Assembly: GCA_025055255.1 (NCBI GenBank)
Contig: JANWYI010000007.1
Coordinates: 2,945-57,466 of the forward strand
Length of the DNA: 54,522 nucleotides
Reading direction: 5' to 3'
DNA from: Anaerolineae bacterium
GTDB lineage: Bacteria; Chloroflexota; Anaerolineae; Aggregatilineales; UBA2796
The position numbers and the translations under genes were made by a program. Below are positions 1-54,522 of this stretch, piece by piece. The notes under the pieces were generated by a model, which had not been told where the DNA came from, did no database searches, and saw nothing but the letters and a program-made list of their open reading frames with translations. The stretch's first letter is position 1. Every line of letters begins with the position of its first letter.

Positions 1-341
1 GGCTTGGGATTGAAAGCGCGGTAGCGCTGATAGAGCGCTTGGGTCTGCTCTTGGCGTCCAGCTGTATCGTCCTGCTGCAGGGCAATCGTCGCGCCGCAGA
101 TGCCGCCTTGCTGATTGTAGTACTTGATTGCATCGGCAAAGCCTGCTGCCAGTGGCTGCGTGATCGGCGCGAACGGACCGCTCAGGTCGCCAAAGGTATG
201 CAAGGTGATGGTCTTGCCTGTCAGGTCTTCCTTGCACTCAGTGCGGGTTGTGCCGCCTTGTGCGAAGGCAGTCGGCGTTGCGTTGAGCGCCATCAGGACG
301 AGCGCTGCGGCTAGAAGGAACGAGAGGAAACGGATACGCAT
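1..341 (-). CDS. ABC transporter substrate-binding protein, LivJ/LivK type (3' part outside window)
   Basis: Only the first 113 codons are present; the gene runs off the left edge. The product begins MRIRFLSFLLAAALVLMAL and continues into an A-x-A cleavage site (TAFAQ), a clear Sec signal peptide. The mature part reads like the start of a periplasmic-binding-protein type I fold: ITLHTFGDLSGPFAP, then AAGFADAIKYYNQQGGICG and the beginning of the next strand. That pattern is typical of branched-chain amino acid/amide binding proteins. The ATG is preceded by AAGGAGA about 10 nt upstream. It follows livM on the same strand, so it is the solute receptor of this importer. The ligand cannot be read from the sequence; the acyl-CoA synthetase in the operon suggests a carboxylic acid. 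Confidence 0.88.
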   Translation of the reverse strand, partial: MRIRFLSFLLAAALVLMALNATPTAFAQGGTTRTECKEDLTGKTITLHTFGDLSGPFAPITQPLAAGFADAIKYYNQQGGICGATIALQQDDTAGRQEQTQALYQRYRAFNPK

Positions 342-424
342 AGTTTGAAAATCTCCTTACAAACGGTTTTTATCCATATGCAGCGATCAGATGTACCAGA
401 CCGCCGTCATCTAGTATACAAGGA

Positions 425-1531
425 TCAGTACGAAAATGGTCGTATCTTCCACGAGATTTTGAAAATCTCCCAGCGATAGGCTAAGCCGCGCGGTTCGATG
501 ATCAGGAAAGCGATCATCAGCACGCCGAAGATGATTGGTGCAATGGCGGCATTAATGTTGACCGCGTCTATGAACGGCAGCAGGCGCGGCAGCCACTCTT
601 GCAGGCTTGGCGTCAGACTTGGGATGAGCGTCTCGCGCAACAGCGCGAGCAGACTGACGCCGAAGATCGGCGCCTGCGAAAAGCCTGCGCCGCCGACAAT
701 CAACATTGCCAGCAGTTCGATTGAGTTGCGCAGGTCAAAGCGATCTGGCGAGATGCTGCGCGCCTCAATCGCTAGCAGACCGCCTGCCAGACCTGCGTAC
801 ACAGCGCAGATGAAGAACGCGCGCAATTTGTAGGCAAACACATTGATTCCCAGCAGCTCAGCCGCTACGTCGTTATCGCGGATCGAGACGAAGGCGCGTC
901 CTGTGCGCGTGCGGATGATGTTGCGCGCCGCTAACATAGCCAACAGGCACATGATGATGAGGAAATAGTAGAGCGTCAAGCCGCTGATTTCCAGTCCAAG
1001 CAGGTCAGCGCGCGGCACGGGCAGCGGATTGGCGCCATTCGTCCACGGCGCTAATGGATTGCGTAAGAGCCATGGGATGATGAACTGTGCCGCTAGAGTT
1101 GCCATTGCCAAGTAGAAGCCTTTGACACGCAGTGACGGCAAGCCGAAGATCAGCCCGACAAAGCCTGAAAAGAGCGCCGCAATCGGTGGGGCAAGCACAA
1201 ACGGCACGCCGCCGCGCAACAAGATCGCTGTGCTATAGGCGCCTACAGCCATGAACGCTGCTTGTCCAAGCGTGATCTGCCCTGTGTAGCCGACCAGCAA
1301 GTTCAGCCCTTGCACGGCAATCATGAAGATTGCGATGCGCTCAACCGTACCGAGAAAGCCCGGTTGGACAATATCTATGCCGAACGGACCAGTCCGTGCA
1401 AGCAATGGCAGAGCAAGGATGACGCCAAGAAAGCCTGCTGAGAGAACTTGATCAAAGCGCGTGCGATTGATGCGCATTTCTTGCGCGTAGGACGTATCAA
1501 AGACGCCGCTCGGTCGAATATTCGCAGACAT
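425..1531 (-). CDS. livM: Branched-chain-type ABC transporter permease LivM
   Basis: A 368-residue inner-membrane permease with about ten hydrophobic segments. Family landmarks are NLLVGYTGQITLGQAAFMAVGAY in the first third (the LivH/LivM signature) and a motif near SIRDNDVAAELLGINVFAYK in the cytoplasmic coupling loop that contacts the ATPase. The C-terminus ends with the usual IEPRGLAYRW. The first 25 residues form a polar cytoplasmic extension. The start lies 3 nt after the livH stop, so the two are translated together. LivM pairs with LivH to form the channel through which the bound ligand passes, powered by LivG (here) and presumably a LivF located beyond the left edge. The assignment to the HAAT permease family is secure; the substrate is not. 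Confidence 0.93.
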   Translation of the reverse strand: MSANIRPSGVFDTSYAQEMRINRTRFDQVLSAGFLGVILALPLLARTGPFGIDIVQPGFLGTVERIAIFMIAVQGLNLLVGYTGQITLGQAAFMAVGAYSTAILLRGGVPFVLAPPIAALFSGFVGLIFGLPSLRVKGFYLAMATLAAQFIIPWLLRNPLAPWTNGANPLPVPRADLLGLEISGLTLYYFLIIMCLLAMLAARNIIRTRTGRAFVSIRDNDVAAELLGINVFAYKLRAFFICAVYAGLAGGLLAIEARSISPDRFDLRNSIELLAMLIVGGAGFSQAPIFGVSLLALLRETLIPSLTPSLQEWLPRLLPFIDAVNINAAIAPIIFGVLMIAFLIIEPRGLAYRWEIFKISWKIRPFSY

Positions 1532-1534
1532 GCC

Positions 1535-2626
1535 TCACACTCTCTCAATCCGTTCCTCGCCAAACAAGCCGCTTGGACGCACCACCAAGATGATCATCAG
1601 CACTACAAACGGGATCAACTGCTCGCCAACATCGCTGCCGAAGTAAACTGTGCCAACTTTTTCAGCAATGCCGATCACCAAGCCGCCTATGAAAGCGCCA
1701 CCAACGGACTCAATGCCACCGAGCAACACTGCTGGAAAGACGCGCAGCGCTAGGGCAGGCATTGTGATCGAAAGCGACGTGCTGCTGGCGTGCAGCGTTG
1801 CCGCTAACGCAGCTAACATGCTTGCAATTGCCCATGCCACAGCTAACACAGCGCGCACGCGCAGACCGACCGCCTGCGCCAAGTCGGGATTTTCAGCTGT
1901 GGCGCGCATGGCGAGTCCGAGCCGTGTGTAGCGGAAGAACAGCACAAAGCCGACGAAAGCGACTAACGCAATGCCGAAGGCGATCAACAGCTCAGTCTTG
2001 ATGACCACTGTGCCGCCTAAAACGTTGCGGATACGAATCGGCGGATAAGGCTGCGGCAGACCAAGTGCGTTAACTGTGGCAAAGATCGGCAAGGATCGGT
2101 CTACGCTTCCCCACGTCAACTGCGTGACGCCTAACAGCACCTCGCCAACTACTAGCGTCATCATGACTGCAGTGAAGAGCGGCTGACTGATCAGCGGACG
2201 AATGGCAAGCCGTTCAATTACCAAGCCAACTAGCGCCGCGCCAATTGCTGTGCCGACTAGAGCGCGCAAAAACAGGTTATCCGTTTGCAACAGAATAAAA
2301 CCAATGACTGCCCACGCAGCTGCAATAAACGCCACGCGCCCGTTGCGCGTCCATGTGGCAGGATAGCGTATGCCTACCGAGAGAATGGTCAGCAGTCCGC
2401 CGCTGAGCACAAATGCCACTACAGGCGCTAGTTGCTGATTCTGAAAAAACGTCCAGAAAATCAGCGCGCCCAGCAACATCATGAAGCCGTGCGCAAAGTT
2501 GAAAACGCCTGATGCTTTGTTGATGATGACGATTCCGAGCGCGATCAAGGCGTATATACCGCCTGTCAGCACGCCCGTGATCAGACCTTGCAGCACGGCA
2601 AAGCCTGGTTGTCCAAAAATTTCCAT
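1535..2626 (-). CDS. livH: Branched-chain-type ABC transporter permease LivH
   Basis: A 363-residue permease, longer than a typical LivH of about 290-310 residues. The extra length is an insert of about 60 residues (roughly 60-125) between the first transmembrane segments and the central conserved part; it contains additional hydrophobic helices. The N-terminal ALIALGIVIINKASGVFNFAHG is the LivH hallmark. The coupling loop MRATAENPDLAQAVGLRV and the later GGIESVGGAFIGG are also conserved. A GAGG ribosome-binding site sits 8 nt before the ATG. It lies between the acyl-CoA synthetase and livM on the same strand and should form a heterodimeric pore with LivM. The family call is firm; the role of the insert is unknown. 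Confidence 0.93.
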   Translation of the reverse strand: MEIFGQPGFAVLQGLITGVLTGGIYALIALGIVIINKASGVFNFAHGFMMLLGALIFWTFFQNQQLAPVVAFVLSGGLLTILSVGIRYPATWTRNGRVAFIAAAWAVIGFILLQTDNLFLRALVGTAIGAALVGLVIERLAIRPLISQPLFTAVMMTLVVGEVLLGVTQLTWGSVDRSLPIFATVNALGLPQPYPPIRIRNVLGGTVVIKTELLIAFGIALVAFVGFVLFFRYTRLGLAMRATAENPDLAQAVGLRVRAVLAVAWAIASMLAALAATLHASSTSLSITMPALALRVFPAVLLGGIESVGGAFIGGLVIGIAEKVGTVYFGSDVGEQLIPFVVLMIILVVRPSGLFGEERIERV

Positions 2627-2649
2627 AACGTCTGCCTCAAAAAAAGCCT

Positions 2650-4626
2650 TTATTCAACGTCAGCAATGCGCACAGCAGTCTCGACAATACCTGTGCGTCC
2701 ATCGCGGTACTTGACCTCAGCGCGCACTTGCACACTCTGTGCGCCGCTGTAGATTGCCTCGATAATATCGCGGTAGCGCTCAGCGAGGAAACCGCGCCGC
2801 AGCTTGCGCGTGCGAGTCAGCTCTGCCTCATCAGCGTCAAACGCCTTGTGTAAGATGCTGAAGCGCTTGATACGGACTGCTTCTGGCAGCACTGCGTTGA
2901 CGCGCTGTACATCTTTGCGGATCAGCTCATAGACCTCTGGCTTCTGCGAGAGGTCTACCAGTGTCGTGAAGCTGATCCGATGTTTCTCTGCCCAACGTGC
3001 TACGTTATCGAACTGGATAATGATCAGCGCGCTGACAAAGTCGCGCTCGGCGCTGCCGATTGCCATAGCGTCTTGAATGTATGAGCTAAAGCGCAAGCGC
3101 ACTTCTAGGTACTGCGGACTGAAGTACTCGCCGCTCGCCAATGGCACGAGGTCTTTGACGCGGTCAAGGTAGATTAGGTGACCTTCAGCGTTCAGATAGC
3201 CGGCGTCGCCTGTGTGAAACCAGCCTTCGGCGTCAAGCGCCTTTGCCGTCTCTGCAGGCGCTTTGTAGTAGCCCTGAAAAACGCTGCGACTGCGCACATA
3301 AATCTCGTTTCTTTCGGCAATACGAATCTCGACTCCCGGCGGCGGCTTGCCGACGGTCTCAAAGCGCACTTCGTTGCCGTAGTGCAGCGTATGCGCCTGA
3401 CATTCTGTTGAGCCGTACAGGTTTTTCAGCGTGACGCCGATAGCGCGGAACCAGCGCAGCGCATCTGGGCTGAGCGAGGCGCCGCTTGTGTATGCCTCGC
3501 GCATGTTGACCATGCCGAGCTTGTCGCGCAGTGGCTGGAAGATCAGCAAGTCGCCCAGAGCGTAGAGTGCACGCCACCAGATCGGTGCGCGCTTGCCGCG
3601 ATCTTCGAAGTCTACCACCTTGTAACCGACAGGCATGAAGAGCGCATACAAGGCACGGTTGATCCAGCTGGCGTCGGTCATGCGCACTTGCACCATGCTC
3701 AGCAGACTTTCCCACAGGCGGCTTGGGAAAAGCAGGGCAGAGGGCGCGATCTCGCGGATGTCATTCTGGATTGTCTCAGCGCGCTCAGGGAAGTTCACGA
3801 CCGTGCCGATGCAGACGTGCGCCGTCAAGCCGAGTGATTGCTCAGTGATCCATGCCAATGGGCTGAAAGAGACGTAATTGTCCTCAGGGCGAATTGGCGC
3901 GACAAAGAAGACGTGGCGCATGCCGTAAATCAGGTTGCGATGCGCGATCATTGCGCCTTTTGGCAGGCTGGTTGTGCCACTGGTGTAGCTGAAGATGGCG
4001 ATGTCATCACCTTTGCCCATGGCGACCAGTCTCTCGAAGGCTTCGGGATGCTCTGCGGCGTAAGCGCGTCCTTTCTCCTGAACGTCTTGGAAGCTCAGCA
4101 GCCAGTCGCTCTTGTAGTTCCACAGACCTTTTTCGTCCCAGTAAATCACAGCGCGGACGTTCGGCAGCGACTCGCGTAACTCCAACAGCTTGTCACATTG
4201 CTCCTGATCGTGCGCTACGACAAAGACCGAGTCTGAGTCGGTTACTACATACGCTAACTCTTGCGGACTGGCATCTGTGAAAATGCCGATGCTGATGCCG
4301 CCTGCTGCTTGGACTGCCAGTTCTGCCCAGTAGTATTCTGGGTCGTTATCGCCAATAATGCTGACCTTCTCGCCGCGCTGCAAGCCAAGGCTGACCAAGC
4401 CCAAGCAGAAGTCGCGCATGTGCGCAAAGCTCTCTGACCAAGTGTATTCTTGCCAAATGCCGTAGCGCTTCTTGCGCATGGCGACTTTCGTGTCGCCGTA
4501 GCGCTTCGCCAATGCCACAAAGTTCTTAGGCAGCGTATCAAGCGTCGGGTCGAGCGGCGCAAGATGTGGATATTCGCCGCTAGGTGCTACTTGCGTTGCC
4601 GTTAATGTATTTTGAAGCGCAACCAT
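2650..4626 (-). CDS. AMP-forming acyl-CoA synthetase (long-chain/FadD15-like)
   Basis: An adenylate-forming enzyme that activates a carboxylic acid to acyl-AMP and then acyl-CoA. The ATP-binding P-loop reads SYTSGTTSLPKGAMIAHRN (about residue 220), followed by YGSTEC (motif A5) and GWFHTGDAGYLNAEGHL with YLDRVKDLV (A7/A8). It is about 658 residues long, like the FadD15/long-chain subgroup. I chose the ATG at 4626, which has GGAG 11 nt upstream. A GTG at 4638 overlapping the livG stop (GTGA) is the alternative, adding four residues. It is embedded between livG and livH, an arrangement known from other bacteria in which HAAT-type importers travel with CoA ligases. That suggests imported substrate is thioesterified on entry. 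The substrate (fatty, aromatic or other acid) is not determined. Confidence 0.9.
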   Translation of the reverse strand: MVALQNTLTATQVAPSGEYPHLAPLDPTLDTLPKNFVALAKRYGDTKVAMRKKRYGIWQEYTWSESFAHMRDFCLGLVSLGLQRGEKVSIIGDNDPEYYWAELAVQAAGGISIGIFTDASPQELAYVVTDSDSVFVVAHDQEQCDKLLELRESLPNVRAVIYWDEKGLWNYKSDWLLSFQDVQEKGRAYAAEHPEAFERLVAMGKGDDIAIFSYTSGTTSLPKGAMIAHRNLIYGMRHVFFVAPIRPEDNYVSFSPLAWITEQSLGLTAHVCIGTVVNFPERAETIQNDIREIAPSALLFPSRLWESLLSMVQVRMTDASWINRALYALFMPVGYKVVDFEDRGKRAPIWWRALYALGDLLIFQPLRDKLGMVNMREAYTSGASLSPDALRWFRAIGVTLKNLYGSTECQAHTLHYGNEVRFETVGKPPPGVEIRIAERNEIYVRSRSVFQGYYKAPAETAKALDAEGWFHTGDAGYLNAEGHLIYLDRVKDLVPLASGEYFSPQYLEVRLRFSSYIQDAMAIGSAERDFVSALIIIQFDNVARWAEKHRISFTTLVDLSQKPEVYELIRKDVQRVNAVLPEAVRIKRFSILHKAFDADEAELTRTRKLRRGFLAERYRDIIEAIYSGAQSVQVRAEVKYRDGRTGIVETAVRIADVE

Positions 4627-4634
4627 ACTCAATT

Positions 4635-5411
4635 TCACTCCGCTTGACCAAGATATGCATTGATCACAGCTTGATTAGTACGAATCTCCTGCGGCGTGCC
4701 TTCCGCAATCTTACGCCCAAAGTCCAGCACTACAATGCGCTGCGCGATATCCATCACCAAGCCCATGTCATGCTCAATCAGGACAATCGTCACGCCGCGC
4801 CGCTCGTGGATGTCGAGGATGAAGCGCGCCATGTCCTCTTTCTCTTCCACGTTCATGCCTGCCATTGGCTCATCGAGCAGCAGCACAGTTGGCTCTAGCG
4901 CGAGAGCACGCCCAAGCTCGACGCGCTTGCGCAAGCCATAGCCCAGCTTGCCGACGATGCTCTTACGAATGGATTCCATTTCGAGAAAGTCAATGATCTC
5001 TTCCACAACGCGCCGATGCTTGATCTCCTCGCGCTGCGCCATGCCCCAGAAGATCATCTCGCCAATTAAGCTGGAACGCATGTGGATATGCCGCGCTGCC
5101 ATCAGGTTATCGAGCGTGGTCGCGTTCGTGTAGAGCGCAATGTTCTGAAACGTCCGCGAGAGTCCGAGCTTAGCGCGCTGATATGGTGGCAAGCGCGTGA
5201 TATCTCGCCCATCGAGGAAAATACGTCCGCTTTGTGGACGGTAAAAGCCGCCGATGCTGTTGATGCAGCTAGTCTTGCCTGCGCCGTTCGGTCCGATGAG
5301 CGCTAGAATCTCGCCTTCATACACATCGAACGAAACGTCATCTAGCGCTGTGATTCCGCCAAAGCGCAGCGTGATGTTCTGCACGCTCAGTTTGATTGGT
5401 GCTTTGCTCAT
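4635..5411 (-). CDS. livG: Branched-chain-type ABC transporter ATPase LivG
   Basis: A 258-residue cytoplasmic ABC ATPase. Walker A is GPNGAGKT (about residue 40), followed by the LivG-typical FQNIALY Q-loop region. The signature region reads LGYGLRKRVELGRAL instead of a canonical LSGGQ, as is common in LivG. Walker B is VLLLDEPMAGMN and the switch histidine lies in LIEHDM. The LivG C-terminal tail (GRKIAEGTPQEI...AYLG) is present. It is the first gene of the minus-strand operon and its stop codon lies at the start region of the acyl-CoA synthetase. LivF, the second ATPase of this family, is not in the window and probably lies further left. Confidence 0.94.
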   Translation of the reverse strand: MSKAPIKLSVQNITLRFGGITALDDVSFDVYEGEILALIGPNGAGKTSCINSIGGFYRPQSGRIFLDGRDITRLPPYQRAKLGLSRTFQNIALYTNATTLDNLMAARHIHMRSSLIGEMIFWGMAQREEIKHRRVVEEIIDFLEMESIRKSIVGKLGYGLRKRVELGRALALEPTVLLLDEPMAGMNVEEKEDMARFILDIHERRGVTIVLIEHDMGLVMDIAQRIVVLDFGRKIAEGTPQEIRTNQAVINAYLGQAE

Positions 5412-5475
5412 AAAGGTGAAGACCTGCTAAAAGCATTTTTCGCTGAATGATTAAAACTTTTTCAGCTCAGGCAAG

Positions 5476-5505
5476 AGTATAACAGGAAAAGTGCAAACGC
5501 TACAA
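5476..5505 (-). promoter_or_regulatory. Predicted promoter of the liv operon
   Basis: On the minus strand TTGTAG (5505-5500) and TATACT (5481-5476) are separated by 18 nt, and a TG one base before the -10 gives an extended element (TGTTATACT). It lies about 65 nt upstream of livG. This is a pattern match only. Confidence 0.45.
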
Positions 5506-5544
5506 TTTACAGCGTCGAAGTGGTCTACGCTTTATTTGTCGCTT

Positions 5545-5573
5545 TTGACAGGATCAGCGCATGGCGTTACTCT
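5545..5573 (+). promoter_or_regulatory. Predicted sigma-70-type promoter of gnd
   Basis: A perfect TTGACA (5545-5550) is followed after 17 nt by TACTCT (5568-5573), placing the start point about 30 nt before the gnd ATG. A second -10-like TACAAT sits at 5501-5506 on the same strand, without a good -35. Confidence 0.45.
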
Positions 5574-5609
5574 TAGCAACACGAGTTAAGCAATGAAAGC
5601 GAGCTAGAC

Positions 5610-7028
5610 ATGGCGGAACACGACATCGGACTCATCGGCTTGGCAGTCATGGGACAAAACCTTGTGCTGAACATGGCGCGGCATGGCTATCGCGTCGCCG
5701 TCTACAATCGCACAGTAGAGACAACTGATGAGTTTGTAGCACGACATAGCGATCAGCCAATCACAGGCGCACATACTTTGCCTGAACTCGTGGCGCTGCT
5801 GCGCAAGCCGCGCATTGTCATGCTCATGGTCAAGGCAGGCGCACCTGTTGATGCTGTGATTGACCAGCTGATTCCGTTGCTAGAGTCGGGCGATCTGGTT
5901 GTTGATGGCGGCAACAGCCATTTCCAAGACACAGAACGGCGCGAGGCGCGCTTGGCGGCGCACGGCATTCGCTTTCTGGGCTTGGGTGTCAGCGGCGGCG
6001 AGGAAGGCGCGTTGCATGGACCGAGTCTGATGCCGGGCGGCACACCTGAGGCATACGCAATGATCGAGCCGCTTTTGACAGCTATCGCCGCTAAAGCGCC
6101 GAGCGACGGCGCGCCATGTGTGACCTATCTTGGGCGCGGCGGTGCTGGACATTACGTCAAAATGGTGCACAACGGCATTGAATACGGCGATATGCAGCTG
6201 ATCGCCGAGAGCTACGATATCCTCAGGCGCGTGGTCGGCTTACGCAACGCTGAGCTTGCTGAGGTCTTTGCTGCATGGAATCAAGGCGAACTCGACTCGT
6301 TCCTGATTGAGATCACAGCGCAAATCTTCCGCAAGGCGGACGATCATGGGCAGACAGGCGAGCTGGTGGACTACATCCTTGATGCAGCTGGGCAGAAGGG
6401 TACAGGCAAGTGGACAAGCCAGAGCGCACTAGACCTAGGCGTCCCAACTCCGACGCTCACAGCCGCTGTCGAGGCGCGTACGATCTCTGCGCTCAAGGCA
6501 GAGCGCGTCGCAGCCAGCAAAATCCTGAGTGCGCCTGCGATGTATACTTTTAATGGCGAGCGCGCTGCTTTTGTCGAGGCTGTACGTCGTGCGCTTTATT
6601 GCAGCAAAGTGGCGTCCTACGCGCAAGGTATGGCGCTGCTCAGCGCTGCTAGTCGAGAATACGCTTACGCCATTCCACTGGCTAGGACAGCGGCAATTTG
6701 GCGTGCCGGCTGCATCATCAGAGCGCGTTTCCTTGCCGATATCACAGAGGCATACGAAGCCGAGCCGCATTTGGCAAATCTGATGCTTGCGCCAAAGTTC
6801 CGCGCCGCGTTGAGCGCCTACCAAGCCGAATGGCGCGACGTTGTGACGACTGCAATCCGCGCAGGCGTGCCGACGCCCGCTTTCAGCGCGTCGCTTGCCT
6901 ACTACGATAGCTACCGCAGCGAACGGCTGCCTGCTAACTTGATCCAAGCGCAACGCGACCTGTTCGGCGCGCACACCTTTGAGCGCACAGATCGAGAAGG
7001 CACCTTCCACGCTAATTGGTCAGTCTGA
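5610..7028 (+). CDS. gnd: 6-phosphogluconate dehydrogenase, decarboxylating
   Basis: It oxidises and decarboxylates 6-phosphogluconate to ribulose 5-phosphate, producing NADPH, in the cytosolic oxidative pentose phosphate pathway. The 472-residue length is that of the long dimeric form. The N-terminal dinucleotide fold begins IGLIGLAVMGQNL. Substrate-site motifs are VDGGNSHFQDTERR, LGVSGGEEGA with GPSLMPGG, and HYVKMVHNGIEYGDMQ, which holds the catalytic lysine. The all-alpha C-terminal domain includes GTGKWTSQSALDLGVP and ends with a tail near RTDREGTFHANW. It diverges from the liv operon and is followed about 100 nt later by maeB, so two NADPH-producing enzymes sit side by side. No glucose-6-phosphate dehydrogenase gene is visible here. 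Confidence 0.96.
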   Translation: MAEHDIGLIGLAVMGQNLVLNMARHGYRVAVYNRTVETTDEFVARHSDQPITGAHTLPELVALLRKPRIVMLMVKAGAPVDAVIDQLIPLLESGDLVVDGGNSHFQDTERREARLAAHGIRFLGLGVSGGEEGALHGPSLMPGGTPEAYAMIEPLLTAIAAKAPSDGAPCVTYLGRGGAGHYVKMVHNGIEYGDMQLIAESYDILRRVVGLRNAELAEVFAAWNQGELDSFLIEITAQIFRKADDHGQTGELVDYILDAAGQKGTGKWTSQSALDLGVPTPTLTAAVEARTISALKAERVAASKILSAPAMYTFNGERAAFVEAVRRALYCSKVASYAQGMALLSAASREYAYAIPLARTAAIWRAGCIIRARFLADITEAYEAEPHLANLMLAPKFRAALSAYQAEWRDVVTTAIRAGVPTPAFSASLAYYDSYRSERLPANLIQAQRDLFGAHTFERTDREGTFHANWSV

Positions 7029-7133
7029 GACGCTTCACTTATGTGCCAAGAGCAAAATAGGCGGTCTTTTGTGCTGCTCTGAGCCATGCACAGCTGACGT
7101 CACTTGACTGCTTTATTGAAAGGACTCGTCACC

Positions 7134-9407
7134 ATGAAAATTACGCCTGAAGATGTTTTTGAGTATCACATGCGCGGCAGACCGGGCAAGATCGAGGTCA
7201 AGCCGACCAAGCCGCTGCTCACTCAGCGTGACCTCTCACTCGCCTATTCGCCGGGCGTGGCAGAGGCAGTCCTTGCCGTTGAGGCGAATCCGCTCAAGGC
7301 ATATGACTACACGGCAAAGGGCAACCTTGTGGCAGTGGTCAGCAACGGCACGGCAATTCTCGGCTTGGGCGACCGCGGCGCACTTGCCAGCAAGCCTGTC
7401 ATGGAAGGCAAAGGCGTGCTGTTCAAAGCCTTTGCCGATGTGGACGTTTTTGACATTGAAATAGACTCGCGCGATCCTGAAGTCGTAATTGCGGTCTGCA
7501 AAGCTATCGCGCCGACGCTAGGCGGCATCAACCTTGAGGACATCAAGGCGCCAGAGTGCTTTTACATCGAGCGCACGCTGCGCGAACAGCTGGACATCCC
7601 TGTCTTCCATGACGATCAGCATGGCACGGCGATCATCAGCGGCGCTGCGCTTTTGAACGCGCTGAAACTTGTCGGCAAGCGCATTGAGGATATCAAGCTA
7701 GTCATCAGCGGCGCTGGCGCCTCTGCGATCAGCACGGCGCATTTCTACATCTCGCTTGGCATGCGCCTTGAGAACATCCTGATGGTGGACACGACAGGCG
7801 TGATCTACGAAGGGCGCACTAAGGGCATGAATGAGTACAAAGCGCCGTTTGCACGTCAGACGGACAAGCGCACATTGGCTGAGGCGCTTGAAGGCGCCGA
7901 CATGCTGCTCGGCTTGAGCGTCGCCGACATCGTCACGCCGACCATGCTTGAAGGCATGGCAGAGCGTCCAATCCTGTTCACGCTCGCCAATCCGAATCCT
8001 GAGATCAAGTACGATCTGGCACGTCAGGTGCGTCCTGACGCAATTATCGCCACTGGACGCAGCGACTTGCCGAATCAGGTCAACAACGTGCTAGGCTTCC
8101 CGTTCATTTTTCGCGGCGCATTGGACGTGCGCGCGCGCACGATCAATGAGGAAATGAAGATCGCAGCAGCGAAGGCGCTCGCAGAGCTGACTATGGAAGA
8201 TGTGCCTGACAGTGTGCTGAGCGCCTATGGCTTGTCGAGCCTGAAATTCGGTCCTGACTACCTGATTCCGAAGCCGCTCGATCCGCGCGTCTTGCTGTAC
8301 GTGGCGCCTGCTGTGGCACAAGCAGCTGTTGAGAGCGGCGTGGCGCGCGTTGAGCGCTTTGACATTGAGGAATATCGCCATCAGTTGGCAGCGCGGCAAG
8401 GTATCGGTCGGCGCACGCGGCTGCAGATCATTCAGAAGGCGCGCATGGGCGCTAGGCAACGCCTCGTTTTCGGCGAAGGCGAAGTGAGTCGGATCATCCG
8501 CGCTGCAGCAATTGTCGCCGATGAAGGCATTGGCAAACCGATTCTAATCGGGCGACCTGCTGCCATTCGTGCCACGATTGCAGACCTCGGCTTGGACTTT
8601 TCGCCGCAAATTGTCGATCCAAGTTCTTTTGAGCGCCTTGAGGAGTACGCACAAGCGTTCTACCAACTGCGGCAGCGGCGCGGCGTCACGCTGCGCGCAG
8701 CGCGCGAGGCTGTGCTGAAGCCGAACGTCTTCGGTCCGCTCATGGTGCTGCAGGGTGACGCGGATGCCTACATCAGCGGCTTGACCTACGAGTATCCTGA
8801 GGTGATCCGACCGGCACTGCAAATTTTCCACACACAGCAAGGCGTCCGTTTGGCGAGCGGCGTGTACATCATGGTCGCTAACCAGAAGGTTTACTTGTTC
8901 ACTGATGCAACGGTCAACATTGAGCCAAGCGCCGAAGACCTCGCTGAGATTGCAGTGCTCGCCGCTGACTTTGCCGTGCAGCTCGACATCAAGCCGCGCA
9001 TCGCTATGCTCTCGTTCAGCAACTTCGGCAGCACGCGCCATCCGCTGAGCGAGAAAGTGGCACAAGCTGTGCAGATTGTGCGCCGCAAACGTCCTGACTT
9101 GGTTGTGGACGGCGAAGTGCAGGCTGATCTCGCCGTCTCGCCTGAGGCAATGGCGGAGCGCTTTCCGTTTTCGCAGGTCAGCGACGCAAATGTGCTCGTC
9201 TTCCCAGATTTGCAGTCGGCGAATATTGCCTACAAGCTGCTGGCAAATCTAGGCGGCGCTGAGGCAATTGGTCCGATCTTGCTGGGCATTGGCGCGCCTG
9301 TGCACGTGCTGCAAACGGGCGACTCAGTGGATGACATTGTAGCGATTGCCGCCATTGCTGCAATGGACGCGCAAAAGCGTAAGCAAGCGCTGGCACGAAG
9401 CGTCTGA
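7134..9407 (+). CDS. maeB: NADP-dependent malic enzyme with C-terminal phosphotransacetylase-like domain
   Basis: It converts malate to pyruvate and CO2 with reduction of NADP+. The product is 757 residues from the ATG at 7134, which has AAAGGA 9 nt upstream; a TTG further upstream lacks such a site. The malic-enzyme N-terminal domain shows [12 protein letters not shown] and the metal/substrate motif [12 protein letters not shown]. The NAD(P)-binding domain shows the GAGASAIST loop and LANPNPE. From about residue 425 it continues into a phosphotransacetylase-like domain of about 330 residues, as in Escherichia coli MaeB, where that domain mediates acetyl-CoA control rather than catalysis. Together with gnd just upstream it would supply NADPH. 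The LysR gene downstream may regulate it; this is inference from position. Confidence 0.94.
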
Positions 9408-9419
9408 GAAGCATTGGTC

Positions 9420-9442
9420 GCCGCTGTCATGCCGACAGCGGC
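9420..9442 (+). terminator. Hairpin after maeB (possible terminator)
   Basis: A perfect 9-bp stem (GCCGCTGTC / GACAGCGGC) with a 5-nt loop lies 13 nt after the maeB stop. There is no T-tract after it, so intrinsic termination is doubtful. Confidence 0.35.
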
Positions 9443-9557
9443 AACTGATAAGCTGAGACTATTGTCAAAACATCTTTTATGACGCATAATGTGAGTAAAG
9501 ATTTAGGTTTTGGCAAGCTCAGCTACACTGCTTAGAGCTTGCCGTGAGGATCAGGCT

Positions 9558-10481
9558 ATGCTTGACTTATATAAACTGCGCATTTTCATGGCAGTGGCGC
9601 AGGAAGGTAGCTTTCGCGGCGCTGCTGAGCGGCTATATATTACACAGTCTGCGATCAGTCAGCATATTAAAGACCTTGAGACGTCGCTAGGCAGGCAACT
9701 TTTTGAGCGCGGCTGGCGCGGCGTGACGCTCACAACGCACGGTGAGCTGCTTCAAAGCTACGCGCAGCGCATCTTTGAGCTTGTGGCAGAAGCAGAGAAT
9801 GCACTGACTAACTTGGAGAACTTGCCTGAAGGCAAACTGACCATTGGTGCGACGCCGGGCGTCGGAATCTACCTTGCACCAGACTGGATCGGGCGCTTCC
9901 GCAGCCGCTATGCACAATTTTCTGTCACGCTGCAGACAGGCGTCACAGCGCAGGTCATAAGCGACATCTTGGCGCAACGCCTTGAGCTCGGCTTTGTGGA
10001 AGGCGAGTTGGATAGCTATCAAAATCCGCGTTTGGGCATATGCGTGTTGCAAGAAGTGCCGCAGATGGTGATCGTCGGCACGAAGCACGCTTGGTGGGAC
10101 GCTAAGTCGGTCTGCCTTGAACAACTGCGCGACCAGCCGTTCATTGTCCGTCCGCCGAACAGTCAGTCGCGCATTTGGCTAGAGCAGACGCTGCGCGCGC
10201 ATGGCATTGAGCCGCACATCAGCGCTGAGTTCGATAACATCGAGTCGACCAAGCGCGCCGTAGCAGCCGGCGTATGCATCACGATTTTGCCGCACTACGT
10301 TGTGCAAAATGAAGTTGGACAAGGCACATTGCGCGCCTTACCGATTGAAGGCAATCCGTTGCGGCGCACACTGAAACTAGTTTGGGATCAGAGCGCGCAT
10401 TTCACGCCAATCGGACGTGCCTTCCTCGACATGCTGCGCGCAGACTATCCAAGCATCGCTGAGGTAATTGGCAAAGCCTGA
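9558..10481 (+). CDS. LysR-family transcriptional regulator
   Basis: A 307-residue LysR-type regulator. The N-terminal winged helix-turn-helix reads FMAVAQEGSFRGAAERLYITQSAISQHIKDLE. A linker helix and a periplasmic-binding-protein-like effector domain (residues about 90-295, beginning GKLTIGATPGVGIYLAP) follow. I chose the ATG at 9558, which has GAGGA 7 nt upstream. LysR regulators usually bind a small-molecule inducer and act on neighbouring promoters; the nearest candidate target is maeB, transcribed in the same direction just upstream. The effector is unknown. Its stop (TGA, 10479-10481) abuts the stop of the convergent nuclease gene, so no intergenic DNA separates them. Confidence 0.9.
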   Translation: MLDLYKLRIFMAVAQEGSFRGAAERLYITQSAISQHIKDLETSLGRQLFERGWRGVTLTTHGELLQSYAQRIFELVAEAENALTNLENLPEGKLTIGATPGVGIYLAPDWIGRFRSRYAQFSVTLQTGVTAQVISDILAQRLELGFVEGELDSYQNPRLGICVLQEVPQMVIVGTKHAWWDAKSVCLEQLRDQPFIVRPPNSQSRIWLEQTLRAHGIEPHISAEFDNIESTKRAVAAGVCITILPHYVVQNEVGQGTLRALPIEGNPLRRTLKLVWDQSAHFTPIGRAFLDMLRADYPSIAEVIGKA

Positions 10482-11318
10482 TCACAACACGAAATCCTCG
10501 TCAGCAGCTGCAGCAGCAATCAGATCGCGCAGCTCATCGAGATCGGGGAGGAATTCAGCGTCGTCTGGTTCAAAAGTGCCAGCAACTTCCTCGCGTTCGC
10601 AAAGTGAGCGATACTGGCAATAGCGGCAATGGTGTAAGTCGGCAGTCAGCGGAAATTCGTCCACTTCAAGCGCTCTGAGCCGCGCTAAGAGCGCGCTGAT
10701 ATAAGATCGTCCGTCTATGTAGCGCGAGCTGCTGTAGGCAAAACTTTCAGTCGCGCCGCCATCTTCGCCAAACCAGTAGAGCAAGCGCACGCGCTCAGGT
10801 GGCAGTGGCGTGCCAAACAAGCGCGGCGCTGCTTCTACTAACAAGAGCGGATATAAGATGGTCTGCAGACGGCGCTCTAAGATATCACGGCGCAAACGGC
10901 GACTCGTCTTCCAGTCAATGATCAGCGCTTCGCCGTCAGGATCGTATGCCAGCAGGTCGTACTTGGCAGTCAAGCGCGCGCCATTTGCCCAAGCAGGCTT
11001 CACATTGACGCTGAACTCAGGACGGCGGAAAGTTTGTGGCACATTTGCAGGCGGATTATCGAGGAATGCCTGCCACAGGTCTGCAATCAGCGGATCAGTC
11101 TGCTCCGTCAACTGAACGCCGCGCCAATAACGCTCCATCAGGCGATGGAAGCGCTCGCCGCGTTCTACTGAGTCGTCCAAGACTGCCAGCGGCTCAGCAA
11201 CTGGTGCGGGATAGGCTTGCGCCAACAAGTAGCGCAGCTGAAAGCGGCGTGGACAGTCGGCAAAGTCCTGCAGGCTGGATTGGCTAAACGTGAACGCAGG
11301 CGGCAATTCAGTCGGCAT
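10482..11318 (-). CDS. PD-(D/E)XK nuclease with Cas4/AddB-like four-cysteine iron-sulfur signature
   Basis: A 278-residue RecB-like nuclease. An N-terminal DCPRRFQLRYLL carries Cys22; His58 follows in ERGERFHRL. The catalytic core is KYDLL (Asp121) and ALIIDWKTSR (Asp135, Lys137), with Gln152 in LQTILYPLL. The C-terminal CRYCQYRSLC (Cys231, Cys234, Cys240) completes a C...C-x2-C-x5-C set. That arrangement is known from the Cas4, AddB and RecB-like PDDEXK_1 families, where it binds a [4Fe-4S] cluster. The ATG at 11318 lies inside the 3' end of the histidine kinase gene (11-bp overlap), so the two are co-transcribed. No helicase and no cas genes are nearby, so a role in repair or single-strand processing is plausible but unproven. 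Confidence 0.85.
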   Translation of the reverse strand: MPTELPPAFTFSQSSLQDFADCPRRFQLRYLLAQAYPAPVAEPLAVLDDSVERGERFHRLMERYWRGVQLTEQTDPLIADLWQAFLDNPPANVPQTFRRPEFSVNVKPAWANGARLTAKYDLLAYDPDGEALIIDWKTSRRLRRDILERRLQTILYPLLLVEAAPRLFGTPLPPERVRLLYWFGEDGGATESFAYSSSRYIDGRSYISALLARLRALEVDEFPLTADLHHCRYCQYRSLCEREEVAGTFEPDDAEFLPDLDELRDLIAAAAADEDFVL

Positions 11319-12915
11319 GAGCGCTCTCTTGCTCTGGCGGGCGACTGCTCCCGAGCAAGTTCCCGCCCGACATTGGAATCTTGATGTAGAACGTGCTACC
11401 TTGCCCAACTGCACTTTCGACCCATGCATCGCCGCCGTGCAGCTCTGCCACACGCTTGACAATGTATAAGCCCAATCCATTGCCGCGCACACGGAGGTTA
11501 TCTTTGTTGCGAATGCGGCGGAAGCGCGTGAAAAGCGTGCGCTGATCTTCTGGACTGATACCTCTGCCCGTATCGCGCACGCTGAGCAACAGCGTATTGT
11601 CGCGCACCTCAGCGCGCACTGTAATCGTGCCGTTTGGCGGCGTATACTTGATGGCATTGTCGGTCAAGTTGTTGAGCGCACGGCGCATCATTGTATCGTC
11701 GAGGTGCAAGATCGGGATGTTCGGCGCTGTCTCGGTCAACAACGTCTGACTGTTTTTCTCAGCAGCAGCGGCGTGCGTTGCCACCACCTCGCTGACCATC
11801 TTGAGGATATCGCACGGCTCGCGGTGCAGGCGGTAGTTGCCTTCAGGATCAAGACGGCTGGCGTCGAGGATTTTCTCGACCAGATCGCTCATCTGCTTGA
11901 TGCCGTTCTGGATTTTTTCAGTGAAGACGCGCTGGCGCTCATTCAGCTCGCCGACTGTTGGCAACATATCCACGTAGCCTTTCATGTAGGTCAGCGGCAA
12001 GCGCAAATCATGCGAGACTGTGCTGGTAAATTCTGCTTGATTATCGCGCAGATTTTTGTAGCGCGTGATGTCGCGCAGCATCAGGACGCTGCCGCTGCGT
12101 TCGCCGCGCTCGTCATGCATCTCAGAAAGGCGCGGCGCAAAAGTCAGACCGTTAGCGCTCTGCCACTCCATGCCTTCCGCGCTGGCTTCACCGCGTAGCA
12201 GAGCGATTAGGTCGCTTGCTTGAGTCATATTTGCAAAGGCAGAGAGCTGGTTGCCGATCACGCGCTCTGCGCTGATGCCGAAGGCACGCTCAGCTGCTGG
12301 ATTGAAAACCAGAATCTGCTCGTGCGTGTCTACTACTAGGATTGGATCAAGACTGCTTCTGAGAATAGCAGCAAGCTGCTCTCGTCCTCTGCGCGCGGCT
12401 TCAAACGACCGTGCGTTAGCAATCGCAATTGCTGCTTGCGCCGCAAGAAGCTGTAGGAAGTTGCGTTCCCATGCGCCAAAAGCGTGCGCCTCACGATAAG
12501 CGACCCACAAAATGCCCAGAGGCGCCTCGCGCGCTGTGAGCGGCACAGCTGCCACAGCGCCAAAAAGTGAGCGGAGCTCGTTCAATGGCTGTGGTAAAGG
12601 TGCCTCAGCGGTAGCCTCAAAGTTGGAGTGCTGCGCCACTGCCAGAAGCGGCGCGTCAAAGCGCGCAAAGTCGTTGTCACTGCCCTCAGCACAGTAAGCC
12701 TGTAGCGCTGTACTGCTAGTGACCACGAAACGCAAGCAAGCGGCGCGCAAGCCACGCTGCGCGATCTGCGCTATGTCTGTCAAGACAGTCTCTAGCGTGC
12801 CGCCTTTAGCGATACGTCGCGTGATTTCCAGAAGCAATGCCTGCTCGCCTGCATATTGTCTGAGTTGCTCGCGGAGCTCCTCTACCGATGTGCTCAAAGG
12901 TACAGCTTCACTCAT
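11308..12915 (-). CDS. Soluble GAF-PAS sensor histidine kinase
   Basis: A 535-residue kinase without transmembrane segments. Order: short coiled region, GAF domain (about 35-170), PAS domain (about 185-295, VVDTHEQILVFNPAAERAFG), HisKA with STVSHDLRLPLTYMKGY (phospho-acceptor His near 301), and HATPase_c with NLTDNAIKYTPPNGTI (N box), VRDTGRGISPEDQ (G1) and GNGLGLYIVKR (G2). The H-box reads SHDLR instead of the common SHELR, which is a tolerated variant. I chose the ATG at 12915; upstream only a TTG at 12978 is in frame. It is the first gene of a pair with the nuclease and diverges from the molybdenum enzyme. No response regulator is adjacent, so the partner is unknown. Confidence 0.9.
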   Translation of the reverse strand: MSEAVPLSTSVEELREQLRQYAGEQALLLEITRRIAKGGTLETVLTDIAQIAQRGLRAACLRFVVTSSTALQAYCAEGSDNDFARFDAPLLAVAQHSNFEATAEAPLPQPLNELRSLFGAVAAVPLTAREAPLGILWVAYREAHAFGAWERNFLQLLAAQAAIAIANARSFEAARRGREQLAAILRSSLDPILVVDTHEQILVFNPAAERAFGISAERVIGNQLSAFANMTQASDLIALLRGEASAEGMEWQSANGLTFAPRLSEMHDERGERSGSVLMLRDITRYKNLRDNQAEFTSTVSHDLRLPLTYMKGYVDMLPTVGELNERQRVFTEKIQNGIKQMSDLVEKILDASRLDPEGNYRLHREPCDILKMVSEVVATHAAAAEKNSQTLLTETAPNIPILHLDDTMMRRALNNLTDNAIKYTPPNGTITVRAEVRDNTLLLSVRDTGRGISPEDQRTLFTRFRRIRNKDNLRVRGNGLGLYIVKRVAELHGGDAWVESAVGQGSTFYIKIPMSGGNLLGSSRPPEQESAHAD

Positions 12916-12987
12916 GGTCACGCAGCACTTCTCCGAAATTAGTTGGGCTGAAGCAGTTTTCGTCGAAGCAGGTCTCAATCTGAGCGC

Positions 12988-13017
12988 ATTATAACACTCC
13001 TCTCATGTCAGTTGCAA
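12988..13017 (-). promoter_or_regulatory. Predicted promoter of the kinase-nuclease operon
   Basis: A perfect minus-strand TATAAT (12993-12988), preceded by TG-T, lies 18 nt downstream of TTGCAA (13017-13012). It would start transcription about 65 nt before the kinase ATG. Confidence 0.5.
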
Positions 13018-13154
13018 CATACATGACGGAGCAGTGCATCGAGCGCTGCAGTGGTGAGGAGCGCGCACTAGTGTGCTTTTCAGGCGCGCTACCAATTGCC
13101 GCGCTAGGTGTGCCGACGTACAATTCTGCTCAAAGTGTGTTGAGGAGTCTTTCA

Positions 13155-16109
13155 ATGCAAGTTTCGATTACGCTTAACGGGCAGGCGCGCGTACTGGACG
13201 TGCAGCCGCACGAGAATTTGATGACTGTGTTGCGTCGTGAAGGCATGTTCAGCGTCAAGCACGGCTGCGAGACAGGCGAGTGTGGCGCTTGCACTGTTTT
13301 GATTGACGGCAAACCAACGGTCAGCTGCATCACGCTGGCAGTGACGGTCAACGGCAAGTCCATTACGACTCTAGAGGCACTTGCCAGCAAGTCAAGCGAG
13401 ATGCATCCGTTACAGCAAGCGTTCGTGGAGACAGGCGCAATTCAGTGCGGCTATTGCACACCTGCACAGATTCTCTGCGCAAAGGCACTGCTCGACCACA
13501 ATCCGAGCCCGACTGAGGCAGAGGTGCGTGCTGCGTTCAACGGCGTGCTGTGCCGCTGCACAGGCTATGTGAAACCTGTCCAAGCTGTCTTGCGCGCAGC
13601 GGCGATGCTGCGCGGCGAGGCAGTGCCGCCAGTTGAGGAAGATGAGCGCGCTGTGATCATGCCTGTTGACCTGTTACGTCCATATGGCAGCGACATGCCT
13701 CATGTCGCCGATGATGGCGCACCTGAGACCAGCAGCGGCGCTGTGCGCACGCAAGCGCCTGTCAAGCCGCTGATTGTGCCGACGACCGAAGTGCGCGACA
13801 CGACTGTGGTCGGCAAACCTGAGCAAAAAGTGGACGCGGTCAAACTCGCGCTCGGCAAGCCCGCCTTCGCCGATGATATTGAGCTGCGCGGGATGCTCTA
13901 CGGCGCGCTGATGACCAGTCCGCACGCTCATGCGCGCATCAAGCACATTGACACAAGCAAGGCGAAAGCGATTCCAGGCGTCCATGCTGTGCTGACCTAC
14001 AAAGATGTGCGGCGCGTGGTCTATGCCAGCGGCGGACAGAGCTATCCCAATCCGCCGCCGTATGACCAGGTCAGCCTTGACAACAAGGTGCGGCACGTCG
14101 GCGACCGCGTAGCAATCGTGGCGGCTGAGTCGCCAGAGCTGTGTCAGCGCGCTATCGAGGCGATTGAGGTTGAGTGGGAAGTCCTGCCTGCTGTCTTCGA
14201 TCCGCAGGAGGCAATGAGCGGCAACGCTCCGATCATCCACGACGAGCCAGATGCAATCGGCATTCATGACGCCTCGCGCAACATCGTGGCGCACATTCAC
14301 GCCAAAATTGGCGATGCAGAGCAGGCGTGGGCTGAGTCTGACCTGATTGTGGAAGGTGAATATCGCGTCCATCAGGTGCAGCAGGCGTCTATCGAGCCAC
14401 ACATTGTTATCACCTACTGGGATGAAGATGAGCGCTTGGTTATCCGCACTAGCACGCAAGTGCCGTTCCATGTTCGCCGCATGATCGCGCCGCTGATCGG
14501 CTTGCCGATCTCACGGATTCGCGTCATCAAGCCGCGCATCGGCGGCGGCTTTGGCGGCAAGCAAGAGATGCTGATTGAAGACCTTGCTGCGCACCTGACG
14601 ATTGCCACAGGACGACCAGTGCGCTTTGAGTACACGCGCGAGCAGGAGTTCACTAGCGCGCGCAGCCGCCATCCGCAGATCATCCGCTACAAGAGCGGCG
14701 TCAAACGTGACGGCACGCTGATCGGGCAGGAGATGTACGTGATTGGCAACACAGGCGCCTACGGCACGCACGGCATTACTGTGCAGACGGTCAGCGGCAT
14801 GCGCGGTCTCTCGACTTACAACGCGCCGTATCGCCGCTTCGATTGTGACGTGGTCTACACGAACATTCCGACGCCGGGCGCCTATCGCGGCTATGGCGCG
14901 CCGCAGGCGCTCTTCGCCCTTGAAATTCACATGGAGCAGATCGCTGAAAAGCTGGGCATGGACGTGCTGGAGTTCAAGGCGAAGAACTGGGTCAAAGTAG
15001 GCGATCCGTTGCCATTGGCGCAAGCGCTGGGCGAGGCGCGCGAAGGCTTTCCGCAGACGGTCGTCACGTCGGGCTTGGCAGAGTGCGTTGAGCTAGGCGC
15101 GAAAGCAATCGGCTGGCATGAGAAGCGCGGCAAGCCCGGCGATGGTCCGATCAAGCGCGGCATTGGCATGGCGGTCTGCATGCATGGCACAGCTATCGCC
15201 GGCTTGGACATGGGCGCAGCCAGCATCAAGATGAACGATGACGGCTCATTCAACGTGCTCGTTGGCGCGACTGACCTTGGCACAGGCTCAGACACGGTCA
15301 TTGCGCAAATTGTGGCAGAGACGCTCGGCGTGCCGCTCAGCAAGATCATCATGTACTCAAGTGATACCGACTTCACGCCGTTTGACACAGGCGCTTATGC
15401 CAGCAGCACGACATACATCAGCGGCGGCGCGGCGCTACGCGCGGCTGAGCAAGTGCGCGCGCAAATTCAGCGCGTCGCGGCAAAAATGCTCAAAGTGGAC
15501 GATCCAGAGCTGCTGTGGCTAGAGAACGAGCGCGTCTACGCGCCAGGCGGCAAGTTCGTGACGCTAGAGCAAGTAGCACTTCACTCGCTGCACATCGAGG
15601 AGCAACATCAAATCATGGCTACGGCGAGTCATATGTCTTATGCGTCGCCGCCGCCGTTTGCCGCTCAGTTCGCCGAAGTCGAGGTGGATACGCGCACAGG
15701 ACAGATGACGGTCAAGAGACTGGTCTTTGCTGTGGACTGCGGCGTGCCGATCAATCCGCTGACTGCCTCTGGACAAGTGGAAGGCGGCATGACACAGGCG
15801 CTCGGCTACGCACACTGTGAGCAGATGGTCTATGATGAGCGTGGCACGCCATTAGCGACCAAGTTTGGCGAGTATCACATTTATCAGGCAGATGAAATGC
15901 CAGAGACGCGCGTGATCTTCGTCGAGACTTATGAGCCGACTGGTCCGTATGGCGCCAAGGCAGTTGCTGAGATTCCGAAAGACGGCGTAGCGCCAGCGCT
16001 CGCCAGCGCCATTCATGACGCAACAGGCGTCTGGATTCACGAGATTCCGTTCACGCCAGAGCGCATCTGGCGCGCCTTGAAGCAAGCAGGCAAGCTCTGG
16101 CACGCTTAA
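13155..16109 (+). CDS. Single-chain molybdenum hydroxylase (aldehyde oxidoreductase/xanthine dehydrogenase family): 2x[2Fe-2S] plus Moco domain, no FAD domain
   Basis: The 984-residue product fuses an electron-transfer small subunit to the catalytic large subunit. The plant-type [2Fe-2S] cluster is ligated by Cys38, Cys43, Cys46 and Cys58 (GCETGECGACT...C). The second, all-helical [2Fe-2S] domain has CGYC (98, 101) and CRC (133, 135). After a linker of about 65 residues the molybdopterin part follows with IGGGFGGKQ, PGAYRGYGAPQ and, near the end, GPYGAKAVAE, whose Glu matches the catalytic glutamate of the family. The FAD domain is absent, as in Desulfovibrio gigas aldehyde oxidoreductase (MOP). 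GAGGAG 7 nt before the ATG at 13155 fixes the start. No separate CoxM/CoxS genes or Moco maturation genes are present nearby. The substrate is unknown. Confidence 0.92.
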   Translation: MQVSITLNGQARVLDVQPHENLMTVLRREGMFSVKHGCETGECGACTVLIDGKPTVSCITLAVTVNGKSITTLEALASKSSEMHPLQQAFVETGAIQCGYCTPAQILCAKALLDHNPSPTEAEVRAAFNGVLCRCTGYVKPVQAVLRAAAMLRGEAVPPVEEDERAVIMPVDLLRPYGSDMPHVADDGAPETSSGAVRTQAPVKPLIVPTTEVRDTTVVGKPEQKVDAVKLALGKPAFADDIELRGMLYGALMTSPHAHARIKHIDTSKAKAIPGVHAVLTYKDVRRVVYASGGQSYPNPPPYDQVSLDNKVRHVGDRVAIVAAESPELCQRAIEAIEVEWEVLPAVFDPQEAMSGNAPIIHDEPDAIGIHDASRNIVAHIHAKIGDAEQAWAESDLIVEGEYRVHQVQQASIEPHIVITYWDEDERLVIRTSTQVPFHVRRMIAPLIGLPISRIRVIKPRIGGGFGGKQEMLIEDLAAHLTIATGRPVRFEYTREQEFTSARSRHPQIIRYKSGVKRDGTLIGQEMYVIGNTGAYGTHGITVQTVSGMRGLSTYNAPYRRFDCDVVYTNIPTPGAYRGYGAPQALFALEIHMEQIAEKLGMDVLEFKAKNWVKVGDPLPLAQALGEAREGFPQTVVTSGLAECVELGAKAIGWHEKRGKPGDGPIKRGIGMAVCMHGTAIAGLDMGAASIKMNDDGSFNVLVGATDLGTGSDTVIAQIVAETLGVPLSKIIMYSSDTDFTPFDTGAYASSTTYISGGAALRAAEQVRAQIQRVAAKMLKVDDPELLWLENERVYAPGGKFVTLEQVALHSLHIEEQHQIMATASHMSYASPPPFAAQFAEVEVDTRTGQMTVKRLVFAVDCGVPINPLTASGQVEGGMTQALGYAHCEQMVYDERGTPLATKFGEYHIYQADEMPETRVIFVETYEPTGPYGAKAVAEIPKDGVAPALASAIHDATGVWIHEIPFTPERIWRALKQAGKLWHA

Positions 16110-16145
16110 GCGCTCACTTTTGTGACAACTTAGCAGCTGAGCGTG

Positions 16146-16173
16146 GCGGTCGGGCTTATCCGACCGCTTTTTT
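16146..16173 (+). terminator. Intrinsic terminator of the molybdenum hydroxylase gene
   Basis: A perfect 8-bp stem (GCGGTCGG / CCGACCGC) with a 6-nt loop is followed directly by six T residues, 37 nt after the stop codon. Confidence 0.85.
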
Positions 16174-16576
16174 GCATCAGATAAGTCGTTTTTTTCATGC
16201 AAAGTGACATGATGACGCATCGAAAGCTACTTATATTTTTACACCCAAGGACAAGTTAAACTTACGGTTATTACAGCAAGCCTTTTTATATTTTCTTTGT
16301 AAGCTCATACAAGACGCTTATACTGGAGCGCTCGACAGGCGCTTGGCGCTCTATTATCCTGTTTGAGTGAATGCACTAGGTGTTCGAGAAGCCGAGATAT
16401 CTGTCAAAGGAATGACGCCGCTCACAAAAGCGCTTCCACAACGGCATACTGAGGTGATCGTGCAGCTGGGGCAGCATTCAGTGCAGCGCACTTTATAGCG
16501 TTGCGTAGTGAGAGCGCTCTCAGGCGTTTCTTACAAAGCTCATCCATATCCACAAAACAGATGGGAGTTCAACAGT
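16174..16576 (+). other. Intergenic leader region with predicted promoter and palindrome
   Basis: These 400 bases show no convincing ORF. A/T-rich DNA at 16220-16320 contains TTGTAA (16297-16302) and TATACT (16319-16324) spaced by 16 nt, a plausible promoter, which would give a leader of about 245 nt. Nearer the next gene a 14-bp perfect palindrome lies at 16509-16522. Confidence 0.4.
16509..16522. promoter_or_regulatory. 14-bp perfect palindrome TGAGAGCGCTCTCA (possible operator)
   Basis: It lies 54 nt before the ATG of the secreted protein gene. Its form resembles operators of LacI-family sugar regulators (central CG, symmetric arms). GAGCGC and GCGCTC are very common words in this genome, which weakens the case. 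Confidence 0.3.
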
Positions 16577-17500
16577 ATGAAAGTCTCACTCTACAAGCTC
16601 GTGGTTCTCACCTTGCTCGCTGTGTTAGTAGTCGCGCCTGCGTTCAGCGTCTTGGCGCAAGATTGCCCAAGCACTCTCAGTGCTGAGGACTGCGCCCTAG
16701 TCGCCGCTGCCAGCAAGAATGTCGACAAGCTGAAGTCATTCGCCATGGACTTTGCAGTAGAAGCTGCAGCCAAAGGTCTAGGCACGAGCGGCTTCACGCT
16801 CTCCGCAAAGGGCAGCGGTGGCGTTGATCTCAGCAAGGTTGACGCAGGCAGTGATGACATCGCTGAGGTGCTAGAAAAGATAGCCCTGCGCGTCATCATG
16901 GACGCCTCGCTAACAGGCGATGATGCACAAGCAGGCGAGATCGAAATCCGCATTGTAGACGGGCAAATCTACACCAAGAGCCCTGGAGACGATGAGTGGG
17001 AGGTCCAGTCTGTCTCAGAGTTTTTGGAAGAGTCCGAGTTCAACCTTGAGCTGGGTCTGAACTTGAGCGACGTGCTTGGCTTCTCTGAAAGCGCTGGCAT
17101 GGAAATGCTGGGCGCTCAGTACACGGCGACCGACGGTCCAACCATTGACGGCGTGAAAACGCGCGCTATCAAAGCGAGTCTGGACTTGAAGCCGTTCTTC
17201 GAGTCGCTCGCTATGCCCAGCATACCAGGTCTGCCAATGGACGTGCCAAACATGCCAGAGACAGGCAACTTCCTATCTAACCTTGCCAAAGCCTTCAAGA
17301 AAGTGCTGCTCAGCGCCACGAACTACTACGGCGTAGATGGCACTTTACGCGGCTTCAAGTTGGAAGCGGCAGTGGAAGCAGACGGATCAGCACTGGCTGC
17401 GCTGACAGGTCTTTCAGGCAACATCGAGCTGATCCTCACGATAGATGTGCGCCTGAGCAAGCTCGGCGAGCCATACAAGGTCGAGGTGCCGACCAACTGA
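16577..17500 (+). CDS. Secreted protein of unknown function, paralogue of the gene at 26809-27768
   Basis: A 307-residue exported protein. The start (ATG at 16577) has GGGAG 9 nt upstream. The N-terminus MKVSLYKLVVLTLLAVLVVA plus a site near VLA-Q (about 27) is a Sec signal peptide without a lipobox. The mature protein opens with a Cys pair (Cys30, Cys39: DCP...DCALVAAA) that could form a disulfide. The rest is acidic with beta-strand-like alternation and conserved phrases shared with the paralogue: GSGGVDLSKV, VIMDASL, ATDGPTIDGVKTRAI, YYGVDGTLRGFKLE, LDVRLSKLGEPY-like and VEVP near the end. Size and pattern recall LolA/LppX-like lipid carriers, but I cannot show homology, so the function is left open. 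It is monocistronic with its own hairpin terminator. Confidence 0.85.
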   Translation: MKVSLYKLVVLTLLAVLVVAPAFSVLAQDCPSTLSAEDCALVAAASKNVDKLKSFAMDFAVEAAAKGLGTSGFTLSAKGSGGVDLSKVDAGSDDIAEVLEKIALRVIMDASLTGDDAQAGEIEIRIVDGQIYTKSPGDDEWEVQSVSEFLEESEFNLELGLNLSDVLGFSESAGMEMLGAQYTATDGPTIDGVKTRAIKASLDLKPFFESLAMPSIPGLPMDVPNMPETGNFLSNLAKAFKKVLLSATNYYGVDGTLRGFKLEAAVEADGSALAALTGLSGNIELILTIDVRLSKLGEPYKVEVPTN

Positions 17501-17526
17501 GCGCACACGCTCGGCTCGACCAAGCA

Positions 17527-17550
17527 CAAGCGCGGAGCGATCCGCGCTTG
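17527..17550 (+). terminator. Terminator hairpin of the secreted protein gene
   Basis: A perfect 10-bp stem (CAAGCGCGGA / TCCGCGCTTG) with a GCGA tetraloop lies 26 nt after the stop, followed by TTGCGTTT. The same stem sequence ends the paralogous gene at 26.8 kb. Confidence 0.7.
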
Positions 17551-17657
17551 TTGCGTTTAATGACCAGCCCTGTCAAGCCAATCAGCTTTTTGAGCTTTCT
17601 TGACCTTTAGAAAACATCCAGTGATCGCTCATATTCCAAATTACGCAAGAAAATCCC

Positions 17658-17687
17658 TTGACAAAAACAACAGCACTGTGCTAACCT
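17658..17687 (+). promoter_or_regulatory. Predicted promoter of the small HTH gene
   Basis: TTGACA (17658-17663) and TAACCT (17682-17687) are spaced by 18 nt; the predicted start point is about 15 nt before the ATG, giving a very short leader. Confidence 0.5.
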
Positions 17688-17708
17688 ATTGATAGCCGAA
17701 AGCAAGAG

Positions 17709-17933
17709 ATGGATATGGGCAGCGAAAAACGCAAACGACCCATTGATCCACAGGCTGTTTACAGCAGACAAGAGGCGGCTGAAGCGTTAGGCGTGAGCTT
17801 GAGTACGCTCAAAAAGCTGATCAACGCAGGTTACCTGCGCGTCAGCCAGCCGAAAGGCGTTCGGCGCGTTTTCATCAAAGGCGAGAGCATCCTCGCCATG
17901 CTTGACCAGACCGTTGTAGAGAGACGTGCTTAG
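17709..17933 (+). CDS. Small helix-turn-helix DNA-binding protein (excisionase/MerR-like HTH_17)
   Basis: A 74-residue basic protein. After a polar tail (GSEKRKRPIDP) it has the excisionase-type winged HTH: VYSRQEAAEALGVSLSTLKKLI, then NAGYLRVSQPKGVRRVFIKGESILAML. This is the pattern of the helix-turn-helix 'excisionase' family, used by phage Xis proteins, AlpA-like regulators and many stand-alone regulators. Translation may start at 17709 or at the second ATG (17715). No integrase or attachment site is visible beside it, so it is more likely a small regulator than an active Xis. It sits in a hairpin-rich stretch (17.6-19.0 kb) of short genes that looks unlike the surrounding operons. The target is unknown. 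Confidence 0.8.
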   Translation: MDMGSEKRKRPIDPQAVYSRQEAAEALGVSLSTLKKLINAGYLRVSQPKGVRRVFIKGESILAMLDQTVVERRA

Positions 17934-18327
17934 CATGAGAAGCCAAGTGATGAGCCAAGTTGCCAGTGAAGCCCTGAGTGCATTGTCGCTCAGTGCAAGC
18001 CTGCGCTGCGTCGCTTGCTTCGCTGCTGAGCCGTGGCGCACATCGCTGCAAACGTGGAACTGGCTCTACTCAATCGCAGCCGCGCCGCAAGGTGACGAGC
18101 GGCTCACGAACAGGTTGACAGAGCAGAGCAGTAGCACAGGTCGCTTGGCAGTTCAGGCTGACGTCGCTGCGAAACATACGCTATCAGGATACAGCGCTGT
18201 AGCTGCGCCATATCGGTATCCTGCGCTCTTTAACAACAGTCGGTTCAACGTCATGGAAACGCGCCATAGGAGACGCATCACCACTTAGACGCGAGTTTCC
18301 AACGCTGCGGCATTCCACAGCACAGAG
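17934..18327 (+). other. Stretch between HTH gene and terminator; coding status unclear
   Basis: An open frame of about 118 codons (ATG 17935 to 18288) exists, but it has no ribosome-binding site, no recognisable motif and an odd composition. The DNA contains several inverted repeats, for example TGGAAAC at 18254-18260 pairing with GTTTCCA near 18295-18301. It may be an untranslated or structured part of the HTH transcript, which ends at the strong terminator that follows. I do not call it a gene. Confidence 0.3.
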
Positions 18328-18366
18328 AGACGTAGAACCGAGCAAAGATTGGTTCTACGTCTTTTT
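18328..18366 (+). terminator. Strong intrinsic terminator
   Basis: A perfect 12-bp stem (AGACGTAGAACC / GGTTCTACGTCT) with an 11-nt loop is followed by five T residues. It ends the transcript that begins at the HTH-gene promoter. Confidence 0.85.
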
Positions 18367-18393
18367 CGTTTGTCAAGGTGATGGAGGAAAGTG

Positions 18394-18633
18394 ATGACCA
18401 AGCATCTCGACATTCGCGTCTACCAGACCTTGTTCACTGAGGATCGCTTCGCCGCCTTATTCAGGACAGTGGATCGTCTGCATGACATTGTCTGCGAAGG
18501 CAAGTTGGCACAGGTGACGACCTTATCCGCTGAGGAAGTAATCGGTTGGCTGCAAGACATCGGCTACACCATTCAGGAGACAATTCGTGAACTACAAGCC
18601 AAAGAGAGCAAGCATGAAAGCCTGCATACATAG
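18394..18633 (+). CDS. Small hypothetical protein, 79 residues
   Basis: The ATG at 18394 has GGAGG 6 nt upstream, one of the best ribosome-binding sites in the window, so translation is likely. The product begins MTKHLDIRVYQTLFTEDRF and looks mostly helical, with SAEEVIGWLQDIGYTIQETI suggesting a short amphipathic helix. I see no signal peptide, transmembrane segment, cysteine cluster or known motif. It lies between a strong terminator and a hairpin-rich region, about 460 nt after the HTH gene. Its function is unknown, and I recognise no family. Confidence 0.65.
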   Translation: MTKHLDIRVYQTLFTEDRFAALFRTVDRLHDIVCEGKLAQVTTLSAEEVIGWLQDIGYTIQETIRELQAKESKHESLHT

Positions 18634-18671
18634 CTTTTCTACTGCTCTCTTAAAGCGCCATAAGAGGCACG

Positions 18672-18846
18672 AGAGGGCTCAGGACAACGGTCAAGGCAAT
18701 CTTTCAGGGTGTGGCTATGCGTGCCCATCTGCCCTGAAGGATTGCCCGCGCGCAGCGCTTGAGCCGCTCTGAGTCCTCTGCTGGCGGAAAGGCGGACGGA
18801 ACTTGGAGCAGCGCAAGCCTACAGCACATGACGTTGTTCCGTCCGC
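18672..18846 (+). ncRNA. Candidate structured RNA (three long helices)
   Basis: Helix P1 pairs 18672-18682 with 18769-18779 (GAGGGCTCAG / CTGAGTCCTC core, one G-U). Nested inside it, P2 pairs 18695-18709 with 18732-18746: 15 bp, one G-U, closing on GGCAATC. A separate perfect 11-bp helix P3 pairs 18792-18802 with 18836-18846 (GCGGACGGAAC / GTTCCGTCCGC). No T-tract follows any of them. I could not match it to RNase P, tmRNA, SRP RNA, 6S RNA or a riboswitch. The strand is uncertain because helices are symmetric; + is assumed from the G-U pairs and flanking genes. A relic of palindromic mobile DNA is an alternative. Confidence 0.4.
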
Positions 18847-19141
18847 ACTCAGCGCAGATTGCAGCCTTCATCGCAGGCGCGCTGACTGCCATTCAACCGA
18901 ATTGCTCTTCTATTAGACGACAGACAGATTGTATACGCGCCTTTCCTCACTTCACCTGTGCCGCAGATGTGCGGCACAGGCGCTTTCTCAGCGCTTGCCA
19001 TACGCACAAGTTGACACACTGCCAAAAGTGAAAGATACTTCTAGGTCAGAGACGCGCAGGACGGCGCAACGCTTGCGCATTGCTGCCGCTGCAAGGCGTT
19101 GGCTTTCACAGATTGCCTTAGAGAGGAAGGATATCTTTACC
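18847..19141 (+). other. Intergenic DNA upstream of the LysM gene
   Basis: No gene is visible. It contains a perfect 10-bp hairpin at 18955-18980 (CCTGTGCCGC / GCGGCACAGG, 6-nt loop) without a T-tract. Open frames running into the LysM gene from upstream lack signal-peptide position and ribosome-binding sites, so I treat this as leader DNA. Confidence 0.4.
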
Positions 19142-20530
19142 ATGCGGCGAATTGCCCTGATAGCCTTGATTATCGCGTGCTGCCTCGCCATGTTGCCGCT
19201 CGGTAGCGCGGCACAGGCGCAGCAAGAGCTAATTGTTCACATCGTGCAGCAAGGCGAGAATTTGTATCGCATTTCGCTGCGCTACGGCGTTCCGATCAGC
19301 GTCATTGCAGCACAAAACGGCATTACGGACGTGAACCGTATCTTCGTCGGCCAGCGCTTGATCATTCCGCGCGGCGGCGCCGTGATCGTCCCGCCGACTC
19401 AGCCGCCTGCCACAGGCACTGGCATTTACGTGGTGCAGCGCGGCGACACATTAGCGCGCATTGCGCGGCGCTTTAACACAACGGTCGCTGCTTTGGCACA
19501 GCTGAACGGCATTGTCAACGTCAACCTGATCTTTGTCGGTCAGCAGCTGCGCATCCCCGGCGAAGGCGGCGCCGCGCCCGTGCCGACTCAAGCGCCCGGC
19601 GGCACGCCGACCACAGCCTTTGAGATCGGCGGACAGATTCAAGGCGGCTTGACTGCCAACAGCGACGCTGTGATGAAGAGCGCCAAGATGAAGTGGGTTA
19701 AGCGCCAATTCGCTGCTGGTGACCCTGCTGCGCTCGCTTTCATCGGTGAGGCGAAAGCCGCAGGCTACAAAGTGCTGCTCAGCATCGTCGGCGATAAGAA
19801 TCGTGTGCTTGACCCTGCCTTCCAGAACGACTACGCCGCATTCGTGGCAAATCTAGCGCGCTCAGGCGCCGATGCCATTCAGGTCTGGAATGAGATGAAC
19901 ATTGACCGCGAGTGGCCACAAGGTCAGATCAACCCTGCCAGCTACGTCCAGCTGCTGCAAAAGGCATACACTGCCATTAAAGCGGCGAATCCGAACACCT
20001 TAGTCATCACAGGCGCGCCTGCGCCGACCGGCGCCGAAGGCGCTTTTGGTCTGGCGCGCGTTTGGAATGATGACCGCTATTACAACGGCATGGCTGCAGC
20101 TGGCGCCGCGCGCTTTGCCGATTGCATTGGCGTGCATTACAACGAAGGCATCGTCAGCCCGACGGCGACCACAGGCGACCCGCGCGGCGATAACTACCCG
20201 ACTCGCTACTTCCTGACCATGCTGCAGCGCGCCCTCGCGCCTTTCCCCGGCAAGCAAGCCTGCTTCAGCGAGCTCGGCTACCTCTCGCCGGAAGGCTACG
20301 GACCGTTGCCGCCGAACTTCGCTTGGGCAGCTAACATCACTGCGCAGCGCCAAGCGCAGTTCTTAGGCGAGGCTGTGCGCGTAGCGCGCAACACTGGTCG
20401 TGTGCGCCTGCTGATCGTCTTCAACATTGACTTCACCAACTACGGCGACGATCCGCAAGCAGGCTACGCCATCATCCGTCCCGGCAACATCTGCCTCGCT
20501 TGCGCCACCATTGCTGCGAACGCGCCCTAA
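19142..20530 (+). CDS. Secreted LysM protein with clan GH-A glycoside-hydrolase-like domain
   Basis: The 462-residue product starts at ATG 19142 (AAGGA 10 nt upstream) with a signal peptide ending near AQAQ (about 27). Two LysM repeats follow (about 32-76 and 95-138; HIVQQGENLYRIS and YVVQRGDTLARIA), which bind peptidoglycan or other GlcNAc polymers. After a Pro/Thr linker a domain of about 300 residues has a TIM-barrel look: QVWNEMNIDREW (Glu251, acid/base position) and CFSELGY (Glu377, nucleophile position) match the NE...SE pattern of GH39/GH5-like enzymes. It should act in the cell envelope. The substrate is unknown. This gene contains the only two GGCC tetranucleotides I found in the window (19349 and 19914), a hint of recent acquisition or different constraint. 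Confidence 0.87.
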   Translation: MRRIALIALIIACCLAMLPLGSAAQAQQELIVHIVQQGENLYRISLRYGVPISVIAAQNGITDVNRIFVGQRLIIPRGGAVIVPPTQPPATGTGIYVVQRGDTLARIARRFNTTVAALAQLNGIVNVNLIFVGQQLRIPGEGGAAPVPTQAPGGTPTTAFEIGGQIQGGLTANSDAVMKSAKMKWVKRQFAAGDPAALAFIGEAKAAGYKVLLSIVGDKNRVLDPAFQNDYAAFVANLARSGADAIQVWNEMNIDREWPQGQINPASYVQLLQKAYTAIKAANPNTLVITGAPAPTGAEGAFGLARVWNDDRYYNGMAAAGAARFADCIGVHYNEGIVSPTATTGDPRGDNYPTRYFLTMLQRALAPFPGKQACFSELGYLSPEGYGPLPPNFAWAANITAQRQAQFLGEAVRVARNTGRVRLLIVFNIDFTNYGDDPQAGYAIIRPGNICLACATIAANAP

Positions 20531-20554
20531 GCCCTGATGGCGCCCTCTTAAGGC

Positions 20555-20584
20555 AAGGCGTGAGCGATCTTGCTCACGCCTTTT
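20555..20584 (+). terminator. Intrinsic terminator of the LysM gene
   Basis: An 11-bp stem (AAGGCGTGAGC / GCTCACGCCTT) with a 6-nt loop is followed by TTTTCATTTT, 24 nt after the stop codon. Confidence 0.85.
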
Positions 20585-20602
20585 CATTTTCTCGCGCGCG
20601 CC

Positions 20603-20633
20603 TTGCCAGCTCCGCAGAATTTCGTGCTACAAT
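20603..20633 (+). promoter_or_regulatory. Predicted promoter of the NLR-like gene
   Basis: TTGCCA (20603-20608) and TACAAT (20628-20633, within GCTACAAT) are spaced by 19 nt, 40 nt before the ATG. Confidence 0.45.
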
Positions 20634-20673
20634 AGAGCAACAGTTTCTCTTAAGCAGGTGAAGCAGCGCCGCC

Positions 20674-23085
20674 ATGAAGATTTTTATCAGCGCCACGCCC
20701 GATGACGCCTTTCGGCAAAGGCTGTGCCGCAACTTGGAAGGCGAAAAGCACCAGATCACTGAGTCGCTTCACAGCGCCGATTATGCCCTGTTGATTGACG
20801 GCTCAGCAGCTGGACAATCCAGCGCTGAATGTCTCCCGATCATCCACCTCTGGCGCCACGCCGACTCCGCGCCACACGCCGAAGCCCTCGATTTCCGCTC
20901 GGACTCCAGCTTTGATGAGCCGTTCATGGCGTTGCGCCGCCGCCTTGAAGTGCAGCCTGCGCCGCGCGCCGTCTTGTACAACTTGCCTGACCTGTTGCCC
21001 GTCTGCGTAGAGCGCCCTGAGCTAGATACGTTGTGCGAGCGCATCCTGAGGCGCGACGAGCGCATCAACGCCGTTGTCAGCAAGCCGCTGCCTAACGCGC
21101 TCTACGGCTTGGCAGGCATCGGCAAGAGCACGCTGACCAACATGCTCTGCCGCCGCTGTGACGTGCGCCGCCACTTCAGAGATGGCATTGTTTGGATCAA
21201 CTGCGGCACCAACGCCAACCCGCTCGGCTTGCTCCAGACGCTCGGCGCCGCCTTTGACGTGCCGCTCGCCGAGCTGGTCACGGAGCAGCCTGCCCAAGTC
21301 CGCCTACAGCGCGAGCTGCGCACCAGACGCTGTCTGATCGTGCTGGACGACGTCTGGGATCACGAGCTGGCAAAGTTGTTTCAGCAGCTGCTGGGCTCTG
21401 ACTCGCGCCTGCTGATCACCACGCGGCAGCTCGGCATTGCCCAGAGCCTGCACGCGCAGCCGCTCTTGATCGAGTCGCTCTCGTCTCAGCAAGGCGCTGA
21501 GCTGCTCCGCGGCTACATCGCCGACCTGAGCGAAGGAACTGCCAACGACATCGCAACGATCCTCAACGGACATCCGCTTGCGCTCTACATCGCCGCGATG
21601 TGGATTCTAGGACACGGCGTTTCAGAGGCGCCTGCTCTCTTGCGCCGCCTCAGAGAGCGCGAAACCTTCCGAAATTTGCGCCTTAAGGAGTCTGACCGCA
21701 ACCTCCACCTCGAATACTCGCTCAGACTGAGCTATGACGACCTGAAGCAGGGCGACAACGCCATCTTCCAGTTCTACTTCCGCCAGCTCGGCGTCTTGGC
21801 GCCAAACGAGCCGTTCTCGAAGGAAGCAGCAGGCGCGCTCTGGGAACTTGACGGCGACGCGCTCTCCGATGCGTTGCACGCGCTGTATCAAAAAGGCTTG
21901 CTCTTCAAGGCGGCGGGCAATGGCAACTCTGAGCCGCGCTACTACACGCACAGCCTGATCCATCTCTATGCGCGCAAATTGCTTGAGGCTGAGAACAGCG
22001 GTCAGGAATTCGGCTTAGCTGCCAAGCGCCACTTCACCTTCTTCTTCGAGGCGCGCCACCTGCAGCGCGCTGACCGCGCACGCCTGCTGACCGACTTGCC
22101 CAACATCCTCGTCGCCTTCGACTTCGCTGCAGACCATGACCCGCGCGCTGCTGTGGACTGGGCGATGAAGCTGAACAAGACTCTGGGCAAGACCGACCAG
22201 CGCGACCTGCACCGCACCTTGCTAGAGCGCGCTCTGGAAGCGGCGCAACGCACTGATCAAAGGGCAGGTGAGGCGTTCTTGCTCAGGGCGCTCTACAACC
22301 TGACCAAAGAACAGCGCCACGGCGAGGCGGCGCGGCGCGCCTTCCGCGAGGCAACTGCGGGCAGGGCGCATGTCATCACGCTGCAGATGGCTGCCCTCTT
22401 AGAGAAGGATTTCGGCAATTTTGAGGCGGCGCGGGGCTTGTTTGAGCGCGCCACGCAAGCCGAGCCGAACAATGCGCCGGCATGGCAGGCGTGGGCGCTG
22501 ATGGAAAAAGAGCTGGGGCGCTATGAGGCGGCGCGGGGCTTGTTTGAGCGCGCCACGCAAGCCGAGCCGAATGACCCTGTCTCATGGCAGGCGTGGGCGC
22601 TGATGGAAAAAGAGCTGGGGCGCTATGACGCGGCGCGGGGCTTGTTTGAGCGCGCCACGCAAGCCGAGCCGAACAATGCGCCGGCATGGCAGGCGTGGGC
22701 GCTGATGGAAAGCCAGCTCGGACGGCATGACGAGGCAGAGCGCCTGTTGCGCCAAGGCTTGGCGCACGTCCGCAGCGGCTATGGGTTGGGCTTGCTGCAT
22801 TCTAGCTTGGGCAGGCTGTTGGCAGATCGTGGAAGGCTTAAAGAAGCAGAGGCTCACTTCCGCAAGGCGCTGCAGCACCACGAGCGAGACGCTCTAACGC
22901 ACTACCACTTCGCCGTGCGCGTCCTGCTGCGCACAGGTCGGCGCGAGGAGGCATGTCAGCACTTGTGTCGTGCTAAGGCGCTAGGCGCAAAAAAGCAGCG
23001 CGACCGCGAGATGATTGAAAATGCCGTTCAGCGCAACGGCTGCCGATGCGGCGCGGAAGGCAACAGGCGCGCTCAGACGTCGTAG
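20674..23085 (+). CDS. NLR-like STAND ATPase: miniature TIR-like N-terminus, NB-ARC, TPR repeats
   Basis: An 803-residue soluble protein. Residues 1-92 resemble a shrunken TIR fold (KIFISATPDD...SADYALLI...CLPIIHLW...EALDF...FDEPFMALRRRLE) without the segment that carries the catalytic Glu. NB-ARC follows: P-loop GLAGIGKST (about 145-153), Walker B LIVLDDVWD (221-229), SRLLITTR (244-251), GHPLAL (299-304) and HSLIHLYARKLL in the winged-helix position. From about 560 to 790 come TPR-type repeats, three of them almost identical. Such proteins act as ligand-triggered oligomerising switches in signalling and antiphage defence; which applies here is unknown. The ribosome-binding site is weak (AGGTGA 12 nt upstream). 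The 3' end overlaps the convergent adenosine deaminase gene by 13 bp. Confidence 0.87.
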   Translation: MKIFISATPDDAFRQRLCRNLEGEKHQITESLHSADYALLIDGSAAGQSSAECLPIIHLWRHADSAPHAEALDFRSDSSFDEPFMALRRRLEVQPAPRAVLYNLPDLLPVCVERPELDTLCERILRRDERINAVVSKPLPNALYGLAGIGKSTLTNMLCRRCDVRRHFRDGIVWINCGTNANPLGLLQTLGAAFDVPLAELVTEQPAQVRLQRELRTRRCLIVLDDVWDHELAKLFQQLLGSDSRLLITTRQLGIAQSLHAQPLLIESLSSQQGAELLRGYIADLSEGTANDIATILNGHPLALYIAAMWILGHGVSEAPALLRRLRERETFRNLRLKESDRNLHLEYSLRLSYDDLKQGDNAIFQFYFRQLGVLAPNEPFSKEAAGALWELDGDALSDALHALYQKGLLFKAAGNGNSEPRYYTHSLIHLYARKLLEAENSGQEFGLAAKRHFTFFFEARHLQRADRARLLTDLPNILVAFDFAADHDPRAAVDWAMKLNKTLGKTDQRDLHRTLLERALEAAQRTDQRAGEAFLLRALYNLTKEQRHGEAARRAFREATAGRAHVITLQMAALLEKDFGNFEAARGLFERATQAEPNNAPAWQAWALMEKELGRYEAARGLFERATQAEPNDPVSWQAWALMEKELGRYDAARGLFERATQAEPNNAPAWQAWALMESQLGRHDEAERLLRQGLAHVRSGYGLGLLHSSLGRLLADRGRLKEAEAHFRKALQHHERDALTHYHFAVRVLLRTGRREEACQHLCRAKALGAKKQRDREMIENAVQRNGCRCGAEGNRRAQTS
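22423..22711 (+). repeat. Near-identical 102-bp tandem repeat (TPR units), about 2.8 copies
   Basis: The word GCGGCGCGGGGCTTG recurs at 22426, 22528 and 22630, exactly 102 nt apart, equal to one 34-residue TPR unit (GLFERATQAEPN...AWQAWALMEKELGRY). Copies 1 and 3 share even the variable centre (AACAATGCGCCGG), while copy 2 has AATGACCCTGTCT. Identity at silent positions points to recent duplication or gene conversion. Confidence 0.92.
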
Positions 23086-24131
23086 GCGGCGGCAATCTGC
23101 GCGGCGAGCGCGGCGCGCTGTTCAGGCGGCAAAAAAGCGGCATGTGCAGCGTTCAGCATCATCTCGCGCAGGTCAGCGAAGGCGCAGCCTAAGGTCGTGA
23201 GCGCGTTGTGCAATTCGTCGCTCAGCGCGATGTCGGAGAGCAGCGGATCGTCCGTGTTCAGGGTCAGGCGCAAGCCGCACGCGCGCATTTGCCGCAGCGG
23301 ATGCTCGGATAGCGTGCGGACGACGCCGCTGTGGACGTTGCTGGTCAGGCAGACTTCAAAAGTGATGTCGCGCTCGCGCGCCAAGGCGACCACAGCTGAG
23401 TCTTCGAGGACGCGCACGCCGTGTCCGATGCGCACAGCGCCGAGCTGCTCAACGGCGTAGCGCACGTTCTGCGCACCTGACCATTCAGCGGCGTGCGAAG
23501 TGACATACAAGCCTGCTTGCCGCGCCTCAGCGAACAGTCCGCGAAACGGCTCAGCCGAGAAGCCGTCTTCCTGTCCGCCTAGGTCTACTGCCACAATGCC
23601 GTGCGCGCGGAAGTCGAGCGCGGCGTAGACGGCTTGTGCGCCTTCCTGAGCCGACTCGTGGCGGTTGAGCGAGACGATCAAGCGCACAGTGATGGCGTGA
23701 TCGCGCTGCGCCTGCGCGACGCCTTCACACAGGCAGGCAATTGCCTCGCGGAATGAGAGTTGGCGGGCTTGAGTCAGCGCCTTAGGCGTGAAGCGCAGCT
23801 CAAGGTGGCGCACGTTGTCAGCAGCGGCGTCTTCCACGACTTCGCGCGCAAGGCGGCAGATGACCTCAGGGCTGCAGAAGAACTTGCGCAGCACGGCGAA
23901 CTTCGAGAGGAAGTGCTGCATCGTGCGCGGCGACTCAGGCGTGATCTGCACATACGGACGCAAGCCTTCGGCGCTGTAGGCAGGCACGTCCAGTTGATAT
24001 GTCCGCGCGATCTCGGCAAGGCTGCTCAGGCGCAGCGCGCCTTCAAAGTGCCGATGCAGGTCAATTTTGGGCAGCGCGGCAAGGCGCGCGCGCAGCGCTA
24101 GGTCAGTCGAGCTGCTCATGCGCTCACTCAT
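23073..24131 (-). CDS. add: Adenosine deaminase family protein
   Basis: A metal-dependent amidohydrolase that removes the 6-amino group of adenosine or a related nucleoside. Zinc-ligand motif KIDLHRHFEG (His26, His28), substrate motif SHAAEWSGAQNV (HAAE where most adenosine deaminases have HAGE), RIGHGVRV, TSNVHSG and LNTDDPLLS are all in the expected order over about 350 residues. I chose the ATG at 24131, which overlaps the stop of the small membrane protein gene (ATGAGTGA) and has GGAG about 11 nt upstream; an ATG at 24119 is the alternative. It is the last gene of a four-gene operon with a sensor kinase and response regulator, an unusual company. An aminodeoxyfutalosine deaminase or another purine-derivative deaminase cannot be excluded. 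Confidence 0.88.
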   Translation of the reverse strand: MSERMSSSTDLALRARLAALPKIDLHRHFEGALRLSSLAEIARTYQLDVPAYSAEGLRPYVQITPESPRTMQHFLSKFAVLRKFFCSPEVICRLAREVVEDAAADNVRHLELRFTPKALTQARQLSFREAIACLCEGVAQAQRDHAITVRLIVSLNRHESAQEGAQAVYAALDFRAHGIVAVDLGGQEDGFSAEPFRGLFAEARQAGLYVTSHAAEWSGAQNVRYAVEQLGAVRIGHGVRVLEDSAVVALARERDITFEVCLTSNVHSGVVRTLSEHPLRQMRACGLRLTLNTDDPLLSDIALSDELHNALTTLGCAFADLREMMLNAAHAAFLPPEQRAALAAQIAAAYDV

Positions 24132-24399
24132 AGAGCAGCCAGCTCCAGTAGCGCCACGCGGCAAAGAGCGCGATCAGCAGCGCGATCAGGCTCAGCAAGT
24201 TGGCGAGCAAGGTCTGCTGTGGATCAAAAGGCGCGCTAACTTGCCACAGCGCGCTCAGGCTGATCAGCGCCATGCTGAGGTAAAACAGGCGGTAGAGCGG
24301 CGGCTGCTTGGTCACAGCGCCGAGTCGGCGGCTGAGCGCCGCCAAGAGCCATAGGAGCGCAATAATACCGTGTAGCGCCGCAACAATCAGGATATTCAC
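24124..24399 (-). CDS. Small three-helix membrane protein
   Basis: A 91-residue hydrophobic protein with about three transmembrane helices (ILIVAALHGIIALLWLLAAL, LFYLSMALISLSALWQV and LLANLLSLIALLIALFAAW) and a basic loop (RRLGAVTKQPPLYR) between the first two. The start is GTG, overlapping the stop of the response regulator gene (GTGA), and its own stop overlaps the adenosine deaminase start. This marks translational coupling. I recognise no family. Position suggests a membrane accessory of the two-component system or of a nucleoside pathway, but that is speculation. Confidence 0.7.
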   Translation of the reverse strand: MNILIVAALHGIIALLWLLAALSRRLGAVTKQPPLYRLFYLSMALISLSALWQVSAPFDPQQTLLANLLSLIALLIALFAAWRYWSWLLYE

Positions 24400-24809
24400 A
24401 CAGCGCCGCGCTGCCTCGCTTTGGCAATGGTCTCGCGCAGCACGTCGGCAAAGGCGCTGACTTCAACAGGTTTTGCCAAGTAGCCGTCAAAGCCTGCCTC
24501 TAGGACGCGCTCACGGTCGCCGGGCAAGGTGTAGGCGGCTGTGATCGCTAAGATAGGGATATGGCGCGTCTGTGGATCGGCGCGCAGTGTGCGCAGAAGT
24601 TCCCAGCCGTCCATCTTGGGCATGGCGAGGTCGGTCAGGATGATGGTCGGCGCCTGTTGACGGATGTGCGCTAAGGCTTCCACGCCGTTCGAAGCCTTGA
24701 CGACTTGAGCGCCAAAATATAGTAGAGTCTCTGCGAAAACATCACGATTAGTTGTTTCATCGTCCACGATCAGGACGCGCCAAGTGGTGATATCTTGCCA
24801 ATCGTTCAT
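24396..24809 (-). CDS. Single-domain response regulator (CheY-like receiver)
   Basis: A 137-residue receiver domain with no output domain. The acidic pocket is VLIVDDE (Asp16/17), the phospho-acceptor is Asp60 in ILTDLAMPKMDGWELL, the switch Thr lies in ILAITA, and the conserved Lys is in GYLAKPV. The gene starts 3 nt after the stop of the CHASE4 kinase, its likely cognate partner. With no DNA-binding or enzymatic domain, it would signal by protein contact, as CheY or Spo0F do. Confidence 0.92.
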   Translation of the reverse strand: MNDWQDITTWRVLIVDDETTNRDVFAETLLYFGAQVVKASNGVEALAHIRQQAPTIILTDLAMPKMDGWELLRTLRADPQTRHIPILAITAAYTLPGDRERVLEAGFDGYLAKPVEVSAFADVLRETIAKARQRGAV

Positions 24810-24812
24810 AAA

Positions 24813-26675
24813 TCAGTGCACCTGTGTAGCTGAAGCGAGTTTATCCTGAGCTTGCGGCACGACCATTGGCAAAGTGACAGTGAACGTGCTGCCTACGTTC
24901 AGCGCGCTCTCAACTGTAATTGTGCCGCCCATGAGTCGCACTAAGTCATGTGTAATTGAGAGACCTAAGCCTGTGCCAGTGACGTTGCGCTGTGCCTCGG
25001 ACTGAACTTGCCGATATTTCTCGAAGATGTTGACGAGCGCCTCAGGCGGGATGCCTGTGCCAGTGTCTGAGACGCTGATCGTCCACGTCGAGACATCGGA
25101 ATTGACGTAGGCGCGCAAGCGCACCTCGCCTTGCTGCGTGAATTTGAAGGCGTTGCTGAGCAGATTGGTCACGATCTGCTGCAGGCGCTTTTCATCGCCT
25201 AAGAGTCGGCGCGGCAAGTTCGGATCGATCTCTTTGACAAATCGCAAGCCGTTTTTATGCGCCAATACGTCGAGTTCCGTCGCTACGCGCTCCAGCATTG
25301 CCACAGGCGAGAACGGCGCGATATTGAGCGTCATCTTGCCTGCCTGAATGCGCGAGAGATCGAGCAGGTCGTTAATCAGCGCGAGCAAACGCGATCCATT
25401 ATCGCGGATGATCTGAATGCGCTGCATAACGGTCTCATCAAGCCTGCCAAACATGCTCATCAGCAACATGTCAGTGTAGCCGATGATGGCGGTCAGCGGC
25501 GTGCGCAGCTCGTGCGACATCGTGGCAATGAAGTCGCGTTCCATGCGCACAGCTTCATTGGCAACAGCATTTGCTTGCATGAGTTCAGCATTCTTGGCGT
25601 CCAGCTCGCGTGCTTTCAGATCGAGCAGCTCAATGTTGCGCACAAGGCGATCTGTCATCTGGTTAAAGGCGTCCGCCACTTGGTAGAGTTCGTCGCGGCG
25701 CTCAGGAAGCGGTATGCGGCGGCTGTAGTCGCCGGCAGCGATTTTATCAGCGCTGGCGACCATCTGCTCAAGCGTGCGCACAATCGGTCTGCTGATGACT
25801 GTGGCAGCCAGCAAGGCGGCAAGGCTGACGAAGGTGAGCCAGATTAAAAGCGACTGTAGAGCGCTCTGTTGTGCTGCGATCAGCGCTTGGCGCGGACGCT
25901 GCAGGACGATCACGAGGTGATCGGCGCTCTTTTCTACTGGAATCGGCTCATAAACGAGCGCTACGGTCTGACGGCTTTGGTCAAGGCGCAAATTGCCTTG
26001 CGCAGCTGCGCGTAGGTTAGCAGAGTTTAGGCTGTGAGTGAAACCATCAGTTGCGGCGATCAACTGTTCGCCGTTGTAGAAGGCGATCTCGGCGCCAAGA
26101 AAAGTGCGAAATTTCTCTGCGTCGGCAAGGCTCAGGCGCCTGCCGACGATCAGCACGCCGTTTGGATTCTTTCCTTCACTGGTACGTATAGCGGTCAACA
26201 CAACAAGGAAAATCTCGCCGTCAATGTTCAGCAGAAGCATAGACGGCTCGCTACTTGTGCGCACAGCTGGCAACGAGTCGCCAAGTTGCGCGACGACTCG
26301 GTCTGCTTTGCCTAGGTTGTAAGTCAGACGATTGTTGACGTTATAAATGCCAAAAATATGAAGCGGAAAAGTGTTGATCAGCGAAATCGCCGAGTCGGGA
26401 TTGATGTGGTTGCTGATCCAAGCAGGCTCAATCGAGTCGGCGAAAGCTTGGGCATGCAACTCGTCCCAGACAGCATAGTCATTTGCTATGTACGCCAGAT
26501 CAGCCTTGATATCCTTGAGCAAGCGCACTACGCCTTGAGCGCTTTCCTGCAAGTTGGCGCGTTCGATCTCAAGCAGGTTATGATTTGCGATGCTATAAGC
26601 GGTCAGAGTCACTAACAGCATCGGCATGATCGCCAGCGAGAGCAGGTAGATCAGCAGTCGCCTTCTCAAGGGCAT
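24813..26675 (-). CDS. Membrane sensor histidine kinase with CHASE4 domain
   Basis: A 620-residue kinase. TM1 is at about 7-28, and an extracytoplasmic CHASE4-type sensor at about 30-270 (ANDYAVWDELHAQ is typical). TM2 at about 275-293 is followed by HAMP (294-347), a coiled coil, HisKA with MSHELRTPLTAIIGY (His388) and HATPase_c with NLLSNAFKFTQQGEV (N box), VSDTGTGIPPEALVNIFEKY (G1/F) and GTGLGLSITHDLVRLMGG (G2). All catalytic motifs look intact. It is the first gene of the operon with the receiver, the small membrane protein and adenosine deaminase. The ligand of its CHASE4 domain is unknown; the operon partner makes a purine-related signal an attractive guess. Confidence 0.93.
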   Translation of the reverse strand: MPLRRRLLIYLLSLAIMPMLLVTLTAYSIANHNLLEIERANLQESAQGVVRLLKDIKADLAYIANDYAVWDELHAQAFADSIEPAWISNHINPDSAISLINTFPLHIFGIYNVNNRLTYNLGKADRVVAQLGDSLPAVRTSSEPSMLLLNIDGEIFLVVLTAIRTSEGKNPNGVLIVGRRLSLADAEKFRTFLGAEIAFYNGEQLIAATDGFTHSLNSANLRAAAQGNLRLDQSRQTVALVYEPIPVEKSADHLVIVLQRPRQALIAAQQSALQSLLIWLTFVSLAALLAATVISRPIVRTLEQMVASADKIAAGDYSRRIPLPERRDELYQVADAFNQMTDRLVRNIELLDLKARELDAKNAELMQANAVANEAVRMERDFIATMSHELRTPLTAIIGYTDMLLMSMFGRLDETVMQRIQIIRDNGSRLLALINDLLDLSRIQAGKMTLNIAPFSPVAMLERVATELDVLAHKNGLRFVKEIDPNLPRRLLGDEKRLQQIVTNLLSNAFKFTQQGEVRLRAYVNSDVSTWTISVSDTGTGIPPEALVNIFEKYRQVQSEAQRNVTGTGLGLSITHDLVRLMGGTITVESALNVGSTFTVTLPMVVPQAQDKLASATQVH

Positions 26676-26707
26676 TGTGACGCGTCACCTCCGAAGTGTT
26701 AGCTTAA

Positions 26708-26715
26708 ATTGTAGC
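26708..26715 (-). promoter_or_regulatory. -10-type element GCTACAAT upstream of the CHASE4 kinase operon
   Basis: The minus strand reads GCTACAAT 33 nt before the kinase start. No convincing -35 is seen at 16-19 nt. The same octamer precedes several other genes in the window. Confidence 0.4.
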
Positions 26716-26751
26716 GCATATTCTGAGATGCTGCTGAGACACTGACCTGCT

Positions 26752-26789
26752 AAAAAACGCAGCAAGCGCGGAGAAAGTTCCGCGCTTGC
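26752..26789 (-). terminator. Intrinsic terminator of the second secreted paralogue
   Basis: On the minus strand an 11-bp perfect stem (GCAAGCGCGGA / TCCGCGCTTGC) with a 6-nt loop is followed by TGCG and six T residues. The stem is the same as that after the paralogue at 17.5 kb. Confidence 0.88.
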
Positions 26790-26808
26790 GCTTAGCTCAA
26801 CAAATGCA

Positions 26809-27768
26809 CTACTGGATTGGCACTTCGACTGTGTATGGCTCGCCGAGCTTGCTCAAGCGCACGTCCAGAGTGAACTGCACGGAGATGTCGTTCGGCGCGC
26901 CTGTCAGCATGGCTGCCATCTGACCATCTACACCCAGATTGAGTTCCAGTTTGAGACCGCGGAAGGTGCCATCCGTGCCGTAGTACTGAGTAGCCACGAC
27001 ATTCAGCTCCTCAAATATCGCGCCCAAGAGCGGCAGGAAGCTACCGAGCTGTGCTGTGTTCGGGTCATCCTGTGGGATGATCTGCGAGAGCGCCTCTGAA
27101 ATGTTGGGATCGGCTAGCGCTTGCAAGAACGGCTTCAAGTCAGTAGTCGCCGTGATGGCGCGCGTCCTCACGCCGTCAATAGTCGGACCATCAGAGGCTG
27201 AGTAGACTGTCTGAATAGCGCCGAACAAGTCTGCCAGCGCAGGGTTGTTCAGGTTGCCCAGCACGCCGCCAAGGTCGTCGGTACTGCCGCCAAAGGCGCC
27301 TAGCTGTCCAGAGAGCATCTCAAGCGGTACCTCTTGCCATGCGTCCGTGCCGTCAAAGCCTCTGAGGAAGACGCGACCATCTACCACGCGCACCTCGACA
27401 GTGCCCGACTGGTTCTCAGTGCCGCTTGTGAGCGAAGCGTCCATGATTACGCTGAAGATCAAACTTGGCAGTACCTCGTTGATGTCGGTCACTGATGGAT
27501 CGACCTTGCTGAGGTCAATGCCGCCGCTACCTTTGACCGTCAGCGAAAAATTGCCTTCTTGCAAGCCGCTTGCTTCAGCGTCAACCGTGAAGTCCATCAC
27601 GAAGGAAGTCAGCTTTGCAGCATTCTCGCCAGTGGCGGCAGCGATCAAGGCGCAGTCGCTGGCGCCTATGCCGGGCGGACAATCTTGCGCTGAGACCGTC
27701 AGAGCAGGTACAAGTGCCAGCAAACCAATCAAGGCGAGCGTCACAAACTTGTAGAACGAGACTCTCAT
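26809..27768 (-). CDS. Secreted protein of unknown function, paralogue of the gene at 16577-17500
   Basis: A 319-residue exported protein. The ATG at 27768 has GGAG 6 nt upstream; an upstream TTG is less likely. Signal peptide MRVSFYKFVTLALIGLLALV with a site near VSA-Q, no lipobox. The Cys pair lies at exactly the same positions as in the paralogue (Cys30, Cys39). Shared phrases include DCALIAAA, KGSGGIDLSKVDP, VIMDASL, VRVVDGRVF, ASDGPTIDGVRTRAI, YYGTDGTFRGLKLE and LDVRLSKLGEPYTVEVP, so the two are clear homologues, though diverged. It is monocistronic. A lipid- or ligand-carrier fold of LolA/LppX type is conceivable from size and strand pattern; I cannot support it further. Confidence 0.85.
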   Translation of the reverse strand: MRVSFYKFVTLALIGLLALVPALTVSAQDCPPGIGASDCALIAAATGENAAKLTSFVMDFTVDAEASGLQEGNFSLTVKGSGGIDLSKVDPSVTDINEVLPSLIFSVIMDASLTSGTENQSGTVEVRVVDGRVFLRGFDGTDAWQEVPLEMLSGQLGAFGGSTDDLGGVLGNLNNPALADLFGAIQTVYSASDGPTIDGVRTRAITATTDLKPFLQALADPNISEALSQIIPQDDPNTAQLGSFLPLLGAIFEELNVVATQYYGTDGTFRGLKLELNLGVDGQMAAMLTGAPNDISVQFTLDVRLSKLGEPYTVEVPIQ

Positions 27769-27832
27769 ATTCAACTCCTGTTGTTGCTAGACCTTACAAA
27801 GCGAGCATGAGCGCTCAAGGCTGCTTCTGCTC

Positions 27833-27940
27833 TCATATACGCAAACGCTCCAGAATGCGTTGTACTAGGCGCGCAATAATCACCTGCGCTGCGGCGAGCA
27901 CTGCAGTGCGAATGATTGTGCCAAGACATCCTGCGAACAT
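27833..27940 (-). CDS. Possible 35-residue small protein upstream of the secreted paralogue
   Basis: A 35-codon frame starts with ATG (27940) that has GAGAG 7 nt upstream. It would encode a hydrophobic, then basic amphipathic peptide (MFAGCLGTIIRTAVLAAAQV followed by an Arg-rich helix ending RLRI). It lies 64 nt before the paralogue gene on the same strand. It could be a small membrane peptide, a leader peptide or chance. Nothing similar precedes the other paralogue. Confidence 0.25.
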   Translation of the reverse strand: MFAGCLGTIIRTAVLAAAQVIIARLVQRILERLRI

Positions 27941-28093
27941 TTGCTGGCTCTCTGCACGCTCAGCTCGGTTACTCACAGCGGAGTGTAGTGACATTCACAT
28001 CGTTCGGCAAGCGCCTTTATGTGAGCAATTTGTGAGAGCATGCAAAGAAATCATAAAAGCCTTGTTCAGAGTCAGGCGCTGCTTACAAAATAG
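27941..28093. other. Intergenic DNA, nothing recognised
   Basis: Between the acyl-ACP-reductase-like gene and the secreted paralogue I see no hairpin with a T-tract and no promoter of good quality. Confidence 0.4.
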
Positions 28094-29209
28094 CTAGGCG
28101 CGCAGCGGCGACCACGTCCGCCGATTGCGCTGCGCGCGCTCCAGAACGCGCTCGATCTGTTCGTCGGTCACAGCTCGCTCAAAACTGCGGAAGCCTGAGA
28201 GTCGAAAGCCGTGTTTCGCTGCAATGGCTGCAATTTCGTTCGCTTGTGCCGCTGTAAGCGCCTTGCCAATGCTGTAATCTTCGTAGCGTCCTTCCATTGC
28301 CAGCGCCATGGTCTCTGCCATGCAGGCGAACGCTTTACCTTTGGGAAAGCCGAAGTCAAAGTGAAAATCTACGTCGCCTGGCACCTCGACCATGCCGCCT
28401 TCGATAACCAGCACATCATCGCGCTCTTGTGCTACGCGCACAGAGACGTCGCGCGGACGCGCCACATCGCAGACCACAGCGCCCGGCTTCAAATGCTGCG
28501 GAAAAATGACAGCGTCTATGGCGCTAGTGACCGTCAGGATCAGGTCAGCGTCATAGATTGCGCTCACGTCTGTGCTAACGCTCAATTGAGCGCCTCTGCC
28601 TTCGCAGCGCGTGCGCACTTCAGCCAGTGCTGACTCGCGCCTGCCAACTAGCACTAGCTCTGCCACGTCCGCTGCCAAAATTTCAGCGCAGACGCTGCCA
28701 ATAGCGCCTGTTGCGCCGACAACAGCTGCTTTGGCTGCGCTGAGCGCGATTTGCATCTGTGCCGCTGCTTGACGGACAGCCTCGACTGCAATTGCAATGG
28801 TGTAGCTATCACCTGTAGTGACAGGCACTTCGCAGCGCTCAGCAATCGTGCGTCCGGCATCACCTACCACGCTCGTGAAAGCGCCTAAGCCGACGATCTT
28901 GGCGCCTAGCCTTTCTGCCTTGCGCACAGACGCTGTGATCTTGTCGTAGACGTGCTGCACAGGCAGCTCTAACATGCGCTTCGGCGTAAACGGGCAAGCG
29001 ATGAACCAGCCTTTGATCTCGCGTCCTGTAGCCATGCTGCGCGCGCCTGTGATCTCTGAGATGTAGACAGGCGGGAAGTAGGCTGAGAGAAAATCTACCT
29101 GCTTTTCGGTCAACAGCTTGCCGAGCAGTGGAAATTTACGGCTAACATCGCGCTTAGGATGAATCGGATGGATGATGAAGCCAAAAGTGTCCGTCACACT
29201 TTGGGACAT
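28094..29209 (-). CDS. Long-chain acyl-ACP reductase (AAR)-like / shikimate-dehydrogenase-fold NAD(P)-dependent oxidoreductase
   Basis: The 371-residue product resembles cyanobacterial aldehyde-forming acyl-ACP reductase, which reduces fatty acyl-ACP to fatty aldehyde. Shared features: a FIIHPIHPKRD-type N-terminus, ITGARSMATGREIKGWFI, KIVGLGAFTSVVGDAG, TTGDSYTIAIAVEA, the nucleotide loop VGATGAIGS (164-172), VIEGGMVEVPGDVDF and FACMAETM, whose Cys296 aligns with the catalytic Cys of FACFAESM in the cyanobacterial enzyme. The N-terminus is about 20-30 residues longer. It starts 1 nt after the beta-helix gene stop, with GGAG 10 nt upstream. No aldehyde-deformylating oxygenase gene is adjacent, so alkane formation is not indicated; aldehydes or alcohols for wax or ether lipids are an inference. 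Confidence 0.82.
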   Translation of the reverse strand: MSQSVTDTFGFIIHPIHPKRDVSRKFPLLGKLLTEKQVDFLSAYFPPVYISEITGARSMATGREIKGWFIACPFTPKRMLELPVQHVYDKITASVRKAERLGAKIVGLGAFTSVVGDAGRTIAERCEVPVTTGDSYTIAIAVEAVRQAAAQMQIALSAAKAAVVGATGAIGSVCAEILAADVAELVLVGRRESALAEVRTRCEGRGAQLSVSTDVSAIYDADLILTVTSAIDAVIFPQHLKPGAVVCDVARPRDVSVRVAQERDDVLVIEGGMVEVPGDVDFHFDFGFPKGKAFACMAETMALAMEGRYEDYSIGKALTAAQANEIAAIAAKHGFRLSGFRSFERAVTDEQIERVLERAQRNRRTWSPLRA

Positions 29210-29210
29210 C

Positions 29211-30608
29211 TCATTCCCACTCCTCTAGGAAACTTGCCTCATCTTGACGCTCAACTGCGCGCGGGAACTTCTGGCGATGCAGCGCCGCGATCTCGCCGCG
29301 CAAGCCGTGATGGTCACTCTCCTCAAAGCTGATGTTTTTGCGCAAGATGCGCCGATCAGGCTTGGCAAACAGCACTGTGTCGGACTCGATCATGCGTGCT
29401 GGATAGACCACCATGCCAGAGCCAATCCGACAGTTGTTGCCTACGCAACTGCCCAGCACTTTCTGCCCAACTTTCTCGCGCTTGCCGTCAATTGCCTCCA
29501 CTTCTATCGCTTTAGGCAGTAGATTGAAGTCAGTGAAAGTGCTACCTGCGCCGATAAAGCTACCGCGTCCGACAACGCACATCTGCAGGCAAGTGTTCTG
29601 TGCCACGATGCAGTGCTCCATCAGCACGGTCAGATAGAGCGCAGCGCGAAATGGCAGGAAGCAGTTATCGCCCACGACGCTCAGCATGAGCTGAGCGCCT
29701 TGATCAATGTTGACGCGGTCACCGATGTAGCAGTTCTGAATGACCACGCCCGGTCCAATCGTGCAGTCGCTGCCGATCCACGCCGGACCGTGAATGACCG
29801 CTGAGGGATCAATGCGCGTGTTCTTGCCGACATGCACAAGCGCGGAGCATTCCAGCACGTGCTTTTGTTCAATCAAGGCGCGCAGCAGGACACTAAGCAA
29901 TGTGAAGTTGCTGTATTCTGGATTGCGCACTTTGCCCTTTATCGGAATGATCCGATTCTCAAAGCGCTTGCCCAGAGAGAAAATCCCTAGCGGCACATTG
30001 GCAAAGAAGACGTGAACCCAGTTTTCAATGCTGATAATGCTGCGCTGCGTGACATAATGCACTAGGTCGCCTCGATCAGACATATAGTCAGGCACTGAGT
30101 AAAAGCCGACCTCTTCCCAGCCCGTCTCGATGTAGAGCGGCGCAACTGTTACACTTGGATCGTAGCCGCGCGGATAGTACCACAGGTCAAATTCATAGTG
30201 GTCAATTTCCTCGCGTCCGCGCCCATCGCGGACTACGCGCCCATCAGCGCCGTGCTTGTAAACATGCTGTACGCGGCGCGCTAACGGCACAGCGTAAGTC
30301 ATGAGCGCTTTGTCCTCAGGCTTGAAAGCAGCGCGACATGGCACGCCGAGTTTGCGCGCTTGTGTGATAAATGCTCTAATGTACTCAGGATCGAAGTAGA
30401 GATTGTCGCGGTAAATAAGGGTCTCGTTAGCTGCAGGCAAGATATCACTGAGCGCTTGAACGGCAATTTCAGGCTCACAATAAGGCGCCAGAGCATCGCG
30501 CTGAGCAAGCCAGAGCGGTTTGTTCAGCACGTTCAGCTCACGGGCAGGTTGATTAAACGGCGCAATATGCCGTGTATCTTGAATAACGTAGTTCTTGAGT
30601 TTTTTCAT
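29211..30608 (-). CDS. Left-handed beta-helix (hexapeptide repeat) protein, acyltransferase-like
   Basis: The 465-residue product starts at ATG 30608 (AGGAG 5 nt upstream). Residues 1-260 are a conserved-looking domain with no motif I can name (PFNQPARELNVLNKPLWLAQRD, then FDLWYYPRGYDPS, NWVHVFFANVPLGIFSLG). From about 265 to 425 runs an isoleucine-rich hexapeptide-repeat left-handed beta-helix (IDPSAVIHGPAWIGSDCTIG...). Such helices occur in LpxA/LpxD/GlmU-type acyl- or acetyltransferases and in sugar-nucleotide enzymes. It is the first gene of a two-gene operon with the acyl-ACP-reductase-like gene, which suggests work on the same acyl-ACP pool. The proposed transferase activity is inference; no catalytic His is assigned. 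Confidence 0.75.
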   Translation of the reverse strand: MKKLKNYVIQDTRHIAPFNQPARELNVLNKPLWLAQRDALAPYCEPEIAVQALSDILPAANETLIYRDNLYFDPEYIRAFITQARKLGVPCRAAFKPEDKALMTYAVPLARRVQHVYKHGADGRVVRDGRGREEIDHYEFDLWYYPRGYDPSVTVAPLYIETGWEEVGFYSVPDYMSDRGDLVHYVTQRSIISIENWVHVFFANVPLGIFSLGKRFENRIIPIKGKVRNPEYSNFTLLSVLLRALIEQKHVLECSALVHVGKNTRIDPSAVIHGPAWIGSDCTIGPGVVIQNCYIGDRVNIDQGAQLMLSVVGDNCFLPFRAALYLTVLMEHCIVAQNTCLQMCVVGRGSFIGAGSTFTDFNLLPKAIEVEAIDGKREKVGQKVLGSCVGNNCRIGSGMVVYPARMIESDTVLFAKPDRRILRKNISFEESDHHGLRGEIAALHRQKFPRAVERQDEASFLEEWE

Positions 30609-30644
30609 GCGCGCTCCTATTCTGTGCGCGTGTGCTCGGTCTTG

Positions 30645-30653
30645 ATTGTAGCA
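30645..30653 (-). promoter_or_regulatory. Extended -10 element TGCTACAAT upstream of the beta-helix/AAR operon
   Basis: The minus strand carries TGCTACAAT 36 nt before the ATG at 30608. The TGC context gives an extended -10, which may compensate for the poor -35. Confidence 0.5.
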
Positions 30654-30709
30654 TATCCAAGCCACACTTTCTTGCAACTAGCCGAGCTAAAGCGCTTTCT
30701 GCACTTATC

Positions 30710-30738
30710 TTGACAAGCGCTTGCTTTTTTGCTATCCA
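30710..30738 (+). promoter_or_regulatory. Predicted promoter of the PP2C-like gene
   Basis: TTGACA (30710-30715) and TATCCA (30733-30738) are spaced by 17 nt, about 36 nt before the ATG at 30775. Confidence 0.5.
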
Positions 30739-30774
30739 GTCGAGAGCGCATTCTTGCACAGGACTTTATGCGCG

Positions 30775-32895
30775 ATGCTGGAAACTATTGAGGCGTTAGT
30801 TGGCTACCTGTTTGTAGTCGGCGGACGCGCCATCAGCACGACGCCGCCTGGCGCACTCGTGGAGTTACCGCCGCGCAAAGTGCAGCGCAGCCGCGAAGCA
30901 GATACCTTTTTCACGCTCATCACACCACACGGCAAAACGCACGCCACTGCTAACGTCTATGAGGCGCTGACACACCTTGCTGCTGAGGTATATTTCCGCA
31001 GCAGTGGCAGCGTCACCAGTGGACTGCGCGAGGCGATCCACGCCGTCAATAGCCAGATTTCAGCGTCAGGTCAGCGCTATACATTGAACATGATTTGTGC
31101 TGTGCTGCGCGGCAATGAGGTCTACCTTGCACGCACTGCGGAGAGCGTCTGCATCCTGCGTCAAAACGGCGATTTTTCCTATCATCCTGACCAGCTGAGT
31201 GACTGCTTGCCACTTGGTGCCACACCTTCGCCTGAGATCAAGCTCGCGCGCTATGAGGTCTCGCCCGGCGACCTTATGGTGTTATGTGATAGCGCTCTTG
31301 CTCGCGCTGAGCGCGCTGCGCTCAATAACGCGCTTGCTCAGCCAAACCTGACTGCTATTCTAGAACCCTTGAAGGCGCTCGCTCACCGCGACACCCAAGC
31401 TCTTATCATTGAGTTTGCCACGCCTGAGACGCCCGATCCGACGCCTATTCCCAAGCCGCGCAAAAGCACGCCACTGCCTGAGTCCGCGCCAAGCTCAGCA
31501 CCTGTTTCTGCAGCACCTGAGCCAACTCCGACGCCTATCCCTGAGCCACCACAGCCACAACCATCACAGTCACCTGCTACGCCACTCGGTCAGCGTGCTG
31601 TGCTTGCTACAGGCAATGCACTGGATAGCCTTGCCAAAGGCTTGCGTCGCGCGCTCAGCCGCTTGTTACCAGAACCAAGCGAGGAGAGCGCGCCGCGCAT
31701 CCCAAGCATGTTAGCAGCGATTATGGCAATTTTAGTGCCAATTGTAGTCGTCTTCGTGATGGTAGCGCTGCAGCTTTCGCAATTTGACCTGACCCAGTTT
31801 GAACAGATGGTGCGCGAGGTAGAAGCCGCTGTCCGCCAAGCAGAGCTAGTTGATCTGCGTGACGAGCGCATAGCGCGCACGGTCTGGCTAGGCATCTTAG
31901 AGCGCGTGGCGTACGTCGAGATGACGAGCGGACGCATGAATGATCCGACGCTCAACCGTATCCGTGCCAAAGCGCAGAGCATCCTAGATCGCTTTGACAA
32001 AGTCACACGGCGAACGCTGACGCCGTTGCGCAATTTCGGCGAAGGCGCTCGGATTGTCAATCCAATTGTGCGCGGCGGCGCCGACATTTACACACTGGAG
32101 TTAAGCCGCAGCGCCATCTACCGAGACACTCTGGCACCTGAGGCAAACATCCTCATCACGCGCAACACACAACCTGTGGTGCAGCGCGGGCAAGCAGTCG
32201 GCGCATTTTCCGTGCGCGAGGTAGTGGATACGATCTGGTTAGCTGAAGGTGGTGTGCAGCGCGCTAATGTGCTCGCGGCACTCGATACACAGGGCATTTT
32301 GATCACCTACTCGCCGACCTTTGCGCCTGCCACAGCGCAACGGCTTGCTGGCGCTGACCTTTGGGGCAAGCCAATTGCGCTTGCCACATGGCGCGGCAAC
32401 CTGTACCTGCTCGATCCTGAGGCGAACCAAATTTGGCGTTACCGCCCGCTCGGTAACAGCTATCCCAATCCGCCTGAAGAGTACTTCGAAGGCGAAGTGC
32501 GCCCTGATCTTAGTCAGGCAGTGGACTTCGGCATTGATCCAAACGGCAATGTTTACATCTTTTTCGCTGATGGACAGCTGCGCAAGTTCACAAGCGGCAT
32601 TGAGCAGCGCTTTGCGCTGAGCGGAATGCCCTCTGATGGCTTGAAGAGCGGACGTGCCATGTATCTTGATGGTGACTCGCCGCTACCATCTATCTATTTG
32701 CTCGATCCTGCTGATCAATCTGTCTATCAGGTGACACTCTCAGGCGCCTTTCGCTATCGCTTCCGCGCCAACGATCCGAACCTGTTCCGCGCGCTCAGTG
32801 GCGTCTACGCCGACCGCGATAACATCTTTGTGGCGTCTGGCAATGTGCTGTATCACTTCTCTATTGCCGATCTAGCAGGTCGTCCGGCGCCCTAG
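30775..32895 (+). CDS. PP2C-like (degenerate) domain, TM segment and beta-propeller protein
   Basis: The 706-residue product starts at ATG 30775 (AGGA 11 nt upstream). Residues 1-220 look like a PP2C/SpoIIE-type phosphatase fold (TLNMICAVLRGNEVYLARTAESVCILRQNG, then SPGDLMVLCDSAL) but lack the DGxGG metal-binding aspartates, so activity is doubtful. A Pro/Ser/Thr-rich linker (about 220-285) leads to a short positively charged stretch and one transmembrane helix (MAILVPIVVVFVMVALQL, about 325). Beyond it lie a helical region and a domain of about 330 residues with propeller-like repeats (GNLYLLDPEANQIWRY, GIDPNGNVYIFFADGQLRKF, YLLDPADQSVYQV). Topology suggests a cytoplasmic pseudo-phosphatase and an extracellular sensor. 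It precedes two other signalling genes. The ligand is unknown. Confidence 0.75.
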   Translation: MLETIEALVGYLFVVGGRAISTTPPGALVELPPRKVQRSREADTFFTLITPHGKTHATANVYEALTHLAAEVYFRSSGSVTSGLREAIHAVNSQISASGQRYTLNMICAVLRGNEVYLARTAESVCILRQNGDFSYHPDQLSDCLPLGATPSPEIKLARYEVSPGDLMVLCDSALARAERAALNNALAQPNLTAILEPLKALAHRDTQALIIEFATPETPDPTPIPKPRKSTPLPESAPSSAPVSAAPEPTPTPIPEPPQPQPSQSPATPLGQRAVLATGNALDSLAKGLRRALSRLLPEPSEESAPRIPSMLAAIMAILVPIVVVFVMVALQLSQFDLTQFEQMVREVEAAVRQAELVDLRDERIARTVWLGILERVAYVEMTSGRMNDPTLNRIRAKAQSILDRFDKVTRRTLTPLRNFGEGARIVNPIVRGGADIYTLELSRSAIYRDTLAPEANILITRNTQPVVQRGQAVGAFSVREVVDTIWLAEGGVQRANVLAALDTQGILITYSPTFAPATAQRLAGADLWGKPIALATWRGNLYLLDPEANQIWRYRPLGNSYPNPPEEYFEGEVRPDLSQAVDFGIDPNGNVYIFFADGQLRKFTSGIEQRFALSGMPSDGLKSGRAMYLDGDSPLPSIYLLDPADQSVYQVTLSGAFRYRFRANDPNLFRALSGVYADRDNIFVASGNVLYHFSIADLAGRPAP

Positions 32896-32998
32896 TTTGT
32901 TTTCACAAACATTGGTGCAGTGCAGCTTGACAAGCTAGTTAGAAAGTGGCACAGTCAAGCTAGAGGTTCAGCCAGTTTTACCTTGCAGCAAAGTGCGC

Positions 32999-33004
32999 TA
33001 CAAT
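32999..33004 (+). promoter_or_regulatory. -10-type element TACAAT (in GCTACAAT-like context) upstream of the receiver gene
   Basis: GCGCTACAATCTC lies 65 nt before the GTG start at 33070; the -35 region is poor. It suggests that the receiver and giant kinase genes have a promoter separate from the PP2C-like gene. Confidence 0.4.
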
Positions 33005-33069
33005 CTCAGCATGGCTTCATGTGACACACAATTGGGTGTCATCATCAATCAGATGAGTGAGGGACGACA

Positions 33070-33981
33070 GTGAGCAAAGGACGCATTCTGGTCGTTGAAG
33101 ACGACTTTGACATTTCAAACATGCTGCGCATTTATTTCACTGGGCAGGGCTACGAGGTACAAGTGGCGCCGCGTGGCGGCGATGCTCTCACGCTGACGCG
33201 CAAGCAACTACCGCAGCTGATCGTGCTGGACATCATGCTGCCAGATATGGACGGCTACGCTGTCTGCCGTGAGCTGCGCCAGACCACGCGCACGAGCCAT
33301 ATTCCAATTATTTTCCTAACGCAGCGCGATGAACGCTCGGATCGCATTGCTGGCTTGGAACTAGGCGCTGATGACTACATCACTAAGCCTTTTGACATTG
33401 AAGAGCTGAAACTGCGCGTGAAAAATGCCATTGAGCGCGTTGACCGCGAGAAGAGCATGGATCCGCGCTCTAACTTGCCTTCGGCGCGCCTGATTGAAGA
33501 GCAGCTGCGCGAACTCATGCGCACAACCGATACATGGTACTACTTGGACATCAAAATTAACCACTTCGATGCCTTCCAAGAGGTTTACGGCGTTCTAGCA
33601 AGCACGGAAGTGCTGCGTTTCGTAGCGCTGCTGTTGGGCGAAGTCACTGATGAACTTGGCACGCCTGATGATTTCATCGGTCATGCTGGAAATGACAATT
33701 TTGTGATCATCACCTATAGCAGTCGTGCGGCTGCGCTCAGAGAGCGCCTGATCGAGCGCTTTAACGATGAGGTCAAGCAGCATTATACCTTCATTGACCG
33801 TGAGCGTGGACATATTGTGATTGAAAGTGGCGAGACCAAGCCGCTGATGACTTTGAGCATCGGCATGGTCTCTAACGCAACTCAGCGCTTCGCTGATATC
33901 CGTGAAATTACCGAGTTGGCAGCTGAAGCACGCCGTCGTCCCGCAAGCGACTCGGTTGAGCCGATTGAAACGTCTTGGTAA
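33070..33981 (+). CDS. Response regulator with degenerate GGDEF domain
   Basis: The 303-residue product starts at GTG 33070. The receiver domain (1-120) is intact: VVEDD, Asp54 in VLDIMLPDMDGYAV, FLTQRD and ADDYITKPFD. The second half has GGDEF topology (DPRSNLPSARLIEEQLRELM is like the usual D-x-LT-x-LPNR start, and SIGMV is like the late strand). The active-site loop, however, reads GHAGNDNFVIIT where diguanylate cyclases have G-x-x-GGDEF, so c-di-GMP synthesis is very unlikely. The domain may bind GTP or act by protein contact. The gene lies 43 nt before the giant multi-GAF kinase, which could phosphorylate it. Confidence 0.88.
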   Translation: MSKGRILVVEDDFDISNMLRIYFTGQGYEVQVAPRGGDALTLTRKQLPQLIVLDIMLPDMDGYAVCRELRQTTRTSHIPIIFLTQRDERSDRIAGLELGADDYITKPFDIEELKLRVKNAIERVDREKSMDPRSNLPSARLIEEQLRELMRTTDTWYYLDIKINHFDAFQEVYGVLASTEVLRFVALLLGEVTDELGTPDDFIGHAGNDNFVIITYSSRAAALRERLIERFNDEVKQHYTFIDRERGHIVIESGETKPLMTLSIGMVSNATQRFADIREITELAAEARRRPASDSVEPIETSW

Positions 33982-34024
33982 GTGAGCGGCAGCTGCTTGT
34001 AAGCTGCCCTGAGGATGCCTTGAC

Positions 34025-37000
34025 ATGGACGGGCTAGTGCTGTTGTTATTTGCGCTTGGCTTCAGCATGTTTGGCGTGGTCTTCATGTTTGCACGCTTGC
34101 GTCTTGAACGTCAAGCTGAGATGGAGACCTTGCCTGAAACAGTCGTGCAGGTCAATTTGCTAGATAACGACGATGCGGTTCTGGTGGCAGAAGGGCGTGG
34201 TAAACTCGTCTACGCTAATGCACGCGCGCAGGCATGGTTTGGCTTAAGCGGCGGCGAGCCAGACCTTGAGATTCTGGTCGAAAGTGTGCAGCCGTCTGAA
34301 ACCTTCCTAGAGCTGTTCAGCAAGGAAGGTTCAGCGTCTTTCCGCATTGGCGCGCGCCGCGTAGAGGCTTCATCGCACTATGTGCCGCACAACGGCGTGC
34401 CACAGATGGTGGTGGTGATGCGCGAACTCACCTCGCCAAACGCTGAGCGCGAAATCCTTGACCCAGCTCATGCTTTGATCCTTGTGGGCGATGTGGTGCA
34501 GCTTCTCAGCAGCAAATTGCCGCTCCAAGAGGCGCTTGATGAGGTACTGCGCCTGATTCACGATGTGATTCCGTTCGACGTAGGTGAGGTGAACTTTTGG
34601 GATGCGGCGCTGCAAACCTTGACGCCACAAGGTAAGTACGGCGACCGTGCCTACTTCGACGCGCTAGACGCAGCCGACGGACACTATACACTGACCGATA
34701 GCTGCAGCGGCTGGCTAGCGCGCTACCGCCAGCCGCTCTTAGTGCCAGACATGCGTCTGCGTTTGGATGTGCGCCCCAAGATTGCCAGCTACGGTCTCCA
34801 GTCGCTAGTCGGCGCGCCGTTGCTGGTTGGCGAGCGCTTGCTCGGCACAATTGAGCTTGCTAGTCGCAGCCGCATCGCTTTTGACCATGAAGATATGGCG
34901 CTTCTGCAGACTCTGGCAGGGCAGATCGCTCTGGCAATTGAAAATGTCCGCCTGCAGCAGACTCAGTCGGAGCGCGCTGCAGAGCTAAACGGCTTGCAGC
35001 AGATCGCCAGTGTGATGACGTCAATGCGCGATCCGCGCCAGATGTATACACAGCTGACAAGCCGCATTGCGCTGCTCGCTGATGTCGAAATGTGCGGCAT
35101 CTTGCTAGAGTCGCCAGAGCAACAGGCATTGGTCGGACAGCCGCCTTTTTACGGCGTGCCAGAGTCCATTGCAAATATGTATCGCATTTCACTCGCCGAA
35201 GGTAGCATCGGCGCTGTGCTGTATCAGACGCGCGACTGGTGGTATTCCAACGCTGTGCTGAGTGACGAGATTGTGCGCGAGGCAGGCTTAACAAGCCTAG
35301 CTGAGGCAGTCGGTGTGCGCACAACAGCGCTGGTACAAATGCGCGTCGGCACTCGGCGCTTTGGTGTGATTCAAGTTGCTAATAAACGCGACGGAAAAGG
35401 CTTCACAGACAACGATATGCGCTTGCTGAGCGTTTTTGCCTCGCAAGCCGCAATTGTTGTGGAAAATGCGCGGCTCTACGATGAAGAGCGTCGCCGTGCT
35501 GAAGAGCTAAGCGGCTTACAGCAGATCAGTCGCGTGATTGGCATGTTGCGCTCTGCCGATGAAATGTACAGTTATCTCAACGAGCAGATCGCCAAGCTGA
35601 TGAACTGCCAGATATGCGGCGTCTTGCTGTATGAGCCGAGTCTCGGTCAGCTAGTCAGCCGTCCGCCATTCTACGGCGTGGATGACGATCTCGTTCGTCA
35701 CTATCGGATCGCTATCACGCCTGGTACTACTTTCTACCGCATTTACAACGAGAGTGAGTACTGGATCAGCAACGAGCTGCGCACTGATCCAACGCTGCGC
35801 GACAGCGGCTTGGACAAGCTAGCAATGCTAATCGGCGTGCGCCAAACGCTTATGGTGCCGCTTATCATCAACGGTAGACGCATTGGCGTAGTGCAAGTTG
35901 CCAATCGTTTAGACGGCACAGAGTTCACAGAAGAGCAAGCACGTGTACTTTCGATCATTGCATCGCAAGCTGCTGTGATTATTGACAATGCGCGGCTCTA
36001 CCGCGAGATGCGCGAACGCACTGATGAGTCCGAAGGCTTGCGCCGCATCGCAGAGCTGACCGCTAGCAACCTGCGCCTTGAAGAGATCATCAGTGCTACA
36101 GTGCGCGAGACAGCTGCTATCTTCGGCTGCGAAATTTGCGCTGTTGGCATGCTTGATGACCAGACTGGCGCCATAGTCATTCCGCCTGAATACACAGTCG
36201 GCTTAGTTGGCTTGCAAGAGTCTATCATCATTGACACATACCGTCCTGGTTATCAAAATAGCGTAGCACTCTCGCAACGACCGTTTCTCAGCAATACTCT
36301 GCGCACTGATCCGCGCCTGTTACCTGCCTACCGTGAAATTGCTGATCGCTTCGGCTTCAACGCTGCTGTACAAGTACCTATTGCGGTGCAGGAGCGCAGC
36401 TTCGGCGAATTGACCATTGCCAGCCGTAGCCTCAGAGAATTCACTGAAGACGATCTGCGCTTGCTTCAAGCGATTGGTGTGCAATTAGCCGCAGCTGTAG
36501 ACCGTCAGAAGCTCTATCAGGCGACCGATGCTGACTTGCGTCAGCGCATTCGTGAAATGGACGCGCTAACGCGCATCAGCAATGAGCAGAACAGCACCAC
36601 TGAATTTGAGCGCATCATCACAGTTATCCGTAATGAAGTACAGCGCACGCTAGGCGTCTCTTTCACCAGCATTGTCCTCTTCCAGTCTGCCAGTCAGTTA
36701 GGCACGCCGAATGCGCTTGAAGTGCGCAAGCGCTACGGACATGAAAAAGCTCTGGCAGGTCTGGCACCGATAGAGCGCCTTGCCTTTGAGCGAGGCGAGG
36801 CAATCTTTGTGGCAGATTACAGCGCTGTTAGCTTTGCTGCTGTGCCTGAGACAATGCGCAGCGCAATTGCCGCGCCAATCAGCTATGGTGGCGAGATCGT
36901 AGGCATCTTGCACGTTGCTACTCCTGAACCAGAGCGCTTGAGCGCTCAAGCCTTGGACTTTGTCAGGGCGATCACTAACCAAGTTGCCATCAGCTTGGGC

Positions 37001-40000
37001 AATGAAGAGCGATACCGTGATCAACTAGACCGTGCAGAGCTGCTCAAGCAGCGTACTGATCAGCTCAATCAGCTCTTCGAGATCGGGCGCATGGTCAATA
37101 GCGGCGCGGCAATTGAAGACGTGCTAGAGGCAGTGGCGCACGCAATCAGCGACGCTATTGGCTTTGACGTGGTTATCATCAGCGTCGTAGATAGGCGCAC
37201 ACAAAGTACGCGGCGCATTGCACAGTCAGGCTTGCCGCTGCAACAGTGGGAAGAAGCGCGGCGCGGTAGCGTGCCACTCAGCCGTCTTGAGCAGCTCTTC
37301 AAGCCTGAGTTTCAGCTCAGCAACTCATTTTTCATCCCTGCTGAGCATCCTGCACGTCGAGCGCTTGATCTTTCCTTCGCTCACGTTTCACCGAATGCTA
37401 GTCCACGCGTCGGCACGCAGGCTTGGCAGCCTGAGGACTTGCTACTCGTGCCGCTGCGCAGCTCTGGTGGCACGCTGATCGGCGTAATCAGCGTGGATGA
37501 GCCGCGCAACGGCTTGCGCCCAAATTTGCGCACTATCGAGGCACTAGAAACTTTCGCTTATCAGGCTGCTTTTGCGATTGAGAACTATAACTTGCTGCGC
37601 GCCTACGAAGCAGAAGCCGAAGCTACACGCCGCGAGCGCGACCGCCTAGAGCAGCTCTACCTCGCCACGAACGAAGTACAGCGCGCGCCTGACGTGCCGA
37701 CGCGTCTCTCCGTCATCGCTGAAAGCATCCGCGCGCTTGGCTGGGGTAGAGTCGCGGTCACCTTGCGTGACGAGAACCTTGAGCCGCTGGAAACAGCCTT
37801 AGCTGGCTTCACGCCTGAGGATGCACAACGTTTCCGCCGTAACTTGTTGCCGGGCGCTGTCTGGGCGCAGCGCTTAGCTGACCCGGAGCTGCGTAACTAT
37901 CGTGTCGGTGGCGCCTACTACCTGCGCTACAGCGATCCGTGGGTGACTGAGAACAAGCTCATGGCAGGCGTTGTCAGCAGCGGCGATGAAGCAGGCACAC
38001 CTACTGAGCTCAGCACTTTGCGCCTGCCTACGCTAACGCCGCGCCCAAGTGAACAGTGGCATCCGCTTGACACGCTCTACTTGCCGCTCTATGGCTTGGA
38101 TCGCTCGCGCTTGATCGGCATCATCACGCTCGACTCGCCTGTTGACGGTTTAGCACCAACAGAAAGCGCACTGCGCCCAATTGAGCTGTTCTCGGCACAA
38201 GCTGCGGCAGCGCTTGAGAACGCACGGCTCTATCAAGATATTCGCCGCGCTGCTCTACAAGAGACACGCGTTAATGAACTGATGGAGACTGTCACTAGCA
38301 CGCTTGATCTTGATGAGATCATCGTAGGCGTAGCAAGCGGCTTCCAGCAAATGATTGCTTTCACGCGCATGAACATTGCGCTCCTGAATGAAGATAACAC
38401 TGTGTTCGAAGTGCGCCGCGTCACGGTTACGCCGCGTGGCGAAGTGCGTGTCAACCCTGCACCAAGCCTGCCTGTTGAGAATACTGCGCTCGGCTTTGCA
38501 GTCAGTGAGCCAGTGCCAAAGCTGTACGACCTAACCGATCCTGAACAGGTGGCAGGGCTGGACGATCTGCGTGCGTGGCGCGATCTGGGTGAGCGCACAG
38601 CGCTTGTTGTGCCAATGATCGCTGGTGGACGCACGATTGGCGCTATTCACATGGGTAGCGAGCTGAGAGAGGCATTCGGCTTCCGCGAACAGCTCGATTT
38701 TGTCTCGCGTATCGCTAACCTGACCGCAGTTGCACTGGAGAACGCACAACTGTTGCGCCAGACCATTGAGCGTGAGCGCTTCTCGGTCGCGCTGAGCCGT
38801 GTTGGGCAATCTGTGAGTGCCATGCTCAGCATGCAGCAGATTCTCGACACCATTTGCACTGAGGCGCTCGACATCATGAGCGTAGACGGCGTCTACATCT
38901 GGCTTGTCGAAGGCGAGCAGCAAGTTGGCACTGTCGGACGTGGTCCAAACGCGGATCGTTTCAGCGGCACGCGTTTGTCACTCAGCGACTCCGAGCTGCC
39001 TAGCACACGCGCCATTCAGACGCGGCAACCTGTTGTCCTGAGCGCTCACAGTCCACTCGATCCGCCACTCTACTTAGCTGAAGCACTAGCCGAAGTCCCA
39101 ATCAGCGCTTTACTGTGCGTGCCGCTGCTGCGCGAACAACAAGCAATTGGCGCACTAGCCTTCATCAGAACTGAAGGACTGCGTCCGTTCACTGGCAACG
39201 ACGTCGAGAAGGCGAATGCCTTTGCCATTCAAGCCTCAGTTGTTATCCAAAACGCTCAGCTTTACCAAGAGACGCTCGGCTTGACGTCGTTTAATCAGGC
39301 GGTCATCCAGTCCATTCAGCAAGGCATTATCGTGGTGGATCAGGCGCTGACTATCCGCACAGTAAATGCCTTCATGCAGCGCACCTTTGGCTGGGACGCG
39401 CAAGCTGCAGTTGGACAAGCGCTGTTCGTCTATCGTCCTGCTCTAGAGCCAATCCTAGCTGCGTCTCTAGCTGAAGTGCTGCAAACAGGTGAGCCGCAAA
39501 GCGTCCCAAATGTGCGCCTCGCTGATACGCCGCGCATCGGCAACTACTACTTGTATCCGCTACAAGAGGGTAGCTCTATTAGCGGCAGCGTCATCCTAGT
39601 GGAAGACGTGACTGAACGCACGGCATTAGAGGAAGACGTAGCGCGTCGTGCGGCTCAGTTGGCAACGCTGACCGACATCTCTGGGCAATTGACCACTGTG
39701 TTGGAGACAGAAGCGCTCACACGGCTAGTCCTTGAGCAGTTGACGCGCATTCTTGAGTTTGACCGTGCTACGCTCTGGCTGCGGCAAGCCAATAAGCTGG
39801 TCATTCAAGCAGCGCGCGGCTTTGGCGATGATGATGCGCTGATCGGAATAGAGGCAGACATCGCCGACTCTGACCTGTTCCGCGAAATTGCCTCGCGTGG
39901 ACAGGTGCTGAACATTCCTGACATCCGTGAAGACGCACGCTTCCCAATGAGTCTTGAGCAGCCAACGCGCTCTTGGCTTGGCGTCTCGTTAGTCTCACGC

Positions 40001-43000
40001 GGCAGCTTGATTGGCTTGTTAGTGCTGGAAAAGTACGATGTCGCCTTCTATACGCCGACTATGGAACAGCTTGCGCTCACTTATGCAAACCAAGTGGCAG
40101 CTGCTTTTGAAAATGCTCAACTCTTCCAAAGTCAGCGCCGTGTCGCTGCGGAGACCGAGTCGCTTTACCGCGAGGCTGCTGCGCGTGCTTATGAACTGGA
40201 GCAGCAAACCAAACGTCTTGCATTGCTATACCGCGTCTCCAACGCATTGACGCAGACACTTGACCTAGAGGACATCTTCGAGGTTGCGCTGCGCGAGACG
40301 CAGGAAATGCTCGGCGCGGATCACAGCATAGCGTACCTCTTCGATCTTGACGAGCAAGTTGCCAAGCCGATCATCGAGTATCCGCGCAATCAGCAGCCAC
40401 CTGACTTAGGCGGCATGTTGCCGTTCGAGCAGAATCCGCTCGTGGCAGACGTACGCCGCACATTACTGCCATGCGCTATTAACAACGCACTGCACGACGC
40501 GCACGTACCAGTTGTGCCACCTAGTCTTGCAGGTCAAACCATCTTTTCGCAAATGCTTGTGCCACTAGCGCTTGGCGGTCAGTGTATCGGCATGATGGTC
40601 TTCAGCGCTGTCAGCCAACTTATCACTTTCCGCCCAGAACAGGTGGAAGTAGCGCAGACCATTGCTTCACAAGCAGCTATTGCCATTCAAAACGCTAACT
40701 TACTCGAACAATCCTTCGCGCGTACGCGAGAGCTGGAGACGCTTTTTGAGGCGACGCAATCCATCTCGTCTACGCTTGACTTTGAGCAAGTGCTGCGCAA
40801 CATCGCCATGCAGATGATCGTGGCAGTCCAAGCCGATGGCTGCAAGATCAGCACATGGAATCCAGTGAGTCGCTATTTGAAGGTTGAACATGAGCAACTT
40901 GCTGTGCCAAACGCGGCTACAGACGCGCCTGACACGCATTACGACCTAGCCGAGTATCCAACGCTGGAGCGCGCGTTGAAAGCGCGTCAAACGATCTTGC
41001 TACGCGCCACAGATGCTCATCTCTCTGCGGCTGAACATGCAATGCTGGCAAAGCGCAAGGCAGCCTACCTGATCGCTTTGCCAATGGTCGTCCGTGAGCA
41101 GGCAATTGGATTGATCTTGCTTGAAATTCACAATCCTGCGCGCACGTTCAGCAGTCCTGAGGTGCGCCTAGCGCGCACGTTAGCTGCTCAGGCAGCGGTC
41201 GCCATTGAAAACGCTAGTCTGCAGACCGAAACAGCGGCTAAGTTGCAAGAGCTGTTCAACCTCAGCCAGCTTTCAACAGCATTAGCGGCTACGATTGAAG
41301 AGGAAGAAGTCTACGAGATCGTCCGCCAGCGTTTCCCTGACTTGGTTGAAGCAGAAGTCTTCCTCGTAGCAGTGGTGAGCCCTGATCGTCAGCAGATCAC
41401 CTACCCTGTAGCCTTGCGGAACGGCGAGTCGTTATATCTATCACCACAAACATTCACTAACGATGAAGTCGCTTTTGTCATGTCTAGCCGCAGCACACAG
41501 CACTTGGTCGGTGACGAAGTGGCAAGCGTGCTGAGCGCCTTCGCTAGTTCGCTCGGTTTTGCACAGGCGCGCGCTTTTATTGGTGTGCCGCTGATTGCCT
41601 CTGATCAGCTGTTAGGCGCACTAATCGTTGCCGACTCGCAAGAAGCACACGCTTTCAGTCTGGACGATCAGCGCATTCTGGAAACAGTCGGCTCACAACT
41701 GGCAACAGCCTTGCAGAACGCGCGGCTCTTTGCTCAGGCGCGGCGCTTTGCTGCTGAGCTGGAGCGCGCCGTGCAAGAGCGCACGCGCGAGCTGCAGCGT
41801 GAGCGTGACGCGCTCAACTTCCTCTACAGTCTGACAGCTGAATTGACTTCCAGCTTAAATATTGACGTGACGTTGAACCGCGCGCTTGTCAAGTTGATTG
41901 GCGCTGTGGACGCTGACATGGGCGCCATCTTGAGCATTGATAGTCTCTCGGATACACTGACAGTGCGCGCTCAGGTGAATATGCCTCACCGTGAAGGCGA
42001 GCCGACTGGTTATACGCGCTATGAAGGCTTGGCAGGCTGGGTCATTCAGGCGCAACAGCCTGTAGTTGTGGCAGATGTGCAGCAAGACCACCGTTGGCTG
42101 CACTTGAGCGAGGCGGATAACGAGCCGCGTGCTGCTATCGTCGCGCTCTTGGAGGCAGGCGAAGAAATACAAGGCGTGGTCATGCTTTTCAGCCGCACGC
42201 CGAACCATTTCTCAACTGATCAATTGCCCTCAGTAGTCGCCGCTGCTACACAGATTGCTAACGCGCTCAACAACGCCGATCTCTACGCGCTCATCCGCGA
42301 GCAAGCAGATCGTCTTGGCGCAATGGTGCGCCGCGAACAGGTGGATAGCACCAAGAATCTGGCTATTGTAGAGTCGATTGCCGACGGCGTGATGGTGGCA
42401 AACCAAGACGGCGACATCACACAGTTTAACAGCGCAGCCGAACGTATTCTAGGCTTGCCGCGTCAACAAGTCATCGGTAACCACATCAGCGCACTCTCAG
42501 GCTTGTACACGGCAGTCGGCGGTCAAAACTGGCTTGAGGCGGTCCAGAGATGGACAGAAGACCCTGCCTCACATCAGCCGGGTGACGAGTTGCGCGCTGA
42601 GATCACGCTGGAAAGTGGCAAAGTCATCAGTGTGATTCTCTCACCTGTCCGCATGGGCGACCAGTTCCTCGGCACAGTCTCGGTCTTCCGCGATATTACG
42701 CGTGAGATTGAGGTAGACCGTATGAAGACTGAGTTCGTGGCAACTGTCAGCCATGAACTGCGCACGCCGATGACTTCTATCAAGGGTTATGCCGATCTAC
42801 TGTTGCTTGGCGCTGCTGGTCCGCTCAACGAGGCGCAGGCACGCTATCTCAGCACAATCAAGACCAACGCTGACAAGCTCTCGATCCTTGTCAACGAACT
42901 CTTGGATATCTCACGCATTGACCGCGGCGTAGTCAAGCTGAACTTGCAGGCGGTTAACTTTGAAGAAGTGTTGCAGATGACCAAGCGTCATTTGGCAGAT

Positions 43001-43432
43001 CGCATCCGTAATGAGCGCAAGGAGATGATCATCGAGACGGACGTGCCGCCTGACTTGCCGCTCTTGCGCGCCGACTTTGACAAGTTAGCGCAAATCATGA
43101 CGCACCTTGCCAACAATGCCTTCAACTACACGCGCGCCAACGGCAAAATCACGATTCGGGCACGTGCTGAAGGCAGCTCCGTTGTCATCAGCGTGCAGGA
43201 CACTGGTGTCGGTATCCCGCCTGAGAAACAGGCTAGTGTCTGGAATCGCTTCTACCGCGACGAAGACGAACGTCTGGTGATTGAGACCTCAGGTGCAGGC
43301 TTAGGCTTGCCAATCGTCAAGGAGTACGTGCGCTTGCACGAAGGCGAGGTTTGGCTGGAGAGCGAAGTCGGTGTAGGTTCAACGTTTTACGTGCGCATTC
43401 CTGCCTTCAGCGTTGAGGAAGAAAGCGAGTAG
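34025..43432 (+). CDS. Giant hybrid sensor histidine kinase: TM-PAS-(GAF)9-PAS-(GAF)5-PAS-HisKA-HATPase, 3135 residues
   Basis: After a single N-terminal membrane anchor (LVLLLFALGFSMFGVVFMFA) and a PAS-like domain, I count fourteen GAF units. Each ends in a helix such as IALAIENVRLQQ, AIVVENARLYDEE or AAAFENAQLFQSQ and is joined to the next by a coiled linker (L-x-x-L-x-x-IS). A PAS domain (GIIVVDQALTIRTVNAFMQR) separates GAF9 and GAF10; a third PAS (GVMVANQDGDITQFNSAAER) precedes HisKA (VATVSHELRTPMTSIKGY, His2910). HATPase_c has HLANNAFNYT, VQDTGVGIPPE and GAGLGLPIVKEY. GAGGA lies 9 nt before the ATG. Ligands are unknown; no bilin-type Cys motif was recognised. It probably signals to the receiver encoded just upstream. 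The gene ends at a shared terminator facing rpoB. Confidence 0.95.
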   Translation: MDGLVLLLFALGFSMFGVVFMFARLRLERQAEMETLPETVVQVNLLDNDDAVLVAEGRGKLVYANARAQAWFGLSGGEPDLEILVESVQPSETFLELFSKEGSASFRIGARRVEASSHYVPHNGVPQMVVVMRELTSPNAEREILDPAHALILVGDVVQLLSSKLPLQEALDEVLRLIHDVIPFDVGEVNFWDAALQTLTPQGKYGDRAYFDALDAADGHYTLTDSCSGWLARYRQPLLVPDMRLRLDVRPKIASYGLQSLVGAPLLVGERLLGTIELASRSRIAFDHEDMALLQTLAGQIALAIENVRLQQTQSERAAELNGLQQIASVMTSMRDPRQMYTQLTSRIALLADVEMCGILLESPEQQALVGQPPFYGVPESIANMYRISLAEGSIGAVLYQTRDWWYSNAVLSDEIVREAGLTSLAEAVGVRTTALVQMRVGTRRFGVIQVANKRDGKGFTDNDMRLLSVFASQAAIVVENARLYDEERRRAEELSGLQQISRVIGMLRSADEMYSYLNEQIAKLMNCQICGVLLYEPSLGQLVSRPPFYGVDDDLVRHYRIAITPGTTFYRIYNESEYWISNELRTDPTLRDSGLDKLAMLIGVRQTLMVPLIINGRRIGVVQVANRLDGTEFTEEQARVLSIIASQAAVIIDNARLYREMRERTDESEGLRRIAELTASNLRLEEIISATVRETAAIFGCEICAVGMLDDQTGAIVIPPEYTVGLVGLQESIIIDTYRPGYQNSVALSQRPFLSNTLRTDPRLLPAYREIADRFGFNAAVQVPIAVQERSFGELTIASRSLREFTEDDLRLLQAIGVQLAAAVDRQKLYQATDADLRQRIREMDALTRISNEQNSTTEFERIITVIRNEVQRTLGVSFTSIVLFQSASQLGTPNALEVRKRYGHEKALAGLAPIERLAFERGEAIFVADYSAVSFAAVPETMRSAIAAPISYGGEIVGILHVATPEPERLSAQALDFVRAITNQVAISLGNEERYRDQLDRAELLKQRTDQLNQLFEIGRMVNSGAAIEDVLEAVAHAISDAIGFDVVIISVVDRRTQSTRRIAQSGLPLQQWEEARRGSVPLSRLEQLFKPEFQLSNSFFIPAEHPARRALDLSFAHVSPNASPRVGTQAWQPEDLLLVPLRSSGGTLIGVISVDEPRNGLRPNLRTIEALETFAYQAAFAIENYNLLRAYEAEAEATRRERDRLEQLYLATNEVQRAPDVPTRLSVIAESIRALGWGRVAVTLRDENLEPLETALAGFTPEDAQRFRRNLLPGAVWAQRLADPELRNYRVGGAYYLRYSDPWVTENKLMAGVVSSGDEAGTPTELSTLRLPTLTPRPSEQWHPLDTLYLPLYGLDRSRLIGIITLDSPVDGLAPTESALRPIELFSAQAAAALENARLYQDIRRAALQETRVNELMETVTSTLDLDEIIVGVASGFQQMIAFTRMNIALLNEDNTVFEVRRVTVTPRGEVRVNPAPSLPVENTALGFAVSEPVPKLYDLTDPEQVAGLDDLRAWRDLGERTALVVPMIAGGRTIGAIHMGSELREAFGFREQLDFVSRIANLTAVALENAQLLRQTIERERFSVALSRVGQSVSAMLSMQQILDTICTEALDIMSVDGVYIWLVEGEQQVGTVGRGPNADRFSGTRLSLSDSELPSTRAIQTRQPVVLSAHSPLDPPLYLAEALAEVPISALLCVPLLREQQAIGALAFIRTEGLRPFTGNDVEKANAFAIQASVVIQNAQLYQETLGLTSFNQAVIQSIQQGIIVVDQALTIRTVNAFMQRTFGWDAQAAVGQALFVYRPALEPILAASLAEVLQTGEPQSVPNVRLADTPRIGNYYLYPLQEGSSISGSVILVEDVTERTALEEDVARRAAQLATLTDISGQLTTVLETEALTRLVLEQLTRILEFDRATLWLRQANKLVIQAARGFGDDDALIGIEADIADSDLFREIASRGQVLNIPDIREDARFPMSLEQPTRSWLGVSLVSRGSLIGLLVLEKYDVAFYTPTMEQLALTYANQVAAAFENAQLFQSQRRVAAETESLYREAAARAYELEQQTKRLALLYRVSNALTQTLDLEDIFEVALRETQEMLGADHSIAYLFDLDEQVAKPIIEYPRNQQPPDLGGMLPFEQNPLVADVRRTLLPCAINNALHDAHVPVVPPSLAGQTIFSQMLVPLALGGQCIGMMVFSAVSQLITFRPEQVEVAQTIASQAAIAIQNANLLEQSFARTRELETLFEATQSISSTLDFEQVLRNIAMQMIVAVQADGCKISTWNPVSRYLKVEHEQLAVPNAATDAPDTHYDLAEYPTLERALKARQTILLRATDAHLSAAEHAMLAKRKAAYLIALPMVVREQAIGLILLEIHNPARTFSSPEVRLARTLAAQAAVAIENASLQTETAAKLQELFNLSQLSTALAATIEEEEVYEIVRQRFPDLVEAEVFLVAVVSPDRQQITYPVALRNGESLYLSPQTFTNDEVAFVMSSRSTQHLVGDEVASVLSAFASSLGFAQARAFIGVPLIASDQLLGALIVADSQEAHAFSLDDQRILETVGSQLATALQNARLFAQARRFAAELERAVQERTRELQRERDALNFLYSLTAELTSSLNIDVTLNRALVKLIGAVDADMGAILSIDSLSDTLTVRAQVNMPHREGEPTGYTRYEGLAGWVIQAQQPVVVADVQQDHRWLHLSEADNEPRAAIVALLEAGEEIQGVVMLFSRTPNHFSTDQLPSVVAAATQIANALNNADLYALIREQADRLGAMVRREQVDSTKNLAIVESIADGVMVANQDGDITQFNSAAERILGLPRQQVIGNHISALSGLYTAVGGQNWLEAVQRWTEDPASHQPGDELRAEITLESGKVISVILSPVRMGDQFLGTVSVFRDITREIEVDRMKTEFVATVSHELRTPMTSIKGYADLLLLGAAGPLNEAQARYLSTIKTNADKLSILVNELLDISRIDRGVVKLNLQAVNFEEVLQMTKRHLADRIRNERKEMIIETDVPPDLPLLRADFDKLAQIMTHLANNAFNYTRANGKITIRARAEGSSVVISVQDTGVGIPPEKQASVWNRFYRDEDERLVIETSGAGLGLPIVKEYVRLHEGEVWLESEVGVGSTFYVRIPAFSVEEESE

Positions 43433-43446
43433 GCAGTGGAAAAAGA

Positions 43447-43479
43447 AAAACAGGAGCGCTTTTTGGGCGCTCCTGTTTT
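43447..43479. terminator. Bidirectional intrinsic terminator between the giant kinase and rpoB
   Basis: A 13-bp stem (AAAACAGGAGCGC / GCGCTCCTGTTTT) with a 7-nt loop has A-rich and T-rich flanks that serve both directions. It ends the plus-strand kinase and the minus-strand rpoB. Confidence 0.9.
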
Positions 43480-43489
43480 GTTCGGGTAC

Positions 43490-46400
43490 TCAGCTTTGAT
43501 TGAAACCTAACAAGCCCGTGCTGACCTTTGCCTGCTGCTGGCGCGCCTTGTCATCATCTCTGCCGAATTTAATCACTTCACCTGATTTTGTGATTGCTTC
43601 AACAGCCAAACCCAGACCTTGTAGCTCCTTGACCAGCACACGGAAACTGGCAGGTATGCCCGGCTCTTCAATTTCCTCACCTTTGACGATTGCTTGGTAG
43701 GTGTCAATGCGCCCTTGCACGTCGTCTGACTTGACTGTGAGCATTTCTTGCAGAGTGTAAGCGGCGCCATATGCCTCTAGCGCCCAGACTTCCATCTCGC
43801 CAAAGCGCTGACCGCCAAATTGTGCCTTGCCGCCAAGTGGCTGCTGTGTGACCAGGCTGTATGGTCCAGTTGAGCGCGCGTGGACTTTATCCTCGACCAA
43901 GTGTGCCAGTTTGAGCATGTGAATTACGCCAACGGTCACAGCACGGTCGAAAGGTAAGCCCGTCTTGCCGTCATAGAGCTTTTGCTTACCGTAGATCGGC
44001 ACAGGTTCACCAGTCCGAAGTGAGACGCGATGGGCGTGTTCGCGCAGTGCCTCGCCGCTGAGATGCTCAGGTGTTGGCTCGCCGCTGATGATCTGTGACC
44101 ACAAGCGCAGCGTCGCCTCAACGGCGTTGCGGTCACGCCGATCACGTTCCTCAAGGCTAACGCCGTCGGTTTGGAAAAGCAAAATGTCCTCAGGATCGTA
44201 ACCTTGCTCGCGTAACCACTCGCGCAGCACTGCACGCCGTGCATAGACTGGCTCAGTCACCAGCATTTCACGGTCATACTCAGGATTCTCGCCTAACCAC
44301 TGATCAATGTAGAGACGGCGCACTTCATCATCGTCAGCAAGCGACTCAGGATCGTACTCTAATGCCTTGATCCACGCCCAGGCGCGTTCCGTGACCACTT
44401 TCCAAGCGTAATCAATCATCCAAGCGCGCCCCAGCTCCGCCTCAATCTCGGACTCTTCAGCGCCGTCGAAGACAGGCGTAATGGCGCGGAAGCCAAGCCG
44501 ATCCGCAGCCCAGCCAAGGTGAGTCTCAAGGATTTGTCCGATATTCATGCGTCCTGGCACGCCTAGCGGATTCAGGATGATGTCTACAGGCGTCCCGTCT
44601 TCCAGATACGGCATGTCTTCAATGGGCACGACCTTCGAGATCACGCCTTTGTTGCCGTGCCGACCTGCCATCTTATCGCCCTGAGTCAACTTGCGGCGCT
44701 GTGCCACACTCACGCGCACCATCTGTTCTACGCCAGCAGGCAGGTCGCGGTGTTCTTCGCGGTTAAAGATACGCACGTCCACTACTTTGCCGCGCTCACC
44801 ATGTGGCAGCTTGAGCGAGGTATCTTTCACCTCGCGCGCTTTCTCACCGAAGATCGCACGCAGCAGCTTTTCCTCTGGACTTAGCTCTTTCTCGCCTTTC
44901 GGCGTGATCTTGCCAACTAGAATGTCGTTTGGTCCAACTTCAGCGCCAATGCGCACAATGCCGTGTTCGTCAAGGTCTTTCAGCGCGTCTTCGCTGACGT
45001 TCGGGATATCGTAGGTGATCTCTTCTGGACCGAGTTTGGTGTCACGCGCCTCGACTTCGTGCTTCTCGATGTGGACGGATGTGAAGCGATCTTCGCGCAG
45101 CAAGCGCTCACTGATCAGCAGTGCATCTTCGTAGTTACCGCCTTCCCATGAGAGAAACGCACAGACCACGTCATGACCGAGCGCCAAGACGCCGTTGACC
45201 GTTGATGAACTATCGGCGATTACATCGTTTGGCTTAACGCGCTGTCCCTTGTGCACCACTGGACGCTGATCTATGCAGGTAGACTGATTCGAGCGCGTAT
45301 ATTTGCGCAGTTTGTAGACGCGCTCTGTGCCGTCTTCCTCGCGCACGATAACTTGGTCACCCTGAACACTGATGACCTCACCTGCTTTCTGGCACAGCAC
45401 CACCTGCCCAGAGTCATAAGCTGCCCAGTCCTCCATGCCCGTGCTGACAATCGGTACGTCTGGCATCAGCAATGGCACGGCTTGGCGCTGCATATTCGAC
45501 CCCATTAAGGCGCGACCCGCATCATCATGCTCTAGGAACGGAATCAGCGCAGCCGAGATGCCCACAATTTGGCGCGGCGCTACGTCCATGAAGTCAATGC
45601 GCGTCGGCGCGACGTCTAGGAACTTCTGATGATGACGACAAGAGACGCGGTCGCTGACAAACTGGTTGAGATCGTCTAGCTTGGCGTTCGCTTGCGCAAT
45701 TGTGAAGCGATCTTCTTCGTCCGCTGAGAGATAGACTGTCTCATCGGTCACAAATGGACGGACTGGCACGTCAACAATCTTCAAGGCGCGCAGCTTCTCG
45801 ATCACCTCAGCTGTGATGACAGTGCCTTCCTCGATCAGCACGTTATCGTCATCATCTGTGATATCCTCGCGTAGAGTGCGTCCGAGCAGGCGCTCGTCAT
45901 CAATCTTGAGCGTCTTCAGCACACGGCGATAGGGCGTCTCGATGAAGCCGAATTCGTTGACGCGCGCATAAGTTGCTAAGCGACCGATCAAGCCGATGTT
46001 CGGACCTTCAGGCGTCTCGATTGGGCAAATGCGTCCGTAATGGCTGTGGTGAACGTCGCGCACGTCAAAGCCTGCGCGCTCACGGCGCAAGCCGCCCGGA
46101 CCGAGTGCTGAGAGCGTGCGCTTGTGGGTTAACTCTGCTAATGGATTGGTCTGTTCCATGAATTGGCTGAGCTGGCTGCTGCCGAAGAACTCGCGCACAG
46201 CCGCCACGATTGGGCGAATGTTGATGAGCGAGACAGGCGTAATGCGCTCGGTCTCACGATGCAACATGCGCTCGCGCACAACGCGCTCTGTGCGCCGAAA
46301 ACCGACGCGCAACTTGTTCTGAATCAGCTCACCAACTGTCTTTACCCGCCGATTACCTAAGTGATCAATGTCGTCAGGCTGACTTTCGCCATTGTTAATC

Positions 46401-47410
46401 TGAATCATGCGCTTCACGATCTGGACTAGATCGTACTTGGTGATCGTGCGCACGTTGCGCGGAACGACGCCATCAATGCCGAGCCGCTGATTCAACTTGT
46501 AGCGTCCGACGCGCTCTAGGTCGTAGCGCCGTTGATCGAACAGTTGACTCTCAAGGTAGTTACGCGCATTTTCCAGCGTGGCAGGATCGCCCGGACGCAT
46601 TTTCTTGTAGAATTCAATCAGCGCAGCCTCTGCCACAGTGTTCTGGCGCAAGTCCCACTGACTTTCAGCGCGCAAAGTTGCGGCGATGAATTGATGCTCG
46701 GCATTCTTGTCTACGTCGCTGAAGAGTTCTAGGAGCTCCTCGTCTGTGCCAAGCCGAATGGGCGAGAGATCGTCGTGACCGTCTGAGACAGCTGCCAAGG
46801 CGCGCAAAAGCACAGTTACAGGCACTGTACGCTTGCGATTGAATTTGACCATTAGCTGGTCGCTCTTGCGCGTCTCAAACTCCATCCAAGCGCCGCGATC
46901 TGGGATGACCTTTGCATTCGCCAAGATTCGCCCAGTGGTGCGTTCATCGTCGGCATCAAAGTACACGCCGGGCGAGCGAATCAGCTGGCTGACCACAACG
47001 CGCTCAATGCCGTTGATAATGAAAGTGCCGTTGCTGGTCATCATCGGGAAGTCGCCCAAGAAAATATCGTTATAGACAACCTCGCCGCCTGCCTCATGGT
47101 TGATCAGCGCTACACGCACGTAAAGCGGCGCAGAGTAGGTCATGTCCAGCTCAAGGCATTCATCTTCGCTGTGCTTGGGCGCTTCAAACCAGTACTTCAA
47201 GCCTAAATCACGAGAAATGGGCGAGTCACTGGGAAAGTAGAGTTTCAGAGTGCCATTGAAGTTCTCAATCGGGCTGATCTCAGCGAATAAATCGCCCAGA
47301 CCTTCCTCACAAAACCAGCGGAACGAATTCAGCTGCACCTCGATCAGCGAGGGCAGCGCCTGGACGTCGCGTGTGCGGGCATAATTCTTGGTGTTCAGGC
47401 GTCGCTGCAT
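43490..47410 (-). CDS. rpoB: DNA-directed RNA polymerase subunit beta
   Basis: The 1306-residue beta subunit is complete. Landmarks in order: [19 protein letters not shown] at the N-terminus, the rifampicin region [17 protein letters not shown]...[74 protein letters not shown] and [25 protein letters not shown]. It is the catalytic-core subunit contacting template, nascent RNA and NTPs. The ATG has GGAG 9 nt upstream. Two things are odd. First, rplJ/rplL and rpoC are not adjacent: it has its own promoter and terminator. Second, the rifampicin cluster has Glu at the position of E. coli Asp516 and Thr at Arg529, which may lower rifampicin binding. Confidence 0.98.
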
Positions 47411-47498
47411 ACGATCTCGCTCCTCACCTTACTGCTACAAGACGGGTGCTCATAGGACGAATGTCTGGTGGCTGACTCAGGGGCTATCGCAAACTTGC

Positions 47499-47526
47499 AT
47501 TCTAGCATGTTTTTGGCGCTTGTCAA
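47499..47526 (-). promoter_or_regulatory. Predicted strong promoter of rpoB
   Basis: Minus-strand TTGACA (47526-47521) and TAGAAT (47504-47499, preceded by TGC) are spaced by 16 nt. The leader would be about 80 nt. Nothing else can drive rpoB, since the next gene upstream is divergent. Confidence 0.6.
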
Positions 47527-47592
47527 TTCAAAAAATGCCGTAGCTTGACTCAGTGCGTCTAAGTGCTTATAGTTGGTCGAAAGAGGTACGTC

Positions 47593-48375
47593 ATGACAGC
47601 CGTTCATGTGCCGACAATGGCATTTCATCGCAACTGGATTGGCTTGCTGGAGAGCATTGTCAATCACCTGCCAAGTGCCTACACATGGCGCAAGGACGGC
47701 GCCTTGATGGTGCGTACAGGGTGGCGACTCGCCGTCTTCAATGGTGTGGTACTGGAGCGCGCTGAGAGCCTGACCTTCGACAATTTGCAGCACTATATCG
47801 CGCCATTTGCAGCGCTTGGCGTGCCATACTCCGTGCAAATTTGTGCCCCAAGCGCTGAGCCGATCCAAGATGAGATATTTCTAGCAGCACGCTTTACTCA
47901 GCTGCTTTGTGATCCGTTGATGCTCTGCGAGACAGACCTCGACTTGCCATTCATTTCGCCTGAGGTGTGTGTGCGCTTCGTGCAGGATGAGAGCGATCAG
48001 GCGCTCTATAAGCGCATGGTGCTGGAAGGCTTTGACATGAGCGGCGACTCAGCTGAGGAGTTCCTCGACGTCATGTTAGCCATGCCTGAGAGTCGGCACG
48101 TGGTGGCATGGCTAGGCGAGCGTCCATGTGGCGCAGGTAGCTTGGCGCTGTGCGGCGGCGTGGCAGGAGTCTACAACGTCACGACATTGCCGTTCGCACG
48201 ACGGCGCGGCGTGGCTGCGGCGATGATGCAGATGCTTCATGAGCGCGCACGCGCCGAAGGCTACAGTGGCACAGCTCTAGCGGCTTCCAGCATGGGTGCG
48301 CCGCTCTACCGACGTTTAGGCTACCAAGCAGATGGTTATCAGTTAGCATACATTCCGCTTAAAGACTACTTCTAG
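47593..48375 (+). CDS. GNAT-family N-acetyltransferase
   Basis: The 260-residue product starts at ATG 47593 (GAGG 6 nt upstream). The N-terminal half (1-115) is a less conserved domain with no named motif. The C-terminal half is a GNAT fold: a strand and helix around VRFVQDESDQALYKRM, VVAWLGERPCGAGSLALCGGVAGVYNVTTLPFARRRGVAAAMM, where ARRRGVAAAM is the acetyl-CoA pyrophosphate-binding motif A (R-x-x-G-x-G/A), and LYRRLGYQADGYQLAY at the end. It should transfer an acetyl group from acetyl-CoA to an amine substrate that cannot be identified. It diverges from rpoB and is followed by a small membrane protein gene with its own -10 element. Confidence 0.85.
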   Translation: MTAVHVPTMAFHRNWIGLLESIVNHLPSAYTWRKDGALMVRTGWRLAVFNGVVLERAESLTFDNLQHYIAPFAALGVPYSVQICAPSAEPIQDEIFLAARFTQLLCDPLMLCETDLDLPFISPEVCVRFVQDESDQALYKRMVLEGFDMSGDSAEEFLDVMLAMPESRHVVAWLGERPCGAGSLALCGGVAGVYNVTTLPFARRRGVAAAMMQMLHERARAEGYSGTALAASSMGAPLYRRLGYQADGYQLAYIPLKDYF

Positions 48376-48398
48376 AGATGCCGAAGCGCTGCTTCTAG

Positions 48399-48406
48399 GC
48401 TACAAT
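48399..48406 (+). promoter_or_regulatory. -10-type element GCTACAAT upstream of the membrane protein gene
   Basis: GCTACAAT (48399-48406) lies 42 nt before the ATG at 48449. No good -35 is seen. Confidence 0.4.
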
Positions 48407-48448
48407 CTACGCCGAGGCTTGGATTTTCTCACGCGGGTAACGTCTCCC

Positions 48449-48949
48449 ATGATCATCAAACGGCTAGGGCTGCCGATAGCGTTGCTCATCGTATCCGTTC
48501 TGTCCATTGAAATCGTGCTGACAGTCTTGCGGCAACGCAGCATCGAAGTGACTTTCTCGGCACGCAATGCAGCGCCGCTCAATACAGAAGCTGAGGCTCA
48601 GGTCAGCGCAGATGAGCCAGTTCTAGTGCTGACGCCTGATGGTGAGCTATCTGTGACGGTTACATGGTCGTATCAGATCGGTCCGCGCTTTCCAACGACT
48701 GTCGTGCAGGCGCGCGTCCAAAATGAGCGCGGCGAAACTGTGGCTGAGGATAGTTTGAGCATCACTTGTCGCAATCCGCTGGGCTGTAACGGCAACCAAA
48801 CTCTAGAGCTGCGCTACGGCGTGCGTGAAGATGGCGATCAGGCGACGAACTGGGCGCTTGGACGCTATGTAGTGCAAGTCACGCGCACGTATAGTGGACA
48901 AGAGCCTGTTGAGATCAGCTCACGGCGTCTGACAGTTGTCAATCCCTGA
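48449..48949 (+). CDS. Membrane-anchored hypothetical protein with beta-rich extracellular domain
   Basis: The 166-residue product starts at ATG 48449; a TTG at 48419 would add ten residues. One N-terminal transmembrane helix (LGLPIALLIVSVLSIEIVLTVL) is followed by a beta-rich domain (ELSVTVTWSYQIGPRFPTTV, RYVVQVTRTYSG) reminiscent of an immunoglobulin-like fold. Two cysteines lie close together (ITCRNPLGCNG), possibly a disulfide. I recognise no family. It stands alone, between the GNAT gene and the convergent glycosyltransferase operon, and may be an envelope protein. Confidence 0.7.
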   Translation: MIIKRLGLPIALLIVSVLSIEIVLTVLRQRSIEVTFSARNAAPLNTEAEAQVSADEPVLVLTPDGELSVTVTWSYQIGPRFPTTVVQARVQNERGETVAEDSLSITCRNPLGCNGNQTLELRYGVREDGDQATNWALGRYVVQVTRTYSGQEPVEISSRRLTVVNP

Positions 48950-48974
48950 GGGCACTTTGTGCTCTGATGAGAGA

Positions 48975-48995
48975 GCGGGTTTGAGCTGCACCCGC
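48975..48995. terminator. Weak hairpin between convergent genes
   Basis: A 6-bp stem (GCGGGT / ACCCGC) with a 9-nt loop lies between two convergent stops. No T-tract; terminator function is doubtful. Confidence 0.25.
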
Positions 48996-49002
48996 GCTTG
49001 AG

Positions 49003-50199
49003 TCATTGACGTGCCACGCGCAAGGCGGCTGAAAGCACTGCTTCACGGCGAATCAAGCTCAGGCATGGATGATTCGCCGCGTCGTCGCCGCTCCAGTCCA
49101 GAATACGGCACGGACGGCAAGCGAGCTCAGCTGTCAGCACAGCATGTCGCCCTGAGTCGCCCCATGGACCGAACCGATTCGGATCAGCTGGACCGAAAAG
49201 ATGGACGCTTGGCGCTCCTACTGAGACAGCAATGTGCAACGGACCGCTATCAGCGCCTAGCACCACGCGCGCGCCTGCATAGAGCGCCGCCAGCTGGCTC
49301 AGGTTTGTCTCGCCGAGCAGCGAGTAAGGCGCTGCACGACGCATATGCGCGCTGATCGCTGCTGCTGCGCCGTGCTCGCGTTCACTGCCCGTCAGCACAA
49401 TAGCGACGCCCAGTTTTTCCACTAACCGATCTGCTACGTATGCCCAGCTCTCTGCCTGCCATGTTTTATAGGGACTGCCTGCGCCGACGTGGATCACAGC
49501 ATAGTGCGCGCCGTCATCACCTAGCAAACTGCGCACGTAAGCCGTGTCGTCTTCAGTGAACGGAAACGGCGCATTCAGCTGCTGCGGAATCGGCTTGCCG
49601 AGCCAATGAGCGACGAGCGCAGCGTTCTCTAGGACGCAGTGTGCCTCACGGTATGGTACAGCCTGCGTCAAAAACGGCGCCACGTTAGACAGGTTGTAGC
49701 CAATGCGCTGCGGAATGCCTGCCCATTTTGCCAGCAAGGCGCCCCACCAGTGATCAGGGCGAAAAATTAGCGCTGCACTCGCCTCAACACGCCGTAGATG
49801 TCGCGCCGCTCGCCATGCCTGCAGGTAAGGACTCCACAGAGCGCCTTTTGGCGTGCCGCGCGCAAAGCCAGGAAATGGCAGCGTGATGACTTGATCAATT
49901 TCAGGGTACGCTGCAAAGACCTCAGCTGACCACGCGCCGCACAAGACAATCAGGCGCGCCTGCGGCTGCATGGCATGTAACATGCGGATAGCAGGCATGG
50001 TCAGCACAGCGTCGCCAATGTGATCGGGACGAACTAGAAGAATGGTCTTCGGGTCAGCGCAGCGCGCTTGCCACGTTGGCAACTTGGCAATCAGGCGCAA
50101 CAAAGCGTCTCTGATCCGCTCAGATGGACGCCGCGCGTGGCGCTTCTCGGCAAGCGCACGATTGCGCGCCGCCAATTCAGCTAACTGGTGTTCGTTCAA
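49003..50199 (-). CDS. Glycosyltransferase family 9 (ADP-heptose:LPS heptosyltransferase-like)
   Basis: The product is about 398 residues from the TTG at 50199 (AGG 7 nt upstream), overlapping the preceding GT4 gene by 23 bp; no ATG or GTG is available near the conserved start, so TTG is a reasoned guess. GT9 hallmarks: LLVRPDHIGDAVLTMPAIRML (donor/acceptor N-lobe), HVGAGSPYKTWQAESW, IVLTGSEREH, and LGADSGPLHIAVSVGAPSVHLFGP with DPNRFGPWG. GT9 enzymes transfer heptose or other sugars to envelope glycans. It is the last gene of the minus-strand envelope operon. The sugar donor is not known, and a Gram-negative-type LPS is not implied. Confidence 0.85.
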   Translation of the reverse strand: MNEHQLAELAARNRALAEKRHARRPSERIRDALLRLIAKLPTWQARCADPKTILLVRPDHIGDAVLTMPAIRMLHAMQPQARLIVLCGAWSAEVFAAYPEIDQVITLPFPGFARGTPKGALWSPYLQAWRAARHLRRVEASAALIFRPDHWWGALLAKWAGIPQRIGYNLSNVAPFLTQAVPYREAHCVLENAALVAHWLGKPIPQQLNAPFPFTEDDTAYVRSLLGDDGAHYAVIHVGAGSPYKTWQAESWAYVADRLVEKLGVAIVLTGSEREHGAAAAISAHMRRAAPYSLLGETNLSQLAALYAGARVVLGADSGPLHIAVSVGAPSVHLFGPADPNRFGPWGDSGRHAVLTAELACRPCRILDWSGDDAANHPCLSLIRREAVLSAALRVARQ

Positions 50200-51412
50200 G
50201 TCCAAGCCTTTCGTAGACCTTGAGCAGGCAGGGCAAAATGACAGACCAGTCGTAGCGTGCCTGCGCCAATTGACGCGCCGCTGCGCCCAGTGCAGCGCGC
50301 CGCTCTGGATCGCCCAGCAAGCCGATGATTGCCTGCGCAAATGAGAGCACGTCATCCGCGATGATCGCCTCACGTCCATTTTGTAGCGCAATGCCCTGCG
50401 CGCCAACGCTGGTTGAGACAATTGCGCAGCCGACTGCCATTGCCTGCAGCAACTTCAAGCGCGTGCCGCTGCCCATGCGCAACGGAGCGATGTAGATCGC
50501 TGCACTGTGCAAAAATGGCGTCACATCCTGCACAAAACCAGTGATTTCAACGTCTGGTCGCTGACGAATAGCGTCAAGGCGTGGATGCGGCTTGTTGCCG
50601 ACGATGAACAGCCGCGCTGACGGCACAGCTTGCCGCACGCGGTCTAGCACATGCTTCACGAACCACAAGACAGCGTCTACGTTCGGGCGATAGTTCATTG
50701 TGCCTGTGAAGAGCAGCGCTGCCTCGCCTAAGTTCAGACGCTGGCTCGGCTGTGTGTAGTCGGCTGTGAAAATGCCGTTTGGCACAACAGCAATCTGCTT
50801 TTCAGGCACCAGTCTGCCAAGCGCACTGGCATCTGCCTCGCTCACGGCAATTACGGCGTCGGACTCGCGGCAGATGTGACGCTCAAAGCGCAGCAAACGT
50901 CGCCATTGGACGAACGAGTAAAGCGCTTGTGGTAGCCGTGCGAGTTGCTGCCGATCTACGGCAAAAATTGAGCGCTGGAGGTCATATTCGGCGTTGTAAG
51001 CGTCGTAGATCAGGCGCGCTTGCGGCGCTGCTGCACGCAAGAGCGGCAAATATGCCGTCATCTCAAGACTTTGCATGTGGATGATATCGTAACGAACTGC
51101 TTCGAGCCGATTGCGCAGCACTGCAGCGTACTCAGCCGACTCAAAGCGACGCGCAAGGTCAGCGTGGCGCGTGAAGAGCAGGTCGCGCAGGCGTTGGCGA
51201 GCGCTGCGCGGCGTGTACGGAACGCTGAGAATTTGTTGGCAGAATGCTGCAAGTGGCGTCTGTTCTGGTAGTGGCGCGTTCGGCTCACGGAAGGTGAGCA
51301 GGTCTAACTGATGACCTGCCTTATGTAAGCCGTGGAGCAAGCCGTAGACGCGCAGAGCGCCGCCACCATGTGGTGGATAAGGCACTTGGGAAGTTAGGAA
51401 CAGAATGCGCAT
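50177..51412 (-). CDS. Glycosyltransferase family 4 (GT-B fold), TIGR03087-like
   Basis: A 411-residue GT-B glycosyltransferase. The N-lobe starts MRILFLTSQVPYPPHGGGALR, like the sugar transferases associated with exopolysaccharide systems (Stp1/TIGR03087). The C-lobe shows VVPNGI, LLFTGTMNYRPNVDAVLWF, FIVGNKPHPRL, VEITGFVQDV and APLRMGSGTRLKLLQAMAVG, the donor-binding region of this subfamily (GSGTRLK replaces the E-x7-E region). It lies 24 nt after another GT4 gene and overlaps the GT9 gene. It probably acts on a polyprenol-linked or exported glycan at the cytoplasmic membrane. The sugar is unknown. Confidence 0.88.
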   Translation of the reverse strand: MRILFLTSQVPYPPHGGGALRVYGLLHGLHKAGHQLDLLTFREPNAPLPEQTPLAAFCQQILSVPYTPRSARQRLRDLLFTRHADLARRFESAEYAAVLRNRLEAVRYDIIHMQSLEMTAYLPLLRAAAPQARLIYDAYNAEYDLQRSIFAVDRQQLARLPQALYSFVQWRRLLRFERHICRESDAVIAVSEADASALGRLVPEKQIAVVPNGIFTADYTQPSQRLNLGEAALLFTGTMNYRPNVDAVLWFVKHVLDRVRQAVPSARLFIVGNKPHPRLDAIRQRPDVEITGFVQDVTPFLHSAAIYIAPLRMGSGTRLKLLQAMAVGCAIVSTSVGAQGIALQNGREAIIADDVLSFAQAIIGLLGDPERRAALGAAARQLAQARYDWSVILPCLLKVYERLGLERTPVS

Positions 51413-51436
51413 AGATGCTCGTTCGTCATGCTTTTG

Positions 51437-52555
51437 TCAAAGGTCACTCAACACGCGGCGATAGACGCTCAGTGCAATTTGCGCTGTCCTGTGCCATGTG
51501 AACTGCTGCGCACGTTGAATACCTGCAGCGCGGCTGCGCGCGCGGAACTCCGAGTCAGTCAACGCGCATGCCAATGCCTCGGCAATGTCTTCGGGCTGCT
51601 CTGGATCAACGAGCAAACCTACCTCGCCGACGACCTCAGGCAGTGAGCCGCGCCGTGAGACAACTGTTGGCGTGCCGCATGCCATAGCTTCCAGCGGCGG
51701 AAAGCCGAATCCTTCGTAGAATGACGGCTGCACGAGCACGCCTGCGCCATTGTAAAGCGCAGGCAGCTCCGCAAAAGGCAAGTCTTCTAACCAGATCAAC
51801 TGGTCACTGAGTTTGAGCGCTGCTGCCTGCTGGAAAATTGCCTCGTAGAGCCAACCACGTCTGCCAACTAAGACCAGTGGCGGCGCATCGGGCAGTTTTT
51901 GGCGCAAAAGTGCGTACGCCTGCAGCAAGCCGCTGATATTTTTACGCGGCTCAAACGTGCCAACGAATAATACACAGCCTTGCGGCACTTTGCGCGCTGC
52001 TAAAATTGGTGTGACTTCAGTCTCAGGCAACGGACGGAAGCGCGCATGATCTACGCCGAGCCAGTGGACTGTGACGCGCTCAGATGGCACGCCGAGATCG
52101 TTCACTAGCTCATCTTTGATCGCCTTTGCATCGGTCAAGACATGCGCAGCTTGGCGCAGCGCCGCAGCGAAGTTGCCACGATAGTAGCGTAGGCTTTCAG
52201 CTGTCTGAAAGTGTGGATAGCGCAGGAAAGTCAGGTCGTGGACAGTGATCACAAAACGACGTGCGCCGAAACGCGGCGGGATGAAATCAGGACTGTGCAG
52301 CAGGGTAGGTCGCCGCAGTGCCACTTCAAAGGCGAAAGCAGTGCGCTCAAAGCGATGGTGCGGCGGCGTGAGAGCGTACCAAATATGCCAATTTGGCGCA
52401 CTGAGCATCGGCGTTTGCGCGCGGACATGCTGGATCAGCGCGTAGCAGCCGTCAGGATCAATTTCGGCAAGACTGTGAGCCAGACGGCGCGTATATTCGG
52501 CAATTCCGCCTTCACGGTAGGCATTCAAGCGTGCATCTAGGGCGACGAGCGGCAC
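51437..52555 (-). CDS. Glycosyltransferase family 4
   Basis: A 372-residue GT-B enzyme starting at GTG 52555. Motifs: DARLNAYREGGIAEYTRRLA (nucleotide-sugar N-lobe with the GGI-type loop), FVGTFEPRKNISGLLQAYALL, LVLVGRRGW, IWLEDLPFAELPALYNGA and PSFYEGFGFPPLEAMACGTPTVVS, with the retaining-GT4 E-x7-E pair (E...GFGFPPLE). The tail QQFTWHRTAQ is typical of the mannosyl/glycosyltransferase group. It follows the pseudokinase-SGNH gene by 48 nt on the same strand and precedes a second GT4. Donor and acceptor are not known; a surface polysaccharide is likely. Confidence 0.9.
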   Translation of the reverse strand: MPLVALDARLNAYREGGIAEYTRRLAHSLAEIDPDGCYALIQHVRAQTPMLSAPNWHIWYALTPPHHRFERTAFAFEVALRRPTLLHSPDFIPPRFGARRFVITVHDLTFLRYPHFQTAESLRYYRGNFAAALRQAAHVLTDAKAIKDELVNDLGVPSERVTVHWLGVDHARFRPLPETEVTPILAARKVPQGCVLFVGTFEPRKNISGLLQAYALLRQKLPDAPPLVLVGRRGWLYEAIFQQAAALKLSDQLIWLEDLPFAELPALYNGAGVLVQPSFYEGFGFPPLEAMACGTPTVVSRRGSLPEVVGEVGLLVDPEQPEDIAEALACALTDSEFRARSRAAGIQRAQQFTWHRTAQIALSVYRRVLSDL

Positions 52556-52603
52556 AACTCACCACATTTTGAGCAGCAGTTACGCTGATGATGATAGCGT
52601 GCC

Positions 52604-54457
52604 TCACGGCTGCGCGGTAGGCTCACTCAAATGCAGTTCGATTTCTGCAGGCTCAGGCAAGGCTTGGATCAGCTGAACTAAGTAGCGCGCGAGTGCATCT
52701 TTACCTGCTACGCTCAGATGCACGCCATCGCCGAGCAAAAAACCGTTCGGCTCTTCTTCATAGAAGGCGTCCAGCCAAGCGCGCGCCTCAGGGCGCAGTG
52801 GACTGATGATGCTGCGCTCAAAAGCGTTGCGCGTGGTCAAGCCGATGACGTGCTCCATGCCCATGCCCGCAAAAGCAGGGCTGATCGGCGCGCAGCTGAC
52901 CAGAGGCGAGTCGCTCAGCGCACCTGTTTCACAGGCTTCCTTGATCACGGCGTTAAAAAGCTCGACATTCCGCGCCGTGAAGCCATATGCCCATGTGCGT
53001 GCCGCAAATGGACTGGTCGCACCTTGATAGTAGTCCAGCACAATGATGTAGCCATATGGATTAGCGCTCTGAAGCTCGGCAATCAGCCTAGCCAGCGCGC
53101 GAACATGGCGCTTGGCTGCTCGCTCAATCGGTATCTCAGGCGAGATGTCATTCAGCCAAGGCATGATCAGCGTGTAGCGGCAATTGTCCGCTAATAGCTG
53201 CGCATACTGCTCAGTGCGGAAGTAAGACGGATGATTGGCAGTGCTGATGCCCGTGTGTGAGGCGCCGCGATCCAGTGCCGTGAGATCAGCGCGTCCAATG
53301 GCGACAAGCCGCCGATTCAGGTAGACGCTGAGCGGCTCGGTCAAGGCGACAATGTAACCGTGGCGTGGCACTTCATAAGTCACGCCGCCGTGCGTCACTG
53401 AGTCGCCAACTAGGGCGACGCACGGTTTGGTTTCTAGCAAAATGCGCGGAATCGGTGTGGACGTGGCAGTCTGTGTGTGTGTCGGCGTGACAGTCGGCGT
53501 CCGTGTGTGTGTTGGCGTTGACGTGACGGTCGGTGTAGCGCTAGGCGTGCGTGTGACAGTCGCCGTCTGGGTCAGCGTCGGCGTCAGCGTGGCTGTGAAG
53601 GTTGCTGTCAGCGTTGGCGTCGGCGTGTGCGTGGCAGTTCGCGTCTGAGTTGGTGTAAAGGTGGTAGTCGGCGTGTGCGTTGCGGTCTCAGTTGGCAGGA
53701 GTGCAAGAGCTGTGCCTGTTCGCAACACAGTGTCAAGCAGATGCGGCACGTTGAGCATGATCAAGACGCTGACTAGCGCGATGATCAGCGCTGTGCCGAA
53801 AATGAGTGTGAGACGGCGCGCAATAGGCTGTGCAGGCGCGCTGAGCGCAGCAGCGAAGGCATTGTGCAGGTCAGCAGCGCGCTTGAAGGCGTCACGCGCA
53901 GCGGCGCGCAGCACGCGGCGAATCGGCGCAGGCGGCGAGTCGGCAAAAGCGGCGCTGAGCAACGCAGCGAAGGCGCGCAAATCGTCACGCTGTGTCTCAG
54001 GCGTCAGCGGCGAACAAGTCAGCTCGAAGGCGCGCAGCGCGAGAGCGCCATTAGGCAAACGCACAACAGCGGACGCGCCAATCTTGCCGTGTGCGACGCC
54101 TTGCGCATGTGCGTAGTCCACTGCAACGCTCAAGTGTGCGCTCAGAGCGGTCAAGGCGAGGTCACTAGCGCGGCTTTTGAAGCGCAAAGTTGGCAAAAGT
54201 GCGCTGGCAGCATAGTACTCACCCTGCGGCGTCTTGCCAACGGTCTGAAAAGTGTGAATGTGCGGATGCTGTAGACGGCGCGCCAAGCGCAAGCGCGTCA
54301 GAAAGCGCTCCTGAGCAGCGCGATCTGACAGTGGCGAGACGATAAGCCAGAAAAGCTCGCCCGTCTGTGTATGCTGTGCCGCATACAGCCGATACTCTGA
54401 GGTGGCTTCAAGCGTCTTCAGGACGCGATACGCGCCAAAGGATTCGCTTGCCGTCAT
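52604..54457 (-). CDS. Pseudokinase - transmembrane - Thr/Pro linker - SGNH hydrolase fusion protein
   Basis: A 617-residue single-pass protein. Residues 5-210 follow the outline of a Ser/Thr kinase (FGAYRVLKTLEATSEYRLYAA, QHPHIHTFQTVGKTPQGEYY, AVDYAHAQGVAHGKIGASAV, DDLRAFAALL). The VAIK lysine, the HRD aspartate (here AHGKIG) and the DFG aspartate (RAFEL) are all absent, so it is a pseudokinase. TM helix at about 217-236. Residues about 255-336 are a Thr/Pro-rich extracellular linker. Residues 340-600 are an SGNH/GDSL domain: VALVGDSVTHGG (Ser353), WLNDIS (Asn436, block III) and GDGVH (Asp577, His580, block V), so the catalytic triad looks complete. First gene of the glycosyltransferase operon; probably an envelope esterase or acyltransferase under cytoplasmic control. 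Confidence 0.85.
   Translation of the reverse strand: MTASESFGAYRVLKTLEATSEYRLYAAQHTQTGELFWLIVSPLSDRAAQERFLTRLRLARRLQHPHIHTFQTVGKTPQGEYYAASALLPTLRFKSRASDLALTALSAHLSVAVDYAHAQGVAHGKIGASAVVRLPNGALALRAFELTCSPLTPETQRDDLRAFAALLSAAFADSPPAPIRRVLRAAARDAFKRAADLHNAFAAALSAPAQPIARRLTLIFGTALIIALVSVLIMLNVPHLLDTVLRTGTALALLPTETATHTPTTTFTPTQTRTATHTPTPTLTATFTATLTPTLTQTATVTRTPSATPTVTSTPTHTRTPTVTPTHTQTATSTPIPRILLETKPCVALVGDSVTHGGVTYEVPRHGYIVALTEPLSVYLNRRLVAIGRADLTALDRGASHTGISTANHPSYFRTEQYAQLLADNCRYTLIMPWLNDISPEIPIERAAKRHVRALARLIAELQSANPYGYIIVLDYYQGATSPFAARTWAYGFTARNVELFNAVIKEACETGALSDSPLVSCAPISPAFAGMGMEHVIGLTTRNAFERSIISPLRPEARAWLDAFYEEEPNGFLLGDGVHLSVAGKDALARYLVQLIQALPEPAEIELHLSEPTAQP
53455..53690 (-). repeat. Low-complexity Thr/Pro-coding repeat (spacer of the SGNH fusion)
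   Basis: About 235 bp of imperfect short repeats rich in GTGT and GTCGGCGT (plus strand) encode alternating TPT/TxTxT units, about 80 residues. It is a flexible, possibly O-glycosylated wall-spanning spacer. Such tracts are prone to slippage and length variation. Confidence 0.85.
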
Positions 54458-54522
54458 ACCTGAGCTTCTGTTGCGCGTTTGACTCAGGCGACAAGCATAA
54501 CACGCTCGGCAAAAATGCGCCT

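Follow-up and report, generated by a model that had tools for sequence, protein, structure and literature searches.

In the cyanobacterial acyl-ACP reductase (AAR), residue C294 forms an acyl-enzyme from which NADPH then releases the aldehyde, and mutation of Y247 weakens acyl-CoA binding (PMC7089970). AAR-like domains are already known outside cyanobacteria, namely in PigE and its homologue TamH (PMC8341465, PMC9594044), and a thioester reduction has been shown with PigE, its N-terminal domain being the proposed site (PMC8341465). Here, we analyze a reductase of this kind (RED) and the left-handed beta-helix (LbH) protein encoded beside it, in a window (i.e., the whole stretch of DNA that was analyzed) of 54,522 nucleotides from a Chloroflexota draft genome (3.6 Mb, 92% complete), whose nearest loci are from Anaerolineae and Chloroflexi MAGs. 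A sequence-only reading of the window had described RED as an AAR-like enzyme outside cyanobacteria, which is right as to the kind of enzyme but, given PigE and TamH, not new in itself. What that reading missed, and what is the more notable fact, is that LbH and RED are in most cases part of a signalling operon. In such a conserved setting, a reductase of the AAR/PigE type would subject the formation of fatty aldehyde to sensory control, in a group (Chloroflexota) that is abundant and difficult to culture.

The reductase and its relation to AAR and PigE

The gene pair comprises the following features:

28094..29209, minus strand: RED, AAR/PigE-N-type acyl-thioester reductase by homology, 371 aa (ORF; NCBIfam PigE 3e-65, TIGR04058 6.6e-38; AF2 pLDDT 90.4; Foldseek 6jzy, TM 0.82 of target)
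28694..28720, minus strand: dinucleotide loop VGATGAIGS, RED residues 164-172 (aligns with AAR 162-GATGDIG-168)
28322..28324, minus strand: codon of the predicted catalytic Cys296 in RED (aligned with AAR C294 and PigE C296; Cys in 62/62 rows)
29211..30608, minus strand: LbH partner of RED, 465 aa counted from the ATG (ORF; Pfam; orthologues in 70/400 Chloroflexota genomes)
29871..30608, minus strand: LbH protein, N-terminal domain, residues ~1-246 (unmatched in Pfam; fold weakly nucleotidyltransferase-like; contains the invariant His199)
29373..29846, minus strand: left-handed beta-helix domain of the same protein, residues ~255-412 (Pfam repeats; no conserved His)

LbH lies upstream of RED, and their junction reads TGA-g-ATG, with 1 nt between the LbH stop and the RED start. 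Judging from this spacing and the conserved gene order, the two genes are probably co-transcribed. Both proteins are conserved at 87-94% in near relatives and at about 45-75% across Anaerolineae.

RED carries both motifs named in the sequence-only reading, VGATGAIGS at residues 164-172 and FAC-x-AE-x-M with its Cys at 296. The proposed match of this residue to the catalytic Cys of AAR also stands, as Cys296 (in the motif FACMAE) aligns with AAR Cys294 and PigE Cys296; Cys296 and Glu299 are both invariant in all 62 aligned rows. The AF2 model of RED, built from 17 sequences (mean pLDDT 90.4), had its best fold matches in the AAR structures 6jzy and 6jzu (Foldseek, TM 0.82 by target length), and the PDB matches of RED were 4ppm (PigE) and 6jzq, 6jzu and 6jzz (AAR). 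RED therefore resembles AAR (TIGR04058; PDB 6JZQ/6JZU/6JZY/6JZZ) in its whole three-domain fold, the GxTGxIG loop, the catalytic Cys, the Glu that follows it and the R189 position (R190 in RED), at 31% identity over 315 aligned residues. Unlike AAR, it has LbH and not the aldehyde-deformylating oxygenase (ADO) as its partner gene, Ala194 in place of R193 and Arg251 in place of Y247 (Arg in 57/62 rows), and it scores far under the equivalog cut-off (130.9 vs 449.7 bits for TIGR04058); the position of R314, which like R189 and R193 binds the cofactor phosphate in AAR, is K316. Because the Y247 and R193 positions have changed, the substrate or cofactor preference of RED may differ from that of AAR. 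A recent transfer of RED from cyanobacteria is not supported at 31% identity.

The best profile match was to PigE (NF053554, 3e-65); it covers RED residues 9-361 and spans only residues 2-359 of the 837 of PigE, and RED again falls below the equivalog cut-off (221 vs 850 bits). The likeness to the N-terminal thioester reductase domain of PigE (PDB 4PPM) includes the catalytic Cys296 and 31% identity over 329 residues, whereas RED is a stand-alone protein without the PLP aminotransferase domain and its gene context differs. Taken together, homology places RED in the AAR/PigE-N superfamily as a reductase of acyl thioesters that depends on NAD(P)H, and it probably forms fatty aldehyde from bound fatty acids.

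The LbH partner protein

Known LbH acyl- and acetyltransferases of the LpxA, LpxD and GlmU type use a catalytic His within the LbH domain. In the 465-residue partner, Pfam detected hexapeptide/LbH repeats only, at about residues 255-412 (Hexapep 4.5e-16, LbH_EIF2B 2.8e-16), which agrees with the left-handed beta-helix proposed from the sequence; no Pfam family matched its first ~245 residues. Across 52 orthologues, the LbH domain has no invariant His, the nearest (column 391) being Asn in the window, and the sole invariant His of the protein is H199 in the N-domain. A canonical LbH acyltransferase mechanism is thus not supported. Moreover, none of the LbH transferase models reached its cut-off. 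On these two grounds we rejected an LpxA/LpxD/GlmU-type transferase. The earlier proposal of an acyl-ACP-using transferase is not supported; LbH staying with sensor genes where RED is elsewhere or absent (see below) also speaks against it.

The AF2 model of the LbH protein, built from 28 sequences, reached a mean pLDDT of 69, with residues ~1-170 mostly at 80-95 and much of the LbH half poor. All 33 Foldseek matches at E up to 0.001 were sugar-phosphate or related nucleotidyltransferases or eIF2B, with scores (E 6e-6 to 1e-3, TM 0.16-0.42) that are weak evidence given the low-pLDDT model. Some of these matches (RmlA, KdsB) have no LbH, so the fold likeness points to the N-domain. Structure prediction of this domain, which the sequence-only reading had recommended, therefore yielded weak nucleotidyltransferase-like fold matches but no sequence-profile support: neither six nucleotidyltransferases from the window genome nor Chloroflexota proteins of GlmU type (TIGR03991) supported it in hhalign comparisons, and the GGxGTRL signature is missing from the orthologue alignment. 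A true nucleotidyltransferase is not supported, as only the fold hints at one. The LbH protein resembles the LbH-bearing sugar-1-phosphate nucleotidyltransferases (GlmU, GMPP, ST0452) and eIF2B in overall layout and in LbH similarity, and departs from them in its low TM scores, the lack of GGxGTRL and the unsupportive profile comparison of its N-domain. Most likely, it serves as a scaffold or as a ligand-binding regulator and not as a canonical acyltransferase.

Co-occurrence and the signalling operon

Among 400 Chloroflexota genomes, RED was present in 69 and LbH in 70; both occurred in 64, RED only in 5 and LbH only in 6, an outcome that bears out the co-occurrence suggested earlier as a check. 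The corresponding Fisher value (1e-60) takes no account of shared ancestry and is not to be taken literally; the real evidence for the association is the pattern across many families. In 39 of 43 Chloroflexota loci from a different collection, LbH was located upstream of RED at a distance of at most 2.8 kb, while the remaining four include two loci cut by contig ends (L062, L042), one with LbH 3 kb away (L039) and one with LbH elsewhere in the genome (L040). Within Anaerolineae, the two genes are adjacent almost everywhere. LbH was missing from all nine tested non-Chloroflexota genomes with RED and is, as far as the genomes tested here go, so far Chloroflexota-specific.

Clustering of neighboring genes recovered an order that recurs among the loci: DUF4388, small GTPase, alpha/beta-hydrolase, V4R, LbH, RED, response regulator and giant GAF kinase. 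The response regulator was found in at least 34 of the 43 loci and the kinase in at least 35, with GTPase, hydrolase and DUF4388 in at least 17-19 and V4R in at least 11; these counts are lower bounds, as many loci end early. The order of the sensor genes is conserved in most sampled Anaerolineae. The literature that we found neither describes this operon nor holds anything on AAR with Chloroflexus, and the operon is apparently undescribed. Its last two members are also encoded in the window:

33070..33981, plus strand: response regulator with GGDEF-type domain (orthologue 3' of RED in 34 related loci)
34025..43432, plus strand: giant GAF-rich histidine kinase, 3135 aa (orthologue comes after the response regulator in relatives)

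The kinase, which combines numerous GAF domains with a histidine kinase at its C-terminus, is the largest ORF of the window; its orthologues, which accompany the response regulator in relatives, have 2000-2900 aa. In the window, the LbH-RED pair is separated by 2.5 kb, including a 724-aa gene, from the response regulator and kinase on the opposite strand, and the GTPase and hydrolase of the window genome sit together on a separate contig (C77). The intervening gene (30721-32895, plus strand) is divergent from LbH and its product has no Pfam match at E 0.01; by eye only, its N-terminus looks like a PP2C-like phosphatase, and a gene of similar size adjoins LbH in near relatives (L034, L077).

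LbH keeps the company of V4R, response regulator and kinase genes where RED is elsewhere or absent (L095, L097, L100, L102-L104). Specifically, the Chloroflexia loci L097, L100 and L104 have V4R-LbH-response regulator-kinase without RED, L095 lacks V4R as well, and L102 holds the complete operon minus RED only. Since LbH stays with the sensor genes where RED is missing, it belongs first to the sensor system. Gene order alone hints at a tie of RED and LbH to signalling. As a separate observation, a membrane protein gene is found directly upstream of LbH in L061, L063 and L066-L069, replacing the hydrolase and V4R genes; the protein has no Pfam match and resembles dolichol/phytol kinases by eye.

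Other contexts of RED and the fate of its predicted aldehyde

Outside Anaerolineae, RED pairs with a ~310-aa protein without Pfam or NCBIfam match, for which we use the working name QDH; in Chloroflexia the two are fused, and a frequent order in other phyla is CoaX-Dus-QDH-RED-LysS. The reductases of QDH-RED pairs and fusions (Bacillota, Armatimonadota, Chloroflexia) are homologous to LbH-linked RED, with the same Cys and about 40-56% identity, and differ from it in their partner and in forming a separate supported clade (97/93). Most LbH-linked reductases group at 98/94, a set that also includes the long-branch AAR and L112 rows, the placement of which is unsure. The phylogeny proposed in the sequence-only reading therefore sets QDH-linked apart from LbH-linked reductases but leaves the cyanobacterial row unsure; as a single AAR row risks a long-branch artefact, its position was not used. 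Two RED subfamilies split by partner (LbH or QDH) make both partner proteins clear targets. Fusions were observed in L031, L096, L098, L099, L101, L106 and L107 (Chloroflexia and one Anaerolineae family), with two fusion copies in Roseiflexus-type genomes.

Several RED relatives adjoin lipid genes. In L029 and L113 their neighbors are a likely patatin and two acyltransferases of PlsC type, in L112 (5580-8401) a fatty acyl-AMP ligase gene sits immediately before the gene of an AAR-like reductase, a distant paralogue with 34% identity to a RED reference, and in L096 an alpha/beta-hydrolase gene overlaps the QDH-RED fusion gene. These contexts support lipid substrates of RED. The arrangement of ligase and reductase in L112 resembles a split carboxylic-acid reductase.

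The sequence-only reading had remarked that ADO is not adjacent, and the absence extends further: ADO (PF11266) was found in none of 41 genomes, i.e., the window genome (a 92% complete draft) and 40 relatives, with Synechococcus elongatus positive as control. On this search, alkane synthesis with ADO was rejected. WS/DGAT (PF03007) was present in 4/20 relatives and was not found in the window draft genome or its four same-genus relatives; a wax ester route by WS/DGAT is not supported in the window organism, and the lipid-ester idea of the earlier reading is left without support. Strong matches to the fatty-acyl-reductase profile PF07993 were absent (best 9e-18 in the window genome and 5e-14 in G118); as this profile also matches ordinary SDR proteins in 14/14 controls, only the lack of strong matches is informative.

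Chloroflexus and Roseiflexus produce wax esters (PMC4400912). In a putatively Chloroflexus-type genome, we found a QDH-RED fusion with an overlapping alpha/beta-hydrolase gene, no WS/DGAT and no strong match to the fatty-acyl-reductase domain family, and a putatively Roseiflexus-type genome has two WS/DGAT. RED, as the QDH-RED fusion, is a candidate aldehyde source for wax esters in Chloroflexia, and the aldehyde-forming step in the members of this class that make them thereby has a candidate that can be tested.

Possible roles of the LbH-RED pair

We consider it rather probable that RED reduces acyl thioesters to fatty aldehyde and was drawn into a signalling operon with LbH as scaffold or ligand-binding regulator. 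By homology, Cys296 would accept the acyl group from acyl-ACP or acyl-CoA, and hydride from an NAD(P)H cofactor would free the fatty aldehyde. In Anaerolineae, RED would have joined a signalling operon that Chloroflexota already had (DUF4388, small GTPase, alpha/beta-hydrolase, V4R, LbH, response regulator, giant GAF kinase), of which LbH would be a Chloroflexota-specific member, and the sensor system would control the making, or the use, of the RED aldehyde. From homology, the cysteine, the fold, gene order and co-occurrence, we infer the aldehyde product, the substrate, the regulatory link and the role of LbH; the kinase pair of the window, on the other strand behind the 724-aa gene, counts against this explanation, as do the changes at AAR Y247 and R193 and the TIGR04058 and PigE scores far under their equivalog cut-offs. 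Overall, there are hints that the LbH-RED pair forms a regulated lipid pathway. A bolder version, in which the operon would itself both produce and detect a ligand derived from fatty aldehyde (with RED and the hydrolase making or clearing a lipid signal, V4R and GAF domains binding it, LbH scaffolding, kinase and regulator responding), is speculative and fairly unlikely; if true, it would be a lipid-signalling system absent from the literature found.

An aldehyde or alcohol made by RED could instead serve membrane or storage lipids, the sensor-gene neighborhood being historical and not functional. Such a role would fit the other contexts of RED (PlsC, fatty acyl-AMP ligase, alpha/beta-hydrolase, CoaX-Dus-QDH-RED-LysS) and the wax esters of Chloroflexus and Roseiflexus (PMC4400912), as genomes of that class have QDH-RED fusions. 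Sensor-gene order is nevertheless kept in most sampled Anaerolineae, and the window genome and four other tested Anaerolineae genomes have no WS/DGAT, so we regard this alternative as possible but doubtful. An acyltransferase role, in which LbH would esterify an alcohol from the RED aldehyde to give wax-type esters or ether-lipid precursors, draws on the fold shared by LpxA, LpxD and GlmU, the 1 nt between the genes and the PlsC genes by RED relatives (L029/L113). It is an improbable role, given that the only invariant His (H199) falls in the N-domain and not in the LbH domain, that no LbH transferase model reached its cut-off, that LbH persists without RED (L102, L103) and that RED outside the phylum occurs without LbH. 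Least credible is the reduction of a non-fatty thioester for a small-molecule product, as in PigE: the profile is nearer PigE (3e-65) than AAR (6.6e-38) and Arg replaces AAR Y247, but lipid genes adjoin relatives of RED, and neither an aminotransferase nor a biosynthetic cluster was found next to the listed RED genes.

Elsewhere in the window (20674-23085, plus strand), we noticed an 803-aa NB-ARC and TPR protein of STAND-type architecture, the TPR units of which are nearly identical.
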